Positions 1 to 53,594 of a stretch of 53,594 nucleotides of DNA are shown piece by piece. Location of the stretch: contig CALJOK010000083.1 of the NCBI GenBank assembly GCA_937981555.1, forward strand, positions 1 through 53,594, written 5' to 3'. Below the pieces are notes generated by a model. It worked only from the letters and a program-made list of their open reading frames with translations, did no database searches and was not told the origin of the DNA. The translations under genes were made by a program, and so were the position numbers. Within the stretch, counting starts at the first letter, position 1. Each line of letters starts with the position of its first letter. This DNA is from an uncultured Saprospiraceae bacterium. Lineage in GTDB: Bacteria; Bacteroidota; Bacteroidia; Chitinophagales; Saprospiraceae.

Positions 1-78
1 ATCAAAGGAGAAAAAATGTAGTTTCGTTTTTCCAGAAAATAACATTCACAATTCACGTATTTAAAATTCAAAATTAAA

Positions 79-1299
79 TTGAAAGAAGCATACATCATCG
101 ACGGCATCCGAACTCCAATCGGAAAATTCACAGGAACACTCGCACCAATTAGAACTGACGACCTAGGCGCAATAGTCATCAAAGCACTCGTAGAAAAAAA
201 TCCAAGCATTCCAAAAGATGCTTACGACGATGTCATTTTTGGTTGCGCCAATCAAGCAGGCGAAGACAATCGAAATGTTGCTCGAATGTGTTTGTTGCTC
301 GCAGGACTTCCTTGGAGTGTTCCAGGTGAAACAGTCAACCGATTATGTTCCTCAGGCTTATCCGCCATCATTCATTCCAACCGAGCAATCAAAGCAGGTG
401 ACGGAGAAATTTTTATAGCAGGAGGTGTTGAACATATGACTCGTGGGCCTTGGGTGATTTCAAAAGTTTCCAAAGCATTTGGTCGAGATGCGCAAATGCA
501 TGACAGTAGTTTTGGTTGGAGATTTGTCAATAAAAAAATGAACGAAATGTACGGCACCGATGGAATGGGAGTGACTGCCGAAAACCTCGTAGAAAAATAT
601 AAGATCAGTCGAGAAGACCAAGATGCATTTGCGTATCGCTCGCAAATGAAAGCTGCCGCAGCTCAAGCGAATGGACGATTGGCAAAAGAAATTACGCCAG
701 TCTCAATTCCACAGCGAAAAAAAGATCCAATCATTTTTGAAAAAGATGAATTCATCCGAGCAACCACGACGATGGAAGCTTTGTCAAAATTACGACCTGC
801 ATTTCGTAAACCAGAAGATGGAGGAACCGTCACCGCTGGAAATGCATCAGGATTGAATGATGGTGCAGCAGCAACAATTATAGCATCTGAAGATGCAGTA
901 AAAAAATATAATTTAAAACCTTTAGCAAAAATAGTAAGTTCCGCAGTCGTCGGAGTCGAACCTCGCATCATGGGAATCGGTCCAGTTACTGCTTCCAATA
1001 AAGCATTGGCAAAAGCAGGTTTGACGATGGAAGATATGGATGTGATAGAATTGAATGAAGCGTTTGCTTCACAAAGTTTGGCGTGTATTCGAGAGTGGGG
1101 ATTGGCAGATGATGATCCACGAATTAATCCGAATGGAGGAGCGATTGCGATTGGTCATCCGCTTGGAGTGACAGGGGCGAGGATTTGTTATTCGGCTGCG
1201 TTGGAGTTGAAATTGACAGGAAAGAAATATGCCTTGGTAACGATGTGTGTAGGAGTAGGGCAAGGGTATGCTGCGATTATTGAGAATGTAAATGTCTAG
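79..1299 (+). CDS. paaJ: 3-oxoadipyl-CoA / acetyl-CoA C-acyltransferase (thiolase)
   Basis: This 406-residue thiolase should cleave 3-oxoadipyl-CoA (or 3-oxo-5,6-dehydrosuberyl-CoA) into acetyl-CoA and a shorter acyl-CoA in the cytoplasm. Visible family marks are Cys90 in TVNRLCSSGL (acylated nucleophile), the GGAIAIGHPLG motif with His360, and Cys390 in TMCVGVGQG. The segment around residues 50-80 (FGCANQAGEDNRNVAR) is typical of the PcaF/PaaJ branch rather than of PhaA or FadA. The start is a TTG: it places the protein exactly at the family N-terminus (KEAYIIDGIRTPIG), and no in-frame ATG fits. paaZ lies on the same strand 3.4 kb downstream, with three accessory genes in between. The name paaJ rather than pcaF rests on the nearby paaZ and paaK and is inference. 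Confidence 0.9.
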   Translation: MKEAYIIDGIRTPIGKFTGTLAPIRTDDLGAIVIKALVEKNPSIPKDAYDDVIFGCANQAGEDNRNVARMCLLLAGLPWSVPGETVNRLCSSGLSAIIHSNRAIKAGDGEIFIAGGVEHMTRGPWVISKVSKAFGRDAQMHDSSFGWRFVNKKMNEMYGTDGMGVTAENLVEKYKISREDQDAFAYRSQMKAAAAQANGRLAKEITPVSIPQRKKDPIIFEKDEFIRATTTMEALSKLRPAFRKPEDGGTVTAGNASGLNDGAAATIIASEDAVKKYNLKPLAKIVSSAVVGVEPRIMGIGPVTASNKALAKAGLTMEDMDVIELNEAFASQSLACIREWGLADDDPRINPNGGAIAIGHPLGVTGARICYSAALELKLTGKKYALVTMCVGVGQGYAAIIENVNV

Positions 1300-1352
1300 G
1301 GTGTAGTCTATTTGGAAACCTATTTTTAAAAATACTAAAACCTAAATTTCTG

Positions 1353-1961
1353 ATGGAAAAAAAATCTTTTGTTGACGTTATCAGAGAGCCGCAAAACATC
1401 ATTGCATTGGGTGTAACGTTGATTAGTATTTGTGCATTAGCGGTTTCCATTATGCAAACTCGAATCATGGCAGAGCAAAGAGTGCTTATGTATGAGCAAG
1501 CCAAAGCTTCCGTTTGGCCTAGGCTAGAAATTATTATGGGCAAAAGTCATTCAGCCGAAAATTATCAAATTACGGCATTAACCTTAAATATTACTAACGG
1601 AGGAGTTGGGCCTGCAATCATTACAGATATGCGAGTTACTCATAATGATGAGCCTGTTAAAAACTGGTGGTATCTTTTTGAAAAATTTAATTTACCTGAC
1701 AGCATTCCTACCTATATTGGGAACTTAGACATCAATAATTCAATCGTCAAGATTGGAGGGAATGATACTTTTTTAAACTTTAGTCATAACCTATCATTAG
1801 CTCAGTTTTACTTTAAGAATTATAAAAATATCAAAATTGAAATTTGGTATGAATCTATTTATCATGACAAATGGAAGGTTACTTATATTGAAGGAAATTG
1901 TTTGACAGAAGAAGTGAGTGCTGATTTTTCTTTGCCGAGTGAAGAGCAGTTTGAGAATTAA
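1353..1961 (+). CDS. hypothetical single-pass membrane protein
   Basis: This 202-residue protein has no family that I recognise. One hydrophobic helix at about residues 15-35 follows a short charged N-terminus. The rest looks like a soluble beta-rich domain (for example LTLNITNGGVGPAIITDMRV), which resembles uncharacterised membrane-anchored domains common in Bacteroidota. It starts with ATG 53 bp after the thiolase stop and is followed closely by the DMP19/YwqK protein, so the two may be co-transcribed. Its function is unknown. Confidence 0.7.
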   Translation: MEKKSFVDVIREPQNIIALGVTLISICALAVSIMQTRIMAEQRVLMYEQAKASVWPRLEIIMGKSHSAENYQITALTLNITNGGVGPAIITDMRVTHNDEPVKNWWYLFEKFNLPDSIPTYIGNLDINNSIVKIGGNDTFLNFSHNLSLAQFYFKNYKNIKIEIWYESIYHDKWKVTYIEGNCLTEEVSADFSLPSEEQFEN

Positions 1962-1986
1962 CAACTCAAAGAATAGATACTTTTTT

Positions 1987-3732
1987 ATGAAAATTAAAAT
2001 AATCTTATTGGTTTTGCTTATGAATTTTTTCAATAATATTTTTGGACAAAAGGAACAACCTAATGATCTTTATTGGGTGTTTGAAGAAGTGAGTCATTTT
2101 AAACCTCAACTCAGTAAAGGTGATTTTTATAAATTAGAAGGTTACGATTTTGGATGGTTTGTTCTCGAACCACTTTCCACTTTTGTTGGTGATCGAAATC
2201 AAGAAATTGAAAAAAATAAAAGTCTTTCCTTTGGACAAAAAGCATTGTACTATTGGTGGTATTTGGATGGTCAAGTAACGAATGGTGGCTTTGTACAATT
2301 TTACTATAATGACTATGGAAAGTACATGCCGACGATCATCAAAGGATTGGAATATGTGGGAGATAAAGAAATGACTAAGTTGGTAAAAAAAGTACATCAG
2401 ATTTATTTGAAAAATGAAAAACTATTTCTCAAAGCACAAGAGGACGATTTGTTTGAAAGTGATTTGTATGATCGTTTAGATGCGATGTCGGAGTTAGACG
2501 ATGACTACTATGATCTGAATGAATTGACCATAAAAAAACTAGAAGCTTTTATTCGAAAAAATCCGAATGAATTTTGTGTAGATGAATCGGGTAATGCTTT
2601 TGACATGAGTTACTCAGGTCTCTGTCAAACTTTTTTTCCAAATAAAAAAATCAAAGAAGAGTTCAATTTGATAGAAGGAATAATTGATGGAACATTCACA
2701 AGTTATTTTGAGACAGGTGGATTGAATGAAAAAGTTGAATATATAAAAGGAGCTCAAACTGGAGAAAAAGAAATTTATTTTGAAAATGGAAAAATAAAAA
2801 AGACAGCTAAAATTCTAACTGACTTCCAACAATTAGAAATTACTACTTTCTATGAAAACGGAAATCCAAAAAAATTGCAACATCAAAAAATAGAAACCGA
2901 AAAGCGGATTGGTGTTTACAAAGAATGGCATTCAAATGGTCAACTAAAAGAATCTGGAACTTACATTTCGGATTACGAGCGAGATGGCGAATGGCTAGAA
3001 TTCCACGAAGATGGCAGCAAAAAAATGGAAGCTGAATTTAAGAATGGAGATTTTTTAATTCATGATTTTTGGGATAAAGATGGCAGCCATATATTAAAAA
3101 ATGGAACAGGACTTTATATCAATGAGTATTCTATTTTTAAAGATGAGCAAGAACGAAAAGAGCATGAGTATAAAAATTATAAGAGACATGGAATTCAAAA
3201 AAACTTCACAGATGGAGTATTGAATTTGTATCAAGAGATGGAAAATGGAAGAGAACATGGAACGACAAAGTCTTATTATAAAAATGGAAAATTAAAAGAA
3301 GAAACTATTTATGACGAAGGCATCGAGATGTCTAAAAAGGAATTCCCGCTATTTGAAAACCCTATAGTTGTGACTCAAATCATTTATGAAATGGAAGATG
3401 AATGGCTGACTAATCGAGAATTAGAAACAGCGGATGCTTATCCCGTTCCTTTAAATAAAAAAGAAGTTGAGAAATCATTTGATGTAGAAGTTTCTCTTTT
3501 TGATGGTTATAATGTAGAGGAAGAATTGTTTTATAATTACTTCGTAACGATTGATAAAAATGGAAATATTACCAATGCTGATTTTCGAATGGCAAGTAAT
3601 GGTTTCCTTAGAGAAGAGATACAAGAAAGTTTTAAACAACTAAAATTCAAACCTGCTGTGAAGAATGGAGAAGAGGTGGAGTCCTATTTATCTGTGCAAT
3701 ACAGATTTAGATTAGGAGAGGATAAGGATTAA
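1987..3732 (+). CDS. secreted DMP19 (DUF4375)-YwqK repeat-TonB C-terminal-like protein
   Basis: The chosen ATG at 1987 gives 581 residues beginning with a clear signal peptide (MKIKIILLVLLMNFF, then NIFGQ); the open frame extends 23 codons further upstream without such a feature. About residues 45-190 resemble the DMP19/DUF4375 family (ALYYWWYLDGQVTNGGFVQF and following). Residues of about 210-440 carry repeated N-G-x-hydrophobic-K units (ENGNPKKLQ, HSNGQLKESG, HEDGSKKMEAE, YKNGKLKEET), which are YwqK/MORN_2-type repeats. The last ~100 residues (VTIDKNGNITNADF, QLKFKPAVKNGEE) look like a TonB C-terminal fold. Export to the periplasm or cell surface is likely. The combination suggests an accessory protein, perhaps of the immunity type, but no function can be assigned. 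Confidence 0.8.
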   Translation: MKIKIILLVLLMNFFNNIFGQKEQPNDLYWVFEEVSHFKPQLSKGDFYKLEGYDFGWFVLEPLSTFVGDRNQEIEKNKSLSFGQKALYYWWYLDGQVTNGGFVQFYYNDYGKYMPTIIKGLEYVGDKEMTKLVKKVHQIYLKNEKLFLKAQEDDLFESDLYDRLDAMSELDDDYYDLNELTIKKLEAFIRKNPNEFCVDESGNAFDMSYSGLCQTFFPNKKIKEEFNLIEGIIDGTFTSYFETGGLNEKVEYIKGAQTGEKEIYFENGKIKKTAKILTDFQQLEITTFYENGNPKKLQHQKIETEKRIGVYKEWHSNGQLKESGTYISDYERDGEWLEFHEDGSKKMEAEFKNGDFLIHDFWDKDGSHILKNGTGLYINEYSIFKDEQERKEHEYKNYKRHGIQKNFTDGVLNLYQEMENGREHGTTKSYYKNGKLKEETIYDEGIEMSKKEFPLFENPIVVTQIIYEMEDEWLTNRELETADAYPVPLNKKEVEKSFDVEVSLFDGYNVEEELFYNYFVTIDKNGNITNADFRMASNGFLREEIQESFKQLKFKPAVKNGEEVESYLSVQYRFRLGEDKD

Positions 3733-3794
3733 AATTATAATAACATAGATTGGCAAGAATCATAAAACATGAGGTTGATCTAAATATAAAAAGA

Positions 3795-4691
3795 ATGCGA
3801 TTTATTTTTTTACTTATTTTACTTTCATCTATTTGTAATTCTAATGCTCAAATATTAGAATCATCAAATAAATCCAGAACGAAAATGGAGAATAAAAAAA
3901 CATACTCAGAAATTTTTTTTAAAGCAAAACAAAGTGGTGATTGGATTGAAATAGAAAAGGATTTATTAGAGTATGAAAATATTAATGAATCTTTTTCCCC
4001 AGGAGGATGGAGACTTCGAATGTTATTACATTGGGGGGCACCTGATAAACTAGTAAAACTTGCATTAAAACAAGGTGCGGATGTGAATTTCTCTACAAAA
4101 AATAGCCCATCTGCTTTGCATTATGTTAATCCTAAAAGATTAGATATAATCGAACTATTAATCAGAAATGGAGCGGATGTAAATAGTAAAGATCCTCAAG
4201 GTTATACAATTTTCATGAAAGGACATAGAGATTTAGAGTTCTATAAATTAGTCGGAGAGAGTGGATACGATTTTAGTTATATAGATAATTATGGAAAAAA
4301 TATCTTACATCATTCAATAACGTCAAAACACTGGGAGGTGGAATTGGCAAAATATGTTTTGGAAAAATGTAAAGAGTCAAATTTGGAATATTTGTTAAAT
4401 GAAAGAAATGAAAATGGGCTTACACCTTTACAAACAGCAGTTACTTATCCATTATATGAAACTATAAAATTATTTATTGAATCAGGGGCAGACCCAAGTA
4501 TTAAAATAGGAAAAAATATTTACGATGAAGGGGAAATATTTTACCCTAAAGGAATAACCACCTTTGAAATGATTCTTAGATTAAAAGAAAAGTATCAAAA
4601 AGAAGTAGAATCAGGAATTAGACATCAAGATTTTAAAAGAGAAAGAGAGATAACCAAAATAGAAGAATACTTTGACAGTATAAAAAAATAA
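3795..4691 (+). CDS. secreted ankyrin-repeat protein
   Basis: The ATG at 3795 yields 298 residues with a signal peptide (MRFIFLLILLSSICNSNAQ). It is preferred over an upstream in-frame TTG at 3750, which would bury that signal. Four to five ankyrin-like repeats follow, with recognisable LIRNGADVNSKDPQGYT, NGLTPLQTAV and FIESGADPSIK turns; the third repeat is degenerate. Ankyrin repeats bind proteins, so the role is probably as a partner or inhibitor in the periplasm. The gene ends 4 bp before the paaZ start, so paaZ could be translated from a shared mRNA. The partner is unknown. Confidence 0.8.
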   Translation: MRFIFLLILLSSICNSNAQILESSNKSRTKMENKKTYSEIFFKAKQSGDWIEIEKDLLEYENINESFSPGGWRLRMLLHWGAPDKLVKLALKQGADVNFSTKNSPSALHYVNPKRLDIIELLIRNGADVNSKDPQGYTIFMKGHRDLEFYKLVGESGYDFSYIDNYGKNILHHSITSKHWEVELAKYVLEKCKESNLEYLLNERNENGLTPLQTAVTYPLYETIKLFIESGADPSIKIGKNIYDEGEIFYPKGITTFEMILRLKEKYQKEVESGIRHQDFKREREITKIEEYFDSIKK

Positions 4692-4695
4692 ATCA

Positions 4696-7185
4696 ATGAA
4701 AAAACTCGAAAATTACGCACTAGGTTCATGGCTCTCAGGCGACGGCGACGGCACTCCACTTTACAATTCCGTCAACGGTGAAATCGTAGCCCTATCCACT
4801 ACCAAAGGTTTAGATTTTGAAAAAATCCTAGACTACGGCCGAAAAACAGGCGGAGCACCTTTACGAAAAATGACTTTCCAAGAGCGTGGCAACATGCTTA
4901 AAAAACTCGCGCTTTATTTAACCAAAAAGAAAGAACAGTTTTACGAAGTGAGTTATAAAACTGGAGCAACTCGTGCAGATAGTTGGGTGGACATCGAAGG
5001 TGGGTTTGGTAATTTATTTTCCAATGCATCTTTGCGGAAAAACTTTGCCAATCAAAGTTTTCATGTCGATGGCGACTTCGTAGATATTTCGAGAGGAGGA
5101 AGTTTTGCTGCGCAACACATCATGGTACCGAAGCGAGGAGTAGCGATTCACATTAATGCGTATAACTTTCCAGTTTGGGGGATGTTAGAAAAATGTGCGA
5201 CGAATTGGATGGCAGGAGTACCTGCTATCGTCAAACCAGCAACGGCCACTTCGTTTTTGACGGAAGCAGTTGTGCGAGAAATTATTGCTTCGGGAATTTT
5301 ACCAGAAGGTGCATTACAATTAATATGTGGTTCTGCTCGAACGATTTTAGATACCGTTGATTCGCAAGATGTGGTCACGTTCACAGGTTCAGCGACGACA
5401 GGAAGAATGTTGAAAGCGCATCCAAGAATTATTTCGGAAGCAGTTCCTTTCAACATGGAAGCAGATAGTTTAAACTGTTCTGTCTTAGGAGAAAGTGCTA
5501 CTCCAGGAACGCCTGAGTTTGATTTGTTTGTCAAAGAAGCCCGCAAAGAAATGACTTCTAAGTGTGGTCAAAAATGTACGGCGATTCGAAGAATTATTGT
5601 TCCGGAACATTTAGTCGAAGATGTACAAATTGCTTTGGGAAAACAATTAGGAAAAATAAAAATTGGAAATCCAACTGCTGAAGGTGTTCGCATGGGCGCA
5701 TTGGCGAGTAAGGATCAAGTTACTGAAGTAAGAGATCGAGTGAGAGAACTAGCACAGACTGCCGAGATCGTTTATGGTAGTTTGGACAGAATAGATTTGA
5801 TTGATGCGGACTATGATAAAGGTGCATTTTTATCTCCAATTTTATTGTTAGAAAAAGATCCTTATAAAAATTTAGGTGTACATGAGATTGAAGCATTCGG
5901 GCCGGTGAGTACAATCATGCCGTACAAAGGAATCGAGCAAGCAATTGAATTAGCGCAGATGGGAAAAGGTTCGCTGTGTGCATCAATTGCAACATTTGAT
6001 GATGCTGAGGCGAGAGAATTTGTAGTCGGAGCAGCAAGTCATCATGGTCGAATTTTAGTGCTCAATCGAGAGAACGCAAAGCAAAGTACAGGTCATGGTT
6101 CTCCACTTCCAACATTGGTTCATGGTGGTCCAGGACGAGCAGGTGGTGGCGAAGAAATGGGTGGAATGCGAGGTATCAATCACTATCTCCAAAGATGTGC
6201 GGTGCAAGGAACGCCTACTACACTTTCTGCCATCACAGGCATTTATCAACCGAACGCAAAAGTAACGGAAGCACCACAGCATCCTTTTAAATATTACTTC
6301 GAAGAGATCGAACCGGGCATGTCATTGCTCACACACAAGCGAACAATTACAGATTCGGATATTCAAAACTTTGCCAATTTGACTTGGGATGTTTTTTATG
6401 CACATACGGATATCACTTCTTTGGATGGGACGATTTTTGAAAAACGAGCGGCGCATGGTTACTTCTTGTTGGCAGCAGCGGCGGGACTTTTTGTTCATCC
6501 TGCGAAAGGGCCAGTTGGCGCAAATTATGGTTTAGATAACTGCCGGTTTATTCGACCTATTTATCACAATGATACCATTCAAGTTCGATTAACGTGTAAA
6601 GAAAGAGTAGAACGGGATAGTCGTGGAAAAGAACATCCATCAGGTGTAATCAAATGGTATGAAGAAATTTTTGATCAAGATGGTGAGTTGGTAGCGATGG
6701 CTACGATTCTAACTTTGGTACAAAAGAAATCTCCATTTACGACTATCACTAAATCATATTTACAAGAGAAATTAAATGCGTTGACAGAAAGTACTCAACC
6801 AAAATGGGGCTTGATGACAGCGCAACATCTCGTGGAGCATTTTGAATTTTTTATGCAGCAGGCTTTAGGAAAAATTCCTTGCGAGATTATAACGCCTGAA
6901 AAATATTTGGAACGTACACAAGACTCACTTTGGAATTATCGACCGATGCCGAAAAGTTTTGACCACCCTATTTTGAAAAAAGGGGAAGTGGAAGATTTAC
7001 GTTACGGAAGTTTGGAAGAAGCGAAGACTAAGTTTTGGAAAAGTTATGATGAGCTGGAATTATTCTTTAAAGAAAATCCAAAGGCGACGGTGCCGAGTAA
7101 TGTTTTTGGAAATGTAACGAGGTATGAATGGAAGTTGATGGAAGGGAAACATTATGCGTTGCATTTTGAGCAGTTTGGGATTTAG
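4696..7185 (+). CDS. paaZ: PaaZ-like oxepin-CoA hydrolase / semialdehyde dehydrogenase with extra C-terminal domain
   Basis: This protein should open the oxepin-CoA ring and oxidise the resulting semialdehyde in phenylacetate degradation. Residues 1 to about 520 are an NADP-type aldehyde dehydrogenase with Glu255 (NMEADSLN) and catalytic Cys294 (KCGQKCTAIRR). Residues of about 530-690 are a MaoC-type R-hydratase with the D-x4-H pair Asp565/His570 (WDVFYAHTD). These positions agree closely with the E. coli enzyme. At 829 residues it is about 150 longer than E. coli PaaZ. The extra tail, from about 690, contains WGLMTAQHLVEHFEFF and resembles a DUF1569/DinB-like four-helix domain. The start ATG is 4 bp after the ankyrin gene. 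A strong terminator follows at 7214. Confidence 0.92.
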   Translation: MKKLENYALGSWLSGDGDGTPLYNSVNGEIVALSTTKGLDFEKILDYGRKTGGAPLRKMTFQERGNMLKKLALYLTKKKEQFYEVSYKTGATRADSWVDIEGGFGNLFSNASLRKNFANQSFHVDGDFVDISRGGSFAAQHIMVPKRGVAIHINAYNFPVWGMLEKCATNWMAGVPAIVKPATATSFLTEAVVREIIASGILPEGALQLICGSARTILDTVDSQDVVTFTGSATTGRMLKAHPRIISEAVPFNMEADSLNCSVLGESATPGTPEFDLFVKEARKEMTSKCGQKCTAIRRIIVPEHLVEDVQIALGKQLGKIKIGNPTAEGVRMGALASKDQVTEVRDRVRELAQTAEIVYGSLDRIDLIDADYDKGAFLSPILLLEKDPYKNLGVHEIEAFGPVSTIMPYKGIEQAIELAQMGKGSLCASIATFDDAEAREFVVGAASHHGRILVLNRENAKQSTGHGSPLPTLVHGGPGRAGGGEEMGGMRGINHYLQRCAVQGTPTTLSAITGIYQPNAKVTEAPQHPFKYYFEEIEPGMSLLTHKRTITDSDIQNFANLTWDVFYAHTDITSLDGTIFEKRAAHGYFLLAAAAGLFVHPAKGPVGANYGLDNCRFIRPIYHNDTIQVRLTCKERVERDSRGKEHPSGVIKWYEEIFDQDGELVAMATILTLVQKKSPFTTITKSYLQEKLNALTESTQPKWGLMTAQHLVEHFEFFMQQALGKIPCEIITPEKYLERTQDSLWNYRPMPKSFDHPILKKGEVEDLRYGSLEEAKTKFWKSYDELELFFKENPKATVPSNVFGNVTRYEWKLMEGKHYALHFEQFGI

Positions 7186-7213
7186 AATTTAAATCTAAAT
7201 TAGAATACTGCGG

Positions 7214-7248
7214 ACGGTAATTGAAGTTAATTCAATTACCGTTTTTTT
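7214..7248 (+). terminator. Rho-independent terminator after paaZ
   Basis: A perfect 12-bp stem (ACGGTAATTGAA / TTCAATTACCGT) with a 5-nt loop is followed by a run of seven T. It lies 29 bp beyond the paaZ stop and separates paaZ from the next gene. Confidence 0.9.
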
Positions 7249-7355
7249 ATGTGCATATTATGTTTTAGTAAAAAAAATCCTCCATATTTTTTCCCATTTA
7301 AATCCAAATCTACTAACTTCATTTTCCTTTTTACAAAAATTAAACATACGTTACT

Positions 7356-9083
7356 ATGGCACTATTTGGACTTAGCCGAGAAGAAAAAGCTTATCGAGAT
7401 TTTTTTAAAAAAACAGGTATTCAAATAACGGACGAACCTCTTGTTGAAAAAGATGAATATTTGAATAATGAAATACAAGACCTTTTTTATGCCTCCCGAT
7501 CCAATCCTCAAAAGTCTATTCCTCGACTTCAAAAATTGATTAAGCAATATCCACAAATTCCTTCGCTTAAAAACTATCTCTATGGTGCTTATACTTTGTC
7601 TAATCAAACAGTTAAAGCAAGACAAATTTTAGCAGAGACTGTTGAGAAACATCCAAAATATGTTTTTGGAATATCCAATACTATTCTAAACATTCATGAA
7701 GTAGAAGAACTCAAAAAACACGAACACTTACTTGGCAATTCAAAAGATATTCGAGAAATAGAAGGATATGATAAACCTATCCATATTGCAGTTTTTAAAA
7801 ACTATCAATTTGCGGTGATACATTTAGAGTTGAAATTGGGAAATGAAGACGAGGCTATTAATAGATTAGAAACCTTAATGGATCTTAGAGTTGAAAAAGA
7901 ATTTCTCGAAGATATTGCTCAAAAGATAGCTTTAAGTCGAGTACAAAAAATGGGTGAAAACCTCGAAGGATTAGAGAAAACGAAAATCGAATCTATCAGT
8001 CAACAAACCGTTTTTTTGGATAATCTCGATTTGCCTCCAAAATTAAATCACCCAATTCTAGAAATTTTTTATCAAAAATCTATTGCTGATTTTTTGGAAA
8101 ATGATTTTACAAAAATCGAAGCCTTACCTAGAGAAACTCTTATTGCTGATTTAGAAAATATTTTAGAAGACAGTATCCGAAGGTGGGAATTTTTCCAAAT
8201 GGATGATTATGATAATTCTACGCATGAATTTATGATTCACGCACTTTATTGGTTAGGTGATTTAAAATCAGAAAGTAGTTTAAATAAAATGTTGAACTTA
8301 CTTCGGATAGACGAAGATTTTATAGAGTATTGGATGGCTGATTGGTATGAAGGGTATTTTTATCCGACGCTTTACTTTTTGGGAGAAGGGCAATTAGAAG
8401 TCTTGAAAGATTTCATTTTGGAAGATAAGGTTTATTCTTTTTTTAGGTTACGAGCATCTGAAATTTTAGCTCAAGTTGCGATACATCAACCTCATCGACG
8501 AGCAGAAGTAATTCAACTTTATAATGAAATTTTTGATTTCTTAGTGGAAAATAAAAATAACCAATATTTAATTGACACAAAATTTATCGGACTTTTGATA
8601 GGTGACTTAATTGATTTTAGAGGTATTGAATTGTGGGATAGAATTGAAGAATTGGATAAACTTGGATGGATTCAGAAAAATATTCAAGGGGATATAGAGG
8701 AAATAAAAAATGAAATAAATAAACCATTTCATGAATCTGAACTGAAACCATTACCTCAAAATATTCGAGAATTTTATTCAGAAAAATACCTAGAAAGAAA
8801 AATAAAGCGACCGCCTTTATCTGAAAAAGACCAAGAAATTATCAATAAAATTAAAAACCCAAGTAAAGGAGAAGAATTGGTTATGAGGAAGTATTCTGAA
8901 CTTTTTTCATCGTTCCTTTCTGACCAATTTCCTGAAGATGAAGATTATGAGGAAGACGAAGATTATACTAACTTTTATGAAGTTCCTGAAACCTTTGTCA
9001 GAACTGAAAAAAAAGTGGGACGAAATGATCCTTGTCCATGTGGGAGTGGAAAGAAATATAAAAAGTGTTGTTTGAATAAATAG
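7356..9083 (+). CDS. DUF1186-like / TPR-like protein with C-terminal SEC-C zinc motif
   Basis: This 575-residue cytoplasmic protein ends in a textbook SEC-C motif ([18 protein letters not shown]), the zinc-binding tail also found in SecA. The N-terminal ~200 residues are helical and TPR-like ([22 protein letters not shown]). Residues of about 250-400 ([55 protein letters not shown]) resemble the HEAT-like DUF1186 family. An acidic linker ([11 protein letters not shown]) precedes the zinc motif. No enzymatic residues are evident; an adaptor or quality-control role is possible but unproven. It appears to be a single-gene unit, with a terminator before it and one after it. Confidence 0.82.
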
Positions 9084-9090
9084 AAGGTGT

Positions 9091-9124
9091 GTTAAGATAT
9101 AGGTTCTTAACATTTATTTTTTTT
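9091..9124 (+). terminator. Rho-independent terminator after the SEC-C gene
   Basis: A 7-bp stem GTTAAGA/TCTTAAC with a 7-nt loop is followed by a T-rich tract. It starts 7 bp past the stop codon of the SEC-C protein. Confidence 0.7.
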
Positions 9125-9170
9125 AAAAGATAAACCCTATCTTCCCTAAAGAAATTATTACACCAACCAT

Positions 9171-10697
9171 ATGGAAGAAGAGGAAAAATCAAAGGAGCAA
9201 TTACAAGATTTAATCAAAGAAAATTTATTACTCCGCACGGAGCTTAACTTTTACAAAGGCAAAGATGCTGGTAAAGGAACTATCAGTAATTGGGGAAGAC
9301 GATTGACTACTAATTACCTAGTTGGTAAAGGATTGAAAAAAAGTGTCAAACAATTATACGAAGAGATTCCTGATCAAAAAGTCACTAAGGATACGCTAGC
9401 TGAATTCACCTCTCAATTAATTATTCGAATTACTCGCATTGGTACTTTTACTCTTCTCATTACAGTTTTGCCATTGTTGGTATTGAGTATCCAGACCTAT
9501 ATTCTAAACAGCCAAAATACTTTATTGCGTTATCAAAATAACCGATTGGATCAACAGGTCAATCTGGAAGAGGGTAGTCGGAGGAGTTCTCTCGTTTTTT
9601 TGATGAGTAATTTAATGGATAAGATAGGCGAGGAAACTAGTCAACCGAATAATAATGGACGATTGAGTGAGTCGTTGATTAGCCGAATTATTTCACTCAG
9701 TCAAGCATTTCGCCCTTATCGTTATTTGGAAAATGACCAACTCATCAAACAACCGCTTAGTCCTGAGCGAGGTCAATTACTACTTTCATTAATCAATAGT
9801 AATTTGAAAATTGAAGTCTATCAAAAGATTTTTTTAAAAGCAAATTTTAGTTACTCTGATCTGCAAGGAGCGAATTTAGTAGATGCTTATCTTAGAGAAA
9901 TTAATTTGCAATATGCGAATTTGGAAGAGGTCAATTTTCAGGGAGCTGATTTGGATTATGCCAATATTAGTTTTGCCAATATGCAAAAAGCAGATTTTAA
10001 GAATGCTACGATGAATAATAGCAGGTTGACTCAAGCAGATTTAAGTGGAGCTAATTTGGAAGATGTGGAAATGAGAAATGGGAATATGATGAAAGCGAAT
10101 TTAACAAATGCTTTTTTTGGAGGTGATTTTTCCAACACTACTCTGAGAGGAATTAAGGTAGATAATTTAACCTTTAAATTTGTGGATTTAGATGGTGTAA
10201 AAATTCAAGACATCAATGTATTATATGAATTGGAAAAATATAATGTTTCTGGAAAAATGTACATCGAAGAATATTTTGACATCAAAGAAAAAGTCACCAA
10301 AGATTCTTCAGGGTTAATAGTGGATCAATATTATGAATTTGAAAGAAAAAAAGCCTCGACTCTCGATATGTTGGATGATTGTCAAGAGAAAGTTTTAGAG
10401 ATAATAAAGAGTACTGATCGAATAAAAAAATTAGAGGAAGAGGCGATTAAAAGAAAAGACCCACTCGTTTTTATTGTCAAAGCACATCCATTTGGAGAGG
10501 AGAGTTTAGGTATTCCAAAAGATACGGTCTATAGATATGAATTAACAACGGAACATCAACCCAAAGAATTACCTCTTTTTAAATTATCTTTTGATCCCGA
10601 TGAAAATTTTGTAACAGAAATGTCTTTAACGGACACCGTTCAACATAAAATACTTAGGTCAAAAAGAAGAGGCTTCGCTAAAAAATGTTGGAAATGA
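9171..10697 (+). CDS. membrane-anchored pentapeptide-repeat protein
   Basis: This 508-residue protein has a short acidic coiled-coil-like N-terminus (residues 1-28), one strongly hydrophobic helix at about residues 88-112, and a second helical segment. A run of pentapeptide A(D/N)LXX repeats spans about residues 225-325 (ANFSYSDLQGANLVDAYL and following). Such repeats fold into a right-handed beta-helix. The C-terminal ~150 residues are charged and unassigned. The single helix suggests a membrane-tethered beta-helix, possibly a scaffold. There is no resemblance to DNA-mimicking Qnr proteins beyond the repeat itself. The gene appears monocistronic. Confidence 0.85.
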   Translation: MEEEEKSKEQLQDLIKENLLLRTELNFYKGKDAGKGTISNWGRRLTTNYLVGKGLKKSVKQLYEEIPDQKVTKDTLAEFTSQLIIRITRIGTFTLLITVLPLLVLSIQTYILNSQNTLLRYQNNRLDQQVNLEEGSRRSSLVFLMSNLMDKIGEETSQPNNNGRLSESLISRIISLSQAFRPYRYLENDQLIKQPLSPERGQLLLSLINSNLKIEVYQKIFLKANFSYSDLQGANLVDAYLREINLQYANLEEVNFQGADLDYANISFANMQKADFKNATMNNSRLTQADLSGANLEDVEMRNGNMMKANLTNAFFGGDFSNTTLRGIKVDNLTFKFVDLDGVKIQDINVLYELEKYNVSGKMYIEEYFDIKEKVTKDSSGLIVDQYYEFERKKASTLDMLDDCQEKVLEIIKSTDRIKKLEEEAIKRKDPLVFIVKAHPFGEESLGIPKDTVYRYELTTEHQPKELPLFKLSFDPDENFVTEMSLTDTVQHKILRSKRRGFAKKCWK

Positions 10698-10794
10698 TTT
10701 GATTGAATTTGCAAACCTAGAGTGACTCTTTGAATTTTTTTTTATTTTCTTTAAATCAGACTCATCAAAAACAAATTCTATTTTACCTTTAGGA

Positions 10795-12201
10795 ATGCTT
10801 TCAAATGATTCTCCATTTCTTAAATCATTAATATATTTCATCCTCGCTGTTTCCGCAGCGTTGATAATTACTTTGGCAATTGTCAATGACGGTTCCGCCA
10901 ATGATATTCATCTTGAAGTCTCAGAATTAATTATTGCAAAAGGTAAAACACCAGAGTACACCGATTGCTGGCAATGCTATCATCCTAAATTTTATCATCA
11001 GACCGTTGCCAAATCTTGGACTTGGTTTGAAATTACTTCAAAGGAAAACCGAATTATTTTTGCTCAACTTATCAACGCCTTCGCTGGGATTTTTACCCTA
11101 CTTATTTTTTTGATTTTTATTTTAGGGCAACCATTTAATCGAATGGTTCAGTTGGTCAGTTTTTCGATGGTCGCACTTAATCCTCGATTTATTGCTATTC
11201 ACACACAAGCTACTAATGATGCGTTTTTAATTTTGTTTGGGACTTTGATGATTTATGCGTTGTATCAATTTTTGAAAAAACCTTCGCTTCGATTTTTTCT
11301 ATTCATTTTAATCGCTTCAATTTTAGCAGGCGTGACGAAAGGGAATTCATTTATTTTGATGAGTGGAGTCGTCGTCGTTTTTTTATTTAAAATAATTAGT
11401 ACTCAAAATTTTAAACTTTCCGTTGGGAAAAATTACCTCGGGAGTTTGTTAGTTTTTCTAGCGATGAATTTTTTACTCGTGGGATATTTTGGAGGGTACT
11501 ATGATGATTTTAAAAAATACGATCATCCATTTATGTACAACACGCCTGTTGGAGAGGCGCCTAATTTTTTGGAAGAAACTACTTTTCGAAGACCTGGGGT
11601 AAAGTCGATTGCTAGCGGTTATTTTACTTTTCGGTTTTTTGATATGATAAAAAATCCAACGATTACCAATGAGTATGGCGATAATTATCCATTGCATCGA
11701 ACTTCTGTTTGGTCACAATTATATGGTCGTTCGCATTTTTTATATTTTGATAATTGGCCGGCAGGGAAGTGGCAGTCTAATAATCCAGCGATGATGAATG
11801 TAGGAAGAGGTGCTTTGATTTTAGCATTGATTCCTTCCATTCTGTTTTTGCTGGGATTTTTTAAAGATTTAAAAAAGTGGAGGAGATTATTCTCGGAAAG
11901 GAGTTTTAATTTTTTAAATGAAAATCCAAGTTGGATGTTTTCCATTTTTAATGTGGGATTTTTAGTCTTCATTATTTTATTTACAGCCTTTGGGAGAGAT
12001 TATAGTTTTATGAAAATCATCTATCTTTTTCCAGGAATCTTAGCTGCGATGATTCCGCTTTTAAAAGGATTTGATTGGGGATTTAATTTTTTGAAAAAGA
12101 GTAAAATTGGAACTGCTATTTTTCAAATGAGCATTTTTGTTTTATTGATTCTTTACATCATTCCAATTTTAAATTTGATTTCAAAATTGGCGAGTGCGTA
12201 A
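10795..12201 (+). CDS. GT-C fold integral membrane glycosyltransferase-like protein
   Basis: This 468-residue protein has about ten to eleven hydrophobic segments. A first extracytoplasmic loop carries D-x-W-x-C and HPKFYH features (TDCWQCYHPKFYHQTVAK), as in the PMT/ArnT superfamily, where this loop holds the catalytic acid. The later AVNPRFIAIHTQATNDAFLI-like region (VALNPRFIAIHTQATNDAF) and the spread of helices support a GT-C glycosyltransferase that uses a polyprenyl-phosphate sugar donor. The acceptor is unknown. The gene converges on a second GT-C gene, with only 4 bp between the two stops. Confidence 0.72.
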   Translation: MLSNDSPFLKSLIYFILAVSAALIITLAIVNDGSANDIHLEVSELIIAKGKTPEYTDCWQCYHPKFYHQTVAKSWTWFEITSKENRIIFAQLINAFAGIFTLLIFLIFILGQPFNRMVQLVSFSMVALNPRFIAIHTQATNDAFLILFGTLMIYALYQFLKKPSLRFFLFILIASILAGVTKGNSFILMSGVVVVFLFKIISTQNFKLSVGKNYLGSLLVFLAMNFLLVGYFGGYYDDFKKYDHPFMYNTPVGEAPNFLEETTFRRPGVKSIASGYFTFRFFDMIKNPTITNEYGDNYPLHRTSVWSQLYGRSHFLYFDNWPAGKWQSNNPAMMNVGRGALILALIPSILFLLGFFKDLKKWRRLFSERSFNFLNENPSWMFSIFNVGFLVFIILFTAFGRDYSFMKIIYLFPGILAAMIPLLKGFDWGFNFLKKSKIGTAIFQMSIFVLLILYIIPILNLISKLASA

Positions 12202-12205
12202 AAAA

Positions 12206-13711
12206 TTATTTCTTCGAAGTAATCTTTACCAACTTACAATTACTCCAATTATTGATTTGCTCGTAGCTATATTTTTTTTCAAATTCATTTTTTACATTCG
12301 ACTCACACATCATTACTTTCTCTCCAATTGCAAAATCTAGCTCTGATTCCACAAATTTAAAACTATCATCTTTTTGCAATTGATTGATCTCTCTGACTTT
12401 GATGTCGAACCCTTTTCGATGATATGCTTGTTGCAGAAACACCACTTGACCATTGATATCCCAATGCAAAATATTGTATTCCAATGGAACTGATCGATGC
12501 ATAAATCCTTCAAATAATTCTCGCTCAGGCGTCAGCCACAATTTATTAAAAGTGTAACTATCGCTTACTCGTTTAAAATATGGATTCCCAAAAACTGCTA
12601 AACCAATTGCTCCTACCACAATGATTTTGGAAAAACGAAAAGAGTTTTCTTCTTGAGAAAAATGACTACTAGCCACTCGAATAATTTTTTCAATTCCCAA
12701 ACCAACGACAACTGCCCACAAAGATAAAAGTGGCGCATCATACCAAATCAAATTCGTTTGAGAAAAAGAAATTACCAAAAGAAAAAACAAACCACTAAAA
12801 AACAATAGTCTTACAAATTCCTTCGTCCTCGGTTTTGCAAAAAAAGTAGCGAAGAAACCAAGCGGCAAAAAATACAACCAAGGCACAAATCGCTCTTCAT
12901 AAATTTTTCTCATGTGAAAAAAGAAAGACTGATTATTTCCTTCTTGTGTTTCAAAATATCGACCTCGAATATCATTTTCCAAAACTGCTTCCAAGTAACC
13001 TGGATTTTGATTTTCCCTCAAAAAATAATAACCAAAAACAATAGTTAGAAAAATTCCAACTACTCCATAAAAATGTACCGATGAGAAAAGTGTTCGTAAT
13101 TTATTTTTCCAAATCAAAAATAGAAAGAGGGGAGGAAGTAAAACAAATCCCATAATACTTTTGGTCAAAACTGCGGCAGCAACACTCAATGAGGTGGCGT
13201 AAAGTAAATTCCTTTTTTGCTTTTTATTTTCATTGTCAGAATTTACCCAAGTAAAAAAAAGAAAAACGGTCAAGGTCGTCCAAAAGGTCAATAGCGAATC
13301 ATAATCACCTGTTCGCGTCACATGATTGGAAACGAAACCTTGCGTCGTGAGTAAAACAAAAGCTGCACAAAATCCCAAAAGTTGATTATGTAAATATTTT
13401 TTACAAAAAAAGAAAAGCAACAAAACTGTAGCTAAACCTGCCAACGCCGAAGGTAACCGAACGGCCAAAGTTCCCACACCAAATATTTTAAAACACAACA
13501 CTTGCAACCAAATTAAGAAAGGCGGTTTAGTATTCCACATATCCGGTTCACCTTGATAATGAGTGACTAACCAATTTCCATTTTCCAACATTTCTAGTGC
13601 GTTGACTGCTTGACGAGATTCGTCCCACAAATGCAGCGGCGCTACATCGAGATGCAAAAATAAAGGCAAACAGCACAAGATTAGAAAAATGAAAAATGCA
13701 ATTCTATTCAT
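12206..13711 (-). CDS. ArnT/PMT-like glycosyltransferase family 39 protein
   Basis: This 501-residue integral membrane protein begins with a signal-anchor helix. It then shows the diagnostic first-loop DESRQAVNALEMLENGNW motif followed by NTKPPFLIWLQ, as in ArnT and dolichyl-phosphate-mannose mannosyltransferases; the Asp/Glu of DES is the likely catalytic base. About eleven helices follow, and then a C-terminal soluble domain of ~100 residues. It should move a sugar from an undecaprenyl-phosphate donor to a lipid or protein on the periplasmic side. It is convergent with the neighbouring GT-C gene. The substrate cannot be inferred. Confidence 0.85.
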   Translation of the reverse strand: MNRIAFFIFLILCCLPLFLHLDVAPLHLWDESRQAVNALEMLENGNWLVTHYQGEPDMWNTKPPFLIWLQVLCFKIFGVGTLAVRLPSALAGLATVLLLFFFCKKYLHNQLLGFCAAFVLLTTQGFVSNHVTRTGDYDSLLTFWTTLTVFLFFTWVNSDNENKKQKRNLLYATSLSVAAAVLTKSIMGFVLLPPLFLFLIWKNKLRTLFSSVHFYGVVGIFLTIVFGYYFLRENQNPGYLEAVLENDIRGRYFETQEGNNQSFFFHMRKIYEERFVPWLYFLPLGFFATFFAKPRTKEFVRLLFFSGLFFLLVISFSQTNLIWYDAPLLSLWAVVVGLGIEKIIRVASSHFSQEENSFRFSKIIVVGAIGLAVFGNPYFKRVSDSYTFNKLWLTPERELFEGFMHRSVPLEYNILHWDINGQVVFLQQAYHRKGFDIKVREINQLQKDDSFKFVESELDFAIGEKVMMCESNVKNEFEKKYSYEQINNWSNCKLVKITSKK

Positions 13712-13789
13712 TTCTTTTTGAAAATGATTTTTACTGAAAGGTGAAAGTTATAGGAAAGCGTAAGATAGTTTAAATCAAATTTTTTTCCT

Positions 13790-13828
13790 AAAAAACAAAA
13801 AGCACAACCTCTAATGAGATTGTGCTTT
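13790..13828 (-). terminator. Rho-independent terminator after arsM
   Basis: An AAAGCACAA.../...TTGTGCTTT stem lies between the arsM end and the glycosyltransferase start. Read on the minus strand it is followed by TTGTTTTTT, so it fits as the arsM terminator. Confidence 0.8.
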
Positions 13829-13850
13829 CCAAATTTTTTAGATTTTAATT

Positions 13851-14903
13851 CTAGCAACAACTTGCTGCATCGCTTCCTTCTACTGCGCTAAAAGGCATTG
13901 CTCCGCCACAACCTTCGAACACTCCATAATGCGTATCCCAAGTTCCATAGAATTCAAAATGCTCAGCATACCGAGTCGCTTGCAACATTAAAAAAGTATT
14001 GCCACAAACTGTCATGATTTTATTTTTTGGAAAATTATGATGGTCATCTAAATCGAAACTACTGGCATTATTTTCAATCGTTCCTTTGTACGCCACCGCT
14101 TGACCATAGTCTTCGCATTCATCTTCGAGTCTGTCAATTTTCCATAATCGATAAGTCACCGAGAAGAATTGAATGTCTCCACATTTCTCTTGAACTTCTT
14201 TATTTTCGATAGTGATCGGATTATTTTTTACACTTCGAGGATCAGTAAAACCAACTTTTCGAGAAGTTCTCAAAAAGTCATTCCAGTACAATGCTCCACT
14301 TAAACACTCGCCCCAAAGGACAGGATCAGCTTGCAAATCTTTACTGATTCGACGATCACTATACACATCGCTAAAGTACATTTCTCCACCTGGTTTTAAC
14401 AATTGGTGAACATCTCGAAGTACTTTTTCTTTGTCCGTTGCAAGATTAATGACACAATTTGAAATGATTAAATCAAAGCTATTAGGTTCCAAATTTAACT
14501 CCTCTAATTTTTCCATATTCCCTTTTAGGAATTTTACGTTGGAATGTTTGTAACCAAATTTCTCTGTATGATAATCAATGTGCCTATTGGCAACATCCAA
14601 TTGTTCGTCAGTCATATCCACTCCAATCACTTCTCCATTTTGCCCAACTAATTGCGATAAAATATAGCAATCTCTTCCGCTTCCTGAACCTAAATCAAGC
14701 ACTCGCAATCCTTTCAACTCAGCAGGAATTGCTAAACCACAACCATAATATTTAGTCATGACTTCATCATGAATATTACTCAATGCAGCTTTGATGTGCT
14801 CAGCAGGTTCTTCCATCGTACAGCAAGCATTCGTTTTCAAATCTTCGCTGGTTGACAATTCTTTGCCATAATACTCTTTGATTTCCTCGTGCTTATCTTT
14901 CAT
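13851..14903 (-). CDS. arsM: arsenite S-adenosylmethionine methyltransferase
   Basis: This enzyme should transfer methyl groups from SAM to arsenite, giving methylated and partly volatile arsenicals. The SAM-binding motif I is VLDLGSGSGRDCY at about residues 68-80. The As(III)-binding cysteines of the family correspond to Cys150 (ISNCVINL) and Cys200 (WGECLSGALY), with Cys55 (YGCGLAIP) and an N-terminal Cys27-Cys28 pair as the further thiols. The 350-residue protein carries a C-terminal extension ending in ...SDAASCC, a second adjacent cysteine pair. No arsR, arsB or arsC is nearby. The upstream 175 bp is AT-rich and has no operator that I could identify. Confidence 0.88.
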   Translation of the reverse strand: MKDKHEEIKEYYGKELSTSEDLKTNACCTMEEPAEHIKAALSNIHDEVMTKYYGCGLAIPAELKGLRVLDLGSGSGRDCYILSQLVGQNGEVIGVDMTDEQLDVANRHIDYHTEKFGYKHSNVKFLKGNMEKLEELNLEPNSFDLIISNCVINLATDKEKVLRDVHQLLKPGGEMYFSDVYSDRRISKDLQADPVLWGECLSGALYWNDFLRTSRKVGFTDPRSVKNNPITIENKEVQEKCGDIQFFSVTYRLWKIDRLEDECEDYGQAVAYKGTIENNASSFDLDDHHNFPKNKIMTVCGNTFLMLQATRYAEHFEFYGTWDTHYGVFEGCGGAMPFSAVEGSDAASCC

Positions 14904-15078
14904 ATAATTTTTTTATTTAATAAAACTATTCTTTTTTATAGTACCTACTACGATTTAGAATAGAAATCAATTACACTTAAAATATAATGTAAATTTCACT
15001 AGTTTTGATTTGTAAAACTATCATATCTAGGACTTCTTACGAAGTTTTTTTATATTAACTTTTATAAAAATCTGTTCT

Positions 15079-15525
15079 ATGAAAAAAACTGACCCACCAA
15101 TTATTGTAGAAGCTAGTTACACCGTTTCCGTAGAAAAAATTTGGGCTGCTATTACTGAACCTGAAAAAATGCAGCAATGGTTTTTTGCGAATATTGAAAC
15201 GTTTCAAACTGAAATAGGTTTTGAAACATCCTTCGCTGTTCAATCGGGTGAAAGAACATTTACCCATCTTTGGAAAATCAAAGAAGTCATTCCTTTAAAA
15301 AAAATATCTTACCATTGGACATACGAAGAATATTCAGGAGATGGATTTGTAAGTTTTGAAATTTTTGAAAAGGAGGAAAAAACACAACTTCGATTGACTA
15401 ATATAGTCACAGAAGATTATCCAAGTGATATTCCTGAATTTAAAAGAGAAAGTTGTATCGGTGGCTGGGAATTTTTTTTAGGAGAAAGCTTGAGGAATTT
15501 TTTGGAGAAGAAAATTCAAGATTAA
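15079..15525 (+). CDS. SRPBCC (AHSA1-type) domain protein
   Basis: This 148-residue cytoplasmic protein shows the START/SRPBCC pattern of AHSA1-like proteins: VSVEKIWAAITEPEKMQQWF near the N-terminus, then WKIKEVIPLKKISYHWTYEEY and a C-terminal helix (GGWEFFLGESLRNFLEKK). The fold is a hydrophobic cavity that binds a small ligand. It is divergent from arsM and shares its 175-bp upstream gap. Related genes often sit near ArsR-type regulators, which makes co-location with arsM suggestive, but a functional link is inference. Confidence 0.85.
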   Translation: MKKTDPPIIVEASYTVSVEKIWAAITEPEKMQQWFFANIETFQTEIGFETSFAVQSGERTFTHLWKIKEVIPLKKISYHWTYEEYSGDGFVSFEIFEKEEKTQLRLTNIVTEDYPSDIPEFKRESCIGGWEFFLGESLRNFLEKKIQD

Positions 15526-15644
15526 AATGCTTACCTCATTGTTTCTCGATTCAATCGAATCCTACTAGTTTTGTATTTCATTTAATTTTTTTAAGCGACT
15601 ATAAAATGCTAGCTCTAAAACAAAAATACCTCAATTTATCCAAA

Positions 15645-16370
15645 ATGAGTAATCTGATAAAAGTCTCTGTTCTATCATTATTAATGTTGTCAATTAGTCA
15701 GATTTATGGACAAAATAAATCAGGTGGTGAAGTTATTTATACATGGGTAGATGAGGCGGGGAGTAATGAAGATACTTCTCCACATTTTAAATTGAGATTT
15801 AATCAAAATGAATCTCGGTTCTTCTTTACCAATGAGGATGAGGATATTCCTTTTACGCTTCAGTTTGTAATGGCAAAGAATAAAAATATTTATACAAATA
15901 GGAAGACTGAGAAAATGCAAGAGACAATAAAAGGATTTAAGAAAGTGAAAATGTTTCTTGTTGAATCAAGGTTAGAATCAAGAGATTGGAAAATAACTAA
16001 TGAAACTAAAAAAATTGGAAGTTATACTTGCCAAAAAGCAATTGTGTATAAAGATATTTATGAAGGTGGAAGATTTTTATTTAGAGAATATGCAGAGGCA
16101 TGGTTTACGAAGAGTTTACCTTTTCCTTTTGGTCCTGAAAAATATGGAGGATTGCCAGGCTTAATATTGGAGCTGAAAATTAAAAGATTGAAAGAAGAGA
16201 TGTTTAAAATTAAAGACCTAGAATTATTATCTAAGGTTAAAATTATAAAACCAACAAAAGGTGAATTTATTTTGTTTAAAGACTATGATGATATTATAAA
16301 ACGGATGTATGATAAGGCAGAAAGTGAATTGAAAAAGAAGACTAAAAGTAAAGAAGGAGGAAATAAATAA
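15645..16370 (+). CDS. GLPGLI family secreted protein
   Basis: The family's signature YGGLPGLILEL is present, preceded by PFPFGPEK and by the usual tryptophan in AWFTKSLP. From the ATG at 15645 the product has 241 residues and a compact signal peptide (MSNLIKVSVLSLLMLSISQ then IYGQ). An ATG at 15606 would add 13 residues before it, and the open frame reaches back into the SRPBCC gene. GLPGLI proteins are exported, largely restricted to Bacteroidota and of unknown function. Some of the family occur with TonB-dependent receptors, but none is present here. Confidence 0.85.
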   Translation: MSNLIKVSVLSLLMLSISQIYGQNKSGGEVIYTWVDEAGSNEDTSPHFKLRFNQNESRFFFTNEDEDIPFTLQFVMAKNKNIYTNRKTEKMQETIKGFKKVKMFLVESRLESRDWKITNETKKIGSYTCQKAIVYKDIYEGGRFLFREYAEAWFTKSLPFPFGPEKYGGLPGLILELKIKRLKEEMFKIKDLELLSKVKIIKPTKGEFILFKDYDDIIKRMYDKAESELKKKTKSKEGGNK

Positions 16371-16431
16371 GGATTCATGATTTCGGGATTTAAAAAAGAA
16401 TATATTAAGATTTAAAAATTAATTTAATAAT

Positions 16432-17181
16432 ATGCAAGACGGTTATATAAAAAGAGAAACTTTAAAAAAAGGGTTAGCACAAATCACTTTTTTTCATCCA
16501 AAACATAATTCACTTCCAAGTAACTTACTGCAAGAATTGGAGCAAACGATTATCGCAGCAGGCGAAGACCCTGAGGTGCAAGTCATCATTTTAAAAAGTG
16601 GAGGAGAACGAACCTTTTGTGCAGGTGCAAGTTTTGACGAACTCATTTCTATCAATGATTTTCCTACGGGGAAAAAATTCTTTATGGGTTTTGCGAATGT
16701 GATTAATGCTTGTCGTAAATGTCCAAAGTTGATTATTGGTCGAGTGCAAGGAAAAGCAGTTGGAGGAGGAGTTGGTTTAGCTTCGGCAGTAGATTACTGT
16801 TTGGCAACGAAATTTTCAGCAATAAAATTAAGTGAGTTAAATGTTGGAATTGGACCATTTGTGGTCGGGCCAGCGGTGGAACGAAAGATTGGAATTTCTG
16901 CGATGAGTCAAATCACTATAGATGCGAATACTTTTCAATCAGCAGAATGGGCAAAGATGAAAGGTCTTTACGCTGATGTTTTTGAAAGTGCAGAAGCGCT
17001 TGATGAAGGCGTAATGAAAATGGCGGATTATCTTTTGTCCACAAATCCAGAGGCACAAAGTATGTTGAAAAAAGTCTTTTGGGAAAATTGTTCGCATTGG
17101 GATGAGTTGTTGGAAACAAGAGCAGAGGCGAGTGGGAGATTGGTTCTGTCGGATTATACGAAGGAGGCATTGAAGGCGTAG
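16432..17181 (+). CDS. enoyl-CoA hydratase/isomerase family protein
   Basis: This 249-residue crotonase-fold protein should hydrate or isomerise an enoyl-CoA. The oxyanion-hole segments are FCAGASFDEL (about residues 62-71) and GKAVGGGVGLASAVDYCLAT (about residues 105-124), followed by the SELNVGIGPFVVGPAV region. Position and strand fit a PaaF- or PaaG-like step, but the sequence alone does not say which reaction. A Glu is visible in SELNVG; the second catalytic Glu of PaaF-like hydratases is not obvious, which leaves isomerase activity open. It lies 27 bp upstream of an AraC-type regulator. Confidence 0.86.
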   Translation: MQDGYIKRETLKKGLAQITFFHPKHNSLPSNLLQELEQTIIAAGEDPEVQVIILKSGGERTFCAGASFDELISINDFPTGKKFFMGFANVINACRKCPKLIIGRVQGKAVGGGVGLASAVDYCLATKFSAIKLSELNVGIGPFVVGPAVERKIGISAMSQITIDANTFQSAEWAKMKGLYADVFESAEALDEGVMKMADYLLSTNPEAQSMLKKVFWENCSHWDELLETRAEASGRLVLSDYTKEALKA

Positions 17182-17208
17182 TCGTAATTTTTTTAAATAA
17201 ATTATTGA

Positions 17209-18345
17209 ATGAATATCGAAAATGCCAACTTCTTTGACCTCACCATTTTGCTCGGCGGAGTGCAAGGAATAATTTTTTCCATTTTCTTGTTTTTTAATCC
17301 TCGCTCCTCTTATCGGTCAAATTTGTTTTTGGCATTATTCATTCTTTCTTTTTCGCTCAATAGTATTTATTATACTTTCGAAGCATTGGGAATTCGAACA
17401 GGTGCATTTTATTCTGTTTATGAATATCTTCCGTTAAATTGTTCTCTGCTCATCATTACCTGTTTTCATTTCTTTGTACTTTTTCTCATTCAGCCTGAAA
17501 GAAAATTTTCTAAAAAAGATTGGTTCTTATTTCTACCTGCCTTTCTCCAATTTTGCTTTCAAATTTATTGCATGTATTGGTGTTTGACCGATAGAGAATT
17601 TATGATTAATCATATTCGGAGATTAATCGATGTCTTTTCATTTATAGATTTATTTGCCGTTATTTTCTCTTTGAGTATTTTAGTTTTAGCTATTCGCAGA
17701 ATTAATATTTATGAAAAAGCATTGTTACAAAACTACGCGGAAGTAGAAGATATTAGTCTGAAATGGTTGAAGCAATTAATTGTTTTGTTATTCATCATCT
17801 GGGGAGTTTGGATGATTCCAACTATTTATGAGCAAGTAAGCGGCAACCCTTCTGTTGAAATTTATTATCCTATGTGGATTGCTATGTCGGGTTTGATTTA
17901 TTGGATAGGTTATTCTACTTATTCGAAAAAGGATTTGTTGAAGGTGGAAATGTATCATGAAAATGAGCAAGAAGATAAAACAATAGAAAAAACGTTATCT
18001 GAAAAAACAGATATTTATTATCAGAATTTGATTGAGTTGATGGAAAATGAGAAACCTTATTTGAACACCGATTTGAATTTAAAACTGTTGGCAGATAAAT
18101 TAAAAATCAGCAGCGGTTACCTCTCTCAAATCATCAATAAAAATGAAGAAAAAAACTTCTTCGAATTTATAAATACTTACCGAGTAAATGCTGTCATCAA
18201 AAAATTCAATGACCCTGAATTGGCACATCTTTCTATTCTCGGAATTGCCTATGAAGCGGGGTTCAAATCAAAATCTACTTTCAATGCTGCTTTTAAAAAA
18301 ATAAAAGGAGTAACCCCTTCCGTTTTTAAAAAAAACAACCAATAA
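17209..18345 (+). CDS. AraC-family transcriptional regulator with N-terminal membrane domain
   Basis: This 378-residue protein has seven or so hydrophobic helices in its first ~245 residues. A C-terminal AraC/XylS HTH_18 domain follows at about residues 280-378 (LADKLKISSGYLSQIINK, then GIAYEAGFKSKSTFNAAFKKIKGVTPSVF). This membrane-sensor-plus-HTH layout is common in Bacteroidota and suggests that it senses an extracellular or membrane signal and activates nearby genes directly. A palindrome and a direct repeat lie immediately downstream, upstream of the serine hydrolase gene, and could be its operator. Confidence 0.88.
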   Translation: MNIENANFFDLTILLGGVQGIIFSIFLFFNPRSSYRSNLFLALFILSFSLNSIYYTFEALGIRTGAFYSVYEYLPLNCSLLIITCFHFFVLFLIQPERKFSKKDWFLFLPAFLQFCFQIYCMYWCLTDREFMINHIRRLIDVFSFIDLFAVIFSLSILVLAIRRINIYEKALLQNYAEVEDISLKWLKQLIVLLFIIWGVWMIPTIYEQVSGNPSVEIYYPMWIAMSGLIYWIGYSTYSKKDLLKVEMYHENEQEDKTIEKTLSEKTDIYYQNLIELMENEKPYLNTDLNLKLLADKLKISSGYLSQIINKNEEKNFFEFINTYRVNAVIKKFNDPELAHLSILGIAYEAGFKSKSTFNAAFKKIKGVTPSVFKKNNQ

Positions 18346-18361
18346 AATTTTAGCAGAAAAG

Positions 18362-18409
18362 AGTGCGAGTACTTTAAAAAACAGCGATTTAAAGTGCGAA
18401 TACTTTAAA
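18362..18409. repeat. 17-bp direct repeat overlapping a palindrome (possible operator)
   Basis: AGTGCGAGTACTTTAAA (18362-18378) recurs with one mismatch as AGTGCGAATACTTTAAA (18393-18409), 31 bp apart, about three helical turns. The second copy also forms an inverted repeat TTTAAAGT-N6-ACTTTAAA at 18388-18409. It lies between the AraC-type gene and the serine hydrolase gene. Use as a regulator binding site is inference. Confidence 0.55.
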
Positions 18410-18487
18410 TTCGTGGCGTTCGGTCGCAGGACGAGCTGAATTGATTCATTTTTGAAGAAAATTATTTAACAATAAAAATTCAATAAA

Positions 18488-19675
18488 ATGAAATTCACCA
18501 TCAGCATTCTACTTATTTCCGCAGCATCTTTTTTCTTTTTTAATAATAAAGAGCAACCAAATATTGCTGCCCTTGATGTAACTCTTTCTGATATTTCTTC
18601 TAGCGAAAAAAGTAAAACAGACTTAATTCAAAATATTATTGACGCTTATGTAACTGACAATGATATACCTGCAGTAGTGGTTGGGTTGGTTGAAAAAGGA
18701 GAAGTTAAATCTATTTTGAGCACAGGATTTTTGGAGAGAAATAAACCTCAACAAGCGGAAGGAAATTCAATTTTTCAAATTGCTTCTTTAAGCAAAACAT
18801 TTACGGGCATCATCGCACGTTCATTGGAAGAAGATGGAATCATTAATTTGGATGCTAAGGCCGCATCTTTTTTCCCTAAAAACACTTCACCAATTATCTT
18901 AGAAAAATTACAATCAATTTCTGTAAAAGACCTTTTACTACATCAAGCAGGTTTGCCAAGAGATGCTAAAAATTTAAAACGTAAAATGTTTGGCGGGTCT
19001 GTCATCGGCACTTATTCTGAAGCTGACCTTTTTGATGACTTGAAAAAAATGCAATTCGAATTTGAATCTCGAACGCAATGGTCTTACTCCAATTTAGGTT
19101 ACTCATGTGTAGGTTATATTATGGAGCAAGCAAGTGGAAAATCCTTTGAGGAATTATTGAAAAAATATGTGTCGAATAAATTCGGATTAAAAAACACATC
19201 TATTCATTTGAATGAGAAACAGCAACAGGAACAACTCGCAACTGCCTACCGACCTGAATGGAATACTATGAGCATCCAATCTTCTGATTTTGGAAAACAG
19301 AACCCTGCAAGTGGAATTTACTCAAGTGTAGAAGACTTGACGCAATTGATGATTTTCCAAATGGAGGCTTACACAAATATTGAAGCGACAAATAATCCTC
19401 TCCTCTTAACGCAAGAAAAAAGACCATTAGGCGAAGCAGGGAAATCTCCAAATTATGGATATGGTTTTTTTGAATTTTTAAAAAATAAAAATCTTAATAC
19501 TTTGCATCTTGGGCATAATGGTGATTTTGATGGTTTTGCAAGCTGTTATGTTTTCTTTCCAAATTTAGATGTTGGATTAGTGATGTTGACAACTTCAGGT
19601 GGGAAATGGTTTTGGGAAATGGAGCAACGCATACATGACGTGATGATGAAGGATGCTTCACACGAAAAAAAATAG
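18488..19675 (+). CDS. serine hydrolase, beta-lactamase/penicillin-binding (class C-like) family
   Basis: This 395-residue exported protein has an N-terminal hydrophobic segment (MKFTISILLISAASFFFF). The three motifs of the beta-lactamase/D-Ala carboxypeptidase fold are present: S-x-x-K at Ser100-Lys103 (ASLSKTFTG), Y-x-N at Tyr200 (YSNLGY), and H-x-G at His343 (GHNGDFDGF). Family members include D-amino-acid peptidases and esterases as well as AmpC, so the substrate is not known and resistance should not be assumed. It follows the AraC regulator and the repeat pair, which suggests that it is a target. Confidence 0.88.
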   Translation: MKFTISILLISAASFFFFNNKEQPNIAALDVTLSDISSSEKSKTDLIQNIIDAYVTDNDIPAVVVGLVEKGEVKSILSTGFLERNKPQQAEGNSIFQIASLSKTFTGIIARSLEEDGIINLDAKAASFFPKNTSPIILEKLQSISVKDLLLHQAGLPRDAKNLKRKMFGGSVIGTYSEADLFDDLKKMQFEFESRTQWSYSNLGYSCVGYIMEQASGKSFEELLKKYVSNKFGLKNTSIHLNEKQQQEQLATAYRPEWNTMSIQSSDFGKQNPASGIYSSVEDLTQLMIFQMEAYTNIEATNNPLLLTQEKRPLGEAGKSPNYGYGFFEFLKNKNLNTLHLGHNGDFDGFASCYVFFPNLDVGLVMLTTSGGKWFWEMEQRIHDVMMKDASHEKK

Positions 19676-19688
19676 AATAAGAAGAAGG

Positions 19689-19732
19689 ATGCAAGAGTTA
19701 ATTTGATATTGATTTGCTCTTGCATTCTTTTT
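19689..19732 (+). terminator. Rho-independent terminator after the serine hydrolase
   Basis: An ATGCAAGAG/CTCTTGCAT stem with a 19-nt loop is followed by a T-rich run just past the serine hydrolase stop. Confidence 0.8.
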
Positions 19733-19801
19733 GGAAAAAATCATTAAAAATCAACTGGTTTTAAGACAGTATTAGTAAATTGGTTTTCAAAAAAATCAAT
19801 C

Positions 19802-21130
19802 ATGTTCTATAACAAAACCATAGAAACCCTCCCGCTCCGGAAATTGCGAAAACTTCAAAACGAACGCCTCGTCACACTCGTCAATCGACTCTACAAAAAA
19901 GTCCCATTTTACAAAAAACAACTCGACGAGGCAGGAATCAAACCCTCCAAAATAAAAGGAGTTAAAGATTTACATAAATTACCTTTTACCAAAAAGACAG
20001 ATCTTCGAGATAATTATCCATTCGATTTATTCGCTGTTCCCCAAAATCAAGTAGTCCGAATTCATGCCTCAAGTGGAACAACTGGTAAGCCAACCGTCGT
20101 AGGTTACAATCGGAAAGATTTACGAATATTTGATGAAGTGGTCGCACGATCTTTAGTTGCAGCAGGAGCTCAGAAGGGAATGAAATTGCACAACGCATAT
20201 GGTTATGGATTGTTCACAGGAGGGCTAGGTATGCATGGAGGAGCAACTAAGTTAGGTATGGCAGTTATCCCAGTTTCAGGTGGAATGACGGATCGGCAAT
20301 TGATGATTTTGCAAGATTTCAAACCAGAGGTAATTTGTTGTACACCTTCTTATGCACAGACCTTGGCGGAGGAATGTACTAAGCGTGGAATAGATACAAA
20401 TGATCTCGCAGTAAAATATGCCATCCTAGGTGCAGAGCCTTGGACGGAGACTATTCGTTCGCAAGTGGAATCAGGGTTGAATGTGACGGCAACTAATATT
20501 TATGGCTTGAGTGAAATTATTGGACCAGGAGTTTCGCAAGAAGATTTTGAAGAAAAAGGAACGGGAAGTTATGTTTGGGAAGATCATTTTTTTCCAGAAG
20601 TGGTTGATAAAGATTCGGGTGAACCGTTGCCTCTTGGCGAAGAAGGTGTTTTAGTTTTTACTACTTTGACGAAGGGGGCAATGCCGCTTTTGAGATATTG
20701 GACTAATGACATTTGTAGTCTTCATTATGATAAAGGTGCAAAACGAACGCATGTAAAAATGAGTTCGATTAAAGGACGTGCAGATGATATGTTGATTATT
20801 CGAGGAGTAAATTTATTTCATACTCAGGTGGAAGTTTTGTTGGAAGATTTTCCAGACCTTGCACCATGTTATCAATTAATTGTCACTCGAAAAAAGACGA
20901 TGGATGAAGTGAAGCTGGAGGTAGAAGTTGCGCCTGAGATTTCTCAAAAACTAGGTGGACGAGGTTTTCAAAAAAAGGATTTGATTGTAAAGTTGACCAA
21001 TCAATTGAGCCGAAAAATTAAAAATAATATTGGCTTGTCGATGCAGGTGGAGTTAAAAGAGTTTGGAAAAATTCCGAGGAGTGTAGGAGGGAAGTTGAGT
21101 CGGATTAAGGATTTAAGGAAGCTGAAATAA
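19802..21130 (+). CDS. paaK: phenylacetate-CoA ligase
   Basis: This adenylate-forming ligase activates phenylacetate (or a related arylacetate) to its CoA thioester with ATP. The P-loop-like ASSGTTGKPTVVGY is at about residue 90, the YGLSEI(I)GPGV motif lies in the middle, and the C-terminal RGRADDM-equivalent is IKGRADDMLIIRGVN. The catalytic lysine region lies near the end (GKLSRIKDLRK). The 442-residue length matches family PaaK. Its first ~150 bp are notably C-rich compared with the rest. It is the fourth paa-type gene here, on the same strand as paaJ, paaZ and the hydratase. Confidence 0.93.
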   Translation: MFYNKTIETLPLRKLRKLQNERLVTLVNRLYKKVPFYKKQLDEAGIKPSKIKGVKDLHKLPFTKKTDLRDNYPFDLFAVPQNQVVRIHASSGTTGKPTVVGYNRKDLRIFDEVVARSLVAAGAQKGMKLHNAYGYGLFTGGLGMHGGATKLGMAVIPVSGGMTDRQLMILQDFKPEVICCTPSYAQTLAEECTKRGIDTNDLAVKYAILGAEPWTETIRSQVESGLNVTATNIYGLSEIIGPGVSQEDFEEKGTGSYVWEDHFFPEVVDKDSGEPLPLGEEGVLVFTTLTKGAMPLLRYWTNDICSLHYDKGAKRTHVKMSSIKGRADDMLIIRGVNLFHTQVEVLLEDFPDLAPCYQLIVTRKKTMDEVKLEVEVAPEISQKLGGRGFQKKDLIVKLTNQLSRKIKNNIGLSMQVELKEFGKIPRSVGGKLSRIKDLRKLK

Positions 21131-21196
21131 TAATATGAAAACAATTGAAGATAAATTTTTTAAAAAGAATATTCAAATCTGGTTTTTGGGAGTTTT

Positions 21197-21577
21197 ATGT
21201 TCAATGATTTTCAAAAAATATTGAGTCTAGGAAATTTCATTAGTCATATTTTATTTGGACCTATTTTAGTATTCTCTCTTTCGACACCATTTTGGCTTTT
21301 GTATATTTTTATAACAGACGTTTTTTTTCTAAAAATAAAAGATGAAAGGTTTTTAAATTTTTTAATCAATCTTGTATCAATAATATTTGGATTGATTCTT
21401 TTGCTAAGTATTTTTTCTTTAGATGAAAATAATGAATTAAACATGATGTCATATTTATTGATTTTTCTTCAGATAATATTAATCACATTTCTTACATGGA
21501 TAATTAAGGTTGACAGAGGTTATATAAAAACAGGATCAAGTCGCCCGGATATATTAGATGATGATCTTGGTTCATAA
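21197..21577 (+). CDS. small hypothetical membrane protein
   Basis: This 126-residue protein has about four hydrophobic helices and no family that I recognise. An ATG at 21135, 4 bp after the paaK stop, opens a 29-codon frame (MKTIEDKFFKKNIQIWFLG...) that stops at 21224, overlapping this gene in another frame. Adding one A to the A6 run at 21213-21218 would fuse the two frames into a protein of about 147 residues. The annotated start may therefore be an artefact of a homopolymer indel. Its function is unknown. Confidence 0.5.
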   Translation: MFNDFQKILSLGNFISHILFGPILVFSLSTPFWLLYIFITDVFFLKIKDERFLNFLINLVSIIFGLILLLSIFSLDENNELNMMSYLLIFLQIILITFLTWIIKVDRGYIKTGSSRPDILDDDLGS

Positions 21578-21607
21578 AATTTTAAGAAAGGATAAAACAA
21601 AATTAAA

Positions 21608-22000
21608 TCAAAGAGAGTCATCTACCTCATTCAATTCACCTTCATTAATTTCTCCAAACCATTTTGTCATTTGAGTACGAGCATTGCCTCGAACTTCATC
21701 GTTGATATATCCCGCGATCAAAACTAACCCAAAACTCAAAACCCCCAAGTCATCGGTATAACCTAAAAATGGCGTCAAATCTGGAATCCCATCAATTGGC
21801 GAAAGGAAATATCCCAACGCACCTAAGACCACTCGTTTGGCCCAAGCAGGAGTATCCGATCGTTTGAAAGCATAATATAAAAGGAGTGCGGTATAAACTG
21901 TTTTTTGGCCAGCCTGGATCGCATAGTTTTTTATTTTTTCCCAAAAACCAAATTCGGAAAATTTATCGGAGTATTTCTTGAATGGATTATTTTTCATCAA
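21608..22000 (-). CDS. DUF1232 (YkvA-type) membrane protein
   Basis: This 130-residue protein carries the DUF1232 core (YYAFKRSDTPAWAKRVVLGAL, then GYFLSPIDGIPDLTPFLGYTDDLGV), with the conserved SPIDxIPD segment between two hydrophobic helices. Members are small inner-membrane proteins of unknown function. It starts with ATG on the minus strand, convergent with the small membrane protein and divergent from exbD. Confidence 0.9.
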   Translation of the reverse strand: MMKNNPFKKYSDKFSEFGFWEKIKNYAIQAGQKTVYTALLLYYAFKRSDTPAWAKRVVLGALGYFLSPIDGIPDLTPFLGYTDDLGVLSFGLVLIAGYINDEVRGNARTQMTKWFGEINEGELNEVDDSL

Positions 22001-22176
22001 CTGTTCTATTTTCTGATTAACATCTCTACCTGAGAATTGTTTTTCAATATAAATTTAATAAAAAATCCGAACACTATTTTTTCGATAAAACCCACCAAAA
22101 ATAAGTTAATCCACATCTAATAATTATTACGTCGTCGAAATATACTACCATATTTTTTTATCAAAAATTTTTAAAC

Positions 22177-22725
22177 ATGTTAAAAAAGAAACGACGTAAA
22201 AAAGACGAACCAATTAATGCAGGTTCGATGGCTGACATTGCATTTCTCCTTTTGATTTTCTTTTTAGTGACGACTACCATTGCTGAGGACAAAGGAATTC
22301 TGGTTCAATTGCCACCATGGATTGATGAACCTCCAATAATAGTTACAGTCAATACTGATAATATTCTAAATGTATTGGTCAATGGAAAAAATGAGTTGTT
22401 AGTAGAAGATGAGCGAGCAGAGATTTATGATTTAAGAAAGCGAACGAAGGAATTTATAACTAATCCTCAGAAGTTAGACCACATGCCTGATAGTCCAAAG
22501 AAGGCAATTATTTCACTAAAAAATGATCGTTCCACTTCTTACGAAACGTACATTGGAGTTTACAATGAATTGAAAGGTGCTTACTCAGAATTACGAGATG
22601 AAGAGGCTCGAAGAGTTTACAATAAAGGTTTTGAGATGTTGGAAAAAGCACAACAGAAAGAAATAAAAAATAAAATTCCATTAATTATTTCAGAGGCTGA
22701 ACCTACAGATCATCCTAAAATGTAA
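22177..22725 (+). CDS. ExbD/TolR family biopolymer transport protein
   Basis: This 182-residue inner-membrane protein has a basic N-terminus (MLKKKRRKKDEPINAGSMADIAF), one transmembrane helix carrying the conserved Asp (SMADIAFLLLIFFLVTTT), and a periplasmic domain of about 140 residues. ExbD/TolR proteins use the proton motive force with an ExbB/TolQ partner to energise TonB or Tol systems. No exbB or tonB is adjacent, so the gene is an orphan in this window; Bacteroidota often carry several ExbD paralogues. A bidirectional terminator follows. Confidence 0.88.
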   Translation: MLKKKRRKKDEPINAGSMADIAFLLLIFFLVTTTIAEDKGILVQLPPWIDEPPIIVTVNTDNILNVLVNGKNELLVEDERAEIYDLRKRTKEFITNPQKLDHMPDSPKKAIISLKNDRSTSYETYIGVYNELKGAYSELRDEEARRVYNKGFEMLEKAQQKEIKNKIPLIISEAEPTDHPKM

Positions 22726-22730
22726 AAAAA

Positions 22731-22773
22731 GAGAGTAAATGGATTCATCTCCATTTACTCTCTTTCTTTTTTT
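22731..22773. terminator. bidirectional terminator between exbD and the peroxidase
   Basis: A perfect 12-bp stem GAGAGTAAATGG/CCATTTACTCTC is flanked by A and T tracts on both sides. It lies between two convergent genes, so it can serve both. Confidence 0.88.
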
Positions 22774-22789
22774 AATCAAGTTTTATGTT

Positions 22790-24136
22790 CTAGTCACATC
22801 CCAAATCAATTCTCGATTGAGGATCATTATTTGGAAAACAATTTCCAGAAAGAATATAACTTGGTGCATATCTTTCGAGGTCAGGATCACGTAATCCATT
22901 TTCCAAAAATGCCACTAAGTCATCAATATCACTTTCGCTCATTCCAAGTGGTGAGAAAATTGGTGGAATCTGACTTGCTGGAACATTCACATTTTCAGGA
23001 ACCGCATCATTAAAATATTCAACGACTTCTCGCAAAGTTGTTTTGCTACTTCCATGAAAATAGAAAGGAGTATCTTTTAAATTATATAATTGTGGCACTT
23101 TAAATTTGTGCATGTCTTCTGCTTCTCCCGTAAATCCTCCACGACCTAAATTTCGAGTATCATCAATAGATGTATTGAAAACATTTGTTCCACATTGATA
23201 TAAATCTTTTACACCAACTGAATAAAATGTCATTGAATTTAGAGAAGGACTGCTATGGCAAGTGGCACATTTTGCATCGCCAAAGAAAAGCATAGCACCT
23301 CGTTTTTCTTGCTCCGTAAGTGCATCTCGATTTCCTTTTAAGTAATCTTGAAATGGCGCTTTGTTCGTAATCAAAGTTCTCAAATAAGCTGCAATAGCAA
23401 AACTTGCTGTTACATCAGAATATCTTTCTTCTTCTGGAAAATCACTAAAGGCAGATTCGAAGTACGGTAAATATCCTAAGTCAGTAATTACATCTTTATT
23501 AATCACCATTCTATGCAAATGCAAACTTTCAATATTTTGAGATTCTAAACCTCCGTAGCCTAAATGATTTATATCGGTTCCGTCTTCTTCTTTCCAAAGC
23601 GCTTCGGTTCCTTCATTGACACCTCCGCCTCCGAATTGTCCATTCCATAAAGCATTGGTCACGTAAGCTGCATTTAACATGCTCAACGGTCTTGCTCCTT
23701 GTGCATCTATTTGTTCAGGTGTGTATAAATCACTCATAGTTCGAGCTTCTCCATTTGCTCCAAAACCAATACCGCCTTCGCCAATTCCTTGCTCTCTGCC
23801 TGGTTTAAAACCAGCAGCTGGTATATGGCAACTTCCACATGAATAAGTTCCTTCGCCAATTTCTTGCATTGGTGCTAGTCCAAGTCCAGTTTCAAAAAAG
23901 AGGAATTTACCTAAAGCTACTTTTACAGGTGTGATTGGATTTTCAGGAGAAGTAGGAATCGAATTGTAGTCATTACTTTGAGGAAGTACAAAGTGTTCGA
24001 GTTCTCCATCTGGAGAAAACTTCTTTATCGCATTTTCAAGTAGAATATCATTTTGAGTAGCCAACTGCACTTTGTCACTACGACAAGCAGAAATTGCTAG
24101 TATTAAAATGATTGTTCCAAGTATAAGTTTATTCAT
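22790..24136 (-). CDS. di-haem cytochrome c peroxidase (MauG/CcpA family) lipoprotein
   Basis: This 448-residue protein starts with a lipoprotein signal (MNKLILGTIILILAISAC, lipobox Cys18). Two c-type haem sites are seen: CGSCH (about residue 105) and CATCH (about residue 290). C-terminal MauG-like segments follow (FKVPQLYNLKDTPFYFHGSS and ALGMSESDIDDLVAFL-like). It probably reduces peroxide or modifies a partner in the periplasm, with electrons from a small cytochrome. It has its own promoter region in a structured 414-bp gap. Confidence 0.9.
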   Translation of the reverse strand: MNKLILGTIILILAISACRSDKVQLATQNDILLENAIKKFSPDGELEHFVLPQSNDYNSIPTSPENPITPVKVALGKFLFFETGLGLAPMQEIGEGTYSCGSCHIPAAGFKPGREQGIGEGGIGFGANGEARTMSDLYTPEQIDAQGARPLSMLNAAYVTNALWNGQFGGGGVNEGTEALWKEEDGTDINHLGYGGLESQNIESLHLHRMVINKDVITDLGYLPYFESAFSDFPEEERYSDVTASFAIAAYLRTLITNKAPFQDYLKGNRDALTEQEKRGAMLFFGDAKCATCHSSPSLNSMTFYSVGVKDLYQCGTNVFNTSIDDTRNLGRGGFTGEAEDMHKFKVPQLYNLKDTPFYFHGSSKTTLREVVEYFNDAVPENVNVPASQIPPIFSPLGMSESDIDDLVAFLENGLRDPDLERYAPSYILSGNCFPNNDPQSRIDLGCD

Positions 24137-24550
24137 TGTTCATGGAAATTATAAATAAAGTATCTATTGCTTCTAGGAAAAAGTATGAGCTTAATTAAGT
24201 TTTTTATGTTTAAAAATGCTCGGGAACGGAGGGACTTAATAATGTCTGAAATTCAGGCTCTCAAATATATGGCTATTCTAGCCGATTAACAATATACCGA
24301 AAACGGTATTTTAAAGATTGGAAAAAACGGTTATACGCCCTCTATTTTTGAGTTTGTAATTTTTTTAGAGGCGTAAAAATAAGCATATAAAACATTTTAA
24401 AGACTATTTTTTGTTAAAAAATATTAGAAATTAAAGATATGTGAAATAAATGGCGATTTCGATGACATTTGTCAATGTTTTAGGAGTGTCCATAAAAAAA
24501 GCCGATTCTCAAATACATGAAAATCGGCTCTTTTTTATCAAAAATATTTC
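24137..24550. other. non-coding gap with a cluster of small inverted repeats
   Basis: This 414-bp gap holds the upstream region of the peroxidase gene and the sucB terminator. Four small inverted repeats lie within 130 bp: CTGAA-A-TTCAG (24246-24256), GGCTA-TTC-TAGCC (24271-24283), ATACCG-AAAA-CGGTAT (24294-24309), and a longer interrupted TACGCC(CTCTA)/(TAGA)GGCGTA pair (24334-24375). I saw no open reading frame of interest. They could be leader or small-RNA structures, but no function is shown. Confidence 0.45.
24494..24537 (-). terminator. Rho-independent terminator after sucB
   Basis: An AGCCGATT/AATCGGCT stem has A and T tracts on both sides. On the minus strand it is followed by seven T and lies just beyond the sucB stop. 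Confidence 0.85.
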
Positions 24551-25810
24551 TTAGAGATCCATTAAAAGTGTAACTGGATCTTCTAATAATTTCTTCACTT
24601 TCACTAAAAATGTAACAGAAGTACTTCCATCAATCACTCGATGATCGTAAGAAAGTGCTAAATACATCATTGGACGAATTTTTACTTCTCCATCAATTGC
24701 CATTGGTCGTTGTTGAATAGTGTGCATTCCAAGGATCGCAGATTGTGGTTCATTTAAAATTGGTGTACTCATCATCGAACCGAAAATTCCACCATTGGTA
24801 ATCGCAAAAGTTCCACCTTTCATTTCATCTAAAGTCAAACTACCATCTCTTGCTTTTACTGCCAAGCCTTTAATTGCTGCTTCAATTTCATGAAATTTTA
24901 AAGATTCTACATTTTTCACAGGAGGGACCACCAAACCTGTTGGGGTAGAAATCGCAATCGAAATATCTGCAAAATCATGATAAATGATTTCATTTGTGTC
25001 CGTATCAATTTGTGCATTCACATCTGGCATTTCCATCAAAACCTTAGCACAAGCTTTGGAAAACAAAGACATAAAGCCTAGTTTGATTCCATACTTTTCA
25101 ACAAATCGCTCTTGGTATTTTTTCCTTAATTTCATTACCTCCGTCAAATCCACTTCATTAAAAGTGGTCAACATCGCCGTATTATTCTTAGCAGAAACCA
25201 ATCGAGAAGCAATCGTTCTTCGCATTCTGCTCATTTTTTTCCGAGAAGTTCCTCGACTAAAATTAGCAGATGGAGTACTTGGTGCTGGAGTTTCCATTTT
25301 TGCAGTAGGAGCAGGTGCACTTGATTTAGCAGCAACTGCTTTTTGAGCATCTTCTTTTGTGATCCTTCCATCCACGCCAGATCCACTCACTTGATTGGCA
25401 GCTACGCCATTTTCTTTTAAAATTTTATCAGCAGCTGGAGAAGGGTGCCCAGAAGCATATGATGCAGTAGCAGGTGCTGCAACTGGAGCAGCAGTTTCAG
25501 CTACGACCTCTTTCTTTTCTTCGGTGGCAGGAGCTGGAGTTGCTGCAGGAGCTGAAGCATCGGGAGCTGCAACACTTGTGTCGATTTTGGCAACCAATGC
25601 ACCAATTTCTAAATCGTCATCTTCGGCTGCGACATAAATTAATTTTCCAGCAGCTTCCGCAGGAAATTCCAAAGTTGCTTTATCCGATTCAAATTCACAG
25701 ATCGGCTCATCTAATTTCACATAATCACCATTTCCTTTCAACCATTGAGAAAGCGTTACTTCATTTACAGATTCCCCAATTACAGGGACTTTCATTTCAA
25801 CTATACTCAT
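24551..25810 (-). CDS. sucB: 2-oxoglutarate dehydrogenase E2 (dihydrolipoyl succinyltransferase)
   Basis: The 419-residue E2 core transfers the succinyl group from the lipoyl arm to CoA in the TCA cycle. Residues 1-78 are a lipoyl domain with the modified Lys44 in [12 protein letters not shown]. An Ala/Pro-rich linker follows (about residues 85-120, ATPAP-type), then an E3-binding domain at about residues 121-160 ([15 protein letters not shown]). The catalytic domain shows the DHRVIDG motif with His390 and Asp394 near the C-terminus. No E1 (sucA) is adjacent; in this phylum they are often together, so this is a solitary E2 here. Confidence in the class is high. Confidence 0.93.
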
Positions 25811-26042
25811 ATTCTAGTTTTTTATAGTAGGTATTTTTTTTGCAAAAATAATCAATTAAATGATTAACGGAAGGGAAAAAGGAAAGTTTAAATAACTTCT
25901 TAATGAGATTAATATATTTGGTTATTTTGTTAAAATAACCTCTTTTTCGTATTAAACTTCTTCGAAATAAGAAAATGGAACGAAATTCGATTTTAAATAA
26001 AAAAAATCCGTTATTAGATTCAAAATTGACATATTTATCTAG

Positions 26043-26786
26043 ATGAAAATTATTCAAATCACCGACTTACATATCGATAAGGAAAATGAATATCCTTTTG
26101 ATATTGATGTTCGCAAAAATTTTAAGAGAATTTTGCGTGCAGCTCGTCAAGCGAAAGCCGATCATTTGGTGGTTTCGGGAGACCTGTGTTTTGATGTTGG
26201 TGATGTAAAAATTTACGAATGGGTTAGAGACCAATTAGATTTGACTCGGATTCCTTATGATGTAATCGGAGGAAACCATGATGATACGATGATGATGGCA
26301 GAGGTTTTTGGATTGCAACACTTGGTTACTGATGATGAATTATACTTTGCGAAAAAACTAGGAAAAGCAACGTGTCTATTTTTAGATTCTTCTAGAGGCT
26401 TTCATTCTGAAAATCAACTCAAATGGTTGGATCGCCAACTCAAAAATGGAAATGATAATTATGTAATTTTTACGCATCATCCTCCGGTTAAGGCTGGTGT
26501 TAAATTTATGGATACGAAATATGCGTTGCAAAATATTCCAGAGATTCAGGATGTGCTTTTTAGTTATCGAGGGTTTGTCAACATTTTTTGTGGACATTTT
26601 CATGTAGAAAAAAGTATTCAACGAGATAATATTTTAGTACAAATCACTCCTTCTACTTTTTATCAATTAGATCAACTTAGTGAAGACTTCAAAGTTGATC
26701 ATCATAGTATCGCTTACCGCCTGATTGATATTTCTAATCAGTCAATAAAAACTTCAGTTAAATATTTTCGAGGTTCAAAAAAGTAA
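26043..26786 (+). CDS. calcineurin-like metallophosphoesterase
   Basis: This 247-residue enzyme has all five metal motifs of the family: TDLHID, SGDLCF, GGNHDD, THHPP, and GHFHVEKS near the C-terminus. It should hydrolyse phosphomono- or diesters with two metal ions. The size and motifs suit a CpdA-like cyclic-nucleotide phosphodiesterase, though pyrophosphatase roles cannot be excluded. It begins with ATG. The next gene, on the same strand, starts 73 bp downstream. Confidence 0.9.
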   Translation: MKIIQITDLHIDKENEYPFDIDVRKNFKRILRAARQAKADHLVVSGDLCFDVGDVKIYEWVRDQLDLTRIPYDVIGGNHDDTMMMAEVFGLQHLVTDDELYFAKKLGKATCLFLDSSRGFHSENQLKWLDRQLKNGNDNYVIFTHHPPVKAGVKFMDTKYALQNIPEIQDVLFSYRGFVNIFCGHFHVEKSIQRDNILVQITPSTFYQLDQLSEDFKVDHHSIAYRLIDISNQSIKTSVKYFRGSKK

Positions 26787-26859
26787 AATCAAAATCAAAT
26801 TTTGATTCATTGATTTTTTGTCGTTTTTTACAAATTGTAAAAATCAACTTCTTTCTTTT

Positions 26860-27384
26860 ATGGAAAATCTTCTTCAAAAGTTTATCAATTTCGTTAATGT
26901 AATCAATGAAAATATCGGGAAAGCAACTTCCTGGTTAACAGGTATTTTAGTGGTGTTAGTTTGTGGTCGAGTGTTGGGACGAATGCTTTTTGATAGCGAA
27001 CCAGTTTGGTTACCAGAATTGGAATGGCATTTATTTGCGATGATATTTTTGTTGGCAGCAGGTTATACATTGAAGCATGACAAACATGTTCGAGTAGATT
27101 TGTTTTATGCTGATTTTTCTGAAAGAGACAAAGCGTTAGTTAATCTTGTAGGAGCATTGTTATTTTTAATTCCTTGGTGCTGTTTGATTATTTGGGTGTC
27201 GTATGATTATGCTTTGGGATCATTTAAAATATTGGAAGGTTCGCCAAATCCAAATGGCTTGCCTTATCGATTTGTGGTGAAATTTGCGATAACGATTGGT
27301 GCATGTTTGTTGTTATTGCAAGCTTTGGCGATGGTGGCAGATTCTCTTTTGACTTTGAAATATAAGAGGGTAAGAGAAAACTAA
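26860..27384 (+). CDS. TRAP transporter small permease (DctQ family)
   Basis: From the ATG at 26860 the protein has 174 residues with four transmembrane helices, and the EPVWLPELEWHLFAMIFLLA segment is typical of DctQ. An upstream in-frame TTG (26818) would add an unlikely polar start and was not chosen. It pairs with the large permease that begins 25 bp downstream, and together they form the membrane part of a TRAP transporter, driven by an ion gradient and a periplasmic solute receptor. Confidence 0.88.
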   Translation: MENLLQKFINFVNVINENIGKATSWLTGILVVLVCGRVLGRMLFDSEPVWLPELEWHLFAMIFLLAAGYTLKHDKHVRVDLFYADFSERDKALVNLVGALLFLIPWCCLIIWVSYDYALGSFKILEGSPNPNGLPYRFVVKFAITIGACLLLLQALAMVADSLLTLKYKRVREN

Positions 27385-27409
27385 ATCCCAACAAAACGAA
27401 AAAACAGAA

Positions 27410-28708
27410 ATGGAATATTTAGCAATTATACTTTTCCTTAGCATTTTTTTACTCATCCTTTATGGCTTTCCTGTAGCATTTACTTTGGGAGGAATTTCAA
27501 CGATTTATGCTTTCTGTTTTTTAGATCCATCAGACTTTTCGATGTTACCTTCGAGGATCATGGGAACAATGACGAATGTGGTTTTGCTCGCAGTTCCGCT
27601 CTTTGTTTTTATGGGGATTATGTTGGAGAAATCTGGACTTGCGGAAAGTTTACTCGAAACGATGGCGATGCTTTTTGGAAAAATGAAAGGAGGTTTAGCT
27701 ATTTCAGTTGTAATTGTAGGAGCATTGTTAGCAGCGTCGACAGGTATCGTTGGAGCGACAGTAATTACGATGGGGTTGATTAGTTTACCGACGATGCTAA
27801 ACAGAGGTTACTCGCCTGAATTATCAACCGGAACGATTGCCGCATCAGGAACTTTAGGGCAAATAATTCCACCTTCCGTCGTCTTAGTTTTGTTGGGCGA
27901 TATGTTGGGAGTGACGGTAGGAGATTTGTTTAAAGCGGCATTATTGCCAGGTTTTTTGTTGGTACTTAGCTATGTCATTTACATCGCGGTTTACGCTTAT
28001 TTCAATCCTGAAAAAGCACCAAGTATTCCCGAAGAAGAAATTGCAGCATTTAAAAGAAAAGGTTTTTATGGGAAAATAATCAAAGCATTCTTGTTACCCT
28101 TCTTTTTAATTGTTGCGGTGCTTGGTTCGATCTTAGTGGGTTTGGCAACGCCAACAGAAGCTGCTGCGATTGGCGCAATGGGCGCAACGATTTTGACTAT
28201 TTCTCAAGGGAAGTTTAATTTAAAAATATTGAATGAAGTGATGCGAGAGACGACGCATTTGACGACGATGGTTTTTATCATCTTGTTGGGAGCGACGACT
28301 TTTACCTTTGTTTTTAGAGAACTAGGCGGAGATACTTATTTGGTTAATTTAATTCAAGAGTCGAATTTATCGCCAAATATGTTTTTGTTTTTAGTGATGT
28401 TGGTGGTTTTTGTAGCGGGCTTTTTTATCGATTTTATTGAGATCATATTTATTATCGTTCCGGTGGTAGCGCCTATTTTTGAAATCTATGATATGAATTT
28501 AATTTGGATTGGAATCTTGTTAGCGTTGAATTTACAGACTTCGTTTTTGTCGCCCCCATTTGGGTTTTCATTATTTTATTTGAAAGGAGTTGCGCCGCCT
28601 GAGATTACGACGGGGCATTTATATCGAGGGATAATTCCGTTTGTGATTATTCAATTGGTGTTTTTGTTTTTGGTGATTTTGTTTCCGAAGTTGGTATTTT
28701 TGTTTTGA
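27410..28708 (+). CDS. TRAP transporter large permease (DctM family)
   Basis: This 432-residue protein has about twelve hydrophobic helices and the characteristic features of DctM (AVPLFVFMGIMLEKSGL, PPSVVLVLLGDMLGVTVGDLF, TPTEAAAIGAMGA). It follows dctQ by 25 bp and should move an organic acid, probably with sodium, across the inner membrane. The matching solute receptor is on the opposite strand ~900 bp downstream. Its 3' end is visibly G-rich compared with its 5' end. Confidence 0.92.
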   Translation: MEYLAIILFLSIFLLILYGFPVAFTLGGISTIYAFCFLDPSDFSMLPSRIMGTMTNVVLLAVPLFVFMGIMLEKSGLAESLLETMAMLFGKMKGGLAISVVIVGALLAASTGIVGATVITMGLISLPTMLNRGYSPELSTGTIAASGTLGQIIPPSVVLVLLGDMLGVTVGDLFKAALLPGFLLVLSYVIYIAVYAYFNPEKAPSIPEEEIAAFKRKGFYGKIIKAFLLPFFLIVAVLGSILVGLATPTEAAAIGAMGATILTISQGKFNLKILNEVMRETTHLTTMVFIILLGATTFTFVFRELGGDTYLVNLIQESNLSPNMFLFLVMLVVFVAGFFIDFIEIIFIIVPVVAPIFEIYDMNLIWIGILLALNLQTSFLSPPFGFSLFYLKGVAPPEITTGHLYRGIIPFVIIQLVFLFLVILFPKLVFLF

Positions 28709-28717
28709 GTTTTATAA

Positions 28718-29530
28718 TTAATTTCGAACTCGAATTTTATATTTTCCATCAGATTCGATGTCGATATAAAGTAATCTTTTATTTTCTTCGAAAAAGTCAA
28801 ACCCTTCTTTTAGGTTTTCCCAAAAAGAAAAATGCTCAGAGTTTTTATCCAAAATACCTTCAAAGTTTTTAGTTGGAAAAATATGAATTGGAATATTTCT
28901 ACCTTCTTCTTTCGCTTCGACTGCAAGCAAATATAATTCTTGAATTTTATCATTGGTGAGAGGAATGCAACCTGTTGTTTGGCAACCGCCATGCACATAA
29001 ATATTACTTCCAGGATTAATTGGATCACTTAGCATCTTATCAGAATCATTTGGATAATTTACTTTTAGCGAAAGCAAAAAATTACTCTTTGGATTGAAGT
29101 GACTAATGTGATAGAACCCTTCTGGAATTTGGTAATCACCTTCCATTCGTTTTGGCCCAAGTTGTCCTGAGTTTTTACAAAAATCGTAAGTCGTGAGCAA
29201 TTGATAATCGGAAGAGTTTTTTTTTATCCATACTTCTAAAATTTCTTCCTGTTTAAAAACCCTTAAGAATAATTTGTAATCGAAAGAATTGAACCCTTTG
29301 GAAGTCAACAATTTTTTGATATAAATTTCCTTTGCCTCGTAGGCATCTCTGACTCGTTCAAAACGCATTTGATCGTTGCGAAAAGTACTAGCAGGAGTCT
29401 CTTTCCAATTGTCTAAACTGATGTGATCCAAGTTGAGATTTTCTTTTTTTGATAAAAAATAAATAATTGCTAACGTTGTCGTTAATATAATTACAAGAAC
29501 TAGAAGTGCTTTCTTTTTTCGTTTTTTCAT
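28718..29530 (-). CDS. L,D-transpeptidase (YkuD domain) protein
   Basis: This 270-residue protein has an N-terminal helix (residues 7-24) and a YkuD domain with the catalytic motif YVHGGCQTTGCIPLT, in which the second Cys is the nucleophile. It should cross-link peptidoglycan or attach lipoproteins to it, or act as a carboxypeptidase. It is convergent with dctM, with 9 bp between the stops, and lies between the two halves of the TRAP operon. The substrate is not evident. Confidence 0.87.
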   Translation of the reverse strand: MKKRKKKALLVLVIILTTTLAIIYFLSKKENLNLDHISLDNWKETPASTFRNDQMRFERVRDAYEAKEIYIKKLLTSKGFNSFDYKLFLRVFKQEEILEVWIKKNSSDYQLLTTYDFCKNSGQLGPKRMEGDYQIPEGFYHISHFNPKSNFLLSLKVNYPNDSDKMLSDPINPGSNIYVHGGCQTTGCIPLTNDKIQELYLLAVEAKEEGRNIPIHIFPTKNFEGILDKNSEHFSFWENLKEGFDFFEENKRLLYIDIESDGKYKIRVRN

Positions 29531-29547
29531 AGTGTTTCATAGATAGG

Positions 29548-29584
29548 AGAGGTGTTAGCGCTTTAAGCGCTAACACCTCTTTTT
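29548..29584 (+). repeat. hairpin palindrome, copy A (GGTGTTAGCG core)
   Basis: A long palindrome AGAGGTGTTAGCGC / GCGCTAACACCTCT with a 3-5 nt loop is followed by TTTTT on the plus strand. Both adjacent genes are on the minus strand, where no T tract follows, so it is not an obvious terminator for either. A related core recurs at 35181-35219. Confidence 0.6.
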
Positions 29585-29594
29585 ATGTTGAAAT

Positions 29595-30713
29595 CTACAT
29601 TTGAATTTTATTATAAAAAACTTTCTCCGTCAGTTTTGACCATTCCGCAGCATCAGTTCTGAAATTATTATAAGACTCATAAACTCGTTTCGCAAAAGGG
29701 TCAGCGGCAGTTACCTCATCCAAAACTTCGTCCGTATATTTTTTTAATTCATCCAAAACCTCTTGGGGGAAAACCCGCAACTCTGCATCTGATTCATCCA
29801 ATATTTTTTTCAAATAAAAAGTGTTCTTTGCTTCCAATTCTGACAGCATCCACATGTTTAATCGAAGTGCAGCGGTCTTCAATATGGCTTGCAAATCACT
29901 AGGCAACTCATTGAATTTTTCTTTGTTAAAAAACATTTCGAGCGTGGTTCCAGCTTCGTGCCATCCTGGTGAATAATAATACTTCGCAATCTGATGAAAG
30001 CCCATAATGTAATCATGATAAGGGCCAATCCATTCTGTGGCATCAATTACTCCTCGTTCCAAACTTGTGTATAGTTCTCCTCCTGCAATCAAAATTGGAT
30101 TACCTCCAGCCTTTGCTAAAACCTTTCCACCAAGTCCTGGCATTCTCATTTTTAGACCTTGTAGATCTGCTACCGAATTAATTTCTTTATTGAACCATCC
30201 CCCCATTTGAACACCTGAGTTTCCAGCAGGAATTGGAATCAAATTAAATTTATCATACAATTCTTCCCAAAGTTCCAAACCACCTCCGCTGATCAACCAT
30301 GAGTTCATTTGTTGCGCATTCATACCAAAAGGGACAGAGGCAAAAAACTGCGCAGAGGAAGCAATCCCCGCCCAATAATAAGCGGAGCCATGACCAATTT
30401 CGGCAGCACCACTACTTACCGCATTGAAGATTTCCAAGGCAGGAACTAACTCACCACCACCATAAACTTTGATTTCCATTCGACCGCCAGACATTTCTTT
30501 TACCCACTTTGCGAAGAGGTTGCAACCTTCTCCCAAGACTGGGAAATTGGGTGGCCAAGTCGTAACCATTTTCCATTTATACGTCTTCCCTGAAACAGTT
30601 GTAGAAGAAGTACTTTGCGCTATATTTTCATTCGTACAACCTCGAATAGCAAATGGCAAGGAAATGATTCCTAGTGCAGCTCCTTTGAAAAAATCTTTAC
30701 GATTGAGTTTCAT
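29595..30713 (-). CDS. TRAP transporter solute-binding receptor (DctP family)
   Basis: This 372-residue exported receptor starts with a lipoprotein/Tat-like signal (KLNRKDFFKGAALGIISLP, then AIRGC). The mature body shows family features (YKWKMVTTWPPNFPVLGEG, LQGLKMRMPGLGGKVLAKAGG, SLERGVIDATEW). DctP receptors bind organic acids in the periplasm and deliver them to DctQM. Here it is encoded on the strand opposite dctQM and separated by the L,D-transpeptidase gene. The ligand is unknown. Confidence 0.92.
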   Translation of the reverse strand: MKLNRKDFFKGAALGIISLPFAIRGCTNENIAQSTSSTTVSGKTYKWKMVTTWPPNFPVLGEGCNLFAKWVKEMSGGRMEIKVYGGGELVPALEIFNAVSSGAAEIGHGSAYYWAGIASSAQFFASVPFGMNAQQMNSWLISGGGLELWEELYDKFNLIPIPAGNSGVQMGGWFNKEINSVADLQGLKMRMPGLGGKVLAKAGGNPILIAGGELYTSLERGVIDATEWIGPYHDYIMGFHQIAKYYYSPGWHEAGTTLEMFFNKEKFNELPSDLQAILKTAALRLNMWMLSELEAKNTFYLKKILDESDAELRVFPQEVLDELKKYTDEVLDEVTAADPFAKRVYESYNNFRTDAAEWSKLTEKVFYNKIQM

Positions 30714-30909
30714 GTGTTGAGTTTTTATTTTCCTAAAGATAAAAATTGGATTTAATCTAAGCTTAGATTTTAAGAAGGTATTTTTGAAAAAAACTTATGT
30801 AGCGAAATATTTTTATAAATGATTGATATTCAATAAATTAATGGTTACTATTGATACTATAACAGAGAAAACAGAAAACCTAAATTAACCGAACTAACAC
30901 TAAAATTAA

Positions 30910-31659
30910 ATGAAAGGTATTATTGTTGACGACGAAGCCCGAAGTCGTAGGTTGCTCCAAGCATTGTGTTTGGAATATTGTGATGGTTTGGAAATTATCG
31001 GATTGGCTGATTCTGTAAGTGAAGCAAAAAAATTAATAGCTCAAGAAATGCCCGATGTCGTTTTTTTGGATATTCGAATGCCGATCGAAAGTGGTTTCGA
31101 ATTACTAAAATTTTATAATAATGATTTTTCTTTTGAAGTTATTTTTACCACGGCTTATGATGAATATGCAGTAGAAGCATTTCAATTTTCCGCCATTGAT
31201 TATTTATTAAAACCGATTGAAATTGACGAATTAGTTAAAGCGGTAGAATCGGTAAAAGAACTGAGAAATTACTCTCCTCAATCTGAAAAATTCGAATTCC
31301 TTCAAGAATTATTAGCAGCTCAAAAAATAGAAAAGATTGCCTTGACCACGACTGATGGATTTACCTTTGTCAATCATAAAGATATTATTCGATGTGAAGC
31401 AGAAAGCAATTATACAACTGTATTTTTGATAGATGGGACTTCTCACTTAATCACTAAGACTTTGGGGCATTTTGAAAAGCTATTATTTGAAAAAGATTTT
31501 TTTAGAATACACAAATCTCATTTAGTTAATTTGCATACCGTAAGAAAATTTATTAAATCAAAAAAAGGAGGATTAGTAGAAACTGTCGATGAAATAAGAA
31601 TCGAAGTTTCGTCTAGAAAAAGAGAAGAGTTGTTGGAGCGACTTTCTAAATTGAAATAA
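30910..31659 (+). CDS. LytTR-type response regulator
   Basis: The 249-residue protein joins an N-terminal receiver (acidic pair Asp7-Asp8, phospho-acceptor Asp54 in VVFLDIRMP, conserved Lys in YLLKPIE) to a C-terminal LytTR DNA-binding domain (IIRCEAESNYTTVFL, FFRIHKSHLVNLHTV). It is probably phosphorylated by a histidine kinase of the LytS type. No kinase is adjacent, so the partner is elsewhere. It probably controls genes at a 9-bp direct-repeat type site, but no target is visible here. Confidence 0.92.
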   Translation: MKGIIVDDEARSRRLLQALCLEYCDGLEIIGLADSVSEAKKLIAQEMPDVVFLDIRMPIESGFELLKFYNNDFSFEVIFTTAYDEYAVEAFQFSAIDYLLKPIEIDELVKAVESVKELRNYSPQSEKFEFLQELLAAQKIEKIALTTTDGFTFVNHKDIIRCEAESNYTTVFLIDGTSHLITKTLGHFEKLLFEKDFFRIHKSHLVNLHTVRKFIKSKKGGLVETVDEIRIEVSSRKREELLERLSKLK

Positions 31660-31825
31660 AGATTTACGTTTGCCGAGAAATAAAATGTATTTGTCGAGAT
31701 ATTATGATTTTTAGCAATGAAAAAGCTAGTTTTAGAGAAAATGATTACTTAGTATAATCAATTAAGTTCTAGGATAGAAATAATTAAAAAGAACTTAAAG
31801 GTCAACTAATCAAAAAAACAGAAAA

Positions 31826-32452
31826 ATGTATCTACTCGTATTTGGAGACTGGTGGAGTTCGTTAAATGGAACACAGCAAATGTTCTGGGGAATCTCCATC
31901 ATATTTAGTGTCTTATTTGTTATTCAATTCGTATTGAGTTTGATTGGTTTAGATTTTGAAGGAGAGACAGACTTTGACGTGAGTACCGATTCAGATACCG
32001 AAGGCGGCTATAGCCTTGACCCAAGTTTCACTTTATTTTCAGTTCGGAGTATTATTGCTTTTTTCACCTTCTTTGGCTGGACAGGTGTGCTGGCTTTGAA
32101 TGCAGGTTTGGGAACGACGATGGCGGTTATTTGTGCAAGTGCATCGGGATTTTTGGCAATGGTTATAGTAGGCTACATGATGTATCTCTTTTCAAAATTA
32201 GGGGAATCAGGGAATGTAGATTTAAGCGAGGCCTTGTTTCAAACAGGCGAAGTTTACCTCACGATTCCTGCTGGAAAACGAGCAGTTGGAAAAATTCATA
32301 TCAATATCCAAGGAGTGATGAAAGAGATGGATGCGATTACGGAGGGGAAAACGTTAATGACTGGTTCGACGATCAGAGTGGTAGAAATTGTGGATGAGAA
32401 TTTATTGCTTGTTGAGTCTGTGGAAACTTTTTTAGAAGGGGAGAAGTTTTAA
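31826..32452 (+). CDS. NfeD/YqiJ-like membrane protein next to flotillin
   Basis: This 208-residue protein has three transmembrane segments (about residues 20-42, 70-90, 96-118) followed by a C-terminal OB-fold-like region (AVGKIHINIQGVMKEMDAI). This is the usual layout of NfeD-like proteins that occur with flotillin and SPFH proteins, and in E. coli YqiJ sits next to YqiK. It lies 169 bp upstream of the flotillin gene on the same strand, so the two may act together in membrane microdomains. No protease domain is present. Confidence 0.78.
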   Translation: MYLLVFGDWWSSLNGTQQMFWGISIIFSVLFVIQFVLSLIGLDFEGETDFDVSTDSDTEGGYSLDPSFTLFSVRSIIAFFTFFGWTGVLALNAGLGTTMAVICASASGFLAMVIVGYMMYLFSKLGESGNVDLSEALFQTGEVYLTIPAGKRAVGKIHINIQGVMKEMDAITEGKTLMTGSTIRVVEIVDENLLLVESVETFLEGEKF

Positions 32453-32621
32453 AAATTAAAGTATGATTACCTTTCTGAATTTCACAAAATAATAATTTAC
32501 CGATACTATATTTTCGATATTGCAATCTTCCTATTTTTTTCAAATGGAAAAAATAGCTCAGATAAAGCTATGGAGAACACAAAACAAAACCACATTTTAA
32601 AAACCTTAAACATTACAACTT

Positions 32622-34038
32622 ATGAGTTCCGCATTAATTTTAGTTGCCGCTTTTGTTGGCTTAATTTTTCTAATGGGTTTATTTTTAATATCTCGATACA
32701 AAAGATGTCCTTCGGATAGAATTCTAGTCATTTCTGGAAAGACTGGACAAGGATCTTCTAAATGTATTGCAGGAGGAGCCACATTTGTTTGGCCAGTTAT
32801 TCAGGAGTATGAATATTTAGATCTGTCTCCAATCTCAATTGACGTTGATTTGAAAAGTGCATTAAGTAAGCAAAATATTCGTATCGATGTACCATCTCGA
32901 TTTACAGTTGGTATTTCTACTGAAGAAGGGATTATGCAAAATGCAGCTGAGACTTTTGGGAAAAGAAACGATGCAAATCCGAGATATCGCAAAAGATATT
33001 ATTTTAGGTCAATTGCGTTTGGTTGTTGCAACGATGGATATTGAAGAAATCAATTCTGATCGAGATAAATTCTTAACTAATGTTGCATCGAATGTGGGAG
33101 CGGAGTTGCGAAAAATTGGACTTCAATTAATTAATGTAAACGTAACGGATATACAAGACGAATCTGGTTATATTGAAGCTCTTGGAAAAGAAGCTGCAGC
33201 GAAAGCAATTAATGATGCTCGAATGAGTGTTGCTGAAAAAAATAGAGATGGTTCGATCGGGGAAGCGCATGCTCGCCAAGATCAAAGAATTCAAGTTTCT
33301 AATGCTGATGCATTGGCGCAAGTGGGAGAGTCTGAAGCAGAAGCAAAAGCTATCGAAGGAGCCAATTTGGCTGCCATCAGAATTTCAGAATCGAATGCGG
33401 AACGTCGTCAACGGGAAGCAGAATATTTGAAGCTCGCTACTTCATCTGAAAAAATTCAAGCGGCAAAAGCTTTGGAAGAAGCCTACCTCGCAGAGAAGGA
33501 AGCAGAGCAAGCACGTGCTGCCAAAGAAATGGCAACGGCTCAAGCCAACGAAATCGTTCAAGCTGAAATCGCTAAGCGTAAAAAAGAAATTGATGCAGAA
33601 GGAGAGGCGGAAAGAATACGAAGAATTGCAAGAGGTAATGCCGATGCAATCTTTATGGAAAAAGAAGCAGAAGCAAAAGGTATGCTCGAAATCTTAAATC
33701 GCCAAGCACAAGGATTTGGAGCGATCGTGAAAGCTACGAATGGTAATTCTAAAGATGCTGTATTGATGATTATTGCTGACAAGTTAGAGGACTTAGTGAA
33801 AACTCAAGTGGAAGCAATTAAGAATATTAAAATTGACAAAGTTACTGTTTGGGAAAATGGTAGTGGCGGAGATGGCGAAGGAAATGCTACCTCTAAATTT
33901 GTTTCTGGTTTGTATAAATCAGTTCCTCCGATGAGCGATTTGTTCAACATGGCAGGGATGGATTTGCCACAATACCTTGGACAAAAAACGGAAACTAGCA
34001 AGGAGTTGACAGAAGGCGAGGAAATCGTTGAAGAATAA
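32622..34038 (+). pseudogene. flotillin (SPFH family), frameshifted
   Basis: The N-terminal frame (32622 onward) reads MSSALILVAAFVGLIFLMG and VPSRFTVGISTEEGIMQNAAE, then runs into a stop after residue 140. The rest of the flotillin, from LLGKETMQIRDIAKDIILG onward, is in the next frame to 34038. At 32946-32955 the sequence is GCTGAGACTT where GCTGAGAGACTT would keep one frame, so loss of one GA unit is the simplest explanation. The repaired protein would have about 472 residues with the SPFH domain, a long Ala/Glu coiled coil and the C-terminal VPPMSDLFNMAGMDLP region. The upstream partner is NfeD-like. Whether this is a real mutation or an assembly error cannot be decided here. Confidence 0.88.
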
Positions 34039-34142
34039 TGAGGTAAATTTTTTTCTGACAGAATTTTTATATCTTTGATTTTAAGAGAATCATGTTTGAG
34101 AGAAAAACTTACATTAAAAGAGCTTGCTTCAAAAAGCCAAAT

Positions 34143-34173
34143 AGCGGAGACTTCCAAAGTCTTCGCTTTTTTT
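34143..34173 (+). terminator. Rho-independent terminator after the flotillin gene
   Basis: An AGCGGAGACTT/AAGTCTTCGCT stem with a CCA loop is followed by a T run. It fits the end of the NfeD/flotillin unit. Confidence 0.82.
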
Positions 34174-34249
34174 GTGGAAGGAAACATAAAACTTATTTCC
34201 ATTTAAAGTCTAACTTCTTGCTTACCTTTGCCGCCTAAATTCAATTTCA

Positions 34250-35170
34250 TTGTCAGAAATAACAAAAGGATCAAGATCCACTACAATTGGTTTTGCCATT
34301 TTAATTTTACTTTCCATTACTTGGGGAGCATCTTTTATTTTGATAAAAAAAGGGTTGTTGGCATTTTCTCCAATGCAAGTAGCAAGTTTGAGAATTGGAA
34401 TTGCAGGTGTTGCATTTCTTCCCTTTTTTATATTCAATTTTAAAAAAATAGACTGGTCACAGTTGCAGCCATTGTTGATTGTTGGGTTTGCAGGAAGTGC
34501 AATTCCTGCATTGCTTTTTTCCATAGCCCAAACTCAAGTGAGTAGTTCGGTGGCAGGAGTTTTAAATTCAATGACTCCGATTTTTGTTTTGATTCAGGGA
34601 GTCCTTTTTTACGGATTAATTTTGACTCGAAATAAATTAATTGGAGTCATCTTAGGATTTTTGGGAGCATCTCTTTTGATTATTGGGCCATCTTATTTTA
34701 TGCCTCAAGTGGAAGAAATTGTTTCGACAGAGGATAAGAATGAATGGTATGCGTTGCTGTTGATTTTGGCAACTTACTGTTACGCCTTGAGTGGGAATAC
34801 GATTCAAAAACATTTCCAAAATACTTCAGCGATAAATTTAAGTGCAGCAGCTTATTGTTTAGTTGCGCCGGTGGGAATACTTTATTTGCTTTTTTCTGAT
34901 TTTATAAATATTCTTCAAACGCATCCTGATGCGATGACTTCGGTGGGAGCGATTACTCTTTTAGCATTAGTAGGAACAGTTGCGGCATCGGTTATTTTCT
35001 TTAAATTAATTCAAATGACCAGCGCACTCTTTGCCTCGACGGTGGCTTTTTTAATTCCAATTGTGGCGATCGGATTTGGATTCTTGGATGGAGAGGAAGT
35101 GACGATTTATCATTTCTTAGGGATGGCGATGATCTTATTTGGAGTTTATATTACGAGGAAGAAAAAATAG
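34250..35170 (+). CDS. EamA/DMT family transporter
   Basis: This 306-residue protein has about ten hydrophobic segments in two EamA repeats; the first contains LLSITWGASFILIKKGL and the second begins near LLLILATYCYALSGNTIQK. Drug/metabolite transporters of this group export amino acids, nucleosides or drugs. The start is probably TTG at 34250, since the first in-frame ATG lies after the first helix. Its substrate is unknown. It converges on lptB. Confidence 0.88.
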   Translation: MSEITKGSRSTTIGFAILILLSITWGASFILIKKGLLAFSPMQVASLRIGIAGVAFLPFFIFNFKKIDWSQLQPLLIVGFAGSAIPALLFSIAQTQVSSSVAGVLNSMTPIFVLIQGVLFYGLILTRNKLIGVILGFLGASLLIIGPSYFMPQVEEIVSTEDKNEWYALLLILATYCYALSGNTIQKHFQNTSAINLSAAAYCLVAPVGILYLLFSDFINILQTHPDAMTSVGAITLLALVGTVAASVIFFKLIQMTSALFASTVAFLIPIVAIGFGFLDGEEVTIYHFLGMAMILFGVYITRKKK

Positions 35171-35180
35171 ATTTTAAATA

Positions 35181-35219
35181 AAAATAGGTGTTAGCGATTT
35201 AGCACTAACACCTATTTTT
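35181..35219. terminator. hairpin palindrome, copy B, between convergent genes
   Basis: A 14-bp AAAATAGGTGTTAG / CTAACACCTATTTT stem has A and T tracts on both sides and lies between the EamA and lptB stops. It can end both. Its AGGTGTTAGCG core matches the palindrome at 29548. Confidence 0.82.
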
Positions 35220-35237
35220 ATTTTTTCTAGCAAAGAA

Positions 35238-35975
35238 TTAATCTACAATTTTCTTCCTCAATTTAAAATTCTTCCCTAAGTAAACCTTACGAACCATTTC
35301 ATCTGCAGCCAATTCTTCCGCAGTTCCTGCCTTTAAAATATTTCCTTCAAACATCAAATAAGCTCGATCAGTTATCGAAAGTGTTTCTTGCACATTATGA
35401 TCGGTGATCAAAATTCCGATATTTTTATCTTTTAGTTTTTCAACAATAGCTTGAATATCTTCCACGGCAATTGGATCAATTCCAGCAAAAGGTTCATCCA
35501 ACAAAATGAATTTTGGACTAGTCGCTAAAGCTCTGGCAATTTCAGTTCTACGACGTTCTCCACCTGAAAGGGAATCGCCTGAATTTTTTCGAACTTGGTG
35601 CAAACTGAATTCGTCAATCAAGCTTTCTAGTTTTTCAGCTTGCTCACTTTTGGATAATTTAGTCATTTCCAAAACTGCTTTTATGTTATCCTCCACACTT
35701 AACTTTCTAAAAACAGAAGGCTCTTGTGGTAAATACCCAATCCCTTTTTGCGCTCGTTTGTACATCGGCAACTGCGTGATATTTTCATCTGCCAAAAAAA
35801 CATTACCTGCATTTGGTTGGATAAATCCTACTGTCATATAAAAAGTGGTTGTTTTTCCGGCACCATTTGGGCCAAGCAAACCAACGATTTCTCCTTGATG
35901 AACTTCAATGGAAACTTCTTTGACAACCTTTCGGCTACCGTAAATTTTGACTAGTTTTTCTGATCTTAAAATCAT
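35238..35975 (-). CDS. lptB: LPS export ABC transporter ATP-binding protein
   Basis: This 245-residue ATPase powers extraction of lipopolysaccharide from the inner membrane with LptFG and LptC. Walker A is [11 protein letters not shown], the signature motif is [15 protein letters not shown], and Walker B is [13 protein letters not shown] with the H-loop in ITDHNV. The segments around [20 protein letters not shown] are diagnostic of LptB. It lies 38 bp downstream of the Ig-like lipoprotein gene and may be in one unit with it and xerD. Confidence 0.95.
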
Positions 35976-36013
35976 GGTATTTTTTTTGGAAAAAATAGTG
36001 ATGAACGATAAAA

Positions 36014-37741
36014 TTAATTCTTCCCTCCTTGTTGCGGTTTTGGTCTATCTGATTGTGGTTTTTCCGAAGCCGGCGGCGGAGTTGAATTATTTCCTTTTTT
36101 AGATTTTGCTTTTTCATCAGCGGAGACTGTCGCATCTAATTCCCAGCCTGCTCTCAACTCTTCTAATTCTCTTGTAAATAACGGTTCAGGTTGCGAAAGG
36201 TTATCATAACTTCCAGTATCCCATCGTCCATTTCCATTCGTATCTTGAATCATTCGAACGGAATATTTCCCAGTTGCGATAGATTTAAATACTTTTTTGA
36301 AAATGGTGTCACCACTCATTGGGATGATTTCTACCAATGCATTTGATTTATCTAACAATTCAATTACATAATCTTTATCAGCCTGCATGTCGACTACAGT
36401 CAAAGTCATATCTCCAAAATCAGTTGCTGTTTTTACGTCCAAAGCCTGAGTGATGGTATCACTCTGCAAACCAAAAAGATCTGTCAAAGCGCCAGGAAGT
36501 AATTTCAATTGATAAGGTATTTTTTCTTTAAAAGAATATTGTATTAACAATTTTCTTTTGTTGGTCGAATCAATTTCGATCTTCGGAACAACTCTTTGAA
36601 AAGTTGTATCTGCCAAAATTGCCACCAAGTTAGTATCGATATTTTCCAAAGGATGATTAAATAAAATGGAAAAATTCTTATTCGCTCTAACTTCTAATTT
36701 CGAGTTGGGTGTAATTGCTTTAGCAGGAACTAATTTATTTTTTTGGAAAAAAGTAGTCCTTGACAATTTTGGAATTTTGATAGTGTCGGGAGGAAAAGTA
36801 TCCTTTACCACAAAAACATTCCAACTAGTATCTTGTGGCAAATCATACCAAAGCAAAACGGAATCTTTCACCGCGTGTAAATAAGTTCTTTGTCCTACAT
36901 CTTCAAAAGTAAGTTTATATTCTTCCTCCTGTGGCTTTCGATTAAAACCAAAAGCGATCCGTCCATATTTCTTTTTGTCTTCTCCTTGGAGTTGTAATTG
37001 AGATTCTTCTTGAAATATTTGCAAAGTCAAATCAACTTTCGTTGAATCGGTTACGACAATTGGTTCTTTTAGAAAACCGATTTTTTCACTTTTATTATCA
37101 AATAAATAATTCGCATTTCCATCGATCAAGGCAAATACTTTGAACGTATCCGCCCGAACATTTTTTATGGAAAAATTCCCGCCTTCATCTGTTTTAGCAA
37201 AATAAAAAGGTTTCTCTTTTCGCACCACCGTATCCGACAAATTATCGTACAACATCACCAAAACATCCTTCACAGGTTTTTTGTCAAAAGCCTCCACGAC
37301 CTGTCCAGTCACTTCCAATGAATCAATAAAATCACCCGTAGAAAAAACAAACCGTAAATCTTCTACCGGATTTCGCTCGGTCAAATCTTGAACAGCCGTT
37401 CCAAAATTAATAGTATAAGTTGCATTCTCTCGTAGAACTTCCTTCTCATCAAATTCAAATCGAACGGTCTTCTTTTTTAAAGAAACATCAAACTTCTCTC
37501 GCAACGGAGGCGAGACAACGACTTGTTTAAAAATATCGTTTAGCTGCAACCATTCGTTGAAAGTTAATTCAATGATCTGCTTTTTAAAATTCGTTTGATA
37601 ATTAGGAGTAGATTTTAAATTATCTAAAATGGGAGGAATGGTATCTTTTTTTCCACCAGTCAAAGTTCCCTGATTGGCGCATCCAATCAAAGTCAAAATA
37701 AGCATTGTCGAAGTAAAAAAATAAGAAAAATATTTTTGCAT
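36014..37741 (-). CDS. Ig-like (Big_5) domain lipoprotein
   Basis: This 575-residue protein has a lipoprotein signal ([14 protein letters not shown], lipobox Cys21). The Big_5-type Ig-like domain lies at about residues 35-130 ([44 protein letters not shown]). A carboxypeptidase-regulatory-like domain follows at about residues 145-230 ([22 protein letters not shown]), then a long unassigned body and a Pro-rich, Lys/Ser tail. It is probably anchored to the outer membrane. Similar genes sit in this position in many Bacteroidota next to lptB or xerD; the role is unknown. Confidence 0.82.
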
Positions 37742-37881
37742 AAAAGTCTGTTGTTCAGAAGTCTCGCAAAAATAAACGGAATTGCGAAGTTATGTATATA
37801 TATGTGTGGTTAATTAATTCTTAAAGTGTACATCGAAACGATTGCTTTGATGTTATTTATGTCTAAAGAGGGAGCTTCGGA

Positions 37882-38793
37882 CTATTTACGCTTATTTCTA
37901 GGATGAAATAAAATGATCGTCTCCTTCAAATATTCCGTATCCAAGTGCGTATAAATCTCCGTCGTTGTGATACTTTCATGTCCCAACATATCTTGCACCG
38001 CTTTCAAATCTGCACCACCTTCCACCAAATGTGTGGCAAAAGAATGTCTAAAAGTATGCGGACTTACAACCTTGGTAATGCCTGCTTTTTTAACAGCTTC
38101 TTTGATAATCATAAAAATCATCACGCGTGTCAAACGTTTTCCACGACGATTTAGGAAAACGATATTTTCATGTTCAGGGTGAATTTTAGATAATTGATTT
38201 CGATAATTATTGACATAAAAATAAATCTGTTGTAACGCTTCTTCACCAATCGGTACAATTCGCTCTTTATTATTTTTTCCAATCACTTTGATAAAACCAA
38301 TATCTGGATAAAGATTCGACAATTTTAAATTCACCAATTCACTCACCCGAAGTCCACAAGCATACAACGTTTCCAGCATTGCACGATTTCGATGTCCTTG
38401 TGGATGACTCAAATCTATCGCTGCAATAATGTCTGCAATCTCATCATAAGAAAGTACTTCAGGGATTTTTCGAGAAATCTTTGGCGCCTCCAAAAGTTCC
38501 GTCGGATCCTCGTTGATAATATCTTCCAACAATAAATATTTATAAAAAGTCTTAATCCCTGAAATAATTCTCGCTTGTGAAGTTGCTCCCAAACCTAAAT
38601 CACTTAAAGTAAAAATAAACGATTCCAATTCTTTAAATTTCACCTCAGAAGGGGAGAGTTCATATTTATGATTAATTAAAAATCGCTCTAACTTTTCGAC
38701 ATCACATGAATAGGCCTCGACGCTATTTGCGCTAAGCGAACGCTCGAGTAAAAGGTAAGCCTTAAAACCATTTATATGAGGAGTCCAGTTCAT
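37882..38793 (-). CDS. xerD: site-specific tyrosine recombinase XerD
   Basis: This 303-residue recombinase resolves chromosome dimers at dif with a partner. The SAM-like N-terminal domain (residues 1-90) precedes the catalytic domain with Arg149 (YACGLRVSEL), His246 and Arg249 (SPHTFRHSFATHL), His272 (LGHESI) and the nucleophile Tyr281 (IYTHLD). The size and lack of cargo genes point to a housekeeping Xer rather than an integrase. Its start lies next to the 200-bp inverted-repeat element that separates it from aat. Confidence 0.93.
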   Translation of the reverse strand: MNWTPHINGFKAYLLLERSLSANSVEAYSCDVEKLERFLINHKYELSPSEVKFKELESFIFTLSDLGLGATSQARIISGIKTFYKYLLLEDIINEDPTELLEAPKISRKIPEVLSYDEIADIIAAIDLSHPQGHRNRAMLETLYACGLRVSELVNLKLSNLYPDIGFIKVIGKNNKERIVPIGEEALQQIYFYVNNYRNQLSKIHPEHENIVFLNRRGKRLTRVMIFMIIKEAVKKAGITKVVSPHTFRHSFATHLVEGGADLKAVQDMLGHESITTTEIYTHLDTEYLKETIILFHPRNKRK

Positions 38794-38826
38794 ATTTTTT
38801 TGACAAAAATAGTATTTTTAAATAAC

Positions 38827-39026
38827 ACGTGGTGGTCTGCTTTAGCTGACCTGAAAAAAAGAACGCAGCGATTTTTTTTCTCAAAAAAGTTAACACCAAT
38901 AAACTCACCTCTATTTTGCCATCTTCAAATCAGTAGGTGGTTTGAAGCTAACTTAGCATCATTTGCTTTCAGTTAAAAAAAATCGTTACACTTATTTTTT
39001 AGGTCAGCTAAAGCAGACCACCACGT
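38827..39026. mobile_element. 200-bp inverted-repeat element (MITE- or BIME-like)
   Basis: The outer 26 bp at 38827-38852 recur perfectly as the reverse complement at 39001-39026. Imperfect complementarity continues inward for about 30 bp more, including matching CGATTTTTTTT (38869-38879) and AAAAAAAATCG (38975-38985). Each arm holds a near-palindrome GGTCTGCTTTAGCTGACC. It carries no real gene. It occupies almost the whole divergent gap between xerD and aat. No clear target-site duplication is seen (AATAAC before, AATAAA after). Confidence 0.75.
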
Positions 39027-39093
39027 AATAAATTGCAAAGTCTCCCAAGACTTTCTAAATTTACCTTTTCAAAAAAAACAACGTAAATAATAA

Positions 39094-39819
39094 ATGCCAG
39101 TATTTTGGTTAACAGATGAACTTTCCTTTCCTCCCGCTGAGTTGGCGAATGAAGATGGAATTTTAGCAGTTGGTGGAGACTTATCTCCAGATCGGTTGTT
39201 ATTGGCCTACAGCATGGGATTGTTTCCTTGGTTCAATCCTGAAGATCCAATTTTGTGGTGGTCACCAGATCCTCGATTTATTTTATATCCCCAAAGTTTG
39301 AAAGTATCGAAAAGCATGCGGCCTTATTTTAATCAAAAAAAATTCACCGTAACTTTTGATACTCAATTTGAAAAAGTAATGACTGCTTGCCAACAACAAT
39401 ATCGAAAAGGGCAAGGTGGCGGAACTTGGATTACGGATGAAATGATTGATTCTTACACAGAATTAAATAAAATGGGATTTGCTCATTCGGTGGAAGTTTG
39501 GCAAGACGAAGAATTGGTCGGCGGGTTATATGGAATTTCTTTGGGAAAAATCTTCTTTGGAGAATCCATGTTTGCAACGGTATCGAATGCGTCGAAATTT
39601 GGTTTTATCACCTTAGTTCAAAAATTAAAAGAGCTAGATTATTGGTTGATCGATTGTCAGCAGCGAACGAAGCACCTAGAAAGTTTGGGTGGAGAATTCA
39701 TCGACCGAAAAGAATTTATAAAATTTATGGAAAAAAATAAACTCCAAAAAACAGCGCAAGGAAACTGGGGAACATTTTTTTCAAAAGATGAAAATGGCCA
39801 ATCTCTCGAAGAAAAATAA
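39094..39819 (+). CDS. aat: leucyl/phenylalanyl-tRNA-protein transferase
   Basis: This 241-residue enzyme adds Leu or Phe to the N-terminus of proteins with Arg or Lys at the start, feeding the N-end rule. The N-terminal FPPAELANEDGILAVGGDLS, the GLFPWFNPEDPILWWSPDPR and the GGLYGISLGKIFFGESMFA regions are diagnostic. The inverted-repeat element lies just upstream, so its promoter may be inside or next to that element. Confidence 0.95.
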   Translation: MPVFWLTDELSFPPAELANEDGILAVGGDLSPDRLLLAYSMGLFPWFNPEDPILWWSPDPRFILYPQSLKVSKSMRPYFNQKKFTVTFDTQFEKVMTACQQQYRKGQGGGTWITDEMIDSYTELNKMGFAHSVEVWQDEELVGGLYGISLGKIFFGESMFATVSNASKFGFITLVQKLKELDYWLIDCQQRTKHLESLGGEFIDRKEFIKFMEKNKLQKTAQGNWGTFFSKDENGQSLEEK

Positions 39820-39906
39820 ATTTTGTAAAAAGTATAAAAGCTAACTTTCCTTCCCTTTTTTTCAAATTATTATTTCCTACTTTTGTTTTCAAAAATATAC
39901 TATAAA

Positions 39907-41628
39907 ATGCGTTTATCCCTTTTACTGATTTTAGCTACTATCTTTTTATTTTCATTCAACCTATTTGAATCGGACAAAGAATATCCTCAAGATTATTTTC
40001 GCTCGCCAGTAAGTGGAACGATTCGTCTGTCTGGCACATTTGGCGAGTTGCGTCCAAATCATTTGCACGCAGGAATTGACATCAAAGCAAAGGATGGAAA
40101 AATTGGTCAAGCACTTTATGCTGCAGCTGACGGTTACGTTTCACGTATCAAAATGCAGTCAGGTGGCTACGGGAAAGTGTTGTACATCGATCATCCAAAT
40201 GGCTTCACTACAGTCTACGCACATATGCATGAGTTTGACAAAGAAGTGGAAAATTATGTAAAAAGAATGCAAAAAGAAAAAGAATCTTTTGCCGTCGAAC
40301 TTTTCCCAAAGCCAAATCAATTCAGTTTTAAGAAAGGAGATAAGGTTGGGAAATTAGGAATGTCAGGACGTTCTTATGGACCACATTTGCATTTTGAAAT
40401 CCGAGATACTAAAACAGAAAAACCAATCAATCCATTACTTTTTGGAATCAATGTTACTGATAATATTCCTCCTAGAATTCATCAACTAAAAATTTATAAC
40501 CTAAACGATAAGCGGGAAACACAAAAAACCAAGACCATTGATTTATTGAAAAATGGGAAAAGATATTCTGTACGAAAAGATACTTTGACCATCGGAGCAT
40601 GGCGAGTAGGCTTAGCATTGAAAACATACGATAATCAAAATGGAGCCTCTAATTGGAATGGAATTTATTCCTTGGAAATGTTTCAAGACGATCAACCGAT
40701 TTATGATTTTAAAATGGAAACGTTCTCCTTCGATGAGACCAGATATATCAATGCGCATCTAGATTATGAAGAACAAGTAGTGAAGAAAAGTTACTTTAAT
40801 CGTTGTTATGAATTGCCAGGTAATGAACTTTCCATTTATGGAACACGATCTGATGCGGGGATGATTTCTTTGAAAAAAGGTAAAGCGAGTAAAATAGAAA
40901 TGGTCATTAAAGATGTGGCAGGTAATCGTTCAACTTTAAAGTTCTGGGTAAAAAGAGGAGAAGTTAAAGATCCTCCTTCCAAAATGTTTAATTACATTTT
41001 ACCCTACAATGAAGACAATCAAATTGAAACGGGAGGACTTTCTCTTTTCCTGAAAAAAGGAACACTCTATGAAAATTTGTATTTAAAATATAATACTTCG
41101 ATAGATGAATCCGAAGGTGTTTTTTCAACGGTACATCAAATTCATGATTACAAAACGCCAGCACATCGATATTTTGATATCGGAATTGAACCGTCTGGAC
41201 TTCCTGAAAATTTACGAGAGAAAGCATTTATTGCCTACTGCGGAAAATCAAAATCACCTCAAAATTGTGGCGGAAAATGGAAAGATGGAAAACTCACCGC
41301 TAAAGTTCGAGACTTCGGAAACTACTGCATCATGATCGACACGAAGCCTCCGACGATCCAACCAATTCGTTTTAAATCAAATATGCGAGGAGCATCTAGA
41401 ATGACTTTTAAAGTAAAAGAGAATTTTGATACTGCTCGAAATATTGAACCTTTTTCTTATAAAGTTACGGTCGATGGGAAATGGATTTTGATGGATTATG
41501 ATGGGAAAAATGATTTGTTGATTCATCGGTTTGATGGAAGTATCGAGAAGGGAAAACATTTGCTTCGTATAGAAGTGACGGATGATCGAGGAAATGAAAA
41601 AGTTTATGAAAGAGAATTTACGAGATAA
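39907..41628 (+). CDS. M23 family (LytM-like) metallopeptidase
   Basis: From the ATG at 39907 the product has 573 residues with a signal segment (MRLSLLLILATIFLFSFNLF); an in-frame TTG at 39883 is less likely. The M23 domain at about residues 35-180 shows HAGIDI (zinc ligands His and Asp) and GPHLHFEIRD (catalytic HxH). It should cut peptidoglycan cross-links or regulate amidases. The remaining ~400 residues are a beta-rich, Ig-like body with no clear family. It acts in the periplasm. Confidence 0.88.
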   Translation: MRLSLLLILATIFLFSFNLFESDKEYPQDYFRSPVSGTIRLSGTFGELRPNHLHAGIDIKAKDGKIGQALYAAADGYVSRIKMQSGGYGKVLYIDHPNGFTTVYAHMHEFDKEVENYVKRMQKEKESFAVELFPKPNQFSFKKGDKVGKLGMSGRSYGPHLHFEIRDTKTEKPINPLLFGINVTDNIPPRIHQLKIYNLNDKRETQKTKTIDLLKNGKRYSVRKDTLTIGAWRVGLALKTYDNQNGASNWNGIYSLEMFQDDQPIYDFKMETFSFDETRYINAHLDYEEQVVKKSYFNRCYELPGNELSIYGTRSDAGMISLKKGKASKIEMVIKDVAGNRSTLKFWVKRGEVKDPPSKMFNYILPYNEDNQIETGGLSLFLKKGTLYENLYLKYNTSIDESEGVFSTVHQIHDYKTPAHRYFDIGIEPSGLPENLREKAFIAYCGKSKSPQNCGGKWKDGKLTAKVRDFGNYCIMIDTKPPTIQPIRFKSNMRGASRMTFKVKENFDTARNIEPFSYKVTVDGKWILMDYDGKNDLLIHRFDGSIEKGKHLLRIEVTDDRGNEKVYEREFTR

Positions 41629-41640
41629 ATAATTTTAAGA

Positions 41641-42225
41641 ATGGAATTCGAAACACTTGATGACGATTTCGGTTTAGAAGGGATAAATGAAAATAAAGCA
41701 GGATTATTGAATTGGGTTTCAATAATTTTTCTTTGGATAGGGATTGGTTCTTTTTTTAATGTTGGATCTCGCTTCGAAGAAATTTTTTATGGTCCCTTCA
41801 TTCTAGTTTTAATAGCAACAATATTAAGTTATTTTAAATTCAATGTTGGACTAGTAATTACCTCAATAATTCTTCTTTTAGGAATCTTCTCACAGGTTTT
41901 TCTTTTCCCTTTCCAATATGTATTATCTTTTGGGATAGGCAACTTCGGTTTTGACATTGAGACAATAACGCTTCTTGTTGGCGTCATTCATTTTATAACG
42001 AACAAAGACTTTTTTTTGAAAATGATAAATTATTCATTCAAGGATAATAAAACATACGAGGAAGATAAAGCAAGAATGAAATCGCACAAAATCAATTTGT
42101 ACAAAAAAATGTTTGCTAAAAAAAGTAATGAAGAGTTAAGAGTAAAAATTGACAATGTGGAATTAATTCCAGAAGCAATTCAAGCAGCAAAAGAACTACT
42201 TGAGGAAAGAAATGAAATTAGTTAA
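41641..42225 (+). CDS. hypothetical membrane protein
   Basis: This 194-residue protein has three to four hydrophobic helices between about residues 22 and 125. The C-terminal ~70 residues are charged and helical (AKKSNEELRVKIDNVELIPEAIQAAKELLEER), which looks like a cytoplasmic tail. I do not recognise the family. It begins with ATG 12 bp after the M23 peptidase stop, so it may share that transcript. Confidence 0.65.
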   Translation: MEFETLDDDFGLEGINENKAGLLNWVSIIFLWIGIGSFFNVGSRFEEIFYGPFILVLIATILSYFKFNVGLVITSIILLLGIFSQVFLFPFQYVLSFGIGNFGFDIETITLLVGVIHFITNKDFFLKMINYSFKDNKTYEEDKARMKSHKINLYKKMFAKKSNEELRVKIDNVELIPEAIQAAKELLEERNEIS

Positions 42226-42299
42226 TCGATTTTTAAAACCTTTCTTCATTCAACCTGTTTTCAAAGAAAACTAATTAAGAAAAAGATAATAAGAAATAC

Positions 42300-42755
42300 A
42301 TGACACATTTAAAACCAGGTGATAAAGCACCAAATTTTTCAGGCGTAAATGAAAACGGAGAAAAGATTGCGCTTAAAGATTTTAAAGGAAAAAAATTAAT
42401 CCTCTTTTTTTACCCAAGAGATAATACGCCAACTTGTACTGTTGAAGCTTGCAATTTGCGAGACAATTATTCAATGCTTCAGGAGCAAGGATATGAGTTA
42501 CTTGGCGTCAGTCCTGATACTCAAAAAAAGCATCAAAATTTTATCAAGAAATTTGATTTCCCATTTCCACTTTTAGCTGATGAAAGTTTAGAGGTAACCA
42601 AAGCGTTTAACGTATGGGGGCCTAAGAAATTTATGGGAAGAGAATTCGATGGTTTACATCGAACGACTTTTGTCATTGATGGAAAAGGGAAAATAGAACA
42701 AGTTATCACTAAAGTAAAATCGAAAGATCACGCTGCGCAAATCCTAGCAGGTTAG
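42300..42755 (+). CDS. bcp: thioredoxin-dependent peroxiredoxin (Bcp/PrxQ)
   Basis: This 151-residue peroxiredoxin removes hydroperoxides. The peroxidatic Cys46 and the resolving Cys51 lie in YPRDNTPTCTVEACNLRD, the atypical two-cysteine spacing of Bcp/PrxQ. Arg is present later (LHRTTFVIDGKGKI). It starts with ATG and is followed by a bidirectional hairpin. Confidence 0.94.
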   Translation: MTHLKPGDKAPNFSGVNENGEKIALKDFKGKKLILFFYPRDNTPTCTVEACNLRDNYSMLQEQGYELLGVSPDTQKKHQNFIKKFDFPFPLLADESLEVTKAFNVWGPKKFMGREFDGLHRTTFVIDGKGKIEQVITKVKSKDHAAQILAG

Positions 42756-42770
42756 CAGTAAGCAGGTTTT

Positions 42771-42804
42771 CAGTAGGCAGTTAGCAACTCTTAACTGCCT
42801 ACTG
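42771..42804. terminator. bidirectional hairpin between bcp and comF
   Basis: A perfect 13-bp stem CAGTAGGCAGTTA/TAACTGCCTACTG with an 8-nt loop lies between convergent genes. The T tract is weak, so termination is likely but not certain. Confidence 0.6.
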
Positions 42805-42806
42805 AA

Positions 42807-43511
42807 TTAATCATTTTTAGCAAAAGCAATCGTTGCCATACTCACCTTCGTTCCTTCCACTTCCAATATTTTAATAGCTCCTGCTTCAAGCGTTGCTCCC
42901 GTCGTCAAAACATCATCCACTAAAAGAATATGTTTATTTTTTAATTCCTCAGGTTGTTTGACGTGGAAAGCTTTGATGACATTTTGGAAACGTTCGATTC
43001 GTGATTTTTGAGTTTGAGTTTCTGTGAAAAACTTTCTTTCGAGTGCATTTTTAGACCAAGGGATTTCCATAGCTTCCGAAAGCCCTTGAGCGAAAACATC
43101 ACTTTGATTAAACCCTCTTTGGATTTCTTTTTTGAAATGTAAAGGAATTGGAACGATCAAATCAACATCTTGATAAAGCTCAGCTTGAAGTAAAGTTCTC
43201 CCTAGCATTTTTCCCAAAATAATTCCAACTTCTTTTTTCCCTTTGTATTTTAAGTTAAAAATTAGGTTTTGCGTTTTACTTTTTTTCAAAAAATAAAACA
43301 ACGAGGTGGCCGTGTGAATATCGACTCGTCCCCAAAGTTTTTTAGTAAAATCATTTTCTTTAAATAAATGGAAATCAGTTCGAGGTAAACGGAATTCACA
43401 AGTGATGCAAAGTATTTGCTTGGAAGGTAAATGCCGTTTTCCACAAGCCAAACAAAGGCGTGGATAAAACAAACAGATGGCGTCGTCGAGAGATTGCAGG
43501 ATACGATTCAT
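42807..43511 (-). CDS. ComF family phosphoribosyltransferase-like protein
   Basis: This 234-residue protein has an N-terminal four-cysteine zinc cluster (CLACGKRH and CITCEFRLP) and a PRTase-type C-terminal motif (HILLVDDVLTTGATLEAG). ComF proteins are linked to DNA uptake in competent bacteria, though many bacteria keep them without competence. It appears to be a single gene on the minus strand, convergent with bcp. Confidence 0.88.
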   Translation of the reverse strand: MNRILQSLDDAICLFYPRLCLACGKRHLPSKQILCITCEFRLPRTDFHLFKENDFTKKLWGRVDIHTATSLFYFLKKSKTQNLIFNLKYKGKKEVGIILGKMLGRTLLQAELYQDVDLIVPIPLHFKKEIQRGFNQSDVFAQGLSEAMEIPWSKNALERKFFTETQTQKSRIERFQNVIKAFHVKQPEELKNKHILLVDDVLTTGATLEAGAIKILEVEGTKVSMATIAFAKND

Positions 43512-43849
43512 CCCTTAAAATAAATAATATTGGAGTGCTATGAAAATATTGTTTTTATGTATTTACAATAACAATATCCATTGATTGGCGAGCAAAAAAA
43601 ACGTCCGTCCTGAAGAACAGGACAGACGCATCAAAACAAAACGAAAAACCAACTTTAAACAAGTTTCTTTATATATCTAAATTAGATTATTTGCATATTG
43701 ATACTATAATAACCACTTTTTCTTAAAAATTGTTTCAATAAAAGTGTTAATAAAATCCTAAATATTAAAATAATTGATATTTTTTAAAACGTTAGGAATT
43801 TTACATTTAAGACTATCAAAAAATCAAAAGTCACATTATAGTTTTTTTA
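43512..43849. other. AT-rich gap between comF and htrA
   Basis: This 338-bp gap holds a hairpin at 43602-43628 and an AT-rich stretch of about 220 bp between that hairpin and the htrA stop. I see no ORF. The hairpin is a minus-strand terminator, so htrA would have an unusually long 3' UTR, or a small RNA ends there. Confidence 0.5.
43593..43629 (-). terminator. Rho-independent terminator, minus strand (htrA distal)
   Basis: A CGTCTGTCCTG/CAGGACGGACG stem is followed on the minus strand by eight T. It lies about 220 bp beyond the htrA stop. Confidence 0.82.
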
Positions 43850-44983
43850 CTATCCTTTTTTTAAAGTTACAGGGATTTCTTTAATTTTTCCACCCCTATT
43901 GATTGTGATATTAACTTTTTCTCCTTGCCGTTTAGTTCCTACGAGCTCTTGTAATTTTGGAGAAGAGTTGACTGTTATTCCATTTACTTTGATGATGACA
44001 TCATTTTTTAGGATACCTGCGTATTCTGCGGCACCACTTTCTACAGTATTAGTAACGACAACACCTTGAGTAATATTTAATCCTAATTCATCTGCTAGGT
44101 CATTATTTAAACTTTGGATATAGACTCCTAATAGTCCTCTTTGATAAGAACCAAATTCAATAATATCTTGAGCAATTTTTTCCATGAAATTTACAGGAAT
44201 TGCAAATGAGTAACCAGAGTAACTTCCTGTTTGAGTAGCAATTGCTGTATTGATTCCGAGTAAGCGTCCTTGAGCATCGATAAGTGCACCGCCGCTATTT
44301 CCAGGATTCACCGCTGCATCAGTTTGAATAAAAGATTCGATAGAAGTACGACCTTGAATGATTCCAATATCTCTTCCTTTTGCGCTGATGATTCCAGCTG
44401 TCACCGTTGAGTTCAAGTCAAAAGGATTACCTACAGCCAAAACCCATTCTCCAATTCGAGCACGTTCAGAATCTGCTTTTTTCAAAACAGGTAACCGCTG
44501 CGCATCAATTTTTAAAACAGCTAAATCTGCTTGAGCTTCAGTTCCCACGACTGTAGCTTTGTAAGTTCGATTGTCAGAAAGTGTAACTTCAATATTATTA
44601 GCACCTTCAATCACATGATTATTTGTAATAATATATCCGTCTGAACTATAGATGACTCCAGATCCAGTTCCACCTCGAAGGCCACCTTCTCCAGGATTTC
44701 CAAAAAGGTAATCGAGAGGACTTCCAGAATTGTCTTGTTGACTTCTACCACTAGTTGCGGTAATGTGAACGACAGAAGGAGTAGCTTTTTCCGCTGCATC
44801 AGCAAAGTCAAAAGGAGCAGTAGCAGAGCCAGCTCTAACATTTAAATTATTGGAAACAGATTGAGCATAGTTTTCAATAGTTGGAGTATTTTCTACTGGA
44901 GAAGTACGGAGCAAGTAAACGCCAGTAAGTGTTATCATACCACCAATGATTCCAGCGAAAACAAGCGAAAATAAATTTTTCAT
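43850..44983 (-). CDS. HtrA/DegP-like periplasmic serine protease
   Basis: From the ATG at 44983 the product has 377 residues with an N-terminal anchor or signal (MKNLFSLVFAGIIGGMITLT); the frame extends 26 codons upstream without a signal. The catalytic triad is His123 (ITNNHVIEGA), Asp153 (AQADLAVLKID) and Ser230 (NPGNSGGALID). One PDZ domain follows (YQRGLLGVYIQSLN to the C-terminus). A single PDZ domain suits the DegS/DegQ-like branch. It degrades misfolded envelope proteins. It is divergent from the HD gene. Confidence 0.93.
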   Translation of the reverse strand: MKNLFSLVFAGIIGGMITLTGVYLLRTSPVENTPTIENYAQSVSNNLNVRAGSATAPFDFADAAEKATPSVVHITATSGRSQQDNSGSPLDYLFGNPGEGGLRGGTGSGVIYSSDGYIITNNHVIEGANNIEVTLSDNRTYKATVVGTEAQADLAVLKIDAQRLPVLKKADSERARIGEWVLAVGNPFDLNSTVTAGIISAKGRDIGIIQGRTSIESFIQTDAAVNPGNSGGALIDAQGRLLGINTAIATQTGSYSGYSFAIPVNFMEKIAQDIIEFGSYQRGLLGVYIQSLNNDLADELGLNITQGVVVTNTVESGAAEYAGILKNDVIIKVNGITVNSSPKLQELVGTKRQGEKVNITINRGGKIKEIPVTLKKG

Positions 44984-45283
44984 AATGATTGACGTTTTAT
45001 GTAGATTAAAAAAATCGGTTACAGAGTATTTAACTAGGTTAAAAAAGAAAAAATTATCCAAAAGAATAATTGCAAAAATAACGGTATTGCCTTATGTTTG
45101 TTGATAGACCAAATTGCTTTAACAGGAAATTAACACCCAATTGAAAGCCAATCGCCTTTCCAAATTAGTCCTAACCAAATACAACAACTACATTCCAAAC
45201 TCCGTATATTAATAAACTTGATTGTTAGGAGAACATTTATTGGTTTGATATTAAACTTTATTAAAGAAAAAACAACGACCGCT
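44984..45283. other. divergent promoter region between htrA and the HD gene
   Basis: This 300-bp AT-rich gap separates two divergent starts. No hairpin of note is seen. An ATG at 45218 opens a longer frame for the HD gene, but its first 22 residues (MIVRRTFIGLILNFIK and following) do not look like part of the domain. Confidence 0.5.
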
Positions 45284-45865
45284 ATGAAGAAGCATATTCT
45301 TCAAATCGATGTTATCGAAGGACTTCTAAAACCTGAGACAGACATTGAACATGAATTGATTAATCATCCTGATTTTAAGGAAGGACTGTTTTGGGGGAAG
45401 CCTCGATATGGTCATCCTGAGGGTAAAGTTATTTATCATATTGCGGAAGTACTCAAAAATATCGACCAACTAAATATTAATCTCCACACGCGTCAGCAAC
45501 TTCGATTGGTGGCATTTTTACATGATACATTTAAGCATTTAGAAGACACCAAAAGACCGAGAGATTGGTCTAAACATCACAGTATTTTAGCGTTGAACTT
45601 TGCTAAACAGTTTATTGATGAGGAAGTTGTGTTGAAAATTATTGAGCATCATGATGAAGCTTTTTATAGTTGGAGGATGCAATATGTTTTTAATAAAATT
45701 GAAGAAGGTGAAAAACGAACAGAAAAATTATTGCAAAAGATGGGAGATGATTTGCAAACCTTTTACCTCTTTTTTAAATGTGATACTCAAACAGGAGATA
45801 AAAATCAAAAACCATTAATTTGGTTTGAAACAACTATTCCTAATATAGAAGTAGTTTTTTTCTAA
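45284..45865 (+). CDS. HD domain phosphohydrolase-like protein
   Basis: From the ATG at 45284 this 193-residue protein has the HD metal motif in FLHDTFKHLEDTKRPRDW, an upstream His in GHPEGKVIYHIAEVL and a following HHSILALNFAKQF and IEHHDEAFYSW. HD proteins hydrolyse phosphates on nucleotides or related molecules. The substrate is not known. A terminator follows. Confidence 0.82.
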   Translation: MKKHILQIDVIEGLLKPETDIEHELINHPDFKEGLFWGKPRYGHPEGKVIYHIAEVLKNIDQLNINLHTRQQLRLVAFLHDTFKHLEDTKRPRDWSKHHSILALNFAKQFIDEEVVLKIIEHHDEAFYSWRMQYVFNKIEEGEKRTEKLLQKMGDDLQTFYLFFKCDTQTGDKNQKPLIWFETTIPNIEVVFF

Positions 45866-45886
45866 AAAAAAATACAAAACATTTTG

Positions 45887-45928
45887 TACCACTAAGTTTC
45901 TTCGTGAAATTTAGTGGTATTTTTTTTT
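45887..45928 (+). terminator. Rho-independent terminator after the HD gene
   Basis: A TACCACTAA/TTAGTGGTA stem is followed by a run of nine T just past the HD gene. Confidence 0.85.
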
Positions 45929-46114
45929 CAATTACTTACGCAACATAGAGAGGTGTCAAATGTCATTATTAATGTGTCATTTTTTATAAAATAAAATGCA
46001 CAGGAGAAAGCGTTTCAAAATGAACTTCTATTTTTTAATGAGAAATATTAATTTTGCATCGTTTATTTTTAAAAGTCAAATAAATTATTTCTAAATCAAC
46101 TAATCATAATTAAT

Positions 46115-47710
46115 ATGAAAAACCTTTGGTTCGCATTAATTCTTCTTTTTTCAGCTAGCCAACTTTTTGGACAAGCATCATTAGAAGCCATTGATGATAT
46201 TCCTGCTAGTCTTGCCGCAACTATTACTGCAGATGATTTACGAGCACATTTATCGATACTTGCTTCCGACGAATTCGAAGGACGAGAAACAGGAACGGAA
46301 GGAAATCGAAAAGCTGCAGAATATATTGCTAATCATTTTAAGTCATTAGGATTACCAACAATTGGTGATGACGATTCTTATTATCAAAACGTAATGTTTA
46401 CTTGGACGAAATGGGAAGAAGCAAGCTTGGAAGTGAACGGTGAAAAATTCAGACACTTGTGGGACTTTTTATCCTTCCCTTCTCGGAATGGAGAAATGCC
46501 AATGTTGCAAATTGATGAGGTGGTGTTTTTAGGATACGGGATCGATGATGAGAAACATAGTGATTATGGCAAAAAGAATTTGAAGGGAAAAACCATTATG
46601 ATTTACAAGGGAGAACCTATGGACAAAAAAGGAAACTCTCGAATTACAGGAGATACAACACCTTCAGAATGGACTACAAATTGGGAAATGAAATTAAAAA
46701 AAGCACATGAAAAAGGAGTGAAGACTGTCTTGTTCATCGAGAATAATTTACAAAAAGAAATTAGCGAAAATCGAAGATTTTTAGTTGGTGCCAAAATGAC
46801 TTTAGGGGAGCAGGCTGATCCTTCGACGATGTATGCCAATAGTGCTTATATCTCAACCAATATTGCAAAAGCAATCATGGGAAAGAAAGCTAGAAAAGTA
46901 ATCAAGGCTAGAAATAAAATAAAGAAAAAAGGAAAATCAAAAAGCGTTACTATTCCAACTAACATGAAACTTGTTCAAACAAAAGATATCAAAACTTTAG
47001 TTGGAAATAATGTTTTGGGATTCATCGAAGGAAGTGATCCTAAACTAAAAGATGAAGTAGTAGTGGTGACGGCGCATTATGATCATTTGGGGAAAAGAGG
47101 CGAAGATGTTTACAACGGAGCAGATGACAATGGATCTGGAACGAGTACAGTTTTGGAAGTGACACAAGCATTAGTCGAAGCAAAAAAACAAGGACAAGGA
47201 CCAAGAAGAAGTATTTTATGTATGTTGGTTACAGGGGAAGAAAAAGGATTATTGGGATCTCAATTTTATGCTGAGCATCCGATTTATCCAATTGCGAATA
47301 CTGTTGCTAATGTGAATGTAGACATGGTAGGTCGAGTAGATGAAAAATATACAGATAATCCAAATTACGTTTATGTGATTGGTTCAGATAGGTTGAGTAC
47401 AGAACTTCATGACATTAATGAAAACGTGAATAAAAAATATACCAACTTAGTTTTGGATTACACTTATAATGAGGACGATGATCCAAATAGATATTACTAT
47501 CGATCAGATCATTATAATTTTGCAGAAAAAGGAATTCCAGCGATCTTTTACTTTAATGGAACACATGCAGATTATCACCGAACTTCAGATACAATTGAAA
47601 AAATTAATTTTGATAAAATGGCGATCATTGGAAAATTAGTTTTCCATACTGCTTGGCAATTAGCTAATCAAGATAAAAGAATTGAAGTAAATGTAGAAGG
47701 AAGGAATTAG
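46115..47710 (+). CDS. M28 family (aminopeptidase) zinc peptidase
   Basis: This 531-residue exported protein has a signal peptide (MKNLWFALILLFSASQLFGQ), a region of about residues 40-90 typical of the M28 N-terminus (LRAHLSILASDEFEGRETGTEGN), and an intervening PA-type insert. The M28 catalytic core shows VVVTAHYDHLG, YNGADDNGSG (zinc-bridging Asp), GEEKGLLGS (Glu base and zinc ligand), NVDMVGR and THADYHRTSDT (last His ligand). It should release N-terminal amino acids from peptides in the periplasm or outside. A terminator follows at 47738. Confidence 0.92.
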   Translation: MKNLWFALILLFSASQLFGQASLEAIDDIPASLAATITADDLRAHLSILASDEFEGRETGTEGNRKAAEYIANHFKSLGLPTIGDDDSYYQNVMFTWTKWEEASLEVNGEKFRHLWDFLSFPSRNGEMPMLQIDEVVFLGYGIDDEKHSDYGKKNLKGKTIMIYKGEPMDKKGNSRITGDTTPSEWTTNWEMKLKKAHEKGVKTVLFIENNLQKEISENRRFLVGAKMTLGEQADPSTMYANSAYISTNIAKAIMGKKARKVIKARNKIKKKGKSKSVTIPTNMKLVQTKDIKTLVGNNVLGFIEGSDPKLKDEVVVVTAHYDHLGKRGEDVYNGADDNGSGTSTVLEVTQALVEAKKQGQGPRRSILCMLVTGEEKGLLGSQFYAEHPIYPIANTVANVNVDMVGRVDEKYTDNPNYVYVIGSDRLSTELHDINENVNKKYTNLVLDYTYNEDDDPNRYYYRSDHYNFAEKGIPAIFYFNGTHADYHRTSDTIEKINFDKMAIIGKLVFHTAWQLANQDKRIEVNVEGRN

Positions 47711-47737
47711 GATAAACGTCTAATATAAAAATTGAAA

Positions 47738-47771
47738 AGAGCGTCACAAGTTAAACTTGGACGCTCTTTTT
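47738..47771 (+). terminator. Rho-independent terminator after the M28 peptidase
   Basis: An AGAGCGTC/GACGCTCT stem with an inner CAAGTT/AACTTG pair is followed by TTTTT. Confidence 0.85.
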
Positions 47772-47835
47772 CGTTTCATTGGATTACAAAATTCTATTAG
47801 AAGCAAAGCCGAAGCTTTGCGAGTAGGCAAAAAAA

Positions 47836-48040
47836 AAGTGAGTTAAGAACCGACCTTACCCCCCAATAAGCTGGTTCCACTCACTTAGTTTAAGGTCACT
47901 TCTGACCTCAAAGATCTTTACTTAATTATTCCTTCTGTGTTTGATAGTGTTCTTAGTGTCCTTCGATACGGGGGTATCTGGGAGGAACTTTCGTAAAAAT
48001 CTTTTTCTTTTGGATTCCCTCATTTGGGAATTGTTTTTTT
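47836..48040 (+). ncRNA. candidate structured small RNA, unit 1 (C6-loop hairpin)
   Basis: The 5' part forms AAGTGAGT / ACTCACTT (47836-47843 with 47879-47886) and an inner GAACCG / TGGTTC stem around a CTTACCCCCCAATAA loop. Next come AGGTCA-CTTC-TGACCT (47893-47908), GATAC-GGGG-GTATC (47965-47978), a TGGGAGGAA box (47979-47987), and a terminator ATTCCC-TCATTT-GGGAAT plus seven T (48014-48040). No protein is encoded. The match to unit 2 in loop, mini-hairpin, box and spacing is the main evidence. The 5' end is a guess. Confidence 0.62.
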
Positions 48041-48321
48041 ATAAAGGAGTGAGTAATGAGACCGATATTACCCCCCAATAAATCGGTCTCACTCACCCTT
48101 TATAAAGTCATTGCTGACTCTATTTCTTTATTCTCCAACCAGTAAAAAATACTGATTTTCGATTCACATTTTTTTTTACAAACTTATGGGAGGAAGTTAG
48201 AAATGGAGGTTTTGAATTTGAAAAACTGAGTGATAATTTTTCCGCTCATTTTGTTTCCCAAAGACATATATGTATTTCCAACAACTGTGCCAGTTAAGTT
48301 TTTTAACTGAAATATTTTTTT
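48041..48321 (+). ncRNA. candidate structured small RNA, unit 2 (C6-loop hairpin)
   Basis: The first hairpin spans 48041-48103: ATAAAGG and GTGAGT pair with ACTCAC and CCTTTAT with one bulged A, and an inner perfect 9-bp stem GAGACCGAT/ATCGGTCTC presents ATTACCCCCCAATAA. Then come AGTCA-TTGC-TGACT (48106-48119), CAGTA-AAAAA-TACTG (48140-48154) and the TGGGAGGAA box at 48187-48195. A terminator CAGTTAA/TTAACTG plus T run ends it at 48321. Compared with unit 1, the stems differ by paired changes while the loop and box are kept. Confidence 0.62.
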
Positions 48322-48692
48322 ATTTAAGATTAAAAAATATTTGTTGAAAGTAGTTTTCTCATTTCTGTAATTCTACCTATAAGTAATTTTTCAAAAAGTT
48401 TTTTGATTCATTTTTCTAAAAAGAAATCATCAACTCAACTTTGTAACTTTCTCTTTAACTTTTTAAAAGAGTATGTTATGCGTTACGATTATTCCTTTTG
48501 CAATTTTGAAGCCAACACTTGCCAATTTTTTTTTTCGAAAATCAAAATTGTGACACGGGAAAAAATTACATAGTTATTTTTTTAATTATTTGAAATGATA
48601 AAACTGCACTTTTGACCTTTTTGTGAAAATGTCAATGTTTGCAAGGCGTAGAACTGTCTTATTTCTCCGTCAAATTGGCAGATTTTAGGCAA

Positions 48693-48708
48693 TGGCACAT
48701 CGTTTGGA
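48693..48708 (+). promoter_or_regulatory. sigma-54-like promoter element upstream of htpG (weak)
   Basis: TGGCAC-N5-TTGGA matches the -24/-12 layout with the correct 12-bp spacing, except that the -12 GC is GG here. It lies about 160 bp upstream of the htpG start. No activator gene is seen nearby, so this is only suggestive. Confidence 0.25.
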
Positions 48709-48864
48709 ACAGGGTAAACTGTGTATTTTAAACAATGATTTTTTTTTCATAATTTCTTTAAAAATCTATAAATAAATTTTTAAAAAAATTGAAGAACCTT
48801 TAGAATACTCAGATTTAGAAAATCTTCCTAAGATTCATTTTTTATAAAAAAATAAAAACAAACC

Positions 48865-50730
48865 ATGCAAAAAGGTAATATTTCAGTTGAAACGGAAAAC
48901 ATCTTTCCCATCATCAAACAATTCCTCTATTCTGACCAAGAGATATTTTTGAGAGAATTGGTTTCTAATGCAGTTGATGCCACTTCTAAATTAAAAACAC
49001 TTGCGTCTAAGGGTGAGGTTAAAGGTGAAATTGGCGATATAACAATTGAAGTTTCGGTAGATAAAGAAAACAAGACGATTACGATTGCTGATAAAGGTAT
49101 CGGGATGACAGAAGCTGAGGTGATGAAGTATTTGAACCAAGTAGCGTTTTCGAGTGCGACAGAATTTTTGGAAAAATATAAAAACGAAAGTTCTATCATC
49201 GGACATTTCGGGTTAGGGTTTTATTCTGCATTTATGGTAGCGGATAAAGTGGAAGTGAAAACTCGTTCATACAAAAAGAATAAAAAAGGAACGACTTGGA
49301 CTTGTATAGGCGATACAGAATATACCATCGATTCGAATGATCGAAAAACTAGAGGAACTGATATCATCTTACATGTTAGTGATGATGCCACAGAATTCTT
49401 GGATGAAGGACGAATCGAAGGCCTTTTGACTAAGTACTGTAAATTCCTTCCAGTAGAAATTAAGTTTGGAACAAAAACAGAAACTTCATTTGAAGGAGAA
49501 GGCGATGACCAAAAAGAAATTAAAACGGAAGTTGATAATATCATCAATAACCCAAATCCGATTTGGAAGAAAAAGGCGAATAAATTAAAAGAAGAGGATT
49601 ATAAAAAATTCTACAATGAATTATATCCTTATTCTACTCCTCCTATGTTTTGGATTCACTTGGATATTGATTTTCCATTTAATTTGACAGGGATATTGTA
49701 TTTCCCAAAATTGGGTAATTCAATTGAAGTTCAAAAAAATAAAATTCAATTATACTCTAACCAAGTTTATGTAACTGATGAGGTTAAAGAAATTGTACCT
49801 GAGTTTTTGACTTTGTTACATGGTGTGATTGATTCGCCAGATATTCCTTTGAATGTTTCTAGAAGTTATTTGCAGAGCGATGCGAATGTGAAAAAAATCA
49901 CAGGTTACATTACTAAAAAGGTAGCTGACAAATTAGCTAGCCTTTTCAAAAAGAAAAGAGAAGACTTCGAATCAAAATGGAATGACTTAGGCGTATTCGT
50001 GAAATACGGAATGTTGTCTGAAGAAAAATTCCATGATAAAGCAAAGAAGTTTGTCTTATTAAAAGATGTGGATGGAAATCTTTCTACGATTGAAGAATTC
50101 AAAGAGAAGATAAAAGATGTACAGACAGACAAGCATAACAAATTAGTGATGGTTTACACTAATAACCCTGCTAGTTCTGACACCTATATAGAGGCTGCAA
50201 AAAATAAAGGATATTCTGTATTGCAATTTGATAATGTGATTGATAATCACTTTATACAGCATATGGAGTCAAAATTAGGAGATGTTACTTTCGTTCGAGT
50301 AGATTCTGATACTGCTGATAATCTGGTGCAAAAGGATGAAGTGACTGAATCTGTATTGAATGAAAAAGAACAAGAGAAAGTGAAAACATTATTTGAATCA
50401 AAAGTAAGTCAAGCAGGTGCGACAATTACAATGAAAGCTTTGTCTCCTGATGATTTGCCAGTTCAAATTACTCGACCTGAGTTCATGCGAAGAATGAAAG
50501 AGATGCAATCATTGCAAGGAATGGGTATGGAAGGATTCCCTGATAGTTATAATGTGGTAGTCAATTCAAACCATCCTTTGGTCGCAGAAAAATTATTGAA
50601 AATGCGAAGCGAAGAGAAGAAAGAAGATTTCGTTACACATCTATATGATTTAGCTAGATTGAATCAAGGAATGTTGCAAGGAGCAGAGTTGAGTGCATTT
50701 GTTAATAAGAGTTTAGAGTTTTTGAAATAA
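48865..50730 (+). CDS. htpG: molecular chaperone HtpG (Hsp90)
   Basis: This 621-residue chaperone has the GHKL ATPase N-terminus (QFLYSDQEIFLRELVSNAVDA, TIADKGIGMTEAEV, IGHFGLGFYSAFMVADKV) and the middle-domain NVSRSYLQ motif (residues around 330). The C-terminal domain is present and complete. It assists folding of client proteins under stress in the cytoplasm. It starts with ATG and ends in a clear terminator. Confidence 0.96.
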   Translation: MQKGNISVETENIFPIIKQFLYSDQEIFLRELVSNAVDATSKLKTLASKGEVKGEIGDITIEVSVDKENKTITIADKGIGMTEAEVMKYLNQVAFSSATEFLEKYKNESSIIGHFGLGFYSAFMVADKVEVKTRSYKKNKKGTTWTCIGDTEYTIDSNDRKTRGTDIILHVSDDATEFLDEGRIEGLLTKYCKFLPVEIKFGTKTETSFEGEGDDQKEIKTEVDNIINNPNPIWKKKANKLKEEDYKKFYNELYPYSTPPMFWIHLDIDFPFNLTGILYFPKLGNSIEVQKNKIQLYSNQVYVTDEVKEIVPEFLTLLHGVIDSPDIPLNVSRSYLQSDANVKKITGYITKKVADKLASLFKKKREDFESKWNDLGVFVKYGMLSEEKFHDKAKKFVLLKDVDGNLSTIEEFKEKIKDVQTDKHNKLVMVYTNNPASSDTYIEAAKNKGYSVLQFDNVIDNHFIQHMESKLGDVTFVRVDSDTADNLVQKDEVTESVLNEKEQEKVKTLFESKVSQAGATITMKALSPDDLPVQITRPEFMRRMKEMQSLQGMGMEGFPDSYNVVVNSNHPLVAEKLLKMRSEEKKEDFVTHLYDLARLNQGMLQGAELSAFVNKSLEFLK

Positions 50731-50751
50731 AAAATTCAAAAATTATATTTT

Positions 50752-50790
50752 AAAAAGAGTCATTCTATCAATTAGAATGACTCTTTTTTT
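50752..50790 (+). terminator. Rho-independent terminator after htpG
   Basis: A perfect GAGTCATTCTA/TAGAATGACTC stem with a 5-nt loop is followed by seven T. Confidence 0.92.
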
Positions 50791-50994
50791 ATGGATAAAC
50801 GATATATGAGGTTGAATTAAATTTATTTTTATATAAAGAATATTCTAATGCGGAATAGTTTTTGAAAACATTAAAATACTAACTTATACAATATTTTGGT
50901 ATAGTAGAAACGACACCCACAACCCAATACCCTATTCGAAACAATAATCATTGTTTTTAGAAATCTCCTAAGCGTTTCTAAATTCCAAAAAAAA

Positions 50995-53355
50995 ATGGAC
51001 ATGAAAGAATCTTCTTTAATAAACACAACTTATTCTCCTTCAATTTTTTCTAACCTCTTTCAAAATATGTTTGATTCGGTACTCATCTATAATTATGAGA
51101 CTGAAACTATCAAAGAATGCAATCAATCAATTCTTAAGCTGTTAGGTTATACTAAAGATGGATTATTGGAATTAAATCGATTTGATCTGATGCCTCAATA
51201 CTCGTCTCTTTATCCAAGTGTTGATATTCATGAGCTGATAGGAAGTGATCACCGAGAAAAAGTAATGAAAGGAGAAGTGATATATTCTACAGGAGAGTTT
51301 ATTAGAAAAAGTGGAGAAACAGCATTTGCTCAAGTCAATATAGTTCCTACTGGAGAAGAACGTGGTGATGCTTTTGTAATTCTACATGAGATTACTCAAG
51401 AGTTGGAAAACACCAAAATCTTAAAGCAGAGTAAAAAGAAATATGAAACGATTTTCAATAATGCTTGTGAGTCGATTATTTATTTTGACCTTACTGAAAA
51501 TAAATTGGTAGAGTGTAATAAGGTGGCAGTTGAAATGTTTCGGGCAGCTAATAAGTCTGAATTTTTGCAAGCTGATTGGAGGAGGTTCTATGCACAAAGT
51601 GATGGTACTTTGAATCAACTTGCGATAAATAATTTTTTTAAAGGAATTCTTAGAGAAGCAAAAAAGGTAGGAAGTTGCTGCTGTGTTTTTTTAGCACATA
51701 GATTTGATGGGAGTACCTTCGTTGCAGAATTAACAACTGTTTCCGTAAATAAAAAAACTGAATCCAAGGTTATCTTTTTTTTAAAAGATATCACAGAGGA
51801 ATATTACAATAAACTCAAGTGGGAAAAATTATATTACGAACAAGAACAAATTCTTGATTCGATGCCCTTGCAATTTGGACAAAAAGATTTAGAAAATAAT
51901 TTTGTCAAAGGGAATAAAGCTTTGAAGCATGCTTTAGGTCTCCCATCGGGAAATATTGAAGGTAGAAATTTAGCAGAATTTATGTCTGAAGAAGATGCTA
52001 AAAAGGCTCAGCTAGAGGACTTGCAAATTGTAAAAACTAAACAACCTATATTTGGTATTACGACATTGGTGAAAGATAAGGATGGAAAATCGACATGGTC
52101 GAAAGTAGATAAATTACCAATGTTCAACAAAAAAAATGAAGTAATTGGAATTCAAATTCATGTGGTAGATGTGACGGACTTGGTCGAAACAAATAGAAAG
52201 ATCATAGAAAGCGAACGAAATCATAATGCATTATTTGATAATGCTTTTGATGGAATCATGATTTTTGATTGTACCGATGATAAAGTTATACGATGTAATT
52301 TGAGGTTGGCGACTTATCTTTCGACTGATACTCGAAATATCATTGCGACCTCTTTTGTAGAATTTTCACCAGAGCATCAAACTAATGGAATGGAGTCTAG
52401 TCAAGCATTTGAAGAAGTGGTGAAGAAAACAAAAAAGCGAGGAACGTATGAAACGGAGTGGGTTTTCTCAGCAAAAAATGGAGGACAATTGGTTTGTGAA
52501 ATGATAGCATTTTTACTTCCTCAAGGTACTTCGTGTCAAATTATGTTTGTCATTAAAGATATTACTGATCGAAAAGAACAAGACAAAATCATTAAAGGAA
52601 ATGTAGTTGCGTTGAATTTGAAAAATGCAGAAATGAGGAAGTACATTGAGTCAAATACTCAACTAGAAAATTTTGCAGCAATTGCTTCTCATGATATGCA
52701 AGCTCCTTTGAGAACCATTCAAAGTTATACGCAACTGTTACAAAAAAGCTTGAAAGAAAATGCAACACCTGCTCAAAATGAGTACATGCATTTCATCACA
52801 AGTTCGACCAGTAATATGAGGCATTTGATTCGAGATTTGCGAGCATTCTCGAAAGTGGATTCTACTAAATTGAATATTCGTTCCATTAATATGGACTTCA
52901 TGTTGACAGAAGTTATAAAGGAATTAAAAGCTTCGATTGATTATCAACGTGCAGAAGTGGTGATTGTCAATAAACTGCCAGTTGTGGATGGAGATCGAAT
53001 TAAGTTGAAGCAACTGTTCCAAAACTTAATTACAAATGCTTTGAAATATGTAGATAAAGATGTGATTCCAAGAGTTGAAATTTCTTCCGAAGAACGAGAA
53101 GCAGACTTTCTTTTTAAAGTAAAAGATAATGGAATTGGTATTGCTGAAAAAAATCAAGAACGGATTTTTCAACTCTTCGAACGACTACATGAGATGAGTC
53201 AATATGTAGGAACTGGAATTGGTTTATCACTTTGTAAAAAAGTAGTGGAACAACATTTTGGTGAAATAGGAGTCGAATCGAATGAAGGAGAGGGGAGTAC
53301 ATTTTACTTTTCTATCTCGAAAGAGGTGAGCGAAAAGATTAAAGAGATTAGATGA
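50995..53355 (+). CDS. multi-PAS sensor histidine kinase
   Basis: This 786-residue kinase has no clear membrane helix, so it is probably cytoplasmic. Four PAS-like segments occupy about residues 15-130, 145-270, 285-400 and 405-530, each with the FDSVLIYNYETETI or NACESIIYFDLTEN type of start. The H-box is ASHDMQAPLRTIQSY with phospho-acceptor His566. The N, G1 and G2 boxes are NLITNALKYV, DNGIGI and GTGIGLSLCKKVVEQH. It has no receiver domain and no regulator next to it. It may sense redox or a ligand through the PAS domains. Confidence 0.9.
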   Translation: MDMKESSLINTTYSPSIFSNLFQNMFDSVLIYNYETETIKECNQSILKLLGYTKDGLLELNRFDLMPQYSSLYPSVDIHELIGSDHREKVMKGEVIYSTGEFIRKSGETAFAQVNIVPTGEERGDAFVILHEITQELENTKILKQSKKKYETIFNNACESIIYFDLTENKLVECNKVAVEMFRAANKSEFLQADWRRFYAQSDGTLNQLAINNFFKGILREAKKVGSCCCVFLAHRFDGSTFVAELTTVSVNKKTESKVIFFLKDITEEYYNKLKWEKLYYEQEQILDSMPLQFGQKDLENNFVKGNKALKHALGLPSGNIEGRNLAEFMSEEDAKKAQLEDLQIVKTKQPIFGITTLVKDKDGKSTWSKVDKLPMFNKKNEVIGIQIHVVDVTDLVETNRKIIESERNHNALFDNAFDGIMIFDCTDDKVIRCNLRLATYLSTDTRNIIATSFVEFSPEHQTNGMESSQAFEEVVKKTKKRGTYETEWVFSAKNGGQLVCEMIAFLLPQGTSCQIMFVIKDITDRKEQDKIIKGNVVALNLKNAEMRKYIESNTQLENFAAIASHDMQAPLRTIQSYTQLLQKSLKENATPAQNEYMHFITSSTSNMRHLIRDLRAFSKVDSTKLNIRSINMDFMLTEVIKELKASIDYQRAEVVIVNKLPVVDGDRIKLKQLFQNLITNALKYVDKDVIPRVEISSEEREADFLFKVKDNGIGIAEKNQERIFQLFERLHEMSQYVGTGIGLSLCKKVVEQHFGEIGVESNEGEGSTFYFSISKEVSEKIKEIR

Positions 53356-53380
53356 AAATATTGTTTTGGAAAAAAATAAA

Positions 53381-53413
53381 AAAGAGTCGTTGCGAAAGTG
53401 ATGGCTCTTTTTT
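53381..53413 (+). terminator. Rho-independent terminator after the histidine kinase
   Basis: An AAGAGTC/GGCTCTT stem with one G-T pair is followed by a T run. Confidence 0.75.
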
Positions 53414-53479
53414 TATTGGAAATAATAATTTTGTATTTTTATTCAGACAAAATATTAAAGGTTATTCTAAATAGAATTT

Positions 53480-53515
53480 TAAATTTTGCGCGCATGCGTG
53501 ATACACTAAATTTTG
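53480..53515 (+). promoter_or_regulatory. possible Bacteroidota-type promoter
   Basis: TAAATTTTG occurs at 53480-53488 and again at 53507-53515. The first can supply a TTTG -33 box and the second a TA-N3-TTTG box, one base longer than the TAnnTTTG consensus, with an 18-bp spacer. It lies just upstream of the last, incomplete gene. Confidence 0.3.
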
Positions 53516-53538
53516 AAAACATAAAATAAATCACCATA

Positions 53539-53594
53539 ATGTTGGATGAATTATTTCAAAGTAAGAAAACGGCCGAGTCAATTTCTAAGCGTAA
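53539..53594 (+). CDS. start of an incomplete coding region
   Basis: An ATG at 53539 opens a frame (MLDELFQSKKTAESISKR) that is still open at the end of the window. Too little is seen to name it. It follows the kinase terminator and a possible promoter. Confidence 0.5.
   Translation, partial: MLDELFQSKKTAESISKR

Follow-up and report, generated by a model that had tools for sequence, protein, structure and literature searches.

What is encoded by the pair of repeated, hairpin-forming units that lies beside the chaperone gene htpG in this genome, and on which strand is it read? The window analyzed here is a 53,594-nt stretch from an uncultured Saprospiraceae bacterium. A sequence-only reading had placed two tandem, covarying, structured units at 47836-48321 and had read them on the plus strand. 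The letters proved to be as given, and the two units were borne out. The sequence TTACCCCCCAATAA occurs at 47856-47869 and 48068-48081 and has no further exact copy anywhere in the 7.25-Mb assembly; when at most two mismatches are tolerated, the window holds 2 matches versus 0.36 expected, a number reached by 6 of 100 shuffles. The TGGGAGGAA box (plus-strand reading) was found at 47979-47987 and 48187-48195, and its claimed distances from the C-run, 120 and 116 nt, were correct when measured start to start. The GTGAGT/ACTCAC stems and the GTCA/TGAC hairpins were likewise confirmed in the region of both units.

Further copies were collected by searching 60 relatives at the DNA level and 248 family genomes by pattern (4 with a match). 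The resulting alignment A1, with 23 hairpin copies from 11 genomes, was made into covariance model R1. A second model, R2, was built from 141 matches.

Structure and strand of the RNA

The paired stem changes, which had been claimed as compensatory from the window, recur in the relatives. In the alignment of 141 rows, which was fitted to the structure, double-sided changes were present in 24/24 modelled pairs, and 94.7% of the cells were able to pair versus 78.0% in shuffles. This alignment contained 586 double-sided cells versus a shuffle mean of 135.8, and none of the 500 shuffles reached the score. The unfitted alignment retained double-sided change in 19/24 pairs. Conserved secondary structure with compensatory changes thus marks these sequences, by comparison, as a structured RNA family.

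The strand was assigned through comparison of the relatives, which reversed the call made on the single sequence. For 22 of the 23 hairpins, folding was better on the minus strand (sum of -504.0 versus -410.5 kcal/mol). The ratio of G-U to A-C cells was 62:8 in the unfitted alignment A1, whose structure was predicted on the minus strand, and 411:38 of 3265 cells in the fitted alignment, which leans toward the minus-strand model it was fitted to. On the minus strand, 74/139 units carry a T4 run no more than 12 nt 3' of the hairpin, versus an A4 run on the other side in 10/139; these counts were made on fixed alignment columns, with 2/141 rows left out as not matched. Fold-defined ends yielded T4 in 30/137 and A4 in 6/137 units, and the fixed columns were preferred because folding pairs the A- and T-runs. 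Sigma-54 promoter motifs are situated 5' of the arrays on the minus strand. The G-U excess, the side of the T-runs, the side of the promoter and the folding energy indicate an RNA on the minus strand, and we hold with high confidence that the locus belongs to a minus-strand RNA family.

The opposite orientation, in which a plus-strand RNA would carry a C6 loop and a G-rich box, draws some support from plus-strand folds that also beat shuffles (z = -3.2 and -5.3) and from a hairpin with a T-run at 48013-48032, but all four lines of evidence above favor the minus strand. Plus-strand transcription was rejected as a candidate on folding energy, G-U versus A-C and T-run side, and we regard an RNA in this orientation as very improbable. 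Read on the minus strand, the loop consists of six G and the box is rich in C, so the locus is not of the C6-loop, G-box type. Plus-strand transcripts of roughly 200 and 280 nt, which had been expected, found no support; the predicted transcript is a minus-strand RNA of about 430 nt. Plus-strand T tracts do lie downstream of both units, as had been noted, but inspection by eye showed the plus-strand hairpin and T-run at 48013-48032 to be confined to the same genus.

The latter stretch, a hairpin followed by T7 between the units on the plus strand, has arms that changed yet still pair within the genus (by eye). It is possibly a second, plus-strand terminator or a mere linker stem.

In the window, the predicted RNA would run from about 48266 to 47829, its start near 48266 being predicted from the spacing to the -12 element. 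Its parts, in the direction of transcription, are as follows.

48278..48292, minus strand: RNA sigma-54 promoter TGGCAC-N5-TTGG, a -24/-12 (GG/GC) motif; transcription predicted
48049..48266, minus strand: RNA unit A, promoter-proximal, with C-tracts, P2 hairpin and G6-loop hairpin (covariance model match 48041-48152, 105.6 bits, to a model built from sequences including unit A)
48204-48210, minus strand: second unit A tract, ACCUCCA (sequence)
48187..48195, minus strand: unit A C-tract UUCCUCCCA, which is TGGGAGGAA on the plus strand (sequence)
48106..48120, minus strand: unit A P2 hairpin AGUCA-GCAA-UGACU (helix 1, double-sided change in 7/7 pairs)
48049..48096, minus strand: unit A G6-loop hairpin, T-run absent after the hairpin (sequence, fold)
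47829..48048, minus strand: RNA unit B, promoter-distal (covariance model match 47830-47940, 105.8 bits; fold z = -3.7)
47992..48001, minus strand: unit B helix P1, 5' strand GAUUUUUACG, paired with 47913-47921 in the fold
47969..47987, minus strand: unit B C-tracts, UUCCUCCCA at 47979-47987 and ACCCCCG at 47969-47975 (sequence, fold)
47913..47921, minus strand: unit B helix P1, 3' strand GUAAAGAUC (fold)
47893..47909, minus strand: unit B P2 hairpin AGGUCA-GAAG-UGACCU (sequence, fold)
47838..47884, minus strand: unit B terminator hairpin with loop UUAUUGGGGGGUAA, followed by T9 at 47837-47829 (sequence, fold)

On the minus strand, a unit consists of C-rich tracts (in the higher-scoring members), then the P2 hairpin, then a terminator-type hairpin. 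The minus-strand cores of both units beat shuffles in folding (z = -5.4 and -7.2). In unit B of the window, the C-rich tracts are enclosed by helix P1 in the fold, and the ACCCCCG tract forms the loop of a small hairpin, GAUAC-CCCC-GUAUC. The features of an intrinsic terminator, a GC-rich hairpin and a T-run after it on the transcribed strand, are seen in unit B and not in unit A. Since no T-run follows the G6-loop hairpin of unit A, this hairpin is probably read through or processed, and the transcript is perhaps shortened or processed after unit A. In the family as a whole, T4 is missing after the hairpin in about half of the units (65/139).

The loop is nearly constant in the family. It reads GGGGGGUA in 135/140 units and UGGGGGGUA in 120/140, while the stem varies; G6 is present in the loop of 140/140 units, in matches to a model that favors G6. 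A loop kept nearly letter for letter on a stem that is free to change suggests a specific recognition event, the partner of which can be searched for.

Promoters and the htpG neighborhood

The array lies back to back with htpG, and sigma-54-type motifs precede both. The features of the region between them are listed below with the gene.

48500..48514, minus strand: second sigma-54-like site, TGGCTT-N5-TTGC, which precedes a small ORF in relatives such as genome G101
48668..48680, plus strand: CGTCAAATTGGCA inverted repeat, 12-13 nt before the htpG -24 element, a possible activator site
48693..48707, plus strand: htpG sigma-54 promoter TGGCAC-N5-TTGG (motif)
48865..50730, plus strand: htpG (Hsp90 chaperone), divergent neighbor (PF00183, 1.8e-47)

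The neighborhood was compared over 91 loci. They come from the 87 R1-positive genomes and G004, three of which contribute two loci each; an antisense match in L046 was dropped before the counts were made. htpG was divergent and adjacent in 76/91 loci, and in none had it the same orientation as the RNA. The spacing between the RNA and htpG was 151-815 nt in 75 loci and 2307 nt in one, and the intergenic counts given here use 75 of the 76 loci, leaving out the one with 2.3 kb. Of the 15 loci without adjacent htpG, four (L045, L148, L135 and L117) reach the end of the contig less than 100 nt upstream and two (L089 and L098) less than 1 kb upstream; the remainder have other neighbors.

The exact pattern TGGCAY-N5-TTG was found on the htpG strand in 66/75 intergenic regions (shuffle mean 0.57, maximum 3) and on the RNA strand in 31/75 (shuffle mean 0.39, maximum 2). 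A weight matrix, whose weights and threshold were set by hand from a consensus after the exact-pattern results were known, placed a sigma-54-like site in the 250 nt preceding the RNA in 51/75 regions, versus a shuffle mean of 3.05 (maximum 7) and 11/75 on the opposite strand; at this threshold, 24/75 loci have no such site within 250 nt. In 7 of the 11 first loci, the sigma-54 site was 180-196 nt 5' of the first hairpin. The motif is also found where htpG is not the neighbor. Among the 11 loci with upstream sequence and no adjacent htpG, six scored about 10 or more on the matrix (L101 10.0, L129 11.9, L088 11.9, L089 12.2, L121 16.6, L103 10.6) and five did not. The genome also contains rpoN. 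From these motifs, we consider a link of the RNA to sigma-54 very likely.

The link of htpG to sigma-54 is wider than the RNA, as htpG was present in each of 30 examined family genomes without an R1 match, and 18 of them have the exact sigma-54 motif before it. A search of the window's own genome with the sigma-54 pattern, one base off, gave 8 matches including htpG versus 6 for the backward pattern, from which no wider regulon can be drawn. Near the htpG promoter, the inverted repeat TGNCA-N3-TGAC was present in 35/75 regions (the window and 34 related ones). In 31/31 regions in which the exact htpG promoter motif is present too, the repeat precedes the -24 element by 12 or 13 nt. Sites for sigma-54 activators do not usually lie so close and at so constant a distance. 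In Flavobacterium psychrophilum, the sigma-54-type (SM4) promoters reported in the accessible part of the source include, in a selection, those of groES-groEL, lon, dnaK, grpE-dnaJ, htpG, skp, clpB and the sRNA Rfp36 (PMC9723704). By analogy, we infer that sigma-54 may serve protein quality control in Saprospiraceae too.

A small conserved ORF (about 80 codons, beginning LITKFYYKNNHLCFQIL) immediately precedes the RNA, in the same orientation, in L042 and 24 other RNA loci, and was also observed in L167. HMM searching counted it in 25/91 RNA loci and in 1/30 loci without the RNA. In L042 the ORF sits between htpG and the array, on the RNA strand, and its stop codon abuts the RNA sigma-54 promoter there as well as in L039, L130, L152 and L102. 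No Pfam match above the cut-off was obtained for three members and no NCBIfam match for two. The window is without the small ORF, and a sigma-54-like site is kept where the ORF would start.

Distribution and novelty of the family

The sequence-only reading had proposed a covariance model search in Bacteroidota, which revealed homologues with a conserved loop and paired stems in Saprospiraceae. R1 matched 87/246 Saprospiraceae genomes at E ≤ 0.01, in 48/112 genera. In broader samples, which include family members and were searched with stricter filters that lose weak matches, R1 matched 7/149 genomes of the order and 4/296 of the phylum, and R2 matched 3/247 of the class; among the matches listed, all were within Saprospiraceae. 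A pattern scan of named genomes yielded 31 stretches from Saprospiraceae/Saprospirales but for one in the cultured strain Portibacter lacus YM8-076, on contig NZ_JAJNKA010000001.1 (L217), which we take to be a member of Saprospiraceae. In 2 of the 30 examined family genomes without an R1 match, a G6 hairpin divergent from htpG was found that R1 had missed.

The family had been suggested to be an unrecognized one, and this view stood. Rfam 15 (4227 models, Flavo-1 included) gave no match at gathering score in the whole window, and its matches up to E = 5 in 47700-48870 were all far below gathering scores; a known Rfam family was set aside on this basis. Rfam holds the Qrr RNAs; through Rfam matching alone, no sequence homology to Qrr or LhrC was found. 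In the accessible part of the open-access literature on small or noncoding RNA in Saprospiraceae and on sigma-54 and htpG in Bacteroidetes, this RNA is undescribed. By its sequence, it reads as a new, uncatalogued sRNA family with one to four tandem units.

Two other origins were considered and rejected. Phage origin was set aside as one pattern gave no stretches in viral contigs and phage records gave 7 weak partial matches. A protein-coding repeat was discarded after inspection by eye, as the 18-codon ORF of unit A is not kept in G001 or G003.

The number of units per locus was one in 57/91 loci, two in 23, three in 7 and four in 4. Contigs G020:C1 (L045) and G020:C62 (L039) both end inside nearly identical units. 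The array probably broke the assembly here, so draft genomes may understate the number of units.

Possible modes of action

Building on the strand, structure, conserved loop, promoter motifs, synteny and within-family distribution documented above, our best explanation is a minus-strand sRNA array with its own sigma-54 promoter, divergent from a sigma-54-controlled htpG, which would base-pair in trans (probability about 0.5). The array would be produced together with the active sigma-54 protein-quality-control regulon and would act post-transcriptionally. Each unit would present the GGGGGGUA terminator loop, and multi-unit members would add CCUCCC/CCCCC tracts. Base-pairing through the loop, the C-tracts or both appears to be the likeliest mode, at roughly even odds. 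Free tracts or loops may pair with other RNAs and lead to repression or protection, and several units would provide a higher dose. In this way, the array could add a repressor arm to a sigma factor whose own role is purely activating.

A C-tract was defined as six consecutive pyrimidines, five or more of them C, no farther than 150 nt 5' of P2; the count left out 16/140 units that were too short or contained N. C-tracts were present in 42/59 units of at least 75 bits (shuffle mean 14.1, maximum 21; mirror G-tract control 1) and in 17/27 units of 55-75 bits (shuffle mean 3.0, maximum 6; mirror control 2). Below 55 bits, they were found in 1/38 units (shuffle mean 1.2), with 14 in the mirror control due to extra G6 loops. 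The tract UUCCUCCCA is able to pair with the loop GGGGGGUA, and the computed energies of isolated tract-loop duplexes were -8.5 to -14.5 kcal/mol. Pairing between the C-tracts and G6 loops within one array is thus plausible in the higher-scoring class, as a possible latch that would determine at what times the RNA acts; it cannot be general, since the tracts are missing in the lowest-scoring class. The ACCCCCG tract of unit B is itself a hairpin loop, which makes a loop-loop contact possible.

A bolder version would be a self-latched, temperature-gated array, the C-tracts of which are locked on the G6UA terminator loops at normal temperature. Heat or proteotoxic stress would induce the array with Hsp90 via sigma-54 and open the latch, freeing CCUCC-like or G6UA surfaces for messengers or even the 16S anti-Shine-Dalgarno. 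We consider this a long shot; if true, the RNA would complement the chaperone response of Bacteroidota at the level of translation.

Targets were sought with the exact loop complement UACCCCCCA, which had 54 matches in 4 genomes. Among the 30 loci read, 6 were arrays and no site outside the arrays was shared; across genomes, only array loci matched each other. This reading covered 5 of the 21 non-array matches of G020 and all 7 of the window's own genome; six of these 7 fall within ORFs of 100 codons or more, and the seventh has no such ORF nearby.

The lack of a conserved exact target among these loci would also suit a protein-binding decoy, in which the repeated G6UA hairpins are a multi-copy protein site and the array sequesters an RNA-binding protein under stress. 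The near-invariance of the loop on changing stems (135/140), the tandem copies (2-4 units at 34/91 loci) and a second same-loop hairpin at some single-unit loci point in the same direction. However, the loop-complementary C-tracts of the higher-scoring classes suggest recognition of the loop by pairing as well, and we regard the decoy as unlikely, though a serious contender. The units may otherwise act in cis, as strong, structured terminators. Transcription of the small ORF or of the RNA region would stop there, and the htpG promoter region would be shielded from the neighbor gene. In favor of this, T4 follows the hairpin in 74/139 units and the small ORF precedes the RNA on the same strand in 25/91 loci. 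Plain terminators, however, have no need of a near-invariant loop and a second covarying hairpin; moreover, no small ORF was detected at 66/91 loci, the T-run is often missing inside arrays (T4 in 27/49 non-last units), and the RNA has its own promoter motif. We regard such a role in cis as improbable.

The proposed trans-acting array resembles several known systems in part. RepG of Helicobacter pairs through a homopolymer-like tract in its terminator loop, which is C/U-rich for a G-tract, whereas the array loop is itself the G-tract. Qrr1-5 of Vibrio, as described in the accessible part of the source, are likewise several similar, sigma-54-dependent sRNAs with activators that work from a distance; they differ in being LuxO-activated for quorum sensing and Hfq-dependent, and no chaperone link was found there (PMC2680268). 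LhrC1-5 of Listeria are multicopy stress sRNAs with CU-rich motifs, one of them in the terminator loop, which pair at the Shine-Dalgarno region of a messenger. According to the accessible part of that source, the LhrC loop is CU-rich and the RNAs are under LisRK control, whereas the present family has a G6UA loop, C-tracts upstream and predicted sigma-54 control (PMC4132741). By analogy, Qrr and LhrC may be functional counterparts of the array, kinship apart. Rfp36 of F. psychrophilum is, in the part of the source at hand, a Bacteroidota sRNA with a sigma-54-type promoter, likened here by promoter; it lies at 840245, far from htpG at 2117454, whereas the array adjoins htpG (PMC9723704). The array model matches in the order, class and phylum samples lie in Saprospiraceae only, among the matches listed. 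Chaperone control and the sRNAs that participate in it are little known in Bacteroidota, and an RNA that is divergent from htpG and, like it, preceded by a sigma-54-type promoter motif is a concrete candidate for an RNA component of the protein-quality-control regulon.

At L086, L090, L095, L131 and L153, inspection by eye revealed that the CUGGGGGGUA loop recurs in a second hairpin-like stretch shortly 5' of the single unit, as if the loop were a portable module.
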